From Calothrix rhizosoleniae SC01 (lineage in GTDB: Bacteria; Cyanobacteriota; Cyanobacteriia; Cyanobacteriales; Nostocaceae), in contig NZ_FYBH01000130.1 of assembly GCF_900185595.1 (NCBI RefSeq), positions 1 to 50,686 on the forward strand: DNA of 50,686 bases. The letters run 5' to 3'. A program made the translations under genes and the position numbers. The notes below the pieces were generated by a model. That model was not told the DNA's origin. It saw only the letters and a list, made by a program, of their open reading frames with translations, and ran no database searches. Each line of letters opens with the position of its first letter. The first letter of the stretch is position 1. Of the stretch, positions 1 through 50,686 are shown piece by piece.

Positions 1-179
1 AGCATCTTGATCAATGTTAGAAATGTTGCAACGAAAAATTTGGCGACTGGTGAAGAATAAGGATAAACTGAATTTTTTCCCGACTTCTGCCAGAAGTGTC
101 TTGTTTTAGCAATATATCCAAAAAATATCGTAGTTTCCCATATTTGGAACGCCCCTGTCAGGAGTTATTCACCAGTACC

Positions 180-839
180 ATGTTTATTCTCAAAAAACAG
201 GATGTTGAAATATCTACTATTCAGCATCCAAAACGGGATCAGCAGGTGCCCGTCCTCTATTATCAGGAGCAAACCTTCCGTTTGATTCATGTTTTTCCAG
301 CTAGTGAAGAGGAAGAAGCAGTAGCTCTATGGCGAGACTTAACCGATAACCGTGGCAAAGCTTGTGTGTTACTGGAAGAACCAGAACGCTATAGTATCTG
401 GGGTAAGGTTCGTTTAAAACAGCCTAATGATTGTGATACAGATGAACTAAGCAAAGTCAGCCTTTTAAGCAAAGCTAGTCTTTTGCTAATTCAAGCAGTA
501 CACATGGATATCGAAGACTTATTAGGTTCTCGAAGTTCAAAATTATTTACCCAAGATATTGCAAAAATCTTAGAGAAGCATAAACTTGTTTCCAATCCCT
601 CAGAGACAGTAGAAAAATTACTTAACATTAATCCTCTTAGAGCCGCACAAAGTCCTATATGGAAAGAGAAACAATTGGTGATTCTTTTACAAGAATTACA
701 CCAATTAGGCAAAAAATACTTTGGGAATGAGAACTTTGCCTATAAAGTAACTGATCAATTAGAAGAAATGACAGATGAGGATCGTTCGGTATTCATCAGG
801 TGGCTAAAAATATCTCCACTGAGTAAACTGTGGCAATGA
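180..839 (+). CDS. Conserved cyanobacterial protein, Npun_F0813-like
   Basis: Soluble protein of 219 residues with no signal peptide or membrane segment. I recognise from memory a conserved cyanobacterial family (Npun_F0813 type) by the opening FILKKQDVEIS and the block WRDLTDNRGKACVLLEEPER; its function is unknown. The frame is open from an upstream ATG at 96, but the family start fits ATG 180 better, and AGGAG lies at 160-164, a somewhat long spacing. The C-terminal half is helical and charged. It stands alone, 140 bp before the next gene. The 95 bases before it hold only an unconvincing open frame. Confidence 0.8.
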   Translation: MFILKKQDVEISTIQHPKRDQQVPVLYYQEQTFRLIHVFPASEEEEAVALWRDLTDNRGKACVLLEEPERYSIWGKVRLKQPNDCDTDELSKVSLLSKASLLLIQAVHMDIEDLLGSRSSKLFTQDIAKILEKHKLVSNPSETVEKLLNINPLRAAQSPIWKEKQLVILLQELHQLGKKYFGNENFAYKVTDQLEEMTDEDRSVFIRWLKISPLSKLWQ

Positions 840-980
840 GCTGGAATGTGTTATTTACAAATGTAAAATCATCATGATTTTTGTCTTCATAAAGTAAGTA
901 AGATAAATGCCATCTGGCTTTTGTAAAGATTGCTTGCCACACATCCCTCACCACAGCAAATTTACACAGTCAATTATATT

Positions 981-1862
981 ATGAGTAATATATCACACAA
1001 ATCTTTAAGTAAAAATACTTTAATATCTACTAATAATATTATTTTATTTAGCATTGTTTGGGCTGTATTAGCATTGTTATATTTTTTACTATTCAGTGCC
1101 AAAGTGCCAGCAGTGGATGGGATTGCCAAGCGTCCTGAATGGTATGTAATGGGTACAAATATATTGGAAGCTCTAGCCTATTTACTAGCTAGTGTTCTAT
1201 GCTTAAGGAATTGGCGCAGTCCGCAAATTGTTAGCGGAAGACCGGTGTGGCTACTAATAGGCATGGGTATGCTTTCCTATTTCTTAGGAGGTATATTTTT
1301 CGGATATACAGAAATAGTATTGAAAGCAGAACCAATTGTTTCTGTGGGCGATATATTTTTTGTTATTAGTTATATATTTGTAGGTACGGCAATCATTTTG
1401 GCATTTACTTCTAGACGGATCAATCTCGAACCTTGGCAATGGCTAATTGTATTGGCCATTGCAGTCTTTGGTAGTGCCTTAGTGTGGTTAATTTCTAGCC
1501 CAGTAGAAGGAGCAGAAGTCGCTAAGCAGGAGTTACCCTCATGGGTAGAAACCGTTGCCCCAATATTGAATTGGTTCTATGTTATCAGTGATGTGCTACT
1601 ACTAATAATTGCCACTACCTTACTGTTGGCTTTTTGGGGAGGTAGAGTCTCTTTGTCTTGGCGAATGATTGCAGCCGCGTCATTTTCCCTTTACATTGCA
1701 GATATGTGGTTCAAACATGCTAGTAGGTATCCCAATTATGAAAGTGGGGACATATTAGAGGTATTTTGGGTATTTAGTGGAGTTTTATTTGGAATGGGAG
1801 CTGCCTTGGAATATGACGCATCACTTAACCGTTTGCGCCGTAGTGGACGAAAAAGAGCCTAA
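981..1862 (+). CDS. Polytopic membrane protein of unknown function
   Basis: About 293 residues with some eight to nine hydrophobic segments (for example around VWAVLALLYFLLF, LLIGMGMLSYFLGGIFFG, WLIVLAIAVFGSALVWLI and LLLIIATTLLLAFW) and short loops, so an inner-membrane protein. The arrangement recalls the membrane sensor halves of some signalling proteins, but no GGDEF, EAL or kinase domain follows. I do not recognise the family. The frame extends upstream to TTG 930, but ATG 981 is the more natural start. The HTH gene begins only about 9 bp after the stop, so the two are probably co-transcribed. The C-terminus ends in a basic RRSGRKRA tail. Confidence 0.8.
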   Translation: MSNISHKSLSKNTLISTNNIILFSIVWAVLALLYFLLFSAKVPAVDGIAKRPEWYVMGTNILEALAYLLASVLCLRNWRSPQIVSGRPVWLLIGMGMLSYFLGGIFFGYTEIVLKAEPIVSVGDIFFVISYIFVGTAIILAFTSRRINLEPWQWLIVLAIAVFGSALVWLISSPVEGAEVAKQELPSWVETVAPILNWFYVISDVLLLIIATTLLLAFWGGRVSLSWRMIAAASFSLYIADMWFKHASRYPNYESGDILEVFWVFSGVLFGMGAALEYDASLNRLRRSGRKRA

Positions 1863-1871
1863 AGTTTTTTG

Positions 1872-2819
1872 GTGTCTACCGTGAGAAAATTAACTGATTC
1901 TGATAAACAAGAAATTCTCAAATTATATCGAGAAAGTGCTGAAACTACCTCAACTCTGGCAGAACGCTACGGGGTAAGTAACTCGACTATTAGTCGCCTA
2001 CTCAAAAGCACTTTACCGGAAGATGAGTATGAATATTTGGTTTCCTTAAAGCGGGCTGCTAGAACTCCTGAAGGACGAGCCCAGGTAAGTTACCAACAAC
2101 AACCATTTAAACCGGAGCCACCGGAGCCGGAGGAAGTTGCCCAGCCAAAACCAGTCAAGGCGAAACCATCTAAGCCATCTATCTCGAAGGCGATTAAAAA
2201 ATCTGCTGATGTAGATAGTTCAGGGACTCGTCGAGTGAGACGGCGTTCTTCCGCCGTCACACAATCGGGTAACCAGATTGCTGAACAATTAGAACTTTTA
2301 GAACCAGAATCCCCAGAAATCGAAGAAATTCCCAGTCCTTTGTTAGAAGATGAGGATAATCGCATAGAAAACCAGGTAATTGCCGAAATGCTCGGTGAAG
2401 ACTTGTTAACTGATGAAGAGGAGCTGGAAGATTTCGATGATGATGACGATGATGAGGAGTTTGAAGAAACAACACCCATCCTCAGAAAACGGATCTCTGG
2501 CAGTTCAGTGGTACAAGTTCTACCTTTATCTACCGCTAATTTACCTAGAACTTGTTACCTGGTAATTGACCGTTCGGCAGAATTAATTACCAAACCTCTA
2601 AAGGATTTTGCTGATTTGGGTCAAATCCCTAACCTGGAAACATTGTCAAATACACTACCAGTGTTTGACAACCATCGTGTAGCGAAAAGATTTTCGACGA
2701 AACGCGATCGCGTGATTAAGGTACCAGATAGTAAAATGCTACATAAGACTCGTTATCATCTAAATGCCAAGGGAATCACTCGCTTATTGATTGATGGTCA
2801 AGTTTACTCTTTGGCTTAG
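1872..2819 (+). CDS. HTH protein with acidic linker and conserved C-terminal domain
   Basis: About 315 residues. Residues ~8-48 form a transposase-like helix-turn-helix (KQEILKLYRESAETTSTLAE, then YGVSNSTISRLLK), which should bind DNA. Next come a proline/lysine-rich stretch (~75-110), a long linker, and an extremely acidic run (~185-200) built from Asp/Glu. The C-terminal ~100 residues look folded (LPRTCYLVIDRSAELITKPL, LIDGQVYSLA) and do not resemble a DDE transposase core, so this is more likely a cyanobacterial DNA-binding protein than a mobile element. GTG 1872 is chosen as start; TTG 1869 and GTG 1881 are also possible. It follows the membrane-protein gene by 9 bp, suggesting a shared transcript. 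Confidence 0.75.
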   Translation: MSTVRKLTDSDKQEILKLYRESAETTSTLAERYGVSNSTISRLLKSTLPEDEYEYLVSLKRAARTPEGRAQVSYQQQPFKPEPPEPEEVAQPKPVKAKPSKPSISKAIKKSADVDSSGTRRVRRRSSAVTQSGNQIAEQLELLEPESPEIEEIPSPLLEDEDNRIENQVIAEMLGEDLLTDEEELEDFDDDDDDEEFEETTPILRKRISGSSVVQVLPLSTANLPRTCYLVIDRSAELITKPLKDFADLGQIPNLETLSNTLPVFDNHRVAKRFSTKRDRVIKVPDSKMLHKTRYHLNAKGITRLLIDGQVYSLA

Positions 2820-3133
2820 ATCTAGTGATTCGTTAGCAGTGGTGCTATGGGCACTAGTACCGTAAAGCATCAGTCAACATTAGGGTGTAGGGTGTAGGAA
2901 ACACTGTGTTGTCAGAGGCTTGAACTGTGACCAACACAATCGTCTTGGAAACAGGGGGCTTGTATCCCACGAGTTGTTGGGGCTGTCTGTTCCCCAAAAT
3001 TCCACACCCCAAGCCCCAAATCCTACCCCAATGGGGCTTGGTCAATCCCCCCTTAGAGGATAAGGGGGAAAGTCAAAATAGTTCTACTGAGCGCTCACGA
3101 CGAAGTCCAAAATCTCCAATTCAAAATTGATAA
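2820..3133. other. Intergenic, short repeats only
   Basis: No convincing gene. A small inverted repeat, CTAGTG 2822-2827 with CACTAG 2852-2857, follows the HTH gene and may be a weak terminator. A heptamer run (GGGTGTA units, about 2881-2898) and a CCCCCCTTAGAGGATAAGGGGG-like imperfect palindrome (about 3047-3070) are of the kind scattered through cyanobacterial intergenic DNA. Short open frames here are shadows. Confidence 0.6.
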
Positions 3134-3883
3134 ATGTTACTGCATCTAAGTACCTGGCAAGAAGTCGAAGCTTATTTACAGCGATCGCAAGGTATTATTA
3201 TTCCCATAGGTTCTACGGAACAACATGGTCCAACGGGGTTAATTGGTACTGATGCTATTTGTGCGGAAGCCATTGCCCATCAAGTAGGGAAAGAAACTAA
3301 AGCTATGGTTGCTCCTACAATTAATGTGGGCATGGCACTGCATCATATGGCATTCCCCGGTACCATTAGTCTGCGTCCTATTACCATGATTCAGGTAGTT
3401 AGAGACTATATTACTTCTTTGACCAAAGCTGGTTTTACCAACTTTTACTTTATTAATGGTCATGGAGGTAATATTGCTACTCTCAAGGCAGCATTTGCCG
3501 AAACCTATACATATTTGTCAGATTTACAGATCTCACATTCATCCAGGGTAAAATGCCAAGTTGCTAACTGGTTTATGTGCTCTTCTGTATACAAATTAGC
3601 CAAAGAATTATATGGTGATAGTGAGGGTTCCCATGCTACTCCCAGTGAAGTGGCTGTAACTCAGTATATTTATCCCGATGTTATCAGGCAAGCACCTCTA
3701 TCCCCAGAAGTAAGTAAGGGATATCCTATTTATGGCGCAACCAACTTTCGAGAATCTTATCCAGATGGGAGAATGGGTTCAGACCCCAGCCTAGCCACAC
3801 CAGAACATGGCAAGCAGTTTTATGATTTAGCTGTAAAAGAACTCAGCAATGGTTATTTGCGTTTTTTAGGCATGGAAGAATAA
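3134..3883 (+). CDS. Creatininase-family amidohydrolase
   Basis: 249 residues, the usual length for the creatininase/MftE/ArfB family of metal-dependent amidohydrolases. Metal ligands are visible: E29 and H31 in GSTEQHGP, D40 in GTDA, and H110 in the family motif INGHGGN; E164, H167 and E172 lie in the conserved loop GDSEGSHATPSE. The fold and catalytic metals are therefore intact, but the substrate cannot be read; members hydrolyse creatinine, formamidopyrimidine intermediates or peptide-like bonds. No mycofactocin or riboflavin genes lie nearby. ATG 3134 directly precedes MLLHLSTWQEVEAYL, a typical family beginning. It is separated from miaB by 189 bp. Confidence 0.88.
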   Translation: MLLHLSTWQEVEAYLQRSQGIIIPIGSTEQHGPTGLIGTDAICAEAIAHQVGKETKAMVAPTINVGMALHHMAFPGTISLRPITMIQVVRDYITSLTKAGFTNFYFINGHGGNIATLKAAFAETYTYLSDLQISHSSRVKCQVANWFMCSSVYKLAKELYGDSEGSHATPSEVAVTQYIYPDVIRQAPLSPEVSKGYPIYGATNFRESYPDGRMGSDPSLATPEHGKQFYDLAVKELSNGYLRFLGMEE

Positions 3884-4072
3884 CAAATAATTGCTGCAAT
3901 TTTTCCCAGCTATCACCAATCCTGATAAAACAGTGACAAAATTCATTGCCAAACCTATATTAACTGGAGAAATTGTGGAGATAAATTCCTAAACCTGCTA
4001 ATTTTGCCTATACTTTAATAGTATAGAATATATAACTCGATATACTTCCTACCTGATTCAGTCAAATTACCA

Positions 4073-5437
4073 ATGACCACTTCATCCCGTCGCTATCATA
4101 TCACTACCTTCGGTTGCCAGATGAACAAAGCCGATTCAGAACGTATGGCTGGCATCTTGGAAGATATGGGCTTTGAATGGTCAGAAGATCCCAATGATGC
4201 TAACGTAATTCTCTACAACACCTGCACCATCAGAGATAATGCAGAGCAAAAAGTATATTCCTATCTAGGTAGACAAGCAAAGCGTAAACATCAACAGCCA
4301 GATTTAACCTTAGTTGTTGCTGGTTGTGTGGCACAGCAGGAAGGTGAATCCTTATTAAGACGGGTGCCAGAATTAGATTTGGTAATGGGGCCACAACATG
4401 CTAATCGCTTGCAAGATTTACTACAACAGGTATTTGATGGCAATCAGGTGGTAGCGACTGAACCTGTCCATATTATAGAGGATATTACCAAGCCTCGAAG
4501 AGATAGCAAAGTAACTGCTTGGGTGAATGTGATTTATGGCTGTAACGAACGCTGTACCTATTGTGTAGTCCCGAATGTACGTGGTGTGGAGCAGTCCCGC
4601 ACCCCAGAAGCAATTCGTGCCGAAATGGAAGAAATCGGCAGACAGGGTTATCCAGAAGTTACTCTCCTAGGACAAAATATTGACGCTTATGGGCGAGATT
4701 TACCAGGAATTACCCCAGAAGGTAGACGGCAAAATACATTAACGGATTTACTCTATTATGTCCATGATGTAGCGGGGATTGAACGTATTCGCTTTGCAAC
4801 TAGCCATCCCCGTTATTTTACTGAAAGGTTAATTCGAGCCTGTGCTGAATTACCCAAGGTCTGCGAACACTTTCATATACCCTTCCAGTCAGGAGATAAT
4901 AAACTGTTGAAACGGATGTCCAGGGGATATACCCATGAGAAATATCGCCGGATTATCCATACAATTCGGGAGTATATGCCCGATGCAGCAATTAGTGCAG
5001 ATGCGATTGTTGGTTTCCCTGGGGAAACAGAGGCACAGTTTGAAAATACTCTGAAACTAGTAGAATATATTGGTTTTGACCTCATTAATACTGCTGCTTA
5101 TTCTCCCCGCCCAGGAACCCCAGCAGCATTATGGGATGAACAATTGAGCGATGAAGTAAAAAGTGATCGCTTACAAAGGTTAAATCACCTTGTAGCAACA
5201 AGAGCAGCCGAACGTTCTCAACGATACCTGGGAAGAGTAGAAGAAGTCTTGGTAGAAGAACAAAATACCAAGAATCAAGCTCAACTAATGGGACGCACTA
5301 GAGGTAATCGTTTAACTTTCTTTGAAGGGGATATTAGTGAACTGAAAGGTAAATTGGTGAAGGTGAAGATTACAGATTGTCGTGCCTTTAGCTTGACTGG
5401 TGAACTTGTAGGAGCACCACAGGTTTTATCAGTTTGA
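4073..5437 (+). CDS. miaB: tRNA-2-methylthio-N6-dimethylallyladenosine synthase MiaB
   Basis: 454 residues, full length. It is a methylthiotransferase that converts i6A37 to ms2i6A37 in tRNAs reading UNN codons. The N-terminal UPF0004 domain carries the three auxiliary-cluster cysteines C15 ([13 protein letters not shown]), C51 ([12 protein letters not shown]) and C85 (AGCVAQQ). The radical-SAM motif C157-x3-C161-x2-C164 ([17 protein letters not shown]) follows, and a TRAM domain fills the last ~65 residues. The motif [12 protein letters not shown] fits MiaB better than RimO. It is a single transcription unit facing the HAD gene tail to tail, 43 bp apart. Confidence 0.96.
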
Positions 5438-5480
5438 AATTTACAAGTTACCTCTTCCTTTTTCCTTCTCGCGTAGCGAG

Positions 5481-6116
5481 TTAACAATTCTCAACCACTT
5501 GTAATAATTCTTGTGGTTGATGAATTAGAAAATCAGGGTTTTGCTTAGCTAGTACCTCGTGAGAATTAAAACCCCAAGCCACTGCAATGACCTTAATATT
5601 AGCCTTTTTGGATGCTTCTACATCTCTAGTTTCATCTCCCACGTAAACTACTTGGTGTGACAATAAGTTATTTTGTTTTAATGCATTATTAATAATAGTG
5701 GTTTTGCCAAAAATTGTGACTCCAGAATAGATAAAGTCAAACAATATTGCTAAATCATTATTTTTGAGAAAATCCATGACATTCTCTGAAGAGTTGGAAG
5801 TAATAATTCCTAGACGATGCTCCTCATCCCTTAAAGCAACTAAGGATTCTTTAATACCTACAATTGGTTTTAATTCGTGGATTTTCCCTTTTAATTTAGA
5901 TTTCACCTTTTTAACTAAAAAAGGAATTTTTAAAAAAGATATACCAGAATACTTAATTATTTGCCTAGAATTTAAATTTCTCAAATACGCCAATTCTTCT
6001 GTCGTAATAGGTGCATAACCAAATTCATCTGCTAAGTGATTAGCAATACTAACAACGGCATCGAATGTATCAGCAATTGTGCCGTCAAAATCAAAAATAA
6101 TTACCTTTTTAGTCAT
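5481..6116 (-). CDS. HAD-family phosphatase (phosphoglycolate phosphatase-like)
   Basis: 211 residues of the HAD superfamily, subfamily with a helical cap. Motif I is DFDGT (nucleophile D9, acid/base D11), motif II the Ser/Thr in IITSNSS, motif III the Lys in FGKTTII, and motif IV GDETRD. All catalytic residues are present. The sequence resembles Gph/PpaX-type phosphatases, but the substrate is not determined by sequence. The start lies only 3 bp after the queG stop on the same strand, so the two are almost certainly one transcript, perhaps linking a small phosphatase to queuosine metabolism or simply sharing a promoter. Confidence 0.9.
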   Translation of the reverse strand: MTKKVIIFDFDGTIADTFDAVVSIANHLADEFGYAPITTEELAYLRNLNSRQIIKYSGISFLKIPFLVKKVKSKLKGKIHELKPIVGIKESLVALRDEEHRLGIITSNSSENVMDFLKNNDLAILFDFIYSGVTIFGKTTIINNALKQNNLLSHQVVYVGDETRDVEASKKANIKVIAVAWGFNSHEVLAKQNPDFLIHQPQELLQVVENC

Positions 6117-6119
6117 AAC

Positions 6120-7067
6120 TTACATGGGGGATGCCTCAAGATTAGCACGGGCATTTCGTTGTAACATTTTTGGCTTGATTCTTCGCAATGCCGATGCTGT
6201 AAATTGGCGATCCCAATCTCTATCAGAGATATGAGCTAATTCTACCAGCTTTGGTGATACATTTCCAGAATAAGGCTGAAACTCCGCTACATCAGTTTCT
6301 TTGGCGAATCTTTGATTCCAAGGACAAACATCTTGACAAATATCGCAACCAGCAACCCAACCTTGTAAATTAGCTGCAATAGTCTCGGGCAATTTCTCAT
6401 CCCGATTTTCAATTGTATGGTAAGCAATACACCGATTGGCATCAACTACAAATGGTTTGGTAATGGCATCAGTAGGACAAGCTTGCAAACAACGGGTACA
6501 GCTACCACAGTGCTGGGTATGAGACTTGTCTGGGGATAACTGTAAATTTGTCAATACTTCTCCTAAAAATACCCAAGAACCATATTCCCTAGTAATTAAA
6601 TTGCCATTTTTGGCAATCCAACCAATACCAGCTCGTTGTGCCCAAACTTTATCTTGTATGGGGCCTGTATCCGCATAATAACGCCCTTGAATACCTGTAC
6701 CCAAACTTTGTAACCAGTTGGAAAGAGCCTTCAATTTTTTGTGCATAATTTTGTGATAGTCTCGTCCCCAAGCATAACGAGATATTTTGGCATATTCTTT
6801 CCCTCCAGGACGTTGGTGGGGTGTGTAATAGTTTAAAGCTACACAAATTAGCGATCGCACTTCTGGCATCACTAATTGAATATTATGGCGCTTGGGGGAT
6901 GTCATCCATGCCATATCAGCATGAAAACCCAGAGCTATCCAAGCTTCTAATCGCTGTTTTGCTGTTGTATCGACCCCATCTACAGCCGCAATTCCTACCT
7001 GATGAAATCCCAAATCTAGGGCTTTTTGCTTAACTAAATCACTATTTATCTCAGTACGTTGATTCAT
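6120..7067 (-). CDS. queG: Epoxyqueuosine reductase QueG
   Basis: 315 residues. QueG performs the last step of queuosine formation in tRNA, reducing epoxyqueuosine with cobalamin and two [4Fe-4S] clusters. The cluster motifs are both present: CGSCTRCLQACPTDAI and GCDICQDVCPWN. The N-terminal cobalamin-binding half includes the conserved ALNYY and ISRYAWGRDYHK segments and the GWIAKNGNLI and GSWVFLGE motifs. The length is at the short end of the family, lacking the HEAT-like extension of some homologues. It is the first gene of a two-gene unit with the HAD phosphatase. A perfect palindrome sits upstream at 7148-7175. Confidence 0.95.
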   Translation of the reverse strand: MNQRTEINSDLVKQKALDLGFHQVGIAAVDGVDTTAKQRLEAWIALGFHADMAWMTSPKRHNIQLVMPEVRSLICVALNYYTPHQRPGGKEYAKISRYAWGRDYHKIMHKKLKALSNWLQSLGTGIQGRYYADTGPIQDKVWAQRAGIGWIAKNGNLITREYGSWVFLGEVLTNLQLSPDKSHTQHCGSCTRCLQACPTDAITKPFVVDANRCIAYHTIENRDEKLPETIAANLQGWVAGCDICQDVCPWNQRFAKETDVAEFQPYSGNVSPKLVELAHISDRDWDRQFTASALRRIKPKMLQRNARANLEASPM

Positions 7068-7147
7068 TGGCTATCAATTACATCTATTTTTAAAAATATA
7101 TATTTTACCTCAATTTAAATAAGAACAAGAACAAAGAATGCAACTTT

Positions 7148-7175
7148 GTAGAGATGCAACATGTTGCATCTCTAC
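7148..7175. repeat. Perfect 28-nt palindrome
   Basis: GTAGAGATGCAACA at 7148-7161 is followed directly by its exact reverse complement to 7175. It lies between the end of the anti-sigma gene and the start of queG, both on the minus strand, so it could end transcription of the former or form a cruciform. Similar GTAGAGA...TCTCTAC palindromes are a familiar dispersed repeat in cyanobacterial intergenic DNA. Confidence 0.85.
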
Positions 7176-7285
7176 GAAATCATTTATTGCAATCATGAAT
7201 TATAAAGTTGATAAAATTTGATTTTTATGGGTATTTAATTTTTAGAGAAATAAGCCACAAATCTGATAGCCCAAAAGAGGTGATT

Positions 7286-7711
7286 TTATTTTTTTGATTC
7301 TATTAGGGAAGCTTCTAACTTCAGGCAATTACCACCGTTAACTTGCAATTGGTATTCCACCTTATCCATGAGACGATTCATGATCAACCAACCATAACCC
7401 CCTTCTTGCTTATCTTCAGGGTTAGGTGCTAAATAAGCATTTGCATTATAGCCTTCACCTCGATCCCAAACTTCTAGGGCAAGTTCTCCATCTTTGAGTT
7501 CCACAAGAATTCGTACAGGTAAATTGTATTCTTCTTTATGGGCATGGCGGACAACATTGGAGTAAGCTTCTACCAAAGCTAGCCTCAAGCGAGCAGATTG
7601 TCTGGTCCAATCAACAGATTCTCCGAGTTCAGCTTTCAAGCTTCCCAATAACCAATCTTCGACAATAGTTAAAAATTTTAAATCGCTGGGTACATTTAAT
7701 TCAGTTTTCAT
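7286..7711 (-). CDS. RsbW-like anti-sigma factor / serine kinase (HATPase_c)
   Basis: 141 residues, a single GHKL ATPase domain of the RsbW/SpoIIAB type. Visible motifs are the N-box EAYSNVVRHAH, the G1 box WDRGEGYN and the G2-like GGYGWLIMNRLMDKVEY. Such proteins phosphorylate anti-sigma antagonists and hold sigma factors or other partners. It begins 5 bp after the PP2C phosphatase gene on the same strand, so kinase and opposing phosphatase are co-expressed. No STAS antagonist or sigma gene is in the window, so its partners are encoded elsewhere. Confidence 0.9.
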   Translation of the reverse strand: MKTELNVPSDLKFLTIVEDWLLGSLKAELGESVDWTRQSARLRLALVEAYSNVVRHAHKEEYNLPVRILVELKDGELALEVWDRGEGYNANAYLAPNPEDKQEGGYGWLIMNRLMDKVEYQLQVNGGNCLKLEASLIESKK

Positions 7712-7716
7712 ACTAC

Positions 7717-9390
7717 TTATAAAACCTCCAAAGAAAGTATAGTTTGATCATCTTCTTGAATTTGGCTATATTCTTGTATGCGAGTCAGCAAGTTTTGCAA
7801 AGAAAATGGTTGTGACTGCTGTTGTATGATATGCCAGAGACCATCTTGATTGAGCATAGAACTACTAGATATTGCTTGGCTATCACCAATAATAGCGGGC
7901 TGTAATACTGAAGTTGTTAATTTTACTTCAGTAATTCCATCACTAGTTAGCAGCAAAATATCTCCCGATTCCAAGACTAAACGCCCGGACTTTGCTTGCC
8001 AATGAGGTAATATACCCAAAGGAATACCACGGACTTTGAGATAATTGGGTGTGCAGTCCATCTGGGCTTGACGTGACCAAATTAAAGGGTAAATGTGACC
8101 GGCATTAGCATAAGCCAACTCACCAGTTTCAGGGGTGTAACGGGCTAAAGCCATAGTAATAAAGTAATTATTGCTAATTAAGTCATCACTCAGAGCATGG
8201 TTCAGATTTTGGATAATAATATTGGGCTCTGGTGGGGTTTCTGCAGATAATTCTCGGCGTAATATGGAAATTGCACTCGCCATAAATAAGGCTGCTGGTA
8301 CACCTTTACCAGATACATCTCCCACAGCTACCCATATATCCCCTTTCGGGTGAGAAAATACCTCGAAGAAATCCCCCCCTACTTCACGAGCTGGTTGACA
8401 GCAGGCTTGTACCTTTGTTCCAGGTATTCGGGGAAATTCTTGGCGTAGTAAGTTGTGCTGAATTTGCCGAGCAACTTCTAATTCAATGCGAGTCTGCTCC
8501 TGCTTCTCTTGGAGTTTTTGGTAAAGTTTGGCTTGGGAAACAGCTAAAGCTGCTTGTTCAGCTACACTGCAAATTAATTGAATATCTTCGTCATCCCAGG
8601 GGCGATCATCACTACCCCATTGGTAGAGACTTAAAACAGCTAGAAAGTTTTGTTGATAGGTAAAAGGAATTACTAATTGATGGCAAGATTTCTGATCATG
8701 GGTAGATTGAATTAATTGATAATTTTTGGTTGCTAAAACTTGTTTAATAACCGCACTGGAATCAAAATCTTCATGAACAACAGGAGATTGGGAGTCGTAG
8801 TAAGAAAACTCATCTTCTGTTAAGCGATCGTCCTCTACCGGTCGCAATAAACAACTACTAGCTGCAAAGGTTTGCCCAATAGTGGCAACAATTTTGTGCA
8901 ACATACTGTAATAGTCTAAAGATTCTCGAATAGCCGAAGTGATTTCATTAAACAAAGATTCTCGGCGTAGAGCACGACTGAGTTCATCAGTACGCTTTTT
9001 GACTAAAAGATATGTTTCAATTGCTTGTTCGACTACTGCCCTTAGTCGCTCGGGCTTCCAAGGTTTAGTAAGGTATTTATATACTTGACCAGAATTAATT
9101 GCATCTACCAAATCTTCCACATCAGTAAAACCGGTCAGCAAAATTCGCATTGTATTGGGGAAACGCTCCACGGTCATACCGATAAATTCAGTGCCATTAA
9201 TCTCCGGCATTTTTTGGTCGGAGATAATTACTGCCATTTCCCCTTCTTTTCCCAAAATGTCTAGGGCAACTTGGGCATTATGTGCCTTGTACACTTGGAA
9301 ATTTCGTCTAAAAGTGCGGTAGAGCAATTCTAAATTATCTAGCTCGTCGTCTACAACCATGAGCTTCAGCTTACGGGTTTTATCTGCCAT
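7717..9390 (-). CDS. Receiver-GAF-PP2C (RsbU/SpoIIE-type) phosphatase
   Basis: 557 residues. Residues ~9-125 are a response-regulator receiver with D14/D15, phospho-acceptor D58 (IISDQKMPE) and the conserved Lys in YLTKPW. Residues ~160-290 form a GAF sensor domain. A short coiled coil leads into a SpoIIE/PP2C phosphatase (~310-555) with the metal-binding motifs AREVGGDFFEVF and GDVSGKGVPAALFM and a late TSDGITE. It should dephosphorylate an anti-sigma antagonist under control of phosphorylation and the GAF signal, opposing the kinase encoded 5 bp downstream. No histidine kinase is adjacent. Confidence 0.93.
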   Translation of the reverse strand: MADKTRKLKLMVVDDELDNLELLYRTFRRNFQVYKAHNAQVALDILGKEGEMAVIISDQKMPEINGTEFIGMTVERFPNTMRILLTGFTDVEDLVDAINSGQVYKYLTKPWKPERLRAVVEQAIETYLLVKKRTDELSRALRRESLFNEITSAIRESLDYYSMLHKIVATIGQTFAASSCLLRPVEDDRLTEDEFSYYDSQSPVVHEDFDSSAVIKQVLATKNYQLIQSTHDQKSCHQLVIPFTYQQNFLAVLSLYQWGSDDRPWDDEDIQLICSVAEQAALAVSQAKLYQKLQEKQEQTRIELEVARQIQHNLLRQEFPRIPGTKVQACCQPAREVGGDFFEVFSHPKGDIWVAVGDVSGKGVPAALFMASAISILRRELSAETPPEPNIIIQNLNHALSDDLISNNYFITMALARYTPETGELAYANAGHIYPLIWSRQAQMDCTPNYLKVRGIPLGILPHWQAKSGRLVLESGDILLLTSDGITEVKLTTSVLQPAIIGDSQAISSSSMLNQDGLWHIIQQQSQPFSLQNLLTRIQEYSQIQEDDQTILSLEVL

Positions 9391-9538
9391 ACTTTGACTT
9401 CACTTATTTTTTGCTTTTCAAGGCAATTTCAATGATGTTGCAATGCAGAACTGAACTAAGAATACACAAGTCATAAGCAAGTAAAAGTTGTAAATGTCTT
9501 TATAGTTACCCCGATTGTTGCTACCCTAATACATTGAC

Positions 9539-10264
9539 CTATCCCACCAACCCAGAACGCAAAGCGCGAACAGCTGCTTGAGTGCGGTCATCAGCACATA
9601 GCTTATTTAAAATATTACGGACGTGTGTTTTCACAGTACCGACTGTGATGTATAGTCTTTCAGCAATTACAGCATTACTGCATCCTTCAACAATTAACTG
9701 TAGCACTTCTAACTCTCGTTCCGTTAGGGTATAAGCATCGATCATTTCATCACTTTTCCTTTTCACAGAAGCATTTACAGAGGTAGTATTTTCCACAATA
9801 TTTGCTTCTGACTTCAGTGAAGTTTGTTGTGCTTGTTGCAAGACTATCCGAGCAATTGCGGGGTCTATCCAGGAATTACCGTTGTAGGTTATTCGTAAAG
9901 CCTCCAGCAAGTTATCAAAACGAATATCCTTCATACAGTAAGAATCCGCACCTGCTGCGAAGGCAGCCAGTACCGCTTCTTTATTATCCCGTAAAGTCAA
10001 AATCAAAACCTTTATAGCTGATTCTTTTCCACTAGAGGCGGATTTAATGTCCCTAGTTAATTCAATGCCATCTTTATCTGGTAATCCAATATCGATAATT
10101 GCGATATCTGGGTGGGTTTGTTGTAACATTTGTAAGCCTTCAGTAGCATTAGCAGCTTCTCCCACAACATCAATTTCTTCTTTTTGTTGTAATGCTGTGC
10201 GAATACCTACTCGGGTAAGATCATGATCTTCAATTAATGCCACACGAATTTTATTCATGGTCAA
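9539..10264 (-). CDS. NarL/FixJ-family response regulator
   Basis: 241 residues. The receiver domain (1-~125) has acidic pocket E12/D13, phospho-acceptor D58 (IIDIGLPDKDG) and the switch Thr in ILTLRD. A ~40-residue linker leads to a LuxR-type HTH (~172-238: LTERELEVLQLIVEGCSNAVIAERL cut here for length, then GTVKTHVRNILNK). It is a DNA-binding transcription regulator. The start could also be the second methionine, two codons later. It lies 148 bp upstream of the PP2C gene on the same strand, plausibly part of the same signalling locus, with no cognate kinase visible. Confidence 0.93.
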   Translation of the reverse strand: MTMNKIRVALIEDHDLTRVGIRTALQQKEEIDVVGEAANATEGLQMLQQTHPDIAIIDIGLPDKDGIELTRDIKSASSGKESAIKVLILTLRDNKEAVLAAFAAGADSYCMKDIRFDNLLEALRITYNGNSWIDPAIARIVLQQAQQTSLKSEANIVENTTSVNASVKRKSDEMIDAYTLTERELEVLQLIVEGCSNAVIAERLYITVGTVKTHVRNILNKLCADDRTQAAVRALRSGLVG

Positions 10265-10846
10265 GTTCTGCTCTTTAGATTATTAGCTGTGACTACTCCA
10301 CACACTCCTAGTTCAGCGGGAGTGTAGGTTTATTTGGGGATAAGACATTCCTGCACCGCACCAATGATCTAGCATTGCACCCCCGACGGTAGAACTTTAC
10401 AGGTCATTTTTTCTCCCATGAGCCATCGGTACTATTTATCTCTTTGTCAGTAAACCCAAGACAATAAATCTGGAAATTGCCTCAAGCCACCGTCAAGATG
10501 AGCTTACCCAAGAAGCCTTTAGCGCCGATTCGCAAGTCGATATCTTCAACAAAAATCATATCAGCTTGGTCGCACAAGGGATGGGCAAACGTTCAATATT
10601 GGAGATTTGATAATGGGGCTTGGCAACTGCATTTTTTGCTTTTTCCCAAAATAGCTGCAACATTTTTTTCGGTCAAGGGGCGTTTCGTTTGCAATCCGCA
10701 ATTCCTCTCACCGCTTCTCTAGGAGTAAGCGGAAGCCTTCTTGCAGAATTAGATAACTAAAATTTAATCCCTAATTCATGGTATATTCAAAAATATTTGA
10801 TAAACTACTTGCCATATGGATCGTGATGAGGTAAATAACACAGGTT
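10265..10846. other. Intergenic; one hairpin, no convincing gene
   Basis: 582 bp between the divergent NarL gene and the glycosyltransferase gene, holding the promoters of both. A hairpin, ACACTCC 10302-10308 with GGAGTGT 10319-10325, lies in the NarL leader side. Two overlapping short open frames (10422-10610, without a good start, and 10477-10722) look protein-like in places but cannot be assigned; they may be remnants. Confidence 0.5.
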
Positions 10847-11614
10847 ATGTCTGAATTGCATGGAGCCTTTTCCGTTTTAGGATTACCTGTTAATGTGATG
10901 AGTAACTATTTGGATTGGTTGCTAGAAAGATTGCGACAAGGTTCTGGAGGTCATGTAATTACTCTAAATGCAGAAATGACTATGCAGGCAGAACGTAATC
11001 AATCTCTGGCTAAAGTGATCCATGATGCAGAACTGGTGATTCCCGATGGAGCGGGAGTAGTTCTATATTTAAAATTAATGCTGCGGCAAAAAGTAGAAAG
11101 AATTCCTGGGATTGAACTTGCTGAAGACTTGTTAAAAAACCTAGGGGGAAAAAATATAGATAAAAAGGTATTTTTCTATGGAGGGGCTGCTGGTATAGCG
11201 ACGAAAGCCGCAGAATCATGGCGACAAGAAGTACCTGGTTTAAATGTCATCGGTACTTATTCTGGTTATCATTCACCAGCAGAGGCAGAGGAATTACGGC
11301 AAACACTGATTAAATTACAACCGGATGTAATTTTTGTTGGCTTGGGAGTACCCCGTCAAGAGATGTGGATTCACCAAAATCGTCAGCTATGTCCCCAGGC
11401 TATTTGGATTGGGGTTGGTGGTAGTTTTGACATTTGGGCAGGGCAAAAAACCCGCGCTCCCCAGTGGTTGGCAAATAACAATTTAGAATGGTTATATCGG
11501 CTTTATCAAGAACCGTGGCGCTGGCGACGGATGTTAGCTTTACCAGAGTTTGCTTGTAAAGCTTTGGTTTCTGGCATATCTGAAAAATTACGTATTAGCC
11601 AATCATTGTCATAA
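10847..11614 (+). CDS. WecG/TagA/CpsF-family glycosyltransferase
   Basis: 255 residues, a GT26-family enzyme that adds N-acetyl-mannosamine-type sugars to lipid-linked intermediates in surface polysaccharide or teichoic-acid-like pathways. Family features are the N-terminal VITLNAEMTMQAERN, the catalytic Asp region VIPDGAGVVLYLKL, the glycine-rich FFYGGAAG, the conserved VGLGVPRQEMWIHQN, and GVGGSFDIWAGQKTRAPQWL. The C-terminal basic/aromatic stretch (EWLYRLYQEPWRWRRM) is typical and thought to contact the membrane. The downstream SLH protein, 198 bp later, also acts at the envelope, though no operon is evident. Confidence 0.94.
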   Translation: MSELHGAFSVLGLPVNVMSNYLDWLLERLRQGSGGHVITLNAEMTMQAERNQSLAKVIHDAELVIPDGAGVVLYLKLMLRQKVERIPGIELAEDLLKNLGGKNIDKKVFFYGGAAGIATKAAESWRQEVPGLNVIGTYSGYHSPAEAEELRQTLIKLQPDVIFVGLGVPRQEMWIHQNRQLCPQAIWIGVGGSFDIWAGQKTRAPQWLANNNLEWLYRLYQEPWRWRRMLALPEFACKALVSGISEKLRISQSLS

Positions 11615-11812
11615 TTTTTACTGATTAGAAACAGAACCTAGTCAATTTTTCTCTCTGCCTACTGACAAAAAATAGGGGGAACTTTACAACTACTCCAGTA
11701 AGTCTAAAAATCATAAGTGTATAGAAAAGTTGTTTGGATCAACTCAAAATTTCCTCAGCTTTAGATAGTGAGTATCAATTTATATAAATAGTACTGAGTG
11801 GTAAATTAAGTT

Positions 11813-12499
11813 ATGCGTCAGCTTCTAAGTACTCTATCCTTAGTAGTATTATTACATTGCTTACCCTTCAAAGCGATCGCTCAACAAAATAGTTCTTCTA
11901 CTCCTGAAAAATCATCAGATTATATTCAACGGGTAGTAGATACCAAATTAATGAGCAATTTTGCCGACGGTAATTTTTATGGGGAAAGGTGGCTTGATCG
12001 GGCACAACTAGCTACGATTATGGTAAAGGCATTTCGCTTAGATAAGCGGCAAGAAGCTTTACAGGAAAAACTAGTAGTGGTTGCAGATGTTCCCTCTTCC
12101 CATTGGGCATTTAACGATATTCAGGTAGTTTTAAAGACTAATATTATGAGGGGCTATCGGGGTAATATGTTTTTCCCCGATCAAAAAGTAAGTAGAGCAG
12201 AGGGTTTGGCAATTTTTGCCCAAGCCTATGGAGTTTTCCAGTTTAGCAATGACACTGTAGATGAGTTACTCTCTCCCTATCCTGATTCTAAGTTTATCCC
12301 TAGTTGGGCAAGAAAAGCGATCGCAACTGTGGTAGCAGAAAAATTTATTAATATCCAGGATGGAAAGCTTGCTCCTTTAAAACCCATGACTCGTAGAGAT
12401 ATGGCATTTGTTTTAAGTAAATATTTAGAAAGAAAGAAGCCACAACCAGACACCCCAAAAGTTCCCCCTGCTCCCAATTCCTTGCCATCTTCTGAATAA
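11813..12499 (+). CDS. Small secreted protein made of three SLH repeats
   Basis: 228 residues. A signal peptide (LLSTLSLVVLLHCLPFKAIA, cleavage likely after AIA at ~24) precedes three S-layer homology repeats: ~37-77 (MSNFADGNFYGERWLDRAQL), ~88-140 (DVPSSHWAFNDIQVV, FFPDQKVSRAEGLAIF) and ~150-208 (YPDSKFIPSWARKAI, PMTRRDMAFVLSKYL). The tail is proline-rich. SLH domains bind cell-wall-linked polysaccharide, so it should sit in the periplasm on peptidoglycan or pyruvylated polymer. Unlike cyanobacterial porins it has no OprB-type barrel after the SLH part. Confidence 0.87.
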   Translation: MRQLLSTLSLVVLLHCLPFKAIAQQNSSSTPEKSSDYIQRVVDTKLMSNFADGNFYGERWLDRAQLATIMVKAFRLDKRQEALQEKLVVVADVPSSHWAFNDIQVVLKTNIMRGYRGNMFFPDQKVSRAEGLAIFAQAYGVFQFSNDTVDELLSPYPDSKFIPSWARKAIATVVAEKFINIQDGKLAPLKPMTRRDMAFVLSKYLERKKPQPDTPKVPPAPNSLPSSE

Positions 12500-13218
12500 A
12501 AATACCTGGGGTTTCATAAAAGTTACCCAAATCTGCCAGGCCTTACTCAAATATACTCAGTAAATTCACTTTTTTTGGCTTGCGGCGCGGGGGTTTGATA
12601 ATAGATCAAACCCCCGCGCCGCAAAGGCACTCGCTGATTTGAGCATGTTTTTCCCAACTCACTCCTTAGGAGGAGTGTGGCTAGTTCACGTCCTTTATTC
12701 TGCTTCAGAGACTTTGCCGGAGTTTTTTTACCATGAAATAATCCTCTTTGGTGTAAATTGTCAGAATGAAATGCTTTTTTTATCAAAAATCTATGATTTT
12801 TAAAAATAGGAAAAATCAACATTTATATCAATAAAAATACGTATTTTGTAGTTGAATTAAAAATAATTACTTGCTTATTTCTCAGTATTTTCAAACAGGA
12901 TTTAACCTAATAAATACTTAATAAAATAGTATAAACAATACATTATATTTAATTATTTTTGACAATATCAAGTTAATCTTAAACCGCTACTTTTATAGCT
13001 TTAGCATACAAATAGCATTAAAATCCAGAAAATTACATGTTTTTATTTTTACTTAGCCAATGCTTTCTCACTAAAGAATATCAATATTGCAAACAACGTA
13101 TTAAAAAGTACAAAATTCTACTATTTTTAGTCGCAATTCAATTCATTCTGTAAGCAACCTGAGCATGGCAAAATTAGAATAACGAGAACTAAACTGAAAC
13201 AAGTAAAAAATTATTAGT
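12500..13218. other. Long AT-rich intergenic region upstream of dxs
   Basis: 719 bp. The first part contains a strong GC-rich hairpin (12580-12624). The rest is AT-rich with no RNA gene or reading frame that I can support, and must contain the dxs promoter. A minus-strand open frame at 12547-12822 shows no recognisable protein. Confidence 0.6.
12580..12624. repeat. 20-bp perfect inverted repeat, GC-rich hairpin
   Basis: TTGCGGCGCGGGGGTTTGAT at 12580-12599 pairs exactly with 12605-12624 around a 5-nt loop (AATAG). It lies 81 bp after the SLH gene and is strikingly GC-rich in an AT-rich region. It may act as a terminator or be a REP-like mobile palindrome; on the minus strand the T-run TTTTTTT at 12571-12577 would precede rather than follow the stem. 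Confidence 0.85.
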
Positions 13219-15132
13219 ATGCACATAAGCGAAATCACCCACCCTAATCAGTTGCATGGTTTATCAATTCGGCAATTACAACAAATCGCCCGTCAAATTA
13301 GAGATAAGCATTTGCAAACTGTGGCGGCAACTGGAGGGCACCTGGGGCCAGGATTGGGTGTTGTAGAATTAACCCTAGGACTTTACCAAACTCTAGATTT
13401 AGATCGAGATAAAGTTATTTGGGATGTAGGGCATCAAGCATACCCCCATAAATTAATCACAGGGCGCTACAATGACTTCCATACCCTGCGGCAAAAAGAT
13501 GGAGTAGCTGGTTATCTCAAGCGTTGTGAAAATAAATTTGACCATTTTGGTGCTGGACACGCTTCCACTAGTATCTCTGCTGCACTGGGAATGGCATTAG
13601 CAAGGGACATCAAGGGAGAAAAGTTTAAAGTTGCAGCCATTATTGGTGATGGAGCCTTGACTGGTGGCATGGCTTTGGAAGCCATTAACCATGCCGGACA
13701 TTTACCTAGAACTAATCTTATAGTCGTTCTCAATGATAATGAAATGTCCATTTCTCCCAATGTGGGAGCAATTCCTCGTTATCTAAACAAGATGCGTTTA
13801 AGTGAACCCGTACAGTTTTTTACCGACAATATTGAAGAACAATTTAAACAAATTCCCTTTCTGGGTGAATCCCTATCTCCTGAATTAGAGAGAGTTAAGG
13901 AAGGTATGAAACGGTTAGCTGTTCCTAAAGTAGGAGCTGTATTTGAAGAACTGGGCTTTACTTACATGGGACCTGTGGATGGGCATAATCTGGAAGAGCT
14001 AATTCATACCTTCCAGCAAGCCCATCAAATGGGAGGACCAGTTTTAGTTCATGTAGGGACGGTGAAGGGTAAAGGTTATGAAATTGCGGAAAAAGATCGG
14101 GTTGGCTATCATGCCCAATCTCCTTTTAACCTCTCCACCGGTAAAGCTATTCCTTCCAATAAGCCTAAGCCCCCTTCTTATTCAAAAGTTTTTGCCCATA
14201 CCCTAGTCAAGCTCGCAGAACAGAACCCCAAAATCATTGGTATTACAGCAGCAATGGCTACAGGCACGGGTTTAGATAAGCTCCAGGCAAAATTACCAAA
14301 TCAATATATTGATGTGGGCATCGCCGAGCAACATGCTGTGACTTTAGCAGCAGGACTTGCCTGTGAAGGAATGCGCCCGGTGGCGGCAATTTATTCTACC
14401 TTCTTGCAACGTGCCTATGACCAGATTGTTCACGATGTTTGCATTCAAAATTTACCAGTATTCTTCTGTTTGGATCGAGCCGGAATTGTCGGTGCAGATG
14501 GTCCTACTCACCAAGGTATGTATGATATTGCCTATTTGCGTTGTATTCCCAATATGGTGTTAATGGCACCAAAAGATGAGGCTGAACTGCAACGCATGGT
14601 AGTGACTGGAATTAACCATACCGGTCCAATTGCCATGCGTTTCCCCCGTGGTAACAGTTATGGTGTACCTTTAATGGAAGAAGGTTGGGAAGCATTGGAA
14701 ATCGGCAAGGGAGAGATGTTGCGTCATGGAAATGATGTGCTATTGCTAGGTTATGGCACAATGGTACATCCGGCACTGCAAACTGCGGAAATTCTTAGTG
14801 AACATGGTATTGAAGCGACGGTGGTTAATGCCCGGTTTGTCAAACCTCTGGATACAGAGTTAATTTTACCTTTGGCTGAGAAGATTGGGCGAGTAGTCAC
14901 CTTGGAAGAGGGGTGTATCCCTGGTGGATTTGGTTCCGCAGTGGCGGAAGCTTTATTAGATGCTGATGTAGTAGTACCAGTAAAACGTATTGGTGTCCCA
15001 GATGTATTAGTAGATCATGCTCAGCCACATGAATCTAAGGCAGCATTAGGTTTATCTAGTTCTCAAATTGCTGAAAGGGTATTGCAGGCTTTCTTTGGTC
15101 AGCAAGAATCAGCTGTTGTACAACAAAGTTAA
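13219..15132 (+). CDS. dxs: 1-deoxy-D-xylulose-5-phosphate synthase
   Basis: 637 residues, full length. It condenses pyruvate and glyceraldehyde 3-phosphate to DXP, the first step of the MEP isoprenoid pathway that supplies carotenoids, phytol and quinone tails; it is cytosolic and uses thiamine diphosphate. Signatures are H41 in [15 protein letters not shown]72 in [10 protein letters not shown], the ThDP/Mg motif GDGALTGG (143-150) with NDN (172-174), the transketolase middle domain with the catalytic Glu in [16 protein letters not shown], and [15 protein letters not shown]. It is a single gene with a long upstream region and a terminator-like hairpin behind it. Confidence 0.97.
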
Positions 15133-15172
15133 CCATTTAGGCACATTGTGCAACTTCTCAAAAGCTAAAGCT

Positions 15173-15238
15173 AGAAACCTGGTTTTTTGGAGATTTCTAT
15201 TGTTGAAACCAATGATTTCTCCTATAAGCCGGGTTTCT
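15173..15238 (+). terminator. Stem-loop after dxs
   Basis: AGAAACCTGG at 15173-15182 pairs along its length with CCGGGTTTCT at 15229-15238 (one G-U), and an inner stem GGAGA 15189-15193 / TCTCC 15218-15222 is nested inside. T-rich sequence follows. Position 40 bp after the dxs stop suggests a terminator, although AGAAACC...GGTTTCT elements are also a common dispersed repeat in cyanobacteria. Confidence 0.6.
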
Positions 15239-15270
15239 TTATTTTCAAGAAACATCAGCTGAAACCATTA

Positions 15271-15345
15271 TATCGCACTACCAAAGCACGTTAGGACATT
15301 TTTGAAGCAGCAAACCCATGAACAGTAAACTTATTAGTTATTTTC
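15271..15345 (+). repeat. Dispersed repeat B, copy 1
   Basis: Contains GCACTAC, ACGTTAGGACATT, and GAACAGTAAACTTATTA in the same order and spacing as a second copy at 22555-22630, with scattered differences. Function unknown. It follows the dxs stem-loop. Confidence 0.7.
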
Positions 15346-15426
15346 CAGATTTTGATCTTCTTTGCAACCCTCCTTGTTGAGAATGGTGCAAGTTATCAGT
15401 GCCCACAGTATCATTTATTTGTGGAA

Positions 15427-15470
15427 GCTCCCCTGCTCCCTGCTTCCTGCTCCCCTGCCTCTTCCTGACT
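15427..15470 (-). repeat. STRR family (GGGAGCA heptamers), minus orientation
   Basis: Pyrimidine-rich run of CCCTGCT/TCCTGCT units ending CCTGCCTCTTCCTGACT. It is the reverse complement of the repeats at 33585-33660 and 36874-36955, without their conserved AAACCCCATA flank. Confidence 0.7.
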
Positions 15471-15617
15471 GAGCTCATCTTCCTACAGAAATGGTAGATG
15501 TTTTTCACCATGTCCTTAATAGTTTTAATATCCTAAAAGGTACATCTACTAAAAAATGCCGGAACTTGTCGAAGTTCTAATTACCTAAAACCTCTAACTT
15601 TGATTTTATTTAATTGC

Positions 15618-16679
15618 ATGAATTCCCTGACAAACCAAGTATATCCAGTTATTTGGCATAACAACGCCGTTTCTTTAATTGATCAAACTCGCTTACCTGG
15701 TGAGTATATTTTTGTGGAAATCAGCCGTAGTGAAGATATGGCACAGGCGATTAAAACTATGATTGTACGTGGCGCTCCTGCCATTGGTGTAGCTGCGGCA
15801 TATGGTATGTACATGGGTGCTAGGGAAATAGATACCAATAACCGCGATCGCTTTTTACAAGATTTGGAAAAAGTCGCAGAAATGTTGCGTGCTACCCGTC
15901 CCACAGCAGTCAATTTATCCTGGGCAGTATCACGGATAATGAGAACTGCTTATGAAACTTTAGGCTCTGTGGAGGAAATCAAAACTAGTCTATTTCAAAC
16001 TGCCCAAAATATTAATTCCGAAGATTTACAAACTTGTCAGGCGATCGGTGCTAATGGTTTAAAAGTCTTACCAAAAGAGCCAGATAAGCTGTGTCTATTG
16101 ACTCACTGCAATGCCGGTGCATTGGCAACTGCGGGTTATGGTACAGCTTTGGGAGTGGTGCGATCGGCATGGACGGCGGGACGCTTGTCACGGGTATATG
16201 CAGATGAAACTCGTCCCCGATTACAAGGAGCGAAACTTACAGCATGGGAATGTGCCCAAGAAGGCATTCCTGTCACGGTAATTACTGATAGTATGGCGGC
16301 TCACTGTATGAAACAGGGTTTTATTGATGCAGTGGTTGTGGGTGCAGATCGGATTGCCGCTAATGGTGATGCAGCGAATAAAATTGGTACCTATAGTTTG
16401 GCACTGGTGGCTCAAGCTCATAATATACCTTTCTTTGTTGCTGCTCCCCTTTCTACCGTTGATTTTTCCCTGACTGATGGTAGCCAAATCCCCATTGAGG
16501 AAAGGCATCCAGTAGAGATTTACCAATTGGGTGACACCGTTATCACTCCTGGAGGGGTGGAATTTTATAACCCAGCATTTGATGTTACTCCTGCAGCATT
16601 GATTACAGCCATTATTACGGAAACTGGGGCATTCTCTCCTGAAGAATTACCCAATCACCGAGAAAAGCAAATAGTGTAA
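15618..16679 (+). CDS. mtnA: S-methyl-5-thioribose-1-phosphate isomerase
   Basis: 353 residues from ATG 15618 (the frame runs up to TTG 15600, but [13 protein letters not shown] fits the usual start). MtnA isomerises 5-methylthioribose-1-phosphate to the ribulose form in methionine salvage; it belongs to the eIF2B-alpha-like family. Signatures are [27 protein letters not shown], the catalytic Cys in [20 protein letters not shown], and the catalytic Asp in [19 protein letters not shown]. No other methionine-salvage gene is adjacent, so it appears to be a stand-alone gene. No SAM riboswitch was recognised in the upstream region. Confidence 0.95.
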
Positions 16680-16778
16680 GTCAAGATTCTGAATTTATAC
16701 CAAAGTTTCGAGTTGGTGAAGGTGCAGAAAAGTGAAGGCGTTGCTGGTTCAGGGGATGATTTTTATCTCGCGCATTTT

Positions 16779-16827
16779 CATGTATGGGGTTTCTCCCTTG
16801 CTTCCTGCTTCCCTTCCTGTGACTGAC
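16779..16827 (-). repeat. STRR family with conserved flank, minus orientation
   Basis: Reverse complement of the structure at 33585-33660 and 36874-36955: a (GGGAGCA)n-like run joined to a conserved GAAACCCCATACATGAA flank. Here the heptamers have drifted to CTTGCTTCCTGCTTCCC. Confidence 0.65.
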
Positions 16828-17423
16828 TCTGGGCTAAAAATATCCATTCATCCCGCATTTATACAACGCCAAATTTAAAAATACCTGATTAAAGCTTTTA
16901 ACCAACTCCCGACTCCCGATATTTCAAGGGTAGGGTTTTCAAAATACCGGAAATAATTGATAGAATTCTCAATTGTCTAACATGGTTTGGTCATTTCAGC
17001 GTTTAAGCATCGACTGAAACGGAGAAAAAATTACCAAATACAAAATCCCTACCCATAAAAGCGACTCCCGATTCCCCATTCCCTATTTGCTAGCTAGTCC
17101 CTCGTGATGTTTTATACACAACCAAACGTTAAAATACTTCCTTCACTCTTTCACTCTCCATTTTCAATTTAGCAGTGATCAATTCAAAATTTCTCTGGGT
17201 CGGAATTACTGAACCCAGTTAAAAAGATTTATACTATTTTTATAATTGTAAAAACTAATTGATTAATTATCTGCCCCTTGACAAGTATTATCAGGGAAAT
17301 TTTCTGCTGTTTGTTAATTATTTAGCAATCCATAACTGTCTATATCATGGCTGCCAGCAAAAGTGATAACTACTAAATTTTCGTTGGTTCACATCAGGTT
17401 GTTTTGACCAAAGAAAGTCCTGA

Positions 17424-17429
17424 AAGGAG
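17424..17429 (+). promoter_or_regulatory. Ribosome binding site of the RND adaptor gene
   Basis: AAGGAG lies 5 nt before ATG 17435, supporting the first of several in-frame methionines as the start. It is one of the few strong Shine-Dalgarno sites in this window. Confidence 0.7.
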
Positions 17430-17434
17430 CAACA

Positions 17435-18883
17435 ATGATGATTTTGCACAAACATAAACCCCCGATTGCGGTCAAAAAGCCATCTGTTTTCATCACAATT
17501 CAGCAAATGAACCTCAATTTACGACTCGACAGAACAGAAGACAGCAAAAAGCTACATGAAAAAATATGCCTACTGCCCCAGGTTCTCAAATTTCGGTATA
17601 TTGCCTTGATTGCTGCTTTCTTCAGCATTGGATTACTAAGTGCAAGTTGTGGCTCATTTCCCAAAGAATCAGCAGACGCTCAATCTCAACGGCGAGGTGC
17701 AGGTAGAAATAAAGGTGGTGCGATTTCTGTAGATGTGGGGATTGCCCGCCTAAAATTCTTACGATTGCCTGCAGAATATACTGGTACTACCATGCCATTT
17801 CGCACTGTATCTTTGCGATCGCAAGTGCAGGGACAGCTATTGGAATTAAATGTGGATGTGGGGGATAACATTAAACAAGGGCAAATCGTCGCCCAGATAG
17901 ATGATGCTTTACTGAAAACAGCGTTAAATGAGGCACAGGCAGAATTAGCAGCCCTCAAATCAGAAGTCGCCAAAGCCACAAGTCAAATTAGTAATGCCCG
18001 TGTGGATGTAGAAAGGGCGCGATTAGAGTTATTGCAAGCACGAGCAGATGCCAAAAGACAGGAAAAACTCTTAAAAGAAGGAGCGATCGCTAAACAAACA
18101 GCTGAGCAAACCCGAACTGTTGCCCGCACCAACAATCAACTCTTGCGTGCCGCCCAAGAAAAAGTTCGCACAGAACAGCAAGCCCTCGCCACCGCCAAGG
18201 GTCGATTAAGTGCCCAAGTAGCGGTAGTTGCCCAAGCCAAAGAACGTAAATCCTATGGTCAAGTCAAATCCCCCATTACAGGGGTAGTATTGGAGAAAAT
18301 GACAGAACCAGGTAATTTGCTGCAACCAGGCAATGAAATTATTCAAATCGCCGATTTCAACCGAGTAAAAGTCATAGTTGAAGTATCAGAATTAGAGCTC
18401 TCAAATATTCAGCGAGGAAAAACTGCCAAAGTTCGTTTGGATGCTTTTCCCGATCAGAAATATCTCGGCAGTATTACCCGTATTTCCCCAGCAGCAGATT
18501 CTACGGCTCGCTTAGTACCTGTGGAAATAGTTGTTCTCAATGATGATGGGAAAATTGGTAGCGGACTGTTGAGCAGAATTACTTTTAAAAGTGACGCACC
18601 TCAAAACATAGTTGCACCCTTAACAGCTATTCAAAGCACCAAAGAGGCAGAAGCATCTCAGCTGATCAAAAATAGTAAGGTATTTGTTGTTACCAGTAAA
18701 GGCGGCAAAACAAAAGTCACAGCCAGAAAAGTCACCCTCGGCAGACAAGCCGATGGCAAAGTCGAAATCCTATCTGGCTTGCAGCCGGGAGAATCTTATG
18801 TTCTGCGGAGTAGTAAACCATTAAAAGATGGTGATCCCGTCAAAATATCCATACTTTCGGAAAAATCAGCCACCATTAGATAA
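17435..18883 (+). CDS. RND efflux periplasmic adaptor (HlyD/AcrA family)
   Basis: 482 residues. The protein links an inner-membrane RND pump to an outer-membrane channel. An ~50-residue N-terminal extension precedes a hydrophobic segment (YIALIAAFFSIGLLSASC, ~54-72) whose Cys could be lipidated, although the lipobox is not ideal. The biotinyl/lipoyl-like halves (PFRTVSLRSQVQGQLLELNV and YGQVKSPITGVVLEKM) flank a coiled-coil hairpin of ~100 residues (~170-270). Beta-barrel and membrane-proximal domains follow. The stop is 6 bp before the permease start, so the two form an operon. No TolC-like gene is adjacent. Confidence 0.93.
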   Translation: MMILHKHKPPIAVKKPSVFITIQQMNLNLRLDRTEDSKKLHEKICLLPQVLKFRYIALIAAFFSIGLLSASCGSFPKESADAQSQRRGAGRNKGGAISVDVGIARLKFLRLPAEYTGTTMPFRTVSLRSQVQGQLLELNVDVGDNIKQGQIVAQIDDALLKTALNEAQAELAALKSEVAKATSQISNARVDVERARLELLQARADAKRQEKLLKEGAIAKQTAEQTRTVARTNNQLLRAAQEKVRTEQQALATAKGRLSAQVAVVAQAKERKSYGQVKSPITGVVLEKMTEPGNLLQPGNEIIQIADFNRVKVIVEVSELELSNIQRGKTAKVRLDAFPDQKYLGSITRISPAADSTARLVPVEIVVLNDDGKIGSGLLSRITFKSDAPQNIVAPLTAIQSTKEAEASQLIKNSKVFVVTSKGGKTKVTARKVTLGRQADGKVEILSGLQPGESYVLRSSKPLKDGDPVKISILSEKSATIR

Positions 18884-18889
18884 AAAATA

Positions 18890-21800
18890 ATGCAACCAGT
18901 AAACAGTCGAGGATTTAGTATTAGCACCTTGGCTATCCGTCAACATATTGGTACTCTCATGTTGACTTTGGCAGTAATGGTAATTGGTATATTTTTTATT
19001 TCTATACTCCCTGTAGATTTACTCCCATCAATTACCTATCCTCGCATTGGTGTGCGTATCCAAGCCCCAGGAGTATCCCCAGAAGTCGCTGTCGATCAAA
19101 TTACCAAACCTTTAGAAGAGGCTTTTGCTGCCACCGATGGGGTGTTACAGGTTTTCTCTCAAACCCGTGAAGGACGAGCAAGTATCAATTTGTATTTTCA
19201 GCCAGGGGGGGATATTGACCAAGCTCTGAATGATGCGACGGCAGCATTTAACCGAGCCAGAAGTAGATTACCAGATATTATTGAAGAACCGCGCATTTTC
19301 AAGTTTGAGCCTTCTCAGCTACCTATATATGAATTAGCCTTAACTTCTCCTGACTTGGGGGGAGTTGATTTACGCATCTTTGCCGAAGAAGAACTAGGGC
19401 GAGAGTTGGGTGTTGTTCCTGGGGTGGCGGGAATAGATGTATCTGGAGGAGTCCAAGAGGAAGTCAGGGTCAATATTGATTTAGCACGTCTGCAAGCTAT
19501 GGGGGTGGGATTGGCAGACGTTTTGTCAGAATTGGAAGAGCGCAATCAAGATATTGCTGGGGGGAGAATTCTGGGGAGAAATTCTGAATCCCTGACTCGT
19601 ACTGTGGGTAAGTTTGCCAATGCTGATCAAATCAGAAACCTCTCCTTTGAAGTTTCTCCTTCTGCTAGGGAATCTAATTCTACCTCTTCTAGCCCCCGTC
19701 GTGTTTATTTGCGGGACTTTGCTGAGGTGATTGATGGCACGGAGAAACAACGGATTTTTGTCCTCTTGAATGGTCAGGAAGCAATTAAGGTAAGTGTGCA
19801 AAAACAACCAGATGCTAATACCATCAATGTGGTTGATGCTGTAAAAAAACGGATTGAGGAGTTAAAACAATCTGGGTTAATTCCCCAGGAAGCAATTCTC
19901 ACACCAACTTTAGATGAATCTGTATTTATACGTAATTCAATTGCTAACGTTACCATTGCTGGTTTATGTGGTTCGGCTTTAGCTGGAATGGCTGTTTTAT
20001 TATTCTTGGGTTCCCTGCGACAAACCCTAATTATTGTCATTGCTATTCCTTTAGCTACCCTGGCGGCGATTATTCTCATGGGCATATTTGGTTTATCCCT
20101 GAATGTATTTAGTTTGGGTGGTTTAGCCCTAGGGGTAGGGATTGTGGTAGATAATTCCATCGTCATGCTGGAAAATATTGCCCAGGGAATAGGTATGAAT
20201 CCCAGCAAAAAGCTGAAAACCCAGTGCAGCCAGGAGCAGATCATTCAACAGGCACAAACCAGTAGCCAAGAAGTGGAATCAGCCTTAATTGCTGCCACTA
20301 GTACCAATTTAGTATCAGTGTTGCCATTTTTACTGACTGGTGGCTTTATTTCCTTACTATTTAATGAATTAATTTTAACTATCACTTTCTCCGTAGCTGC
20401 ATCGATTTTGATTGCTGCGACTATTGTGCCTATGCTTACATCCCGTTTATTAGCATGGCGTTTTTCTAGCGGTATCAATCAGTTGTGGTTGTTACAGCAA
20501 TTTAATCAACGGTTTGAGGCTGCAACCAATGGATATAGCCGTTTATTAACAAAAGTATTACAACGACGTTGGTTAGTACTAGCGATCGCTATCCTATTTT
20601 TAGGTGGTGGTAGTCTGTGGCTCGCTCCCCAGATTCCCCAAGAAATAATCCCTCGGATTAATACCGGACAAGCTCGATTATTCGCTCAATTCCCCCCCGG
20701 TACACCCCTAGAGGTAAATCGACAAGTTATGGCTGAGGTCGATAAAATTCTCCTGCAGCAACCAGAAACGGAGTATGTTTTCTCCACCGTTGGCGGTTTT
20801 CTATTCGGTAGTAATACCAGTACTAATCCCCTACGGGGTTCCAGCACCATTACCCTCAAACCCGGTACCAATGTACAAGATTATACAGAAAAAATTTCCC
20901 GACAATTTAATCAGCTCAATCTAGTCAAAATTCGGCTACGCCTAGTTCCAGGACGGGTGCGGGGTTTATTTGTGAACAACTCTCCCGTGCGTGGTGCAGA
21001 CTTAGATATTATGTTGCAAGGTAATAATACTCAAGATTTGGAAGCAGCCGGGAGACAACTACTGACACAATTAGATGAGCAAGTTACCCTCGCTAGATTC
21101 CGTCCTGATGCCGATCCTCGTCAACCAGAAGTTCAAATTAGACCTGATTGGGAAAGGGTCAAGGCTTTACAATTGACTACGAAAGATATTGGTGAAACCA
21201 TTCAAACAGCTATTTTAGGAAGTGTCCCCACCCAACTACAACGGGACAATCGTTTAGTTGATGTCAGGGTGCAATTAAATGAAGAGTCCGTCCAATCAAC
21301 CTCACAATTAGAAAGATTACCGTTATTTGTGAAGGACAATCACCAAGTACGTCTGAATGATGTGGCGCGGATTATTAAAAGTCAAGCACCAGGAGAAATT
21401 CAGCGAATTAATCAGCGTCAGGTGTTTATTATTGCTGGTAACTTGAATAAGGGAGCTAGTCTTAGTCAAGCCCTAGCACAGGTAGATCAAGTTTTAGCTA
21501 ACTCAAATTTCCCTAAAGGAGTGACTATATTACCAAGTGCTACCTCTGAGTCAAATCAAGAATTACAAAACTCCATCAAGTTGCTAGGGGGAATGGCAGC
21601 CTTTTTGGTATTTGTGGTTATGGCAGTGCAATACAACTCTTTAGTTGATCCTTTGGTAATTATGTTAACTATTCCTCTGGCATTAGCGGGGGGGATTTTC
21701 GGTCTTTATATTACCAATACAGCCATTGGTGCCACAGTTATTGTTGGTGCTGTTTTATTGGTGGGGATTGTGGTGAATAATGCCATTATTATGATTGAGC

Positions 21801-22105
21801 TGGCAAATCAAATCCGCAAACAACAGGGGATTGATAGAAGAACAGCCATCTTGCAAGCAGCACCCCAACGTTTACGTCCCATACTGATGACAACCATTAC
21901 TACGGTGTTGGGTATGTTTCCCTTAGCTTTGGGGGTTGGAGCCGGTTCGGAATTTTTGCAGCCTTTGGGTGTGGTGGTATTTTCTGGGTTGTCTTTAGCA
22001 ACAGTATTGACTTTGCTGATAATTCCCTGTTTTTATACCTTGCTACATGATATTTTTGCTGGAAAATGGGCGAAGATATTTGATAATCAATTCTTCAGCA
22101 ATTGA
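18890..22105 (+). CDS. RND-family efflux permease (AcrB/HAE-1 type)
   Basis: 1071 residues, full length for an AcrB-type proton-driven pump with 12 transmembrane segments and two large periplasmic loops. Evidence: the opening FSISTLAIRQHIGTLMLTLA, the periplasmic motif RIGVRIQAPGVSPEVAVDQI, the TM4 proton-relay segment with two Asp-like residues in GGLALGVGIVVDNSIVMLEN, and the second-half repeat VGAVLLVGIVVNNAIIMIEL and RLRPILMTTITTVLGMFPLA. It probably exports hydrophobic compounds or lipids. It forms an operon with the adaptor gene 6 bp upstream; specificity cannot be inferred. Confidence 0.95.
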   Translation: MQPVNSRGFSISTLAIRQHIGTLMLTLAVMVIGIFFISILPVDLLPSITYPRIGVRIQAPGVSPEVAVDQITKPLEEAFAATDGVLQVFSQTREGRASINLYFQPGGDIDQALNDATAAFNRARSRLPDIIEEPRIFKFEPSQLPIYELALTSPDLGGVDLRIFAEEELGRELGVVPGVAGIDVSGGVQEEVRVNIDLARLQAMGVGLADVLSELEERNQDIAGGRILGRNSESLTRTVGKFANADQIRNLSFEVSPSARESNSTSSSPRRVYLRDFAEVIDGTEKQRIFVLLNGQEAIKVSVQKQPDANTINVVDAVKKRIEELKQSGLIPQEAILTPTLDESVFIRNSIANVTIAGLCGSALAGMAVLLFLGSLRQTLIIVIAIPLATLAAIILMGIFGLSLNVFSLGGLALGVGIVVDNSIVMLENIAQGIGMNPSKKLKTQCSQEQIIQQAQTSSQEVESALIAATSTNLVSVLPFLLTGGFISLLFNELILTITFSVAASILIAATIVPMLTSRLLAWRFSSGINQLWLLQQFNQRFEAATNGYSRLLTKVLQRRWLVLAIAILFLGGGSLWLAPQIPQEIIPRINTGQARLFAQFPPGTPLEVNRQVMAEVDKILLQQPETEYVFSTVGGFLFGSNTSTNPLRGSSTITLKPGTNVQDYTEKISRQFNQLNLVKIRLRLVPGRVRGLFVNNSPVRGADLDIMLQGNNTQDLEAAGRQLLTQLDEQVTLARFRPDADPRQPEVQIRPDWERVKALQLTTKDIGETIQTAILGSVPTQLQRDNRLVDVRVQLNEESVQSTSQLERLPLFVKDNHQVRLNDVARIIKSQAPGEIQRINQRQVFIIAGNLNKGASLSQALAQVDQVLANSNFPKGVTILPSATSESNQELQNSIKLLGGMAAFLVFVVMAVQYNSLVDPLVIMLTIPLALAGGIFGLYITNTAIGATVIVGAVLLVGIVVNNAIIMIELANQIRKQQGIDRRTAILQAAPQRLRPILMTTITTVLGMFPLALGVGAGSEFLQPLGVVVFSGLSLATVLTLLIIPCFYTLLHDIFAGKWAKIFDNQFFSN

Positions 22106-22294
22106 GTAAAGGAGCATCCCATTTTTTCAAAAAGCCCTCAGGCTAAAGCCTGGGGCTACACAAGCCAAGCCAGTCTGCGTGGACTAAGAGGGTTTTACAG
22201 CCCACGTCCGTGGGCTTTGTTCGTGTAGCGATACCCTTCCAGGGTATTGCGTAAAAATTGGGATCTCCCATTGAGTAATACCCTGGGATAGTCT

Positions 22295-22393
22295 TGTAGG
22301 GGCACGGCATCCACAATCTTTTGGGATATAAAATTATCTTACTGGTGCCGTGCCCTTACGAAGGGTTTATGTGGACTAAATATTATTTGAATT
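22295..22393 (+). repeat. Dispersed repeat A, copy 1 (99 bp)
   Basis: 99 bp that aligns without gaps to 50064-50162, with 11 differences by eye. Inside is a 10-bp perfect inverted repeat, GGGCACGGCA 22300-22309 with TGCCGTGCCC 22346-22355. The element encodes nothing and looks like a small non-autonomous repeat. Confidence 0.85.
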
Positions 22394-22404
22394 TTATATT
22401 TAGT

Positions 22405-22487
22405 CCACATTCCGCAGGTTGAAATAAAGATTTTGGTATTTTAAAAATGGAATTATCGAACATTTTTAGGATACCTGCGGAATGTGG
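22405..22487. repeat. 15-bp inverted repeat enclosing 53 bp
   Basis: CCACATTCCGCAGGT at 22405-22419 is the exact reverse complement of 22473-22487. The AT-rich middle encodes nothing. It follows repeat A by a few bases and has a MITE-like form. Confidence 0.8.
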
Positions 22488-22554
22488 GTTATATCAGTTC
22501 AAAACTTGTGTGTTGAAGCTTCTGTTATAGCTAAGGGATTGGGTTAATCCGGAT

Positions 22555-22630
22555 TATAGCACTACGCAATTACGTTAGGACATTGCTGAAGGCTGAAACC
22601 TAAGAACAGTAAACTTATTACTTATTACTT
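22555..22630 (+). repeat. Dispersed repeat B, copy 2
   Basis: Shares GCACTAC, ACGTTAGGACATT, a GAAACC/CAAACCC-type block and GAACAGTAAACTTATTA with copy 1 at 15271-15345. A CTTATTA heptamer run continues from its right end. Confidence 0.7.
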
Positions 22631-22730
22631 ATTACTTGCGCGTAGCGCTATAGTTGGAAACGCGCGCGGCTCCACACCCAGGTAAAAAATTATTGAATTC
22701 GTCAATAATCAACGATTTATTCCACTATCA

Positions 22731-23297
22731 TCAAATAAACAAACGTGATACAGGACAAACAAAATTAGGTAATATTGGTGAAGTTAAATCATCATCAACA
22801 AACAAGGTTTCGACTAACTTTAACAGCGCTTTCTCTCGCCGATAAACCTCAAGTTGTTGTAAACGCCAATCTAAAATCCAATATTCTTGCACTCCCCTAA
22901 AAGAATATAATTTCAACTTAACTTCCCTATCTCGGCGTTGATTTTCTACCCCTTCCGAAAGCACCTCAATAACTAATTCCGGCGCACCTGTTAAATGTCC
23001 CGCTTCATCAAGTAACATTGGCAGACGCTCTTTACTTACCCAAACAACATCGGGAATTACGTTATCCGCATCAGTAAAAATGATTCCTGGATTAAGAATA
23101 GCTTCTCCTAAACCAGATAAAACCGACCAAGCTCTTAACTCTACATAAGCATTACCAATGGTTTTTTGATGTCCCAAATGTGGTGTTCTAGTCACAAACA
23201 ATTCCCCATCAATAATTTCATAACGATTTCCGTTATCAGGCAATAGTTCTATATCAGCTGTAGTCCATCGTACCCGCTCATCAGTGCTTTGGTTCAT
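22731..23297 (-). CDS. Uma2-family (DUF820) PD-(D/E)xK protein
   Basis: 188 residues of the Uma2 family, greatly expanded in cyanobacteria and related to restriction-endonuclease-like nucleases. The core reads ...NVIPDVVWV, then PELVIEVLSEGVENQRRDRE, then KLKLYSFRGVQEYWILD, giving the D-x(n)-E-x-L...K pattern and the typical GV-x-EYWI-x-D ending. The N-terminal RYEIIDGELF is also characteristic. Family members are often copied and scattered; their role is not established. It is convergent with the RND operon across a repeat-rich gap. Confidence 0.92.
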   Translation of the reverse strand: MNQSTDERVRWTTADIELLPDNGNRYEIIDGELFVTRTPHLGHQKTIGNAYVELRAWSVLSGLGEAILNPGIIFTDADNVIPDVVWVSKERLPMLLDEAGHLTGAPELVIEVLSEGVENQRRDREVKLKLYSFRGVQEYWILDWRLQQLEVYRREKALLKLVETLFVDDDLTSPILPNFVCPVSRLFI

Positions 23298-23376
23298 GGG
23301 TTTTTTATCTTCCGTGTTATTGATATTTTAGCGTTCCTCAACCCAACCTTAATCTTCTGCCCTCAGTGCGTCGCTT

Positions 23377-23598
23377 TTAGGGCAGTTTTTCGTGATATGA
23401 AGAATAAAAAATCAGATAGGGAAAACGTTGAATAACATAACGACGTATTCCTTCAATTTTGTATGGGCTTCCTAAATTGGGATTTTGCTGAATTTTCAGA
23501 ATAATTAGAAACTCCAGGTTCCAACATGGATGAGGTTTAATATGTTTTGAAATATGTTTTTGAATATTTTGTAAATCATGATAATTCAAATGTCTCAA
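23377..23598 (-). pseudogene. Possible ParE/RelE-type toxin remnant
   Basis: 73-residue frame whose middle resembles the ParE toxin core: LKIQQNPNLGSPYKIEGIRR followed by RFPYLIFYSS matches the family pattern of a helix, N-P-x-x-GSP, then (L/I)RR and RFPY-I-Y. The expected N-terminal strand and helix are not recognisable, and the C-terminal strand that carries the catalytic or arginine-rich end is missing: the frame stops right after the FPY strand. No antitoxin gene is adjacent. I read it as a truncated toxin gene; the homology is by eye only. Confidence 0.4.
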
Positions 23599-23647
23599 TC
23601 AATAAAATAGAGGAAATAGCCCAAACCAAGTTTACCAATCCACAAAT

Positions 23648-24190
23648 ATGCAAGCTGATTTACAACAACTTTATATCACCAAGGACGACTTAAAAAATAT
23701 TGCTGGTGTGAGCGATCGCGACTTAAGTGCGTATCATAAATTACAAGCACCCTCCCCTGCACTTGCTTTACAAATAGCTCTACATGTGGAGCAAATATTA
23801 CTTTTGGGTTGGGGATTAATTCCTTTAGGTTATTTAATCAAGTGGAAGTGGCTGCGGAAACGTCAGAGAAATCTGTTGGATGAGATTACTCAGTATAATA
23901 CTGTGGTCAAATCTGTGGAAATTAAAGAAGAACTCATAGCCGCAGGAAATCAAGATGTCAGCCTTACTGACCGCAAAAAGTTGAGAACAACTCTGGAAAC
24001 TACCAGAAAAAATTTGCTCAGTGCTTTGAAAACGGAGCGCATTTTACGTCAGAACCGCACTTTTCTAGCTCGCAATCAGGAATTATTAGATAGTAGTTTG
24101 ACTCCTGTACAAGCATTGCAAGTAAAAAATGAAGCTAATGAGTACGCGAAATTACTCAATGAGGCTTTACAATTATCACAAGATGTGTAG
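23648..24190 (+). CDS. Unknown membrane-anchored coiled-coil protein
   Basis: 180 residues. The N-terminal ~45 residues are soluble (DLQQLYITKDDLKNIAGVSD), followed by a hydrophobic segment (ALHVEQILLLGWGLIPLGYL, ~43-64) with a basic flank (KWKWLRKRQR), and then ~110 charged helical residues likely to form a coiled coil. This predicts a single membrane pass with a cytoplasmic helical tail. I do not recognise the family. Codon use and HIP1 content look native. It is convergent with lipB, 64 bp away. Confidence 0.75.
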   Translation: MQADLQQLYITKDDLKNIAGVSDRDLSAYHKLQAPSPALALQIALHVEQILLLGWGLIPLGYLIKWKWLRKRQRNLLDEITQYNTVVKSVEIKEELIAAGNQDVSLTDRKKLRTTLETTRKNLLSALKTERILRQNRTFLARNQELLDSSLTPVQALQVKNEANEYAKLLNEALQLSQDV

Positions 24191-24254
24191 TCAGATATGG
24201 AAAAAATGTAAATAATATTTCCCCAAAAATTAGGATTATTGGGCAAGATAACAG

Positions 24255-24917
24255 TTAACAGTTAACTGATTCAACAAATTCCAGATTGAATACTTCTGCG
24301 AAGGAACGTGCGACTAGGGGACGAACTTCATCCACGGTAATCCCTGGAATCCACATTTCTAAACTACTTACTGGTTTATCAGTAATACCACAGGGTACAA
24401 TATCGCCAAAGCCTTTCATGTCAGAACAAATATTCAATGCAAAACCATGCATTGTTATCCAACGACTGACCTTAATCCCAATAGCAGCGACTTTATATCC
24501 TTCTAGCCAAACACCTGTAAAACCAGGTAAGCGTTCTCCCCTAAGTTCATAAATTCCTAGTACCCGAATTAACACTTCTTCTAGTTGTCGCAAATACCAA
24601 TGTAAATCTTTGCGGTAGTGTTGCAAATTTAATATGGGATACCCCACCAATTGTCCGGGACAATGGTAAGTAACTTCCCCCCCACGCTCTACACGATGTA
24701 CTTCATAGTTACTAGTTTGTAAATCAAACTTGAGGAACTCTTCACTCGCTCCCCGCCCTAGAGTATAAACATTTGGATGCTCCAGCAAGATTAACACATC
24801 CTCTAAGTTGGGATTTTGAATGCGATCGCCTAATAGGGATCTTTGCCATTGATGCGCCTCTATGTATGGTACTAATCCTCGGTGATATAGTAAACATTTT
24901 TTTTGCGGTGTGGACAT
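24255..24917 (-). CDS. lipB: Lipoyl(octanoyl) transferase LipB
   Basis: 220 residues. LipB moves octanoate from acyl-ACP to lipoyl domains of dehydrogenase complexes and GcvH, before LipA inserts sulfur. The catalytic Lys/Cys pair is present as K142 ([11 protein letters not shown]) and C176 (DIVPCGIT). The family motifs [19 protein letters not shown] and GFALNIC are intact. Start ATG 24917 gives the expected N-terminus. The gene is single; lipA is not in the window. Confidence 0.96.
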
Positions 24918-25477
24918 ACTAAAATACTTAAAAAATAGTTAAATTACATCAGTACTTATTTAGTATTAACTGCAACTAATTTAGAACTTGACTAAACATC
25001 AAACAATGCAAAGGATTTTAAAGGAACATAAAGGAAAGTAAAGGGATTTCGTTTTACAAAATACAAGATGCTAATTTGAATATATAACCTCAATATTTTT
25101 GGGAGGAATTATCTGCAAGAAGTATGAGCGGAAATAAAAATAATTTCGTGAATAGTATAGAATCATTCATGTGTATTTATCAGCAATAAAACACCCAGAG
25201 AGTTTATATTCTCGATAAAATCCTATTATTGGAATCGGGGTCTAGATAGAAGCCATATAAAGTTAAGAAGCAATCTATGGTACTGTGGAATACTAATTTC
25301 TAACTAGGATTTCCCTATTTTCACTCCAAATTCAGGTTCAGTGATTTGAGAAAATATTCACCACCATCAATTTCTCAGACATTACCCATTTAGCTTATGG
25401 TAGCAGCGATCAAAATGACCGCAATGGTTTTCAGACAAACCCAAAATACATCCAAAATATTGAGTGGGAGAGTTTAA
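24918..25477. other. Long leader/promoter region between lipB and hpf
   Basis: 560 bp between divergent genes. lrtA/hpf genes of cyanobacteria are known for a long 5' untranslated leader that affects transcript stability in the dark, and this region would hold it. A tiny frame with a good GGGAGG site (ATG at 25124, 21 codons) is visible but unsupported. No RNA gene was recognised. Confidence 0.5.
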
Positions 25478-26128
25478 ATGAAGCTTGTCATCCACGGAAA
25501 AAATATTGAAATAACCGATGCGATTCGGGAATACGTGCATCAAAAGATAGAAAAAGCAGTAAATCACTTTCAAAACATTACGAATGAAGTGGACGTGCAT
25601 TTGAGTGTAGCTCGTAATCCTCGAATTACTACAAAGCAATCGGCAGAAGTGACGATTTTTATCAATGGAAGTGTAATCCGTGCAGAAGAAAGTAGTGAGA
25701 ATCTCTACGCCAGTATCGACTTAGTTGCAGATAAAATCGCTCGCCAGCTACGTAAATATAAAGAGCGTCGTCACAACAAGAAAACTAATACTCAAGTTAC
25801 AAAGGAAGCTGTTCCCTCTGAGAATATTGTCCCAGATTTGATTGGCGATCGCACTCCCGAACTTCCCAATGAGGTGGTGCGTACTAAATATTTTGCCATG
25901 CCACCGATGACGATTGCAGAAGCCTTAGAACAATTGCAAATGGTGGGACATGACTTTTATATGTTTCACAATAGCGAAACTGGGGAAATTAACGTTATTT
26001 ACGAGCGCAATCATGGTGGTTATGGTGTGATTCTGCCCCGCAATCCTAATAATACTACCAATGGTAAAAACGGTAGAGCAGCACATGACTATAGTCATAC
26101 CCACGAGACATCTCCATCCCCTAATTGA
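25478..26128 (+). CDS. hpf: Long-form ribosome hibernation promoting factor (LrtA)
   Basis: 216 residues. The N-terminal S30AE/RaiA domain (~1-95: [20 protein letters not shown], then [10 protein letters not shown] and [10 protein letters not shown]) binds the 30S decoding centre. A ~40-residue linker leads to the C-terminal domain (~135-190: [40 protein letters not shown]), which dimerises 100S ribosomes. The length and both domains identify the long form, called LrtA (light-repressed transcript) in cyanobacteria. The tail (~190-216) is Asn/His-rich and poorly conserved. AGTGGGAGAG before the ATG may serve as ribosome site. Confidence 0.95.
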
Positions 26129-26246
26129 CACTCCCAAGGTTAAAGCCGATGGGTTTTGCGCTAAATTCTATAAAATCAAATTGAGAGAATGGGGAAAGCT
26201 GGGAAAATCTCTTATTTGAATTAATTATCAAAGGCTCTAAAAGAGT

Positions 26247-26345
26247 ATGACTATATAAACATAGATGCGGAATTGGTAGCTTTTTGCAGCTTTTTCCCTC
26301 TTCTACTGCATCTATGTTTTTGATGGTGATGAAGATGGATGCTTC
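26247..26345. repeat. Inverted-repeat region after hpf
   Basis: AAACATAGATGC 26257-26268 pairs exactly with GCATCTATGTTT 26308-26319. Outside it TGACTAT (26248-26254) can pair with ATAGTCA about 100 bp later, and a small ATGAAG/CTTCAT stem lies between. It sits between the convergent hpf and bcp genes, so it may end transcription from both sides. Confidence 0.6.
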
Positions 26346-26426
26346 TTCATAGTCAATCCAACTCCCCTCTATCCCTCAAGGGGGGAAATCCAAAATCCAA
26401 AATTGTTTGACTTGTGTCTTGCGGTA

Positions 26427-26882
26427 CTAGTTTGGCAAAGATTGGAGTTGCTTAAGGGTTTCTTCCACATGACCTTTAAAGTTCAACATGGAGTCAAAAA
26501 CATATTGTATAATTCCCTCTGCATTAATTACATAAGTAACACGACCGGGAAATAAGCCAAAAGCAGCAGTAGCACCATATAGTTGGCGGACTTTATTACC
26601 TTTATCACTTAAGAGGGTAAATGGTAGTTGGTATTTGCTACTAAATTGTTGGTGAGATTCCGGAGAATCTCCACTGATACCAATTACTTCTGCACCAGCA
26701 GACTTAAAGACTTCATATTGATCCCGAAAAGCACATGACTCCATTGTGCATCCAGGAGTATCGTCTTTAGGGTAAAAATAGAGGACAACAGCCTTACCGC
26801 GAAAATCTTTGAGGCTGACTTGAGTCCCATTTTGATCCTGAAGGTTAAAATCAGGAGCTTGTTCTCCAACTTTGACTGCCAT
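26427..26882 (-). CDS. bcp: Thioredoxin-dependent peroxiredoxin (BCP/PrxQ)
   Basis: 151 residues. It reduces hydrogen and organic peroxides using thioredoxin. Peroxidatic C45 and resolving C50 lie in KDDTPGCTMESCAFRD, the two-cysteine arrangement of PrxQ. The thioredoxin-like fold is visible from GEQAPDFNLQDQNGTQVSL to RVTYVINAEGIIQYVFDS. It is a single gene, divergent from the acyltransferase gene and convergent with hpf. Confidence 0.95.
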   Translation of the reverse strand: MAVKVGEQAPDFNLQDQNGTQVSLKDFRGKAVVLYFYPKDDTPGCTMESCAFRDQYEVFKSAGAEVIGISGDSPESHQQFSSKYQLPFTLLSDKGNKVRQLYGATAAFGLFPGRVTYVINAEGIIQYVFDSMLNFKGHVEETLKQLQSLPN

Positions 26883-26991
26883 AACAATTTAATAAATGCA
26901 AATAATCTCTTAACAAAATTTTACCTTGTCTGGGGGCTGACTTTTCATGGGAAGTCCGCTCAACATCTGTAAAGGCAGGGGGTAGGGGATA

Positions 26992-27040
26992 GGGTGTAGG
27001 GTGTAGGGAAAAGAAGAAAGTCTTGCTACACCCTACACCC
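26992..27040. repeat. 15-bp inverted repeat of GGGTGTA heptamers
   Basis: GGGTGTAGGGTGTAG at 26992-27006 is the exact reverse complement of 27026-27040, with a 19-nt loop. It lies in the 305-bp region between the divergent bcp and acyltransferase genes, which otherwise holds nothing recognisable. The arms are made of a heptamer STRR present in both orientations. Confidence 0.8.
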
Positions 27041-27187
27041 CATACTCCACACCCTCTGACTTTTCCACATGCCGTTTTTTTTGGATTGTGAAAGAGTTAA
27101 TAGATAAGCTTTTCAAATTTCTATCTGTCGCAATCATTTTTCAAATTGGTATTATCTGATATATTTGCAAAAGCACAATCTCAACCT

Positions 27188-28315
27188 ATGCGTTTAACTT
27201 CTTTAGATGTTTTTCGCGGCATTACCATTGCTGCTATGATTTTGGTGAATATGGCAAGTATTGCTGCACCCAATGTCTATGCTCCCCTAAGTCATGCACC
27301 TTGGAATGGCTGTACCCCAACAGACTTAGTGTTTCCTTTCTTTCTCTTTATCATTGGTGTCGCCATGAGTTTTTCATTGGCTAAATACACCGATAATCGA
27401 GATACAGAGGGGAAAAAAAACCCTCCCTATTGGCGTATCCTTAGGCGTGCTGCTATTCTTTTTGCCTTGGGGATATTACTCAACGGCTTTTGGAAGTATG
27501 ATTTCAGTACTATCCGGATTATGGGAGTATTACAGCGCATTAGTTTGAGCTACCTCTTCGCCTCCCTCATTATCCTCAAATTACCACGTAAAGGTCAGTG
27601 GATTGTCACCGCAGGGCTACTAATTGGTTATTGGTTAACAATGATGTACATTCCTGTTCCTGGTTATGGTGCTGGTGTGTTAACCAGGGTTGGTAATCTG
27701 GGAGCGTACATCGACAGAATGATTATTCCCCAAGCTCATTTGTACAGGGGTGATAATTTTAACTTAATGGGAGATCCTGAAGGGCTGTTTAGTACTATTC
27801 CTGCGATCGCTAGTGTGTTGATTGGTTATTTTACCGGACAATGGATACGTAGTAAAAAACAAATTAACTCGGATACTAGCATGGATTTAGTGCTGTTTGG
27901 TCTTAGTTGTTTGGTAATTGGCGGTATATGGGATTTGGCATTTCCCATGAATAAAAAACTGTGGACGAGTTCCTATGTAATTTTTACTAGTGGTTGGGCA
28001 TTATTGTTGCTTGCATCTTGTTATGAGCTAGTTGAAGTTAGGGGAGTGCGTCGTTGGAGTAAACCCTTTGAAGTGATGGGATTAAATGCTATTTCCTTAT
28101 TCGTTGCTTCTATATTGCTAATTAAAATCTTGGTTTTAACTAAAATTGGTTCTGGGGAAAAGGCTTCTCACATTTATAATTGGATTTATCAAAATCTGTT
28201 TGCATCCTGGTTAGGAGCAGTCAATGGTTCTCTATTATTTGCCATGATTACTACCTTGTTTTGGATACTGGTTGCTTATGTTATGTATCGGAAACAATGG
28301 TTTGTAAAGGTATAG
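27188..28315 (+). CDS. HGSNAT-like membrane acyltransferase (DUF5009/NagX type)
   Basis: About 375 residues from ATG 27188; the frame opens at TTG 27146, but MRLTSLDVFRGITIA is the usual family start. It has some ten transmembrane segments. The family motif RLTSLDVFRG, the conserved His and Pro-rich loop PLSHAPWNGCTPTDLVFPFF, and the helix LFIIGVAMSFSL mark the heparan-alpha-glucosaminide N-acetyltransferase-like group (COG4299). Members transfer acetyl groups across the membrane to sugars; the bacterial substrate is unclear, perhaps cell-wall amino sugars. It is a single gene. Confidence 0.88.
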   Translation: MRLTSLDVFRGITIAAMILVNMASIAAPNVYAPLSHAPWNGCTPTDLVFPFFLFIIGVAMSFSLAKYTDNRDTEGKKNPPYWRILRRAAILFALGILLNGFWKYDFSTIRIMGVLQRISLSYLFASLIILKLPRKGQWIVTAGLLIGYWLTMMYIPVPGYGAGVLTRVGNLGAYIDRMIIPQAHLYRGDNFNLMGDPEGLFSTIPAIASVLIGYFTGQWIRSKKQINSDTSMDLVLFGLSCLVIGGIWDLAFPMNKKLWTSSYVIFTSGWALLLLASCYELVEVRGVRRWSKPFEVMGLNAISLFVASILLIKILVLTKIGSGEKASHIYNWIYQNLFASWLGAVNGSLLFAMITTLFWILVAYVMYRKQWFVKV

Positions 28316-28317
28316 GG

Positions 28318-28650
28318 CTATGGGCAAGTAATGAAAACGCTTTCAGTCAACTCCAACTCACGTTCCGCCCGCAATTCCGCCGTTAGCTCCGCAAACTCAT
28401 CATCCCCTTCAAACATGCCAATAAATTCTGTCCAGGGATTATCTGCAACTTCTAGCATCAAAACCTCAATATTCGTCAACCTCGCCCTAACCTTCTCCTG
28501 TACAGCCGCGATGGCAGCCTAACGGGTTTCAGCCCATGCTACACAATCAACCAACTCTGGCATCGATGCCATAAAATGTCCCGACTCAACCCGTTCAATC
28601 AGAACATGAAGAGACATTTTATTTAAATTTGCGACGGATTGAAGATTCAT
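28318..28650 (-). pseudogene. HicB-like small protein gene broken by an in-frame TAG
   Basis: Read on the minus strand from ATG 28650, the frame gives a 110-codon protein with one stop, TAG at 28519-28521 (codon 44). Before the stop: MSLHVLIERVESGHFMASMP and CVAWAETR; after it: AAIAAVQEKVRARL, NIEVLMLEV, NPWTEFIGMFEGDDEF and AELTAELRAERELE, ending at TAG 28318. I recognise a small cyanobacterial family in which AETREAAIAAVQ is the usual text, so a Glu codon has probably become TAG. The N-terminal half resembles HicB-type antitoxins. No toxin gene adjoins. A shorter protein could still be made from internal starts. Confidence 0.75.
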
Positions 28651-28660
28651 AAATTTGGAA

Positions 28661-29740
28661 TTAATTTTCACCAATATGACTATTTTCTGCCTGTGCCAAT
28701 AACTTCGGCTTTAAATAGAGATTTTCTAGTAAGACTGCAATCCCAGCCACCCAAGGTGGAATAATTAAAGCCCCCAGAATCCCTAAAACTTGAGTTCCTC
28801 CCAATACTGCTAAAAGTTGATATAAAGGGTGAACTCGCGCTGAAGAACCAACCAATAAGGGGTCAAGTACATAAGTTTCGACATTTTGGATAATCACAAA
28901 CAATAGGAATACCCATAAAAATGTCCACCCACCTAGGGGAATAGCAACAATTAATGCCGGAATTGCACCTAATACTGGTCCAATGAAGGGGATTAAGTTG
29001 GTAAATCCAGCAATTACCCCCAAAGCTAAGGCAAACTCTGATAATCCTAAAATACTTAACCCTAGGGTAATTACAACCCCCAAAATAGCTGATACTAATA
29101 CTCTACCTTGAATATAACCCCCCATGCGCCGAGAAATGGGTGTAACTTGCTCTGCAAGACGCATATCCCAAGGTTGGGGAAACAGGTTTACCAAACCACT
29201 AATCAAAGTTGTGCTTCCAGCAACCATGTAGCCAGAAATCACCACAGCAAAAATTATATTGAGAACCCCACCTACAATACCAAAGGTCAAATCAAATGAA
29301 CTAACTAGGAGTTTTTGGCTGGAACGTAGCACAAAATTAATAAAGCCTTGGATATCAAAGAATCGCTCAATGGATTCTATTTGATTGACACCCATTCGCA
29401 AAGCTAAAGCTTCGGATGTACTGCGTAAATTATCGAGATAAATGGGTAGTTTACGAAGTAATCGCTGGATTTGCTCGGAAACAGAAGGACCAATCAGCAA
29501 ACCCATGCCAATTAACCCAGAGATTAGAGTAATATATACCACAATCACACCGAGCCAACGGGGTAGGCGTAATTTTTTTTCGGCTGCACTGACTATGGGC
29601 GAAATCGCTGCGGCTAGAACTACGGCAATCATTAAACTTAATAACAGGCTTCTTAATTGCCACAGTAATAATACGACTAAGCCTGTAGCAATAATTAGCA
29701 GTAAATCAACAAGGGAAACCCCTTTATTTTCAAAAGACAT
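28661..29740 (-). CDS. AI-2E family transporter (TqsA/PerM-like)
   Basis: 359 residues with seven to eight hydrophobic segments, including LLLIIATGLVVLLLWQL, LGVIVVYITLISGLIGMGLL and the family block GVIAGFTNLIPFIGPVLGAI followed by LGGWTFLWVFLLFVIIQNVE. The motif TNLIPFIGP and the C-terminal VLGILGALIIPPWVAGIAV identify the AI-2E exporter/PerM superfamily. Members have been linked to signal export or Na+/H+ exchange; the substrate here is unknown. It lies 23 bp after the cysS stop on the same strand and may be co-transcribed with it. Confidence 0.9.
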   Translation of the reverse strand: MSFENKGVSLVDLLLIIATGLVVLLLWQLRSLLLSLMIAVVLAAAISPIVSAAEKKLRLPRWLGVIVVYITLISGLIGMGLLIGPSVSEQIQRLLRKLPIYLDNLRSTSEALALRMGVNQIESIERFFDIQGFINFVLRSSQKLLVSSFDLTFGIVGGVLNIIFAVVISGYMVAGSTTLISGLVNLFPQPWDMRLAEQVTPISRRMGGYIQGRVLVSAILGVVITLGLSILGLSEFALALGVIAGFTNLIPFIGPVLGAIPALIVAIPLGGWTFLWVFLLFVIIQNVETYVLDPLLVGSSARVHPLYQLLAVLGGTQVLGILGALIIPPWVAGIAVLLENLYLKPKLLAQAENSHIGEN

Positions 29741-29763
29741 ATGCTAGTTCAAATTTATAATTC

Positions 29764-31230
29764 CTACTCACGATGCCATCTTGTTCCTTCCTTGCTATCA
29801 ATTAAGGTAATCCCTTGGGCTTTTAACTCATCTCGAATGCGATCGCTTTCGGCAAAGTTCTTATTTTTACGTGCTTCTTGCCTTTGCTGAATTAAAGCCT
29901 CAATCTCTATATCACTTAATCCATCGGTTTGGGAAGTTTCTGATTCCTGGGTTGCTTCTAAACCCAACACTTGAGCTAGGGTAACTAAAGTATGCCATTG
30001 TTGATGTAATTCTATTGAATCAGTCTGGGTTTTACCTTCATGCACCAAAATATTACCCTCCCGTCGGAGCTCCTTGGCTAGCTCAAACAATACCGCCAAA
30101 CCCCCCGTAAAATTAAAGTCATCATCTCCAAACTCTGCAAACCTTTCCATTACTTCCGGAATCAGGGATGGAGAATCTTGTGACCAACCGAGTTGTTTCC
30201 CGTACTGGAAACCAAATAACAAACCTTCCTTGAGGGTTTTCCAGCTATTTTCCGCAGTTGCGATCGCTTCATTGGTAAAATCTAAAGGCTTACGGTAATG
30301 AGCCTGTAATACGAACAATCGTACTACCATTGGCTCAACAGGTTGGGGATGCATAGACCATTTCCCATCCAGTAAATCTCGGATAGTAATAAAATTCCCC
30401 AAAGACTTGGACATTTTTTGTCCATCCACCATCACCATGCCATTGTGCATCCAATACCTGGCTAAGGGTTTGTTCATAGCCGCTTCCGACTGAGCAATTT
30501 CATTTTCATGGTGGGGAAATACCAAATCTCCCCCACCACCATGGATATCAATGGTGTCCCCCAATTTTGAGCGAATCATCGCCGAACATTCAATATGCCA
30601 TCCCGGACGACCCTTACCCCAAGGAGAATCCCAAGCAGGTTCCCCAGGCTTTGCAGCTTTCCAGAGGGCAAAATCAAAGGGGTGCCGCTTTTTGACAGCT
30701 TCTCCATCCCCAGCATCTACCCTACCACTAGCCCCGGCTTGCATTTGTTCGAGTTCCCTACCGGAGAGCTTCCCGTAACTGGGGAACCGTTCTACCTGAT
30801 AATACACATCACCGTTCACCGCATAGGCGTAACCTGTGGCTTCCAGAGTCTGAATTAAAGCATGGATTTCAGCAATATGTCCTGTAACACGGGGATATTC
30901 ATCCGCATCCGTCACATTTAACCGTCGGATATCCTCAAAATAGGCATCAATAAAGCGATTTGACACCTCCTCCATTGTTGAGCCTTGCTCTTTGGCACGA
31001 TTGAGAATTTTATCGTCAATATCGGTAAAATTTTGAATGTAGTGCACATCGTAACCACGCCACTTTAAATATTGGCGAATGGTATCCCAGACAATATAAG
31101 AACGAGCATGACCCAAGTGGCAATAATCATACACCGTCACACCACAGCAATACATCTTAACTTTTCCCGGTTCGACTGTTGTAAAAGGTTCTTGGCGACG
31201 GGATAGGGTATTGTAAACTGTTAGGGTCAT
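29764..31230 (-). CDS. cysS: Cysteinyl-tRNA synthetase
   Basis: 488 residues from the second methionine (MTLTVYNTLSRRQE); a start two codons earlier is possible. A class I synthetase that charges tRNA-Cys. The zinc-binding YCCGVTVYDYCHLGHAR includes the HIGH-like HLGH; the KMSKS loop is present as GQKMSKSLGN; the zinc/His motif PGWHIECSAM and the GGGGDLVFPHHENEIAQSEA segment (given in part) are intact. The C-terminal DALR region ends in IEALIQQRQEARKNKNFAES. It is followed closely by the AI-2E transporter and diverges from the COG0523 gene. Confidence 0.96.
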   Translation of the reverse strand: MTLTVYNTLSRRQEPFTTVEPGKVKMYCCGVTVYDYCHLGHARSYIVWDTIRQYLKWRGYDVHYIQNFTDIDDKILNRAKEQGSTMEEVSNRFIDAYFEDIRRLNVTDADEYPRVTGHIAEIHALIQTLEATGYAYAVNGDVYYQVERFPSYGKLSGRELEQMQAGASGRVDAGDGEAVKKRHPFDFALWKAAKPGEPAWDSPWGKGRPGWHIECSAMIRSKLGDTIDIHGGGGDLVFPHHENEIAQSEAAMNKPLARYWMHNGMVMVDGQKMSKSLGNFITIRDLLDGKWSMHPQPVEPMVVRLFVLQAHYRKPLDFTNEAIATAENSWKTLKEGLLFGFQYGKQLGWSQDSPSLIPEVMERFAEFGDDDFNFTGGLAVLFELAKELRREGNILVHEGKTQTDSIELHQQWHTLVTLAQVLGLEATQESETSQTDGLSDIEIEALIQQRQEARKNKNFAESDRIRDELKAQGITLIDSKEGTRWHRE

Positions 31231-31368
31231 AACCAAATAAGTCTCAAATACGGGGATTAAGTAATAATAGTTTTAAGCAGCTGGGATAAAATACCAGCAA
31301 TCCCTATGCTAGAGTGTTCTGGACTCTGTGCGCTACACTTTTAGCTTTTATTTTTTGATAGCAGCACC

Positions 31369-32487
31369 ATGCAATCAGCAGTTACTTCCGATTCTCAAGC
31401 AATAGATGCCCCGAAACAGGGCTTACCAGTGACAATTATCACTGGATTTCTCGGTAGTGGTAAAACAACTCTCCTTAATCATATCCTGAGTAACCAACAG
31501 GGTTTAAAGACCGCCGTTTTAGTGAATGAATTTGGCGAAATTGGCATCGACAATGAATTAATCGTCTCCACTGATGAAAATATGGTGGAGTTGAATAATG
31601 GCTGTATCTGCTGCACCATTAATAATGATTTAGTTGATGCAGTTTACAAAGTTTTAGAACGCCGAGAAAATATAGATTATTTGGTGGTAGAAACCACGGG
31701 ACTTGCTGATCCCCTACCAGTAGCCATGACATTCCTCAGCTCTGAATTGCGGGATTTAACTCGTCTGGATTCCATTGTTACCATTGTCGATGCAGCCAAC
31801 TATAGTTTAGATTTATTTAATTCCCAAGCTGCCCACAGTCAAATTGCCTATGGAGATGTGATTATTCTCAATAAGGCTGATTTGGTGAATGAAGCAAATT
31901 TAGACCTGTTGGAAGTCAAAATTAGGGATGTGAAGGAAGGGGCGAGAATTCTTCGCACTACTAATTCTCAAGTTTCTTTACCGTTAATTCTCAGCGTGGG
32001 TTTGTTTGAGTCAGATAAGTATTTTGACTCAGAAGAAGCACACACACACGAACACCATGATCATCATCACCATGATGACCACGATCATTCCGAATGTGAT
32101 CATGACCATCATGATCATCACGATCATCATCACCACGAACACCATCATGACCATTCCCACCATTTGGAAAATGATGGCTTTACTTCCATATCCTTTGAGA
32201 GTGATAAACCTTTTTCAATTAGAAAGTTTCAGTATTTCTTAGATAACCAACTACCAGAAACAGTCTTCCGTGGTAAAGGAATTATGTGGTTTGATGAAAG
32301 TCCCCAACGGCATATTTTCCACCTTTGTGGTAAACGCTTTACTCTGGATGATGATGAGTGGAAAAGTGAAAAGAAAAATCAGTTGGTGCTAATTGGTCAG
32401 AATTTAGACCACGGTAAGTTATACGAACAACTAGAACACTGTATTTGTCCTCCTTCCGTCAATCGTGGAGAAGGGTTTGGTAAATAG
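31369..32487 (+). CDS. COG0523 (CobW/ZNG) metallochaperone GTPase with His-rich loop
   Basis: 372 residues. G3E-family GTPase: Walker A GFLGSGKT (26-33), the metal site C79-x-C81-C82 in GCICC, and the guanine motif NKAD (167-170). Residues ~223-264 are an extraordinary His/Asp run with roughly 25 histidines, a likely Zn/Ni/Co reservoir. The C-terminal CobW_C domain (GIMWFDESPQRHIFHLCGKR) is complete. Members deliver metal to target enzymes under shortage. I looked for a Zur-type palindrome upstream and did not see one. It diverges from cysS, with a 138-bp shared region. Confidence 0.93.
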   Translation: MQSAVTSDSQAIDAPKQGLPVTIITGFLGSGKTTLLNHILSNQQGLKTAVLVNEFGEIGIDNELIVSTDENMVELNNGCICCTINNDLVDAVYKVLERRENIDYLVVETTGLADPLPVAMTFLSSELRDLTRLDSIVTIVDAANYSLDLFNSQAAHSQIAYGDVIILNKADLVNEANLDLLEVKIRDVKEGARILRTTNSQVSLPLILSVGLFESDKYFDSEEAHTHEHHDHHHHDDHDHSECDHDHHDHHDHHHHEHHHDHSHHLENDGFTSISFESDKPFSIRKFQYFLDNQLPETVFRGKGIMWFDESPQRHIFHLCGKRFTLDDDEWKSEKKNQLVLIGQNLDHGKLYEQLEHCICPPSVNRGEGFGK

Positions 32488-32492
32488 ATAAA

Positions 32493-32677
32493 CAGGAGGG
32501 AAGGAGTGGAAGAGGGAAGAAGGGAAGAAGGGAAAGAGAGAAGGAGGGAAAGAGAGAAGGAGGGAAGGAGAGGAAGAGGGAAGGAATTTTTAGATTATAA
32601 TTCCTAAAATTAATAGATACACATTCACTCCATCACTCCCTCACTCCCTCACTCCCCCACTCCATCACTCTCCTATC
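32493..32677. repeat. Polypurine tract followed by polypyrimidine tract
   Basis: About 32493-32586 is almost pure purine (GAAGGGAA/GAGAGAAGGAGG units), then after 40 bp, 32626-32669 is an almost pure pyrimidine run of CACTCCCT units ending just before the dtd ATG. The two tracts can pair in part (GGAGTG with CACTCC). The dtd start therefore lacks a purine Shine-Dalgarno. Confidence 0.75.
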
Positions 32678-33121
32678 ATGCGTGTAGTAATCCAAAGAGT
32701 AAAATCATCACAAGTCACTGTTAACGGTGAAATTATTGGCAAAATTGGACGAGGACTAAACTTACTCGTCGGTATTTCTGATAAGGATACTGAAACCGAA
32801 CTGGACTGGATGGCACGTAAATGTCTAGAATTGCGACTATTCTCAGAATCAGAAAGTGATAGCCGTTGGCAAAAATCTATACAAGAAATTCAGGGAGAAT
32901 TACTAGTTATAAGTCAATTTACTCTCTACGGTGATTGTCGTAAAGGTCGTCGTCCATCCTTTGACCGTTCTGCCAATCCCCAAATCGCAGAAGACTTATA
33001 TAACAGCTTTATTAGCAAATTACAACTTAGCGGTTTAAAGGTAGAAACAGGTCAGTTTGGGGCAATGATGGAAGTTGCGATCGCCAATGATGGCCCTGTA
33101 ACTTTAATACTGGAAAAATAA
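32678..33121 (+). CDS. dtd: D-aminoacyl-tRNA deacylase
   Basis: 147 residues, the exact length of the family. It hydrolyses D-amino acids (and glycine mischarged on tRNA-Ala) from tRNA. The opening [18 protein letters not shown], the SQFTLYGD motif and [10 protein letters not shown], and the Gly-cisPro motif in [11 protein letters not shown] that enforces chirality are all present. The upstream sequence is a polypyrimidine repeat with no Shine-Dalgarno. psb28 follows on the same strand after 100 bp. Confidence 0.96.
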
Positions 33122-33221
33122 ATATATACGAAAACTGTAATACATATCAAATTGCTCATTATGTACCAAATAATGAGAAAATGTTAGTTTAAACATTACA
33201 AAACTTTAAGATAGTTACATT

Positions 33222-33557
33222 ATGGCAAAAATTCAGTTTACTAGAGGTATTGACGAAAAAGTAGTTCCGGATGTACGTTTAACAAGATCCCGCAGTGGTG
33301 ACACTGGTACAGCAAAATTCATTTTTCAAAATCCCAACGCCTTAGACAAAAATAGTACCGAAGAAATTACCGGTATGTACATGATTGATGAAGAAGGAGA
33401 AATTATTACCCGTGAAGTTAAGGGTAAGTTCATTAATGGTAAGCCAGAAATAATAGAAGCAACTTATTTAATGAAGTCCACAGATGAATGGGATCGCTTT
33501 ATGCGGTTTATGAATCGGTATGCAGAAGAAAATGATTTGGGATTAAGCAAGTCTTAA
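33222..33557 (+). CDS. psb28: Photosystem II assembly protein Psb28
   Basis: 111 residues, typical for Psb28-1. The protein binds the cytoplasmic face of PSII assembly intermediates (with CP47/RC47 complexes) and protects them before oxygen-evolving activity is established. Family text is clear: [44 protein letters not shown] and [13 protein letters not shown]. It marks the organism as an oxygenic phototroph. It appears to have its own promoter in the 100-bp gap after dtd. Confidence 0.97.
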
Positions 33558-33584
33558 AGAAGTTCATAGTTAATAGTCAGTAGT

Positions 33585-33660
33585 CAGGAAGAGGCAGGGG
33601 AGCAGGGAGCAGGGAGCTCTTAGCAGGGGAGAAACCCCATACATGAATATAGGGGCTTGT
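33585..33660 (+). repeat. STRR (GGGAGCA)n with conserved flank
   Basis: GAAGAGGCAGGGGAGCAGGG begins a heptamer run, followed by GAGAAACCCCATACATGAAT and ATAGGGGCTTGTATTC. The same order occurs at 36874-36955, and in reverse at 16779-16827. It lies between psb28 and the moaB pseudogene. Confidence 0.8.
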
Positions 33661-33754
33661 ATTCTTTTGTTTTTCGACCAGTATTTCTACTTGCTTTTTC
33701 TGGCTACGCTATTTTTTGGTACCATCTTATCCTAACTAATTTTAGAAGTTGCTG

Positions 33755-34264
33755 ATGTCACATCTTCCTCATCCCAATACATCAGAAATATCCGCAAAAT
33801 GTGCTGTTATTACCGTTAGCGACACCAGAACGCCAGCAACAGATAAAAGCGGTCAACTAATTCAACAATTACTTGGCAATGGCAATCATGCCGTGAGACA
33901 GTACGAAATTTTACCTGATGAACCAGTCCAAATTCAACAACAGCTAGAAATTATAGGTACAAATCCAGGAATAGATGTTGTAATTTTTAATGGTGGTACT
34001 GGCATTGCTCCCAGAGATACTACTTATGATGCCATTGAGAAATTACTAGAAAAAGTTTTACCTGGATTTGGAGAGATATTTCGTTCCTTAAGTTATCAAG
34101 AGATTGGCTCTCGTGCGCTCGCATCCCGTGCTGTTGCTGGGGTATATCGAGGTAAATGAATCTTTTCGGTTCCCGGTTCTAGTAATGCTGTGAGGTTAGC
34201 AATGGAAAAATTGATATTACCAGAACTGACACATTTACTTAGCCAATTAAATCAAAATTCATAA
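33755..34264 (+). pseudogene. moaB: MoaB/MogA-like molybdopterin gene interrupted by TGA
   Basis: The intact part (33755-34156) reads as a MoaB/MogA protein: KCAVITVSDTRTPATDKSGQ, VVIFNGGTGIAPRDTTYDAI, LPGFGEIFRSLSYQEIGSRA. After VAGVYRGK a TGA (34157-34159) occurs, and the same frame continues with the normal family C-terminus, [18 protein letters not shown] and ILPELTHLL, to TAA 34262-34264. Homologues have a hydrophobic residue at the TGA position, so one base change (TTA to TGA) explains it. The motif lost, PGSxNAV, is part of the MPT/AMP site, so a truncated product is probably inactive. A sequencing error is possible. ATG 33755 is taken as start. Confidence 0.85.
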
Positions 34265-34339
34265 ACGATGAGGATTATCAAACAATTTCAATAGTTATAA
34301 TTGTTTGTATAAAGATGGGCAGCCATTGGGTTGATGAAG

Positions 34340-34735
34340 GGTTATCTCTTTGACATCCTCACCGGGATAAAGCCGTGGTGATTCCCAAATATCACTATTT
34401 GGGTTCCTGTTTCTTCGCAACCGCCGCCACTCACAAGGAGATTTGGTTTTATGTTCGCTCCACAGGCTGTAACGGTGTGCCCCACCGCCATATGCATGGA
34501 AACTCGACAAAGAAGTTCTCATATATTTTTATTGATTCAAGGGATGGTTATTCCCATTGCCCTATCCTCTTTTCCCGGTCTACCGATTTTTCTGCGCCGT
34601 TGCATTTTATGCAAACTTTGGTGTTAGGCTTTATGTCTCCTATGCGCTTCGCGCAGGCTTCGCCAACGTCTCGGGTGGGCCGTTGACCATGTTAATCATA
34701 CCATGCAAAGCCGTGCTAAAAGCACGGGGTTTTAG
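34340..34735 (-). mobile_element. Remnant of an IS200/IS605-type element
   Basis: About 400 bp between moaB and the DUF1338 gene. One end has the hairpin CCGTGCT-AAA-AGCACGG (34711-34727); the other reads, on the minus strand, ...ATCACCACGGCTTTATCCCG followed by GTGAGGATGTCAA (about 34351-34385), like right ends of cyanobacterial IS605 elements with a decayed hairpin. Between them a minus-strand frame (34295-34522, ending past the element) looks like a scrambled TnpB C-terminus (WESPRL). Also inside is the palindrome-rich CGCTTCGCGCAGGCTTCGCC (about 34648-34667). No transposase domain survives. Identification is by eye. Confidence 0.5.
34711..34727. repeat. Terminal hairpin of the IS605-like remnant
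   Basis: A 7-bp perfect stem CCGTGCT / AGCACGG with a 3-nt loop. Hairpins of this kind next to the ends are recognised by TnpA of IS200/IS605 elements. Confidence 0.7.
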
Positions 34736-34749
34736 ACCCAGGAATTTTG

Positions 34750-35649
34750 ATGAAACCAGAAATTGCTCGTTATCTTTGGGAATTACTGTGGCAAGAATAC
34801 AGCAGTCGGGTTAGTTATGCCCGGATTTATCAAGAAATGATTACTGCTGCGGGTGGTACTATTGCCAATGATCATATTGCCTTGCGTTCCTTGCGTCTTC
34901 ATATAGATAGTCCCCAAGGTCAAGTTAAATTGGGTATAGAATATCTAGATGCGATCGCTCATTTTCTCGGTTATTCAGCCCAAGGGGAGTATTTTTTCCC
35001 AGATACCCATTTGTACGCTCGCCACTATCGCCATCCCCAGCAAGCAGAATGGGATTTACCAAAGTTATTTATCAGTGAGTTGATTGTGGAAGAATTACCA
35101 CAACGTACTCAAGAATTAATTAAGTCAACAGTATCTAGTTTTACTCCCACCCATTTGCCAAGAACTGATACTTCAACACCCGTAGAAATTTCCCGACAAT
35201 TACAACCAATCTTTAAACGTCCTTGGCGCGCTCCCCGGCATTCTGTTGTAGAAGAGGTAAATACAATCACTCAGTACGGTGCTTGGGTACTGCTACATGG
35301 TTACGCTGTTAACCACTTTACTGGTTATGTCAATCATCAACAGACTTCTCAATACCCTGATATTGAAGCTACAGTTAGTGGTTTAGGGAAATTGGGTATA
35401 CCCATGAAGGAAAAAATTGAAGGTAGTGAGACTGTAGGCTTGCGACAAACTGCTACCCATGCAGTTACAGAAATGGTAACAGTATTAGATGATGCTACGG
35501 GTAAAGAAAAACAAATTCCCTGGACTTATGCTTATTATGAAATTGCCCAGCGTTACATGGTAAAAACTGAAACTGGAAAAGAGGAGCTTTTTGATGGTTT
35601 TTTAGGCAGAAGTGCCCAACAATTATTTGAGATGACTCGTATGGTCTAA
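34750..35649 (+). CDS. DUF1338 protein (2-oxoadipate dioxygenase/decarboxylase-like)
   Basis: 299 residues from ATG 34750 (TTG 34747 also in frame). The DUF1338 family includes HglS/YdcJ, a non-haem iron enzyme converting 2-oxoadipate to 2-hydroxyglutarate in lysine breakdown. Likely metal ligands are the His in TIANDHIALRSL, the His in LHGYAVNHFTGYVNH and the Glu in YAYYEIAQRYM. Other conserved text is FPDTHLYARHYRHPQQ and RQTATHAVTE. It is a short form compared with the ~450-residue proteobacterial HglS. Its last 27 bases overlap the 3' end of the convergent CBS gene. Confidence 0.85.
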   Translation: MKPEIARYLWELLWQEYSSRVSYARIYQEMITAAGGTIANDHIALRSLRLHIDSPQGQVKLGIEYLDAIAHFLGYSAQGEYFFPDTHLYARHYRHPQQAEWDLPKLFISELIVEELPQRTQELIKSTVSSFTPTHLPRTDTSTPVEISRQLQPIFKRPWRAPRHSVVEEVNTITQYGAWVLLHGYAVNHFTGYVNHQQTSQYPDIEATVSGLGKLGIPMKEKIEGSETVGLRQTATHAVTEMVTVLDDATGKEKQIPWTYAYYEIAQRYMVKTETGKEELFDGFLGRSAQQLFEMTRMV

Positions 35650-36840
35650 ACGAATTTTATCATCTAGCTGCTTAAGACTATCTAAAATAGATTTCAATTG
35701 CGATCGCAAAGCTACTGTTGTAGAGTGTAGTTTCTGCTGATTTGATAAATCTGGCTTGTCAATCAGTTGTTTTACAGAAGTGGAAATTTTATCCAATGAG
35801 GTGTGCAAATCATCTAGATTCAGTGTAACTGTGTGATAATTACCCTGGCATTGCATTTCTGAAATAATGGGTGATACTCCACAGGATTTAATTTGTGATC
35901 CCTCATTATTCTCTAGTTTTAACTGTTGAATGGTCTGCTGTAAATTTTCAATCACTCCATACATTTCCATGGGATCGAACACCCGCAATAAGCTAGTTTG
36001 AGTGACAATACCCAAACCCATACCCCAATTCCAGGATACTACCAGCCTACCTAACCGTCGCCTTTGCATTTCTTGATGGGCTGTCCACAAAGAATCTTCT
36101 GGGCTGAGGAGAAATAAGGGGGTACTCATTACAGTCTCTGCTTGAGTTTGAGCTATATCAATTTGTAGTGCTTGAAACTGGACTACATCCCGCTCAGTGA
36201 CAATGCCAACAGGTTGCAGATTTTCTTCAACATCCTGCTTTACAATTACTACACAACTAACTCGATTTTCTGCCATTAACTGAGCTAATTGCAAAATAGA
36301 TGCTGTTAGTGGAGCATTAATAACTTGAGTAGTCATCACATCACACACACGGCGAAGTCGTAGCAGATTCGCTGGACGTAAAATGCGGCGAACACTCTCA
36401 TGGGAAATCATCCCTACTAATTGTCTTCTATCATCCACTACGGGTAAATGACGAATGCAATAACGACGAAACAAAAATAGGGCTGCAAAAATATCCTTAA
36501 TTGCAGATTGAGATAGGGTAATGACGGGATGAACCATGACATCTGCAACCATTACATCATTTAGGTCAATCCCTTGGGCAGTTAATCGTACTATATCGCG
36601 TTCTGTTAAGATTCCTAACAGTTCTTTCTCTTGCATCACTAATATGCAACTAGCACGTACTCCTAGAACGGAATGGTTGGAAAATGCCTCTGTATCAGTC
36701 AGCAAGCAAGTATGGTGATGGGCTTGACTAATCAGTGCAATTGCATCAATTAATGGAGTTTGTGGAGAAACAATCAATGGATCTGTTTCAATTGCATCTT
36801 GTAAATCGGGTCCCCAATTCAGTGGGTTATCAAATTGCAT
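35623..36840 (-). CDS. Protein with four CBS domains
   Basis: 405 residues. Two CBS pairs (Bateman modules) span ~18-145 and ~160-290: TPLIDAIALISQAHHHTCLL, LLGILTERDIVRL, VVDDRRQLVGMISHESVRRI, VTERDVVQFQAL and DSLWTAHQEMQRRRLGRLVV. CBS pairs bind adenine nucleotides and act as energy or ligand sensors. The C-terminal ~110 residues are helical with a leucine-rich coiled coil, like sensor stems that in cyanobacteria often lead to kinase or GGDEF domains, but here no output domain follows. It may be a regulator acting by protein contact. It overlaps the DUF1338 gene tail to tail. Confidence 0.9.
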   Translation of the reverse strand: MQFDNPLNWGPDLQDAIETDPLIVSPQTPLIDAIALISQAHHHTCLLTDTEAFSNHSVLGVRASCILVMQEKELLGILTERDIVRLTAQGIDLNDVMVADVMVHPVITLSQSAIKDIFAALFLFRRYCIRHLPVVDDRRQLVGMISHESVRRILRPANLLRLRRVCDVMTTQVINAPLTASILQLAQLMAENRVSCVVIVKQDVEENLQPVGIVTERDVVQFQALQIDIAQTQAETVMSTPLFLLSPEDSLWTAHQEMQRRRLGRLVVSWNWGMGLGIVTQTSLLRVFDPMEMYGVIENLQQTIQQLKLENNEGSQIKSCGVSPIISEMQCQGNYHTVTLNLDDLHTSLDKISTSVKQLIDKPDLSNQQKLHSTTVALRSQLKSILDSLKQLDDKIRLDHTSHLK

Positions 36841-37355
36841 GATTTGGCTACCTGGCGAATTGACAAGTCACAAAGAGGCAGGGGAGCAGGGAGCAGGGAG
36901 CAGGGAGCAGGGAGCAGGGAAGAAACCCCATATATGAATATAGATAGGGGCTTGAAATAGCTATACAGCGAGGTCTTGGGGAGCCAGCGTTGTAGACCAC
37001 TGGCGTTGTTCCCCCCCCCATGAGCGACTGCATCAAGAAAGGAATTATTGCGAAAGAGTGCTTATGCATCGCGGCACAATTATTTCTAATTTTTCCACAA
37101 ATAAATTTGGGTGCTTGTATCCTTTGCTTTTTTGGTTAGCAGCACTTGCATTATCACAGGCTGAAAGCTTTTTTATTTGGTTATTAAGTACGTTTGGAGG
37201 TATATATCCCGTTTTTTAACATTCAAAAGTTTAAATAATCCAAAATTTTGTTTCTATCTGGATGTATATATTGATATACGATATGACAAATGTTACAGCT
37301 GAATTAATTAGATGTCAATTAAAATATAATTTTAAGCTTAAAGTGGTTAACTAGT
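36841..37355. other. Intergenic region with an STRR
   Basis: 515 bp. The STRR at 36874-36955 lies next to the CBS gene start, so it is in or near its promoter. The remainder is AT-rich; no gene or RNA is recognisable. Confidence 0.6.
36874..36955 (+). repeat. STRR (GGGAGCA)n, about six units, with conserved flank
   Basis: AGAGGCAGGGGAGCAGGGAG starts the longest run of the family in the window, followed by the flank AGAAACCCCATATATGAATA and GGGGCTTG, as at 33585-33660. Confidence 0.85.
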
Positions 37356-37736
37356 TCACTCACTGCTTGACTGAGGGGATTCAGGGTTGTCATCAGATTG
37401 GGAAGTTACTGCTGTGATTTTGGGAGTTTTTCCATAAAGACGATCTAAAACTCGTTTCACTGAGATACGCTGCCACAGTTGTCCCCGCTTAGTTTTATAG
37501 CCATTATTGTTGAGCCAATTAGCAATTTTCTGCAAAGATTTACCAGATTTATGATGGCGGCGAATCAATTCAACGACTTCAGCTTCAGTTGGATTATCTA
37601 CTAATTCACCATTAACGGAGCATTGTCCAAATGGGGGCGAGCCATAGCCAACATAGCCACCCTTAGCTGCTTTTGCTTGTCTACCTTGTTCTAGTCGTTC
37701 CCAAGTAGATTGGTTTTTTTCGTTGTGGGCTGCCAT
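37356..37736 (-). CDS. Stand-alone serine-recombinase 'recombinase' domain
   Basis: 126 residues matching the middle (recombinase/DNA-binding) domain of large serine recombinases: RLEQGRQAKAAKGGYVGYGS, PPFG, NGELVDNPTEAEVVELIRRH, then SLQKIANWLNNNGYKTKRGQ and WQRISVKRVLDRLYG. The ~140-residue catalytic resolvase domain with its serine is absent, and so is the zinc-ribbon/coiled-coil end; the start at 37736 is preceded by stops, so it is not merely a fragment read from the middle of an open frame. It probably binds DNA but cannot recombine it. Either a domesticated regulator or a deletion remnant; codon use looks ordinary. Confidence 0.8.
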   Translation of the reverse strand: MAAHNEKNQSTWERLEQGRQAKAAKGGYVGYGSPPFGQCSVNGELVDNPTEAEVVELIRRHHKSGKSLQKIANWLNNNGYKTKRGQLWQRISVKRVLDRLYGKTPKITAVTSQSDDNPESPQSSSE

Positions 37737-37919
37737 TATTCTTTATAACTAAATAAGCCGCCAATATATACTAACTTAACTTTTTTCGTAATTTATTTTT
37801 ATCGTCCAGGAATTTTTACATGCAATTCCCAAACCTGTAGTAAGGTTAATTGTGCAGAGTCTAGCTGATTCAGTTAAACCTATAATTTCTATTTTATTAA
37901 GTAGTTGCCAAATTTATAT

Positions 37920-39677
37920 ATGAACCCTACACAAGTACTATTACAAGACAAATTTCAACAAGCTTTAGCTGCGGCATTTGGTAATGAGTATGGCACAGTT
38001 GATCCGATTCTGGTTGCAGCAAGTAATCCCAAATTTGGTGACTATCAATCTAACGTATCCTTACCATTAGCAAAAAAAATAGGACAGCAACCACGAGCGA
38101 TCGCAGCTGCTATTGTAGAGAAGCTGGATGTATCTGATATCTGCGAATCTCCAGAAATTGCTGGTCCTGGTTTTATTAATCTTCGGTTAAAAACGACATA
38201 CTTGGAAGGGCAAATCAACGCCATGCAAGGTGATACTCGTTTGGGTATTCCTCTCACAGATACCGCGCAAAGGGAAATTGTGGATTTTTCCAGCCCTAAT
38301 ATTGCCAAAGAAATGCATGTTGGGCATTTGCGATCGACAATAATTGGTGATTGTATTGCCAGAATTTTAGAATTTCGTGGTCATGATGTGTTGCGGTTAA
38401 ATCATGTGGGGGATTGGGGAACCCAATTTGGGATGTTAATTACCTACCTGCGGGAAGTATACCCAGAAGCACTGACAACGGCAAATGCTTTAGATATTGG
38501 GGATTTGGTATCCTTTTATAAGAAAGCCAAACAGCGATTTGATGGGGATACAGCTTTCCAAGAAACCGCCCGTCAGGAAGTGGTACGCTTACAAGCAGGG
38601 GCAGAGGATACAATCCATGCTTGGAAATTGCTTTGCGAACAATCCCGGCATGAATTTCAAGTAATTTATGATTTGCTAGATATTAAGGTAACAGAGCGGG
38701 GAGAATCTTTCTATAATCCCTTTTTACCAGCAGTCATAGCAGACTTAGAAGTATCTGGCTTACTAGAAGAGAACCAAGGGGCAAAAGTAGTTTTCTTAGA
38801 AGGCTTTACCAACCGGGAAGGAGAACCTTTACCCGTAATTATCCAAAAATCCGATGGTGGTTACAACTATGCTACCACTGACTTTGCCGCCCTGCGCTAC
38901 CGGATTCAATCAGATAAAGCCAAGCGCATCATTTACGTTACCGATTCGGGACAAGCTAACCACTTTGCAGGAGTGTTTCAAGTAGCACGTCGGGCGGGGT
39001 GGATTCCTGAGGACGTGGAAATAGTTCACGTCCCCTTTGGTTTAGTGTTAGGGGAAGATGGCAAGAAATTTAAAACCCGTTCTGGTGATACAGTGCGGTT
39101 GCGGGATTTACTGGATGAAGCGGTAAGTCGTGCCCGTGCAGATTTAGAAACCAGGTTACAAGAAGAGGGAAGGGAAGAAAACCTGGAGTTTGTGACTAAT
39201 GTTGCTGAGGTGGTTGGTATTAGTGCGGTGAAGTATGCAGATTTAAGTCAAAACCGCACTAGTGACTATAAATTTAGTTTTGATAAAATGCTGTCCCTGA
39301 AAGGTAATACGGCTCCTTATATGTTGTATGCATATGTGCGAACCCAGGGAATTGCCCGTTCTGGTAATATTGATTTTACCCAGTTGGGTGCAGATGCCAA
39401 GATTATTTTACAGGAAGAGGCGGAATATACTTTAGCCAAGCATTTATTGCAATTGGGTGAGGTAATTGGTGCGGTGGAAGTAGAATTGTTACCCCATCGT
39501 TTGTGTGATTACTTGTATCAATTGAGCGATAAATTTAATAAGTTCTACGAGAATTGCCCAGTATTGAAATCCTCCGAACCCATGCGGACTTCTCGGTTGG
39601 CGTTGTGTGATGTCACAGCGCGGACGTTGAAATTAGGGTTGTCTTTGTTGGGGATTGGGGTTTTAGAGAGGATGTAG
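37920..39677 (+). CDS. argS: Arginyl-tRNA synthetase
   Basis: 585 residues from ATG 37920 (the frame opens at TTG 37905). Class I synthetase charging tRNA-Arg. The N-terminal tRNA-binding domain (~1-100: [20 protein letters not shown]), the HIGH motif as HVGH in [20 protein letters not shown], the catalytic domain ([40 protein letters not shown], the KMSK-like part), and the C-terminal DALR anticodon-binding domain ([16 protein letters not shown] to [13 protein letters not shown]) are complete. It is a single gene upstream of the toxin-antitoxin zone. Confidence 0.96.
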
Positions 39678-39807
39678 AATCGGTTGTATTCATTTGAGGT
39701 AAAGTAGAACGGTTTAAATAATTCACGCTATGTCATTGCGAATGGATAGTTGACGATCACGACAATTGCTACCCTAGTCTTAATTTTCGCATGTAACTGG
39801 ATATACC

Positions 39808-40035
39808 ATGAACACAGCCAAACTTAGTACTGATGGCACTCATCAAATTGTTATATTACCCGAAGACTTTCAAATGACGGGTACTGAGGTTTACATTAAG
39901 AAAGTGGGTAATGCGATCGTTCTTATCGCCAAAGATAACCCCTGGCAATCCCTCTTTGAGAGTTTAGAGCAATTCTCTGAAGATTTCATGACAACCAGAA
40001 ATCAACCCCCTCTTGATGTTCGAGAGGCTTTCTAA
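39808..40035 (+). CDS. vapB: VapB-type antitoxin (AbrB/SpoVT fold)
   Basis: 75 residues. The N-terminal half is a swapped-hairpin DNA-binding domain (AKLSTDGTHQIVILPEDFQM, TEVYIKKVGNAIVLIA) and the acidic, aromatic C-terminus (WQSLFESLEQFSEDFM) should wrap the PIN toxin's active site. The stop TAA at 40033-40035 is directly followed by the toxin ATG, the tight coupling of a toxin-antitoxin operon. It probably represses its own promoter. Confidence 0.9.
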   Translation: MNTAKLSTDGTHQIVILPEDFQMTGTEVYIKKVGNAIVLIAKDNPWQSLFESLEQFSEDFMTTRNQPPLDVREAF

Positions 40036-40437
40036 ATGCAATATTTGCTTGACACCAACATTTGCATTTATCTGATTAAGCAAAAACCTCCTAAAGTATT
40101 GGCGCGATTCCAAACCCTTACCTTGTCAGATGTTGGTATTTCCTCCATCACTGTAGCGGAATTAGAATATGGTGTTTGTAAGAGTCAGCAGCAAGAGAAA
40201 AATCGTAATGCCTTAATGCAATTTTTAATACCCCTAGAAATTGTTGAGTTTGATCAAAATGCTGCAACAATTTATGGCTCGATTAGAAATAACCTGGAAA
40301 GTAGGGGGCTTGTCATTGGCTCAATGGATATGCTGATTGCTGCCCATGCCTTGAGCCTTGGAGTTACTCTTGTAAGCAACAACGTGGGAGAGTTTTCGCG
40401 TATTTCTAACCTATCTTTAGAAAACTGGGCAGAATAA
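40036..40437 (+). CDS. vapC: VapC-type PIN-domain toxin ribonuclease
   Basis: 133 residues. The PIN nuclease acidic residues are present: D6 in YLLDTNICIYLIK, the Glu in ISSITVAELEYG, and the Asp in GSMDMLIAAHAL. The fourth position reads VSNNVGEFSRI, the usual TNNxxEF variant. Such toxins cleave tRNA or rRNA. It begins directly after the antitoxin stop. The pair appears intact. Confidence 0.93.
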   Translation: MQYLLDTNICIYLIKQKPPKVLARFQTLTLSDVGISSITVAELEYGVCKSQQQEKNRNALMQFLIPLEIVEFDQNAATIYGSIRNNLESRGLVIGSMDMLIAAHALSLGVTLVSNNVGEFSRISNLSLENWAE

Positions 40438-40665
40438 GTCATAGCAAATGGGACTAGTTCTGACATGATCATTACTATGATCAAACTGTCGATAGTAGAA
40501 AATTGCTGAGTTTTGCGATCGCTATGGCATAACTCAGTTTTTATGTCGCGCAGTTTTTCAGATAATTAAGATTCAAGTCTATGCGTCTCTAGATTGCTAT
40601 ACGGCAATTTGCCACATAAAATTAAAGCAATAATCCACGTGAAATTTTCATTTGATGCAATCAAT

Positions 40666-40953
40666 ATGGCTGGTACAAATCATTCAAAGTCAATGGCGCT
40701 CCTTGAAGTTCGTATTAGCCCAGAAACTAAAGCCCTTTTACAAAAAGCAGCCGATTTAGAGGGACGCACCCTAACTGATTTTGTGATCGCAGCTGTTCGA
40801 GCAGAAGCTTGTCGAGTCATTGAGCAACACCAAACACTTAAACTTAGCGTTGAGGATAGCGAAGCATTTGTTGATGCACTCCTCAACCCTCCGGAGCCTA
40901 ATGATGCACTAAAGGCGGCTGCACAAACATACAAACAAATAATGTCAGCTTAA
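40666..40953 (+). CDS. TacA-type antitoxin (DUF1778, ribbon-helix-helix)
   Basis: 95 residues from ATG 40666; an upstream ATG at 40594 is in frame, but the family start fits MAGTNHSKSMALLEVRISPE. The ribbon-helix-helix domain (LLEVRISPETKALLQKAADL, EGRTLTDFVIAAVRAEA) binds the operator, and the C-terminal tail (SEAFVDALLNPPEPND) is the part that normally blocks the GNAT toxin TacT. Its stop overlaps the start of a toxin reading frame (TAATG), but that toxin is truncated, so this antitoxin seems to be an orphan. Confidence 0.88.
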   Translation: MAGTNHSKSMALLEVRISPETKALLQKAADLEGRTLTDFVIAAVRAEACRVIEQHQTLKLSVEDSEAFVDALLNPPEPNDALKAAAQTYKQIMSA

Positions 40954-41066
40954 TGGTTTTCAAGATTGAACCCCTTGATACCCGCAAACATATCCCCTCA
41001 AATTTCTACTGTGGATTTGATTATGAAAGCCCAATTTTAGCCAAAATACTGAGCCAAAGGCAATAA
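40953..41066 (+). pseudogene. Truncated GNAT toxin (TacT-like)
   Basis: Begins at ATG 40953, overlapping the TAA of the antitoxin gene. The 37 residues start MVFKIEPLDTRKHIPSNFYC, the beginning expected of TacT-type acetyltransferase toxins (LD-x(n)-H-x(4)-F-x-CG). After CG the text no longer matches and stops at TAA 41064. The acetyl-CoA binding and catalytic parts (~120 residues) are missing, probably by deletion. No remaining piece was found in the 217 bp up to the next gene. Confidence 0.7.
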
Positions 41067-41283
41067 TCTTAGCAAAAAAGCACACTCTGGTGAAATTTCC
41101 CCTAATCTTGTCAAACGTCCCTACAATCGTTTTACTATTGCCTTATATTAACTACTAATTGTCCCAATAATTTCTTCGTCCGGGGTTACAAGTACCCCTG
41201 GAAATACTTGCTAATCTATCTTTTGAGGGATGCTCTACCAAACAGACTATTAAATCGCATTTATTAATTCGCAAAACCAGAAG

Positions 41284-41628
41284 ATGAACTACCAAACAGC
41301 TCGCAAATTCCTCATTGCTCAAACAATTACCACCGAGGAAAATCCAGATAGCCTGTTAATGCATATGCACCAGGGTAAGCCACCAGTTCCCGGTCAAATC
41401 ACGTCAATTTTGTTGGCTTTAAAAGTTGTGTTTGCAGAATTACAAAATGCGATCGCTATCGATAAAGAACTGGCTTGCGCTCTGTATATGCTGAGTGTGA
41501 AAACCCAACAATTATTTGTCGCCGGACGCAAAGCTGGGGTAAACTGGCCACCAATATTCAAAGAAGATTTATTGAGAATAGCGATCGCTGTAGAAAGTAT
41601 TTTTTCTGGTGACTGGAAGACTTTGTGA
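41284..41628 (+). CDS. Small conserved cyanobacterial protein of unknown function
   Basis: 114 residues, soluble and largely helical. I recognise a small cyanobacterial family by LLMHMHQGKPPVPGQITSIL and VKTQQLFVAGRKAGVNWPPI. I recall homologues being labelled as dethiobiotin synthetase, but there is no P-loop here, so that label is not supported. The sequence contains HIP1 sites (for example near 41450 and 41580), so it is native. No operon partners. Confidence 0.78.
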   Translation: MNYQTARKFLIAQTITTEENPDSLLMHMHQGKPPVPGQITSILLALKVVFAELQNAIAIDKELACALYMLSVKTQQLFVAGRKAGVNWPPIFKEDLLRIAIAVESIFSGDWKTL

Positions 41629-41694
41629 AATAATGGGCTGGGCTACACAAGGGAAAAATCAAAAGTCAACCCACCCCAATAATCTTAAATTGGA

Positions 41695-42306
41695 TTAACG
41701 ATTTCGTAGTTCTGATTCTAATTTATTTAAGTCCTTTTTGAGTAAAACAGTCATTTGACCAGTGAAGGCTTTACCTTGATTTGGTTTAGCTACCTCCACC
41801 CAATATGCATAGCGATCGCCCACTCGCAATTCTCCCCGTAAAGCCTCCCGAACCGGGGTTTTGGCAAATCGGGCTGAATTAATTGCACTCTGGTTAGGAT
41901 AATTATAAATTACCTGTGCCCGTTGAAAATCTTGATAGACATCCAAGCCATAAATAACCCGCAATGATTCCTGTAAACGTGACAAACTCATGCCATTAAT
42001 TGCATCATACATGGCAATTCTTTCAGTCCGAATAGTGCTGCGATCCCGACTAAATGTGATTTTACCAGGGGGTAAAACTGATGCTTGAAAAGTAAAACGT
42101 TGAGCCGCAGTATCACTTTTTCTGACTAAGAATTTTTCTCCTCTACGAGGACGAAGTGTAGGATGAGATTTAATCCAAGCACCAACATCTTCTGTCGAAC
42201 GTCCTGGTAATGCTTGAGCAGTGGTATTGATAAATGTGCCCACAGCTATCCAGGAAAACAAAGCAATAGGGGCGATCGCCAATTTACGCAGAGATTGGTT
42301 CAGCAT
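41695..42306 (-). CDS. Secreted protein of unknown function
   Basis: 203 residues. The N-terminus is a signal peptide (LRKLAIAPIALFSWIAVGTF, cleavage likely after AQA at ~32). The mature part is basic, beginning LPGRSTEDVGAWIKSHPTLR, and has a mixed alpha/beta pattern with VGDRYAYWVEVAKPNQGKAF near the end. I take it to be a conserved cyanobacterial periplasmic protein; no domain with known activity is recognisable. It is a single gene with its own upstream region. Confidence 0.8.
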   Translation of the reverse strand: MLNQSLRKLAIAPIALFSWIAVGTFINTTAQALPGRSTEDVGAWIKSHPTLRPRRGEKFLVRKSDTAAQRFTFQASVLPPGKITFSRDRSTIRTERIAMYDAINGMSLSRLQESLRVIYGLDVYQDFQRAQVIYNYPNQSAINSARFAKTPVREALRGELRVGDRYAYWVEVAKPNQGKAFTGQMTVLLKKDLNKLESELRNR

Positions 42307-42543
42307 CTTATCCTCATAACTTATATTAGCAATTCCCCATGAAATAATTCATACTTGGGGATTAATCTTAGTCTTCCCGTTTTTGGATAAAACTTAAGTT
42401 ACATTTCATATCTTATATGTGAGTAATATTGCTGAGAGCAACTCTCTAGCTGCAAACCAATTGTAAAGTTGTTGATCAAGTAAAAAAAGAACTGAACTTT
42501 TCTGTGAGAAGCCCAATATTAGAAAATGTGATACATTCTCAAC

Positions 42544-42789
42544 ATGACCAGAGACATTATGAAAAGTATTTCCAAAAGTAAACTTAAAAGCAAACTGCTG
42601 GAGTTTTTGCGGCTTGTAGAGTCAGAAGGGGAAGAAATTATAGTCACTGATCGAGGAAAACCAGTGGTGAAAATTTCTAAATACGGCGATTCACCATCAA
42701 CAGAAGATTTATTTGGGCAAATGCGGGGGAAAATCAAGTATTTTGAAGATTTAACGACTCCTACAACTGAAGAATGGGGAGAACTGTGA
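42544..42789 (+). CDS. Phd/YefM-type antitoxin
   Basis: 81 residues (a start five codons later, ATG 42559, is possible). The Phd fold is visible: SKSKLKSKLLEFLRLVESEG, then EEIIVTDRGKPVVKISKY, and a flexible acidic tail (DLFGQMRGKIKYFEDL, EEWGEL) that neutralises the toxin. Its end overlaps the PIN toxin gene. It likely represses its own promoter. Confidence 0.9.
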   Translation: MTRDIMKSISKSKLKSKLLEFLRLVESEGEEIIVTDRGKPVVKISKYGDSPSTEDLFGQMRGKIKYFEDLTTPTTEEWGEL

Positions 42790-43169
42790 AAATTGTTCTC
42801 GATACTTGTGCTTTGATTTGGTGGAGTTTAGATCCAGGTAAACTTTCTCCACCTGCTTCAGATGTTTGCAAGCAGATGAAAACGAAAAAAAATGGTCTTG
42901 TTCCATCCATCACTATCTGGGAAATAGCCATCAAAATCAACAAGAAAAAATTAGATTTAGGAGTCGAGCTGAACCAATACGTCGCCTCTTTAAAAAAGTC
43001 CAGTGTTGTCCCCATTAATGAAGATTTGTGGTTAGAAAGTGTCAAACTAGAATGGGAGCATAGGGATCCAGTTGATCGAGTTGTGGTAGCTTTAGCAAGA
43101 AGTAATCAAGCTTCAATCATTACAGCAGATCAAGAAATAAGAGATTTTTACTCCAATGTAATTTGGTAA
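42786..43169 (+). CDS. PIN-domain toxin paired with Phd-type antitoxin
   Basis: About 127 residues from GTG 42786, which overlaps the antitoxin stop (GTGA); an ATG at 42774 is also in frame and would add four residues. Acidic site: D in KIVLDTCALIWWSLDPGKLS, E in SITIWEIAIKINKKKL, D in HRDPVDRVVVALAR and D in IITADQEIRDF. This is the COG3744-like PIN group, whose members have DTHxxxW near the N-terminus. Both members of the pair look intact. Confidence 0.92.
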   Translation: MKIVLDTCALIWWSLDPGKLSPPASDVCKQMKTKKNGLVPSITIWEIAIKINKKKLDLGVELNQYVASLKKSSVVPINEDLWLESVKLEWEHRDPVDRVVVALARSNQASIITADQEIRDFYSNVIW

Positions 43170-43210
43170 ATTGAGGATATGTGGGAAAAACCTTGAAGTC
43201 CCGCTTTTAA

Positions 43211-43918
43211 CTAACTTTCTAAATATCCACCTGCATAGGTAATAACACACATCTGCCTATATTGGGAATGAATACCAAAAGCCACTCCTGCAACCTTAAA
43301 ATTTGGGTTAAAGATATTTATACGATGACCGCGATCGGGCACTCCATCATCGATAATTAATTGCATGACAATATCTTGGGCTGTATGGGAACCATAGCTG
43401 ATGTTTTCACCGGCGGTAACTAGCCATTTCCCATAACGCTCAAGTCGCATAGAAGGAGTACTACCATCACTACCATTATGACCAGTAATTCCTTTCTTAC
43501 CTTGGTCTTTCACATGATCCCTTGCAGCTAAAGACATACCCCTAGATGAGGTTAAAGCTCCTACAGGACGTACCTTTTTTAAAAAAGCGATCGCTTCATC
43601 TACTGCTTTTACTCCTTCTTGAGTTTGCAAGTAAACCCGATCAGAAATTCGTACTTGTTTTCCTTGGAAGCGTGTTCTATAGTTCTCCAGAATCCTAGCA
43701 TAAGCAGTAGGATTTGTTCTTGCCTTATTCATTTCCACAATCACATTCTGTTCTAAGGGTGAAAGGCTTTTTCTCTGGGACAATAAAGTTGCATCTTCTG
43801 GAGGTTTTTGTGCTACTGAAGAATTACTGGGAAGTAATTTCTCTATTGAACATCCAGTGATGAAGGTAATGGGGGCAAACATCCACAAGAGTATCCTACT
43901 ACGCATTAATAACCTCAA
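43211..43918 (-). CDS. CAP-domain (SCP/PR-1-like) lipoprotein
   Basis: 235 residues. The signal ends in a lipobox (ITGC, C23), predicting a membrane-anchored periplasmic or outer-membrane lipoprotein. The CAP domain spans ~55-235: [74 protein letters not shown] and [20 protein letters not shown]. The two His and Glu residues of the CAP cavity are visible. Function of bacterial CAP proteins is mostly unknown. A second start at M5 (43906) is possible. Confidence 0.9.
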
Positions 43919-44067
43919 AATAAAGGTAAATGAAAGATTTTTTCAAAATTGCAGATAAATTATTATTTAAATACACAACAAACAAATCACTTTCCCGAAT
44001 TAATGACAAAATTATTAAAACCATTCAAGCAGAGGAAAATACATTTTTACCCCTGCTCCCCTGAATC

Positions 44068-44400
44068 CTAATCCTCATCAAGCATAGGAAATAATTCTTC
44101 TAGAGTCCATAACTCATCTTTATTCTCAACAAACCATACCCTAGTCTCAGGGGTTAATTTACTCCAGATAATGTCTGGTGGAATGTGAGGAGATGAATAT
44201 TGATACTCTTGACCTAAAGCTCGTAAGTTTGCTAATACATCATCTGGAATCCCTATTTCTTCCCAATTAATGTCCGTATACACTCCAGAAACACCTTTGG
44301 AGGGTATAAAAATTAATTGTGCAGCTCTGATTAAGTCAGCAAAGTGAACTGGCTTAAGTTGATAAAACTGAGATGGAATTTCTGCTTTTTTTGCGGACAT
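44068..44400 (-). CDS. Small unknown protein
   Basis: 110 residues from ATG 44400 (MSAKKAEIPSQFYQLKPVHF); the frame extends to 44487 but that part looks non-coding. Acidic, soluble, with LIRAAQLIFIPSKGVSGVYT, DINWEEIGIPDDVLANLRAL and WSKLTPETRVWFVENKDELW. I do not recognise a family. It follows the SnoaL-like gene on the same strand (93 bp from its stop) and may share its transcript. Confidence 0.7.
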   Translation of the reverse strand: MSAKKAEIPSQFYQLKPVHFADLIRAAQLIFIPSKGVSGVYTDINWEEIGIPDDVLANLRALGQEYQYSSPHIPPDIIWSKLTPETRVWFVENKDELWTLEELFPMLDED

Positions 44401-44493
44401 AATAAATGAAGCGCTAGAAGTACATAAATCAATAGGACTTACCACTAGAGATATCCGCTTCAATCTATAGTTAGTGTAGCGCATCATCTATTC

Positions 44494-44880
44494 CTAAGAA
44501 CGCAGTTGTGCTATCATGGCAGCAGGACTCCAGTAAGCGCGGGTGGTTTGAATTTTACCCTCGTCGTTGATTTCAAATATGGTAATCCCTGCAAATGTTA
44601 CAGATTTACCAGTTTTGCTAATACCTTGCATTTCCCATTTAACTGCAGCTTCATTACCAGCAATAAATACATGTTCGATGTTGGATTCTAACTTTTCATA
44701 GGTGGCTTGCAGAAGTCCGATGAAATCTCGAAATCCTTCATGGATTTTTGTCGGTGGTTCGCCCACAGGATCATAGCTGATAGCATCTACGGCAAAGTTT
44801 TTCACCCACCCTTCTGGATTCATGGCGGACACATTCGCAAAGTATGATTCAATAATATTAGCGATCGCTTCTTCTGTCAT
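44494..44880 (-). CDS. SnoaL-like / NTF2-fold protein
   Basis: 128 residues of the SnoaL/ketosteroid-isomerase-like NTF2 superfamily: IANIIESYFANVSAMNPEGW, DAISYDPVGEPPTKIHEGFR, VKWEMQGISKTGKSVTFAGI, FEINDEGKIQTTRAYWSPAA. The fold forms a small pocket used for isomerisation, hydration or just binding; no specific activity can be read. It starts 49 bp after the stop of the PhyH-type gene on the same strand, so they may form a unit. Confidence 0.88.
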   Translation of the reverse strand: MTEEAIANIIESYFANVSAMNPEGWVKNFAVDAISYDPVGEPPTKIHEGFRDFIGLLQATYEKLESNIEHVFIAGNEAAVKWEMQGISKTGKSVTFAGITIFEINDEGKIQTTRAYWSPAAMIAQLRS

Positions 44881-44929
44881 AGGATTTTAGATTTTAGATT
44901 ATTGATAAATAGAACGGAGCTTTAGCCAA

Positions 44930-45781
44930 TTAGCGAAATCTCTGAACAATGGATTTTATTTTTGTTTTCAATCCACGATCTATTTTATTACCCCCTAGCC
45001 TATTTGCTGCGTTAATATACTGTTGCTTCTGTTCTTCTTGTTCTTGCCAACGGTCAAATTGGGGATGGTAAACTTCGTTAAAAAAGCGTTGATGTTCGGG
45101 GGTTAGTCCCTCAATTACCTCTGGTGCAAAGCTCGGTTTGTGATGGCGGACATTGATATGGTTATAGGCGCAGAAAATTGCAATTCGGGGGTTATGGGGA
45201 TTATTCCAAAAGTCGGCGGAATGGCGCACAGCTTCGGAAAACACTACTAAGGAGCCGGGAGGACAGCTATAACTCTCCCAAATACCAGAATCCTTGGCAT
45301 CCAGGCTAGTTTCAGTGGAGTTGCGAATATTGTAATTAGCTTTATGGCTACCAGAGATGAAACAGGTTCCGCCTTTTCCTTCTAATACCTCACCCAATTC
45401 CCAAACCACCCTAGTCATACCAGCATAAATACGTCCGTCATGGAAATTGTATGCATAGTTGGGGTTAGTAGTGCGTCTCCCTGCATGGGGCCTCCATTCA
45501 CCTTCTCCCTGTTGACGATAGCTGAGAAAAGTACTTTCTAAGCGTATCCTTTCTGTTTTGCTATCAATTACATCGTGCAACACATCCATAACTGCTGGAT
45601 GATCGATGAACCTTTCAAAAGCACCCCCCGGTAAGGAACGCTGGTGGGGAGGTAAGGAATCTGGCTCATGCTTTTGGCGGAGAACAAATTCTTTTAGTTC
45701 CTCAACCTCACCTTGTGAAAGAACACCAGGCTTGACAATGTAACCTTTGAGATCAAAAATAATGCGATCGCGTTGGTTCAC
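44930..45781 (-). CDS. Phytanoyl-CoA dioxygenase-family protein with H-x-G motif
   Basis: 283 residues, GTG start at 45781. Fold and family: FLSYRQQGEGEWRPHAGRRT, YNFHDGRIYAGMTRVVWELG, KGGTCFISGSHKANY and GSLVVFSEAVRHSADF. By spacing, the iron site is H99 and distal H187 (88 apart, as in human PhyH), with R199 (NPRIAIF) for 2-oxoglutarate. The third ligand, Asp in H-x-D, is Gly101 here (H99-A100-G101). In Fe/2OG halogenases the same carboxylate is replaced by Ala or Gly to leave room for halide. The same HxG text may be a property of a wider PhyH subfamily, so activity is open. SnoaL-like gene follows. Confidence 0.85.
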   Translation of the reverse strand: MNQRDRIIFDLKGYIVKPGVLSQGEVEELKEFVLRQKHEPDSLPPHQRSLPGGAFERFIDHPAVMDVLHDVIDSKTERIRLESTFLSYRQQGEGEWRPHAGRRTTNPNYAYNFHDGRIYAGMTRVVWELGEVLEGKGGTCFISGSHKANYNIRNSTETSLDAKDSGIWESYSCPPGSLVVFSEAVRHSADFWNNPHNPRIAIFCAYNHINVRHHKPSFAPEVIEGLTPEHQRFFNEVYHPQFDRWQEQEEQKQQYINAANRLGGNKIDRGLKTKIKSIVQRFR

Positions 45782-45853
45782 TTTACACTTTCCCCCTAAA
45801 AAACAGTTACTTGATATCAGCTATTTTTATCTTACAGAAATCTCTATGTATTT

Positions 45854-46858
45854 TCACTGAGATAGCTTTGGTGTAAATATGAGATAAGTTCCTCCCAAGC
45901 CTTCAACAATTGTCCGGGTATTGCTGGTCATCATTTTCTGGTAGGTATCAGCCTCGGTTCCCGGTGGACTAAGTGTATCGCTGTATAACTTTCTGGGGGA
46001 AATTTTCACCCCTGCTTGTTGAGCCACGGTATTAATTGACTGAGATTCAACGGTGGCTTCGGGGAAAATTGTCATGACTCTGGCTTTTTTCAGACCTTTA
46101 ACTAGTGTTTTTATTCGTCCAGCAGTAGGTTTTTTATTGGTATTAATATTATTCACAGAACCCGATACAGAAAAGCCATAAGCCTTGGCATAATAAACCA
46201 TAGAATTACGAGCTGTAATTAACTGACGTTGCTTGCTAGGAATAGTTGCAATCCGCGATTTAATCCATTGATTTGCTTGAGATAATTCTACTTTTAAGGC
46301 TGTGGCATTTTTTTGATAAATCTGGGCATTTTGGGGAATAACTTGACCTAAGAAGCTACTAATTACATCCACCATTCTCATGCCATTTTTTATATCATGC
46401 CAAATGTAGGGATTGGCTTGCTTGCGGCGATTAATACTGACGTATAATGGTTTTTTAACGGCAAATTGAGCAACTGCTACCTTGGGGGCACGATTTTTAC
46501 TAGATTTAATGGCTCTAATAATATTTGGTTCTAAATTATAGCCATTATAAAAAATTAATTTAGCTTGATTAATAGCTTGTTGATCTGTAGCTTTGACTTG
46601 ATAAATATAGGGGTCAGTATTAGGGGGTATTAAGCAATTAAGATTAATTGTTTGACCGGCAATTTTATCTGTTAAGTCGCAAATAATATTAGTAGTGGCA
46701 ATCACTTGGGGTAAAGTATTCTTAATTGGTGTATTTTGGGTTGTGGTAACGGAAACAAAACCGGATGTATTACCTATATTATTACAGCCCAACAATCCCC
46801 AACTGAGAACAAATAGGATTAAATATAAACGATGATTTACACGTAATTTATTTGACAT
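45854..46858 (-). CDS. ZnuA/MntC-like metal-binding lipoprotein with altered ligands
   Basis: 334 residues from ATG 46858. Lipobox LLGC (C25). The TroA/ZnuA fold is clear: VIATTNIICDLTDKIAG, FYNGYNLEPNIIRAIK, IWHDIKNGM, YQKNATALKVELSQANQWIK, IFPEATVESQSI, LYSDTLSPPGTEADTYQKMM. However, the usual metal ligands are changed: the first His of DPHxY is Tyr84, the His of (N/D)PHxW is Tyr151, and the His/Glu of LVTxH is Arg217 (LITARNS). Only Asp294 and a nearby Glu267 remain. No ABC permease or ATPase gene is adjacent. It may bind another metal, another ligand, or none. Confidence 0.88.
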   Translation of the reverse strand: MSNKLRVNHRLYLILFVLSWGLLGCNNIGNTSGFVSVTTTQNTPIKNTLPQVIATTNIICDLTDKIAGQTINLNCLIPPNTDPYIYQVKATDQQAINQAKLIFYNGYNLEPNIIRAIKSSKNRAPKVAVAQFAVKKPLYVSINRRKQANPYIWHDIKNGMRMVDVISSFLGQVIPQNAQIYQKNATALKVELSQANQWIKSRIATIPSKQRQLITARNSMVYYAKAYGFSVSGSVNNINTNKKPTAGRIKTLVKGLKKARVMTIFPEATVESQSINTVAQQAGVKISPRKLYSDTLSPPGTEADTYQKMMTSNTRTIVEGLGGTYLIFTPKLSQ

Positions 46859-46937
46859 GAAATTAAAAAATGAGTAAGGGAAATAATTTGTCAGGTGGAT
46901 ACTGCCCACCTGATATTTATGGCGAAAGTTTACATAA

Positions 46938-47906
46938 TTATCTAGAATCTCTCATTTTATTTATTTCTCGCTGCAATTCTTCAATTTGTTGGCGTAAATT
47001 TTCTACCTCTTCTTGATTTTCCCCATCTCCAACTTCTACATCCACAGCACCAGATGCGGGAGATTTTTTGTAATTTCCTTGCTTGATTTGCTCATACTCC
47101 TGAGAAACTGACCAATCCCGTAAATAACGCACCCTTTCTACAGGAAAAGGATGGGTCAGCATCATCCCTTGAGCACCATTGTAAAGTAAAAATTTATATA
47201 CTTGATTCAAGCTATCATCATCCAAAGCTTGATAATTATCTGACTGATTAATGAATTCTTGTAAACTACATTCATTGGCATATTTGTGACTACCACCAGA
47301 AAGCTTCATCATTGATAACATTACTGGTTCCAAGTCATCCATCACCAATAATGCCGCCCTATCTGCCGATAACTCTGCTTTACGCCGCCATTCAAAAAAA
47401 GCAAAAATTAAACCAGTGCTGACAAAATTACCTAAGCCAAATGTGACATCACCCAAGAAGGCTGCCGCATTCATCATCCACAGCGCCATCTGGATTAAAA
47501 TAGTATGACCACATTTAATATGTCCTAATTCATGGGCTAGTACAGTCCGAATTTCGGCTTCATTAAGCAAATCTAGTAAACCTGTATTAATGACGATGAA
47601 AGGATGTTCTTGTCCCAGAGCGTAGCTATTTACCTGGGGATCTTGGGCGACAAATAGGGCGGGTTCTGGATAAATATCCAAATCTCGAACACATTCCCTA
47701 AATATCTGGTAAATAGTAGAGTATTGGCGAGGTCCAACTTGAATGGAGTTACCCATCAGCGAAATAAACTGGGGACGCTCATAAATAAACTCCACGAATT
47801 TACCGGCAATTAAATCAAATCCTGGTAAGCTGCGTAATGCTTGTTCGGCTTGAATGTCCAAAGGGTGCTTGAAGGCTTCGCTAGAAATTCCTGTGTATGT
47901 TGCCAT
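46938..47906 (-). CDS. M48-family zinc metallopeptidase
   Basis: 322 residues. The catalytic motif H125-E126-L127-G128-H129 (VLAHELGHIKCGHT) and third ligand E178 (RRKAELSADRAAL) are intact. The segment around ~137-172 is hydrophobic, so it may be membrane-associated. The N-terminus MATYTGISSEAFKHPLDIQA is soluble with no signal, and the C-terminal ~45 residues are an acidic coiled coil (EEVENLRQQIEELQREINKM). Related HtpX/YcaL-type proteases act in membrane-protein or lipoprotein quality control. It lies 79 bp upstream of the ZnuA-like gene on the same strand. Confidence 0.93.
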   Translation of the reverse strand: MATYTGISSEAFKHPLDIQAEQALRSLPGFDLIAGKFVEFIYERPQFISLMGNSIQVGPRQYSTIYQIFRECVRDLDIYPEPALFVAQDPQVNSYALGQEHPFIVINTGLLDLLNEAEIRTVLAHELGHIKCGHTILIQMALWMMNAAAFLGDVTFGLGNFVSTGLIFAFFEWRRKAELSADRAALLVMDDLEPVMLSMMKLSGGSHKYANECSLQEFINQSDNYQALDDDSLNQVYKFLLYNGAQGMMLTHPFPVERVRYLRDWSVSQEYEQIKQGNYKKSPASGAVDVEVGDGENQEEVENLRQQIEELQREINKMRDSR

Positions 47907-48120
47907 TTGTCGAGGTAATTAGTAATGAATCAGTGGGTGAAAACTCCGGAATAATTGCCAAAGTACTGTTTGTAATTGGGTTAGGCAAAATTTTTATAGA
48001 GGGGATGTTTCGTAGTTTAACAACTGATACAAGGAAACTGTCACACCCCTAAAGGTGACAAGATACATAATAGGAGTGGGGAGATTGGACGTAAAAATGA
48101 CTTTATGGGACTAAAAGCTT

Positions 48121-49683
48121 GTGATTGAGGCAGAAGTTCATTTATCATTACATAACTTCCTGCGATCGCAGGCAGGTGTACCTTCTTGGCATCATCATCT
48201 GACGATGGCGAGGTTAGTAGCACGTACTTTACGGACTGGACGTAGCTCTTTAATTCAAGTGGGAGCTACTTGTGGTTATCAAGGACGTTATCGCACTAGT
48301 TTTGTCGCCTCAGCTTTGATTTGGCATGGTGCTGTAATTATTGTGGCTCCTGAAGATGTGCAGCAAAGGTTGCTGAGGGTGGAAATTCCCAGGTTGCAGC
48401 AATGGTTACAAGTTAACAAGCCTATCTACACTCAGGATACTTTCCCTGGAGAAAATTTTTCTGGGTTGTTATTAATATCCCCCCAGGCTTGGCTACAAGC
48501 ACAGTTATCACCAGCAAATAACTTTCCTCGCCATATTCCCACAATTATTGATGGAGTGGATGATTTGGAAGATTGGGTACGCCAACAACTCACAGTCACC
48601 ATTCAACCCCCAGACTGGGAAAAACTGCAACTGGCTTGTCCCCAAGAAGCAGAAGTAATTCAAGCAGCTAAGGTACAACTCACCCATGAATTATTCCAGC
48701 ATCCCGCCAATCCTTATGAATGTTATGTCATCTCCTCAGCAGAAACAGAAATCTTACTCCGTCTTTACTCAGCCTTAGATATTCCCAATCTCCCAGAACC
48801 GTGGCAAAAATTCTGGGAATTATTCACTCATCTGACTCCCCACACCTCCCACACTCCCCACACTCCCCACACTTCCCTCTCCTGGACAACTATTGCCCGT
48901 CGTCAAGGTTTATTCTCTCTCCACTGTGCTCCCATAGAAGTTGATACATTGCTGGCACCGATTTGGCAAAGACAACCAGTAGTATTAATTGGTAGTGCCT
49001 TGGAACCAGATACAGAGGCTCCTTTATTCCGTCAACGTATGGGTTTAGAAGATGTAACTTGTTTAAATTTTTCTAGCGATCGCCAAACTGAAGCGATCCA
49101 ATTATATGTTCCCTACAAGTTACCTTTACCAAATACCCCAGAATTCCAACCAGCATTTATTCACAAAGTCCGCACTCTCATCTGTTTAAGTGCCACTGCA
49201 CCGGGATTAACAGTGATATTGGTGGGAGATGTCCCATTGAGGGCACAGGTAGCCGCAATTCTCGCTGCTGAATATGGTTCCCGAGTACAAGTGGAAAAAA
49301 CCTGCTTGGATGAAAACAGTATTCTGATCACCGGCTGGGAATTTTGGCGATCGCATCAAAATGTCTTACCATCACCCCATCTGTTAATTGTGGCAACCTT
49401 ACCCTTACCATCCTTAGAACATCCCCTGGTGGCTGGTAGAGTTGCCCACTACAAGCGATCGCACCAAGATTGGTTCCGGTTATATTTATTACCCACTGCC
49501 TTAAATGAATTACAACGCGCCATCGCTCCTGCGAGGGAAAGTCAAGGAATTGTCGCTTTATTGGACAGTCGAGTAGTTAATCGCAGTTATGGTGCTCAAG
49601 TTCTAGCGGCTTTGAGTCCCTTAGCTAGAATCAACTATTTAGATCCCAGCCTGTTTAGTAATAATGATCAAGATAATTCTTAA
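48121..49683 (+). CDS. DinG-like helicase relative with decayed ATPase motifs
   Basis: 520 residues, GTG start at 48121. The overall order matches the cyanobacterial DinG-related helicase family: N-terminal region, then P-loop position QVGATCGYQGRYRTSFVASA (46-65), then the Walker B position TIIDGVDDLEDW (141-152), and a helicase C-like part ending in PHLLIVATLPLPSLEHPLVA and FRLYLLPTALNELQRAIAPA. The P-loop lacks GxGKT and the DEAH box is DGVD, so ATP hydrolysis is doubtful. Residues 239-252 (TPHTSHTPHTPHTS) come from a heptamer-like DNA repeat inside the gene. It probably binds nucleic acid. Confidence 0.8.
   Translation: MIEAEVHLSLHNFLRSQAGVPSWHHHLTMARLVARTLRTGRSSLIQVGATCGYQGRYRTSFVASALIWHGAVIIVAPEDVQQRLLRVEIPRLQQWLQVNKPIYTQDTFPGENFSGLLLISPQAWLQAQLSPANNFPRHIPTIIDGVDDLEDWVRQQLTVTIQPPDWEKLQLACPQEAEVIQAAKVQLTHELFQHPANPYECYVISSAETEILLRLYSALDIPNLPEPWQKFWELFTHLTPHTSHTPHTPHTSLSWTTIARRQGLFSLHCAPIEVDTLLAPIWQRQPVVLIGSALEPDTEAPLFRQRMGLEDVTCLNFSSDRQTEAIQLYVPYKLPLPNTPEFQPAFIHKVRTLICLSATAPGLTVILVGDVPLRAQVAAILAAEYGSRVQVEKTCLDENSILITGWEFWRSHQNVLPSPHLLIVATLPLPSLEHPLVAGRVAHYKRSHQDWFRLYLLPTALNELQRAIAPARESQGIVALLDSRVVNRSYGAQVLAALSPLARINYLDPSLFSNNDQDNS
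48833..48876 (+). repeat. STRR-like tandem repeat inside the helicase-like gene
   Basis: CACACTCCC-type units, in frame within the coding sequence, give the TPHTSHTPHTPHTS segment. The same kind of pyrimidine repeat occurs in intergenic DNA upstream of dtd. Confidence 0.75.
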
Positions 49684-49753
49684 CATTATGATCCTTAGCC
49701 AGTGGGCAGACAAACGTTATGATCGACCATAAACAGCATTTGATTTTAAGAAC

Positions 49754-49969
49754 ATGGGCGAAGCAAAGCGTCGTAAAGCTGCATTAGGAGAAAACTACGG
49801 TCAAGAATCTCGCATCCTCCCTTGGGTTCCCATTACCAAAACCCAAGCAGATTTGTTTATGAAATTGACAACCAGGGGTAGTTGGTTGGGCATTGGTTTG
49901 ATGGTGGTAATTTGGCTAACCATCCGCTTTATTGGCCCAGCTTTTGGTTGGTGGCAAGTAGTAGATTAG
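49754..49969 (+). CDS. DUF2839 small membrane protein
   Basis: 71 residues. The opening MGEAKRRKAALGENYG is the hallmark of the cyanobacterial DUF2839 family, followed by one membrane segment (GSWLGIGLMVVIWLTIRFIG). Function unknown. It starts 71 bp after the helicase-like gene on the same strand and may share its transcript. Confidence 0.93.
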   Translation: MGEAKRRKAALGENYGQESRILPWVPITKTQADLFMKLTTRGSWLGIGLMVVIWLTIRFIGPAFGWWQVVD

Positions 49970-50377
49970 ACTGGTAATAAGTAATAAGTAATAAGTAATA
50001 AGTAATAAGTAATATTGCATAGTGCCAAAATAATACCATTTTGAAAAAAGAATGGGACAGATGTGTAGGGGCACGGCATCCACAATCTTTTGGTATATAA
50101 AATGATCTCACTGGTGCCGTGCCCTGACGAAGAATGTATGTGTCGTAAAGATTATTTGAATTGGTATAACCATGAAAAAAAATCTCCATTCTTCATAGAA
50201 ACAGAGACTAATAAATATGACTACTGATTGATTTTTCTAGAAACTTTTACCGCTCAAATTGCTACCTCTGTGATATTGACGTTGTTTTCTCAAACTTTTC
50301 ATTACCAACCTTGTTCTGATTTACGGCGAATTTTCTGAATAGTGAAAAAAATTATGATTTATCTAGCAAAAGTTGCT
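49970..50377. repeat. Intergenic repeats: GTAATAA run and repeat A copy 2
   Basis: 408 bp with no gene. A GTAATAA heptamer is tandemly repeated about five times (49974-50012). Repeat A copy 2 follows (50064-50162). The rest is AT-rich and unremarkable. Confidence 0.8.
50064..50162 (+). repeat. Dispersed repeat A, copy 2 (99 bp)
   Basis: Aligns without gaps to 22295-22393 with 11 differences; the inverted-repeat arms GGGCACGGCA and TGCCGTGCCC are conserved in both copies. Confidence 0.85.
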
Positions 50378-50686
50378 CTAACGATTGCCTCTTCTTGATT
50401 TCCAACGTTGACGGCGCTGCCGTTTCAACTCAACCATTTTCTTCCGTTGCTCGGATGTAAGTACTTCGCGAACTGCTAGATTTTTATCCAAACGCTTCCG
50501 TGATAACTGCTGACGAATACCTTGAATTTTGTTATGTTGTTCAATTAACTCTTCATTGGTAGCATTATCACTTGCTATGAGATTACCCATTTCCTCTTTG
50601 GCTGCTTTCATATCCTGATACAAACTTTGCATCTCTGGATCTTGTTTGGCTTCGTTGTAAATGCTTTTAATCTTTTCTACTTGCTG
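50378..50686 (-). CDS. Spy/CpxP-like periplasmic protein, partial
   Basis: The frame runs off the right edge of the window, so the N-terminus is missing; 102 residues are visible. It is highly charged and helical, with the family LTxxQ motif as VLTSEQRKKMVELK and an earlier helical repeat (VEKIKSIYNEAKQDPEMQSL). The C-terminus is very basic (KRQRRQRWKSRRGNR). Members such as Spy and CpxP are periplasmic chaperones or stress regulators; a signal peptide would be expected outside the window. Confidence 0.75.
   Translation of the reverse strand, partial: QQVEKIKSIYNEAKQDPEMQSLYQDMKAAKEEMGNLIASDNATNEELIEQHNKIQGIRQQLSRKRLDKNLAVREVLTSEQRKKMVELKRQRRQRWKSRRGNR

Follow-up and report, generated by a model that had tools for sequence, protein, structure and literature searches.

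The window analysed here, a stretch of 50,686 nucleotides from Calothrix rhizosoleniae SC01 (contig NZ_FYBH01000130.1), carries on its minus strand, at positions 44930 to 45781, a gene for a 283-residue protein of the PhyH superfamily (PF05721) of 2-oxoglutarate (2OG)/Fe(II) oxygenases. By its sequence this protein falls into a HygX-like clade in which the usual H-x-D/E metal motif has become H-x-G. We consider it probable that the protein is a HygX-like Fe(II)/2OG oxygenase with iron bound by two histidines and the site completed by a glutamate (E183), which would carry out hydroxylation or ring closure and no chlorination. This reading draws on what we observed of the sequence, homology and conservation of the protein, of the pattern of an acid four residues before the distal histidine (position -4), and of purifying selection on the gene.

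An intact PhyH gene with glycine at the carboxylate position

The reading frame is intact over all 283 residues and opens with a GTG codon, with a ribosome-binding-like sequence (AGGGGGAA) just upstream; no long frame was found on the opposite (plus) strand of 44930-45781. In a Pfam search PhyH was the only family matched, with a score of 28.7 bits that lies just above the cut-off of 22. The original prediction had pointed to H99-A100-G101 in place of H-x-D and to H187 at a distance of 88 residues from H99 (187-99 = 88), and both features were recovered, with the H-A-G codons at 45479-45487 (minus strand) and that of H187 at 45221-45223. On the evidence of the sequence and of alignment with the orthologues, EctD and HygX, the first motif comprises the proximal metal His followed by Gly at the position usually held by Asp, and the canonical H-x-D/E carboxylate ligand of the superfamily is absent. 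That H99 lies at the metal site, on which the original prediction depended, is supported by alignments that place it opposite H102 of HygX and the metal-binding His of EctD. In the PhyH alignment the second motif, E183-A-V-R-H187 (45221..45235, minus strand), comprises the distal metal His and the acid at -4, and R199 (45185..45187, minus strand), the Arg predicted to bind the C5 carboxylate of 2OG, is invariant in 120 of 120 aligned PhyH proteins.

Some 85,000 species were scanned for relatives, and 14 came up, nearly all at 69-87% identity: 13 from cyanobacteria (Calothrix, Hyella, Pleurocapsa, Xenococcus, Richelia and kin) and one from an Armatimonadota MAG. The orthologue alignment was made up of the window protein and 13 of these relatives (12 cyanobacterial, 1 Armatimonadota), the Richelia sequence being omitted as it is cut off near a contig end. 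H99, A100, G101, D115, E183, H187 and R199 did not vary in any of the 14 sequences aligned, and H-A-G was thus kept in all 13 comparable orthologues. An AF2 model made from the alignment of the 14 close orthologues had a pLDDT of 47 and a pTM of 0.35, too low for it to be of use. Comparison of the window gene with its two nearest Calothrix orthologues, both from MAGs, gave a dN/dS of ~0.13; the gene is real and, on this ratio, under purifying selection, and its glycine is therefore no recent lesion.

Loss of the carboxylate is accompanied by an acid at position -4

The 120 PhyH proteins that we aligned comprised the window protein with its orthologues and HygX, further relatives drawn from the same phylum as the Armatimonadota MAG, and a set of canonical PhyH proteins. 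Glu or Asp preceded the distal His by exactly four residues in 75 of the 76 proteins without the carboxylate versus 1 of the 44 H-x-D/E proteins, and in 18 of 19 versus 1 of 24 when one representative was kept per 50%-identity cluster, counts that do not measure independent events. Of these 75 acids 66 were Glu and 9 were Asp, while the former carboxylate position was occupied by Gly (65), Pro (8) or Val (2). The residue at +2 of the proximal His therefore drifts between G, P and V, whereas the -4 acid, E183 in the window protein, was never lost in the clade and changed only from Glu to Asp in the HSG group. Two other acidic columns, those of E82 and E131, held an acid in only 67 of the 75 proteins, as opposed to 75 of 75 for the E183 column. 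Glu at -4 was seen together with HVV in L104 and with HGP in L088, L094, L096, L097, L099, L100, L102 and L103.

When the two motifs were left out of the alignment, the resulting tree grouped most carboxylate-less proteins, with four label changes, two of them forced by starred branches. The association between the -4 acid and carboxylate loss came down to only two independent pairs, which is not significant by a sign test, and the correlation goes back to a single ancient event or a small number of them. Among plasmid relatives, a Cupriavidus protein (L149) combined H-H-G with Glu at -4, and two Streptomyces H-x-D proteins were without the -4 acid. A further protein, encoded by pBB1 of Cupriavidus necator (L147), pairs a proximal H-H-E with a -4 Glu, and is possibly an intermediate or a reversion. 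Because it keeps the -4 Glu yet has H-H-E, the acid cannot be regarded strictly as a replacement for the carboxylate.

HygX is the nearest relative of solved structure

The only significant match of the window protein among solved structures was HygX (entries 4XC9, 4XCA, 4XCB and 4ZPI), at 1.6e-9 for the single protein (phmmer) and 4.8e-7 for the profile, with an identity to the window protein of only 22%. HygX was also matched, at 1.2e-20, by a profile built from the HGG sister group, its H102-G103-G104 aligning to the H-G-G of that group and its H206 to the distal His. HygX resembles the window protein in its PhyH fold family, in the replacement of H-x-D by H-G-G and in the Glu four positions ahead of the distal His (E202 in HygX), and both proteins have the 2OG Arg, the F-D-x-x-G start, the DG motif, and the GSHKAN and E-A-x-x-H motifs. 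They differ in an insertion of roughly 10 residues after HGG in HygX, and in their genetic context, in that HygX acts in an aminoglycoside cluster whereas the window gene is without a conserved pathway partner and has an M48 peptidase, a ZnuA-like protein and a SnoaL protein as neighbours. On a plasmid of Streptomyces sp. SAT1 the HygX gene, which reads HGG...NEALMH, lies near that for the hygromycin phosphotransferase APH(7''). The substrates of HygX and of the window protein surely differ.

HygX structures were reportedly described in 2015 by McCulloch et al. in the context of hygromycin B biosynthesis, and the abstract of that work is said to mention variation in the metal coordination of HygX and its crystallisation with 2OG and product. 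HygX, AviO1, EvdO1 and EvdO2 are nonheme iron, 2OG-dependent oxygenases that have been tied to orthoester formation (PMC8234114).

With its H-A-G and E183, the window protein has the H-x-G (or H-x-P) and -4 acid of the HygX-like clade, and HygX is its best solved relative; it belongs to a conserved HygX-like clade. Carboxylate loss is common to this whole clade, which is large, carries H-x-G (or H-G-P), and includes HygX. Because the loss extends over so large a subclade, the missing carboxylate marks a subgroup of PhyH proteins and is no bar to membership of the superfamily. This agrees with a caution voiced in the original prediction, namely that H-x-G may be typical of a conserved PhyH subfamily: HAG was found in 14 of 14 close sequences, and H-x-G in a wider clade around them. 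To the same clade belong uncharacterised PhyH paralogues with HGG from cyanobacteria and from Armatimonadota (L016, L020, L021, L058-L075), likewise with H-x-G and Glu at -4. Those from cyanobacteria are about 25-31% identical to the window protein, and have TEALTHGT where the latter has SEAVRHSA. H-x-G-type PhyH genes are greatly expanded, with up to 15 profile matches per genome, in the phylum of the Armatimonadota MAG (G387, G395, G534, G539 and others).

A parallel in human AspH and a proposed mechanism

H-x-G is also found in human AspH (aspartate/asparagine beta-hydroxylase, PF05118), which has no more than two His ligands, H679 and H725 (PMC8252765). In AspH structures the place of the carboxylate is taken by a water molecule, W1, which D721 holds; this residue precedes H725 by exactly four positions. 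Activity drops substantially in the D721A variant, and AspH is no halogenase, apparently since halides fail to displace W1 (PMC13168262). The same layout of two His, H-x-G and an acid at -4 is present in the window sequence, and it is from this correspondence of positions that we infer a link between the two proteins. AspH differs from the window protein in that it belongs to another family (no Pfam match to PF05118 was found for the window protein), acts on a protein substrate, possesses a TPR domain, and has Asp and not Glu at -4.

As the window protein has the AspH layout with Glu, we propose that E183 may hold a metal-bound water or bind the metal. For the HygX-like oxygenase that we favour, we suggest the following metal geometry, use of 2OG and type of reaction. 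Iron would be held by two histidines, H99 and H187, and the site emptied by the Asp-to-Gly change would be completed by E183, most likely via an iron-bound water as with D721 in AspH, direct iron binding by E183 being the less likely variant. R199 would anchor 2OG. Reaction with O2 would give a ferryl species that abstracts hydrogen from a small-molecule substrate, and the outcome would be hydroxylation of the substrate or its oxidative cyclisation, of the kind proposed for HygX, and not chlorination.

The occurrence of the same layout in human AspH suggests that evolution reached the -4 acid solution twice, and the acid is a possible simple discriminator between H-x-G oxygenases and true halogenases. 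Somewhat on the doubtful side is the generalisation that the HygX-like clade, beside AspH, represents a second independent case of H-x-D loss with an acid at -4, possibly as a direct ligand, and that a one-residue rule sets radical halogenases apart.

Alternative explanations

The alternative closest to the above mechanism is that E183 binds iron directly, so that a relocated facial triad would consist of E-x3-H and the proximal His. Such a role would fit with the presence of the acid in every H-x-G-type member sampled except the CurA-type halogenase described below (Glu 66 and Asp 9 of 75), and with a +2 position that is now free to vary. However, the equivalent residue of AspH is second-sphere and works through water, and we consider direct ligation by E183 rather unlikely.

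A degenerate, non-catalytic PhyH protein with a binding or regulatory role might be expected to have an incomplete canonical triad and a patchy distribution, and the window protein shows both, its gene being intact only in its own genome among 386 sampled cyanobacterial genomes. Yet neither the two His residues nor the 2OG Arg nor the -4 acid varies in any orthologue or anywhere in the clade, and a dN/dS of about 0.13 also speaks against decay, which makes loss of catalysis very unlikely. HygX, moreover, was reportedly crystallised with 2OG and product.

The original prediction had proposed either a halogenase or a protein with a changed iron site, of which the second was upheld. Radical halogenases such as SyrB2, CytC3 and WelO5 hold chloride where the carboxylate would be and transfer it to a substrate radical, and H-x-G, as present in the window protein, is an accepted signature of such enzymes (PMC12871659, PMC2767507). 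Nevertheless, H-x-A/G alone gives false positives (PMC12871659), and the D414A and D414G variants of a prolyl 4-hydroxylase lose hydroxylation and gain no halogenation (PMC2767507). AspH, with its H-x-G and -4 acid, is likewise a hydroxylase that does not halogenate. The window protein showed no significant similarity to solved halogenases, and none was found among the solved-structure matches of the protein or of its profile; its nearest solved relative is an oxygenase, HygX. Furthermore, some members of the clade have Pro or Val in place of the Gly, which is unexpected if the gap must hold chloride, and no biosynthetic cluster or carrier protein adjoins the window gene.

The -4 position points in the same direction. 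The CurA halogenase domain, the biotin halogenase BtnX and CytC3 are like the window protein in belonging to the PhyH superfamily and in having Gly or Ala for the carboxylate, but they have no acid at -4 and no detectable close relationship to it. CurA and BtnX read H-V-G and N-K-Y-V-x-H, with Lys at -4, and CytC3, which has H-Q-A, has Ser. Absence of the acid is a halogenase pattern that we derived from these three enzymes, and the window protein departs from it through E183. The sole carboxylate-less protein without the -4 acid in our alignment (1 of 76), L048, is a CurA-type halogenase homologue, which matched the CurA halogenase domain (3NNF) at 2.4e-170 and BtnX at 3.6e-29, has the same H-V-G and N-K-Y-V-x-H motifs, and is itself a real halogenase candidate. 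It is encoded (L048, 1465-2598) in the Calothrix sp. MO_192.B10 MAG (G386), the genome that also contains the nearest orthologue of the window gene. Ser231 of SyrB2, at -4 of H235, may line the chloride pocket, and was not used as evidence here. Taken with the HygX relationship, these data make halogenation by the window protein highly improbable.

Annotation pipelines read H-x-G/A as a halogenase mark, and here the mark misleads, because most H-x-G PhyH proteins sampled carry the compensating acid and belong with HygX. If the one-residue rule holds, a set of H-x-G oxygenases much larger than that of the true halogenases is now at risk of the halogenase label. For the window gene itself the outcome is deflationary: one more uncharacterised oxygenase.

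The idea, also part of the original prediction, that D115 of HDG (45437..45439, minus strand) swings in as the carboxylate ligand is scarcely credible, for although this residue is invariant in the 14 close orthologues and HygX also has HDG, the position is unconserved in the clade, being Asp in about a third of the carboxylate-less proteins and otherwise Asn, Gly, Glu, Arg, Pro, Gln or another residue, and the EctD Asp that aligns with it (EDG) is not among the metal ligands of EctD.

Gene neighbourhood and distribution

The minus-strand gene order in the window is M48 peptidase, ZnuA/MntC-like binding protein, PhyH, SnoaL-like protein and unknown protein, separated in that order by 28, 72, 49 and 6 bases. 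The SnoaL-like gene that had been noted beside the PhyH gene is indeed there (44494-44880), but the idea that the two share a pathway found no support in the neighbourhoods, as a SnoaL orthologue lies near PhyH only in L003, at 1.9 kb downstream; in L002 the contig ends shortly after PhyH. Adjacency of the ZnuA and PhyH genes is kept in two Calothrix MAGs, and a ZnuA relative is also found on the Richelia contig. Near the Pleurocapsales orthologues there was no SnoaL orthologue; their neighbours are unrelated genes, which include none of those in the window and none common to each other beyond near-identical strains. A different SnoaL-like gene on the opposite strand beside L004 was taken as coincidence. 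In the Armatimonadota MAG (L011) the PhyH gene is flanked by a sulfatase gene on one side and a gene for a short-chain dehydrogenase on the other, and an NAD-dependent epimerase is encoded further along. No conserved pathway partner for the PhyH gene was identifiable among the orthologue neighbourhoods.

An intact HAG copy was present in 1 of the 386 sampled cyanobacterial genomes, that of the window, which has this one copy plus two other PhyH proteins; the HAG subfamily is rare among cyanobacteria. The remaining matched genomes of this sample contain sister genes with H-G-G-G, or broken copies thereof, and in two cyanobacteria (L017 in G011, L018 in G019) stop codons break HGG-type PhyH genes. 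Another cyanobacterium (G070) retains a 29-residue remnant of a HAG gene (L025, 1501-1578), the gene having been lost there. No relatives were found in viral_contigs (two scans) or in phages. The Armatimonadota copy (L011) is 75% identical to the cyanobacterial gene, which suggests phylum-to-phylum transfer or a mis-binned contig.

The window protein ends in a 38-residue tail (44933..45046, minus strand) that is rich in glutamine and charged residues, basic near its end, and common only to the orthologues from Calothrix MAGs; in all of these it finishes in a basic, helix-like stretch. The Pleurocapsales orthologues (L004, L006-L010, L012, L013) have an in-frame, lysine-rich (basic) extension at the N-terminus. 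A basic tail seems to be found at opposite ends of the protein in the two lineages, C-terminal in Calothrix and N-terminal in Pleurocapsales.
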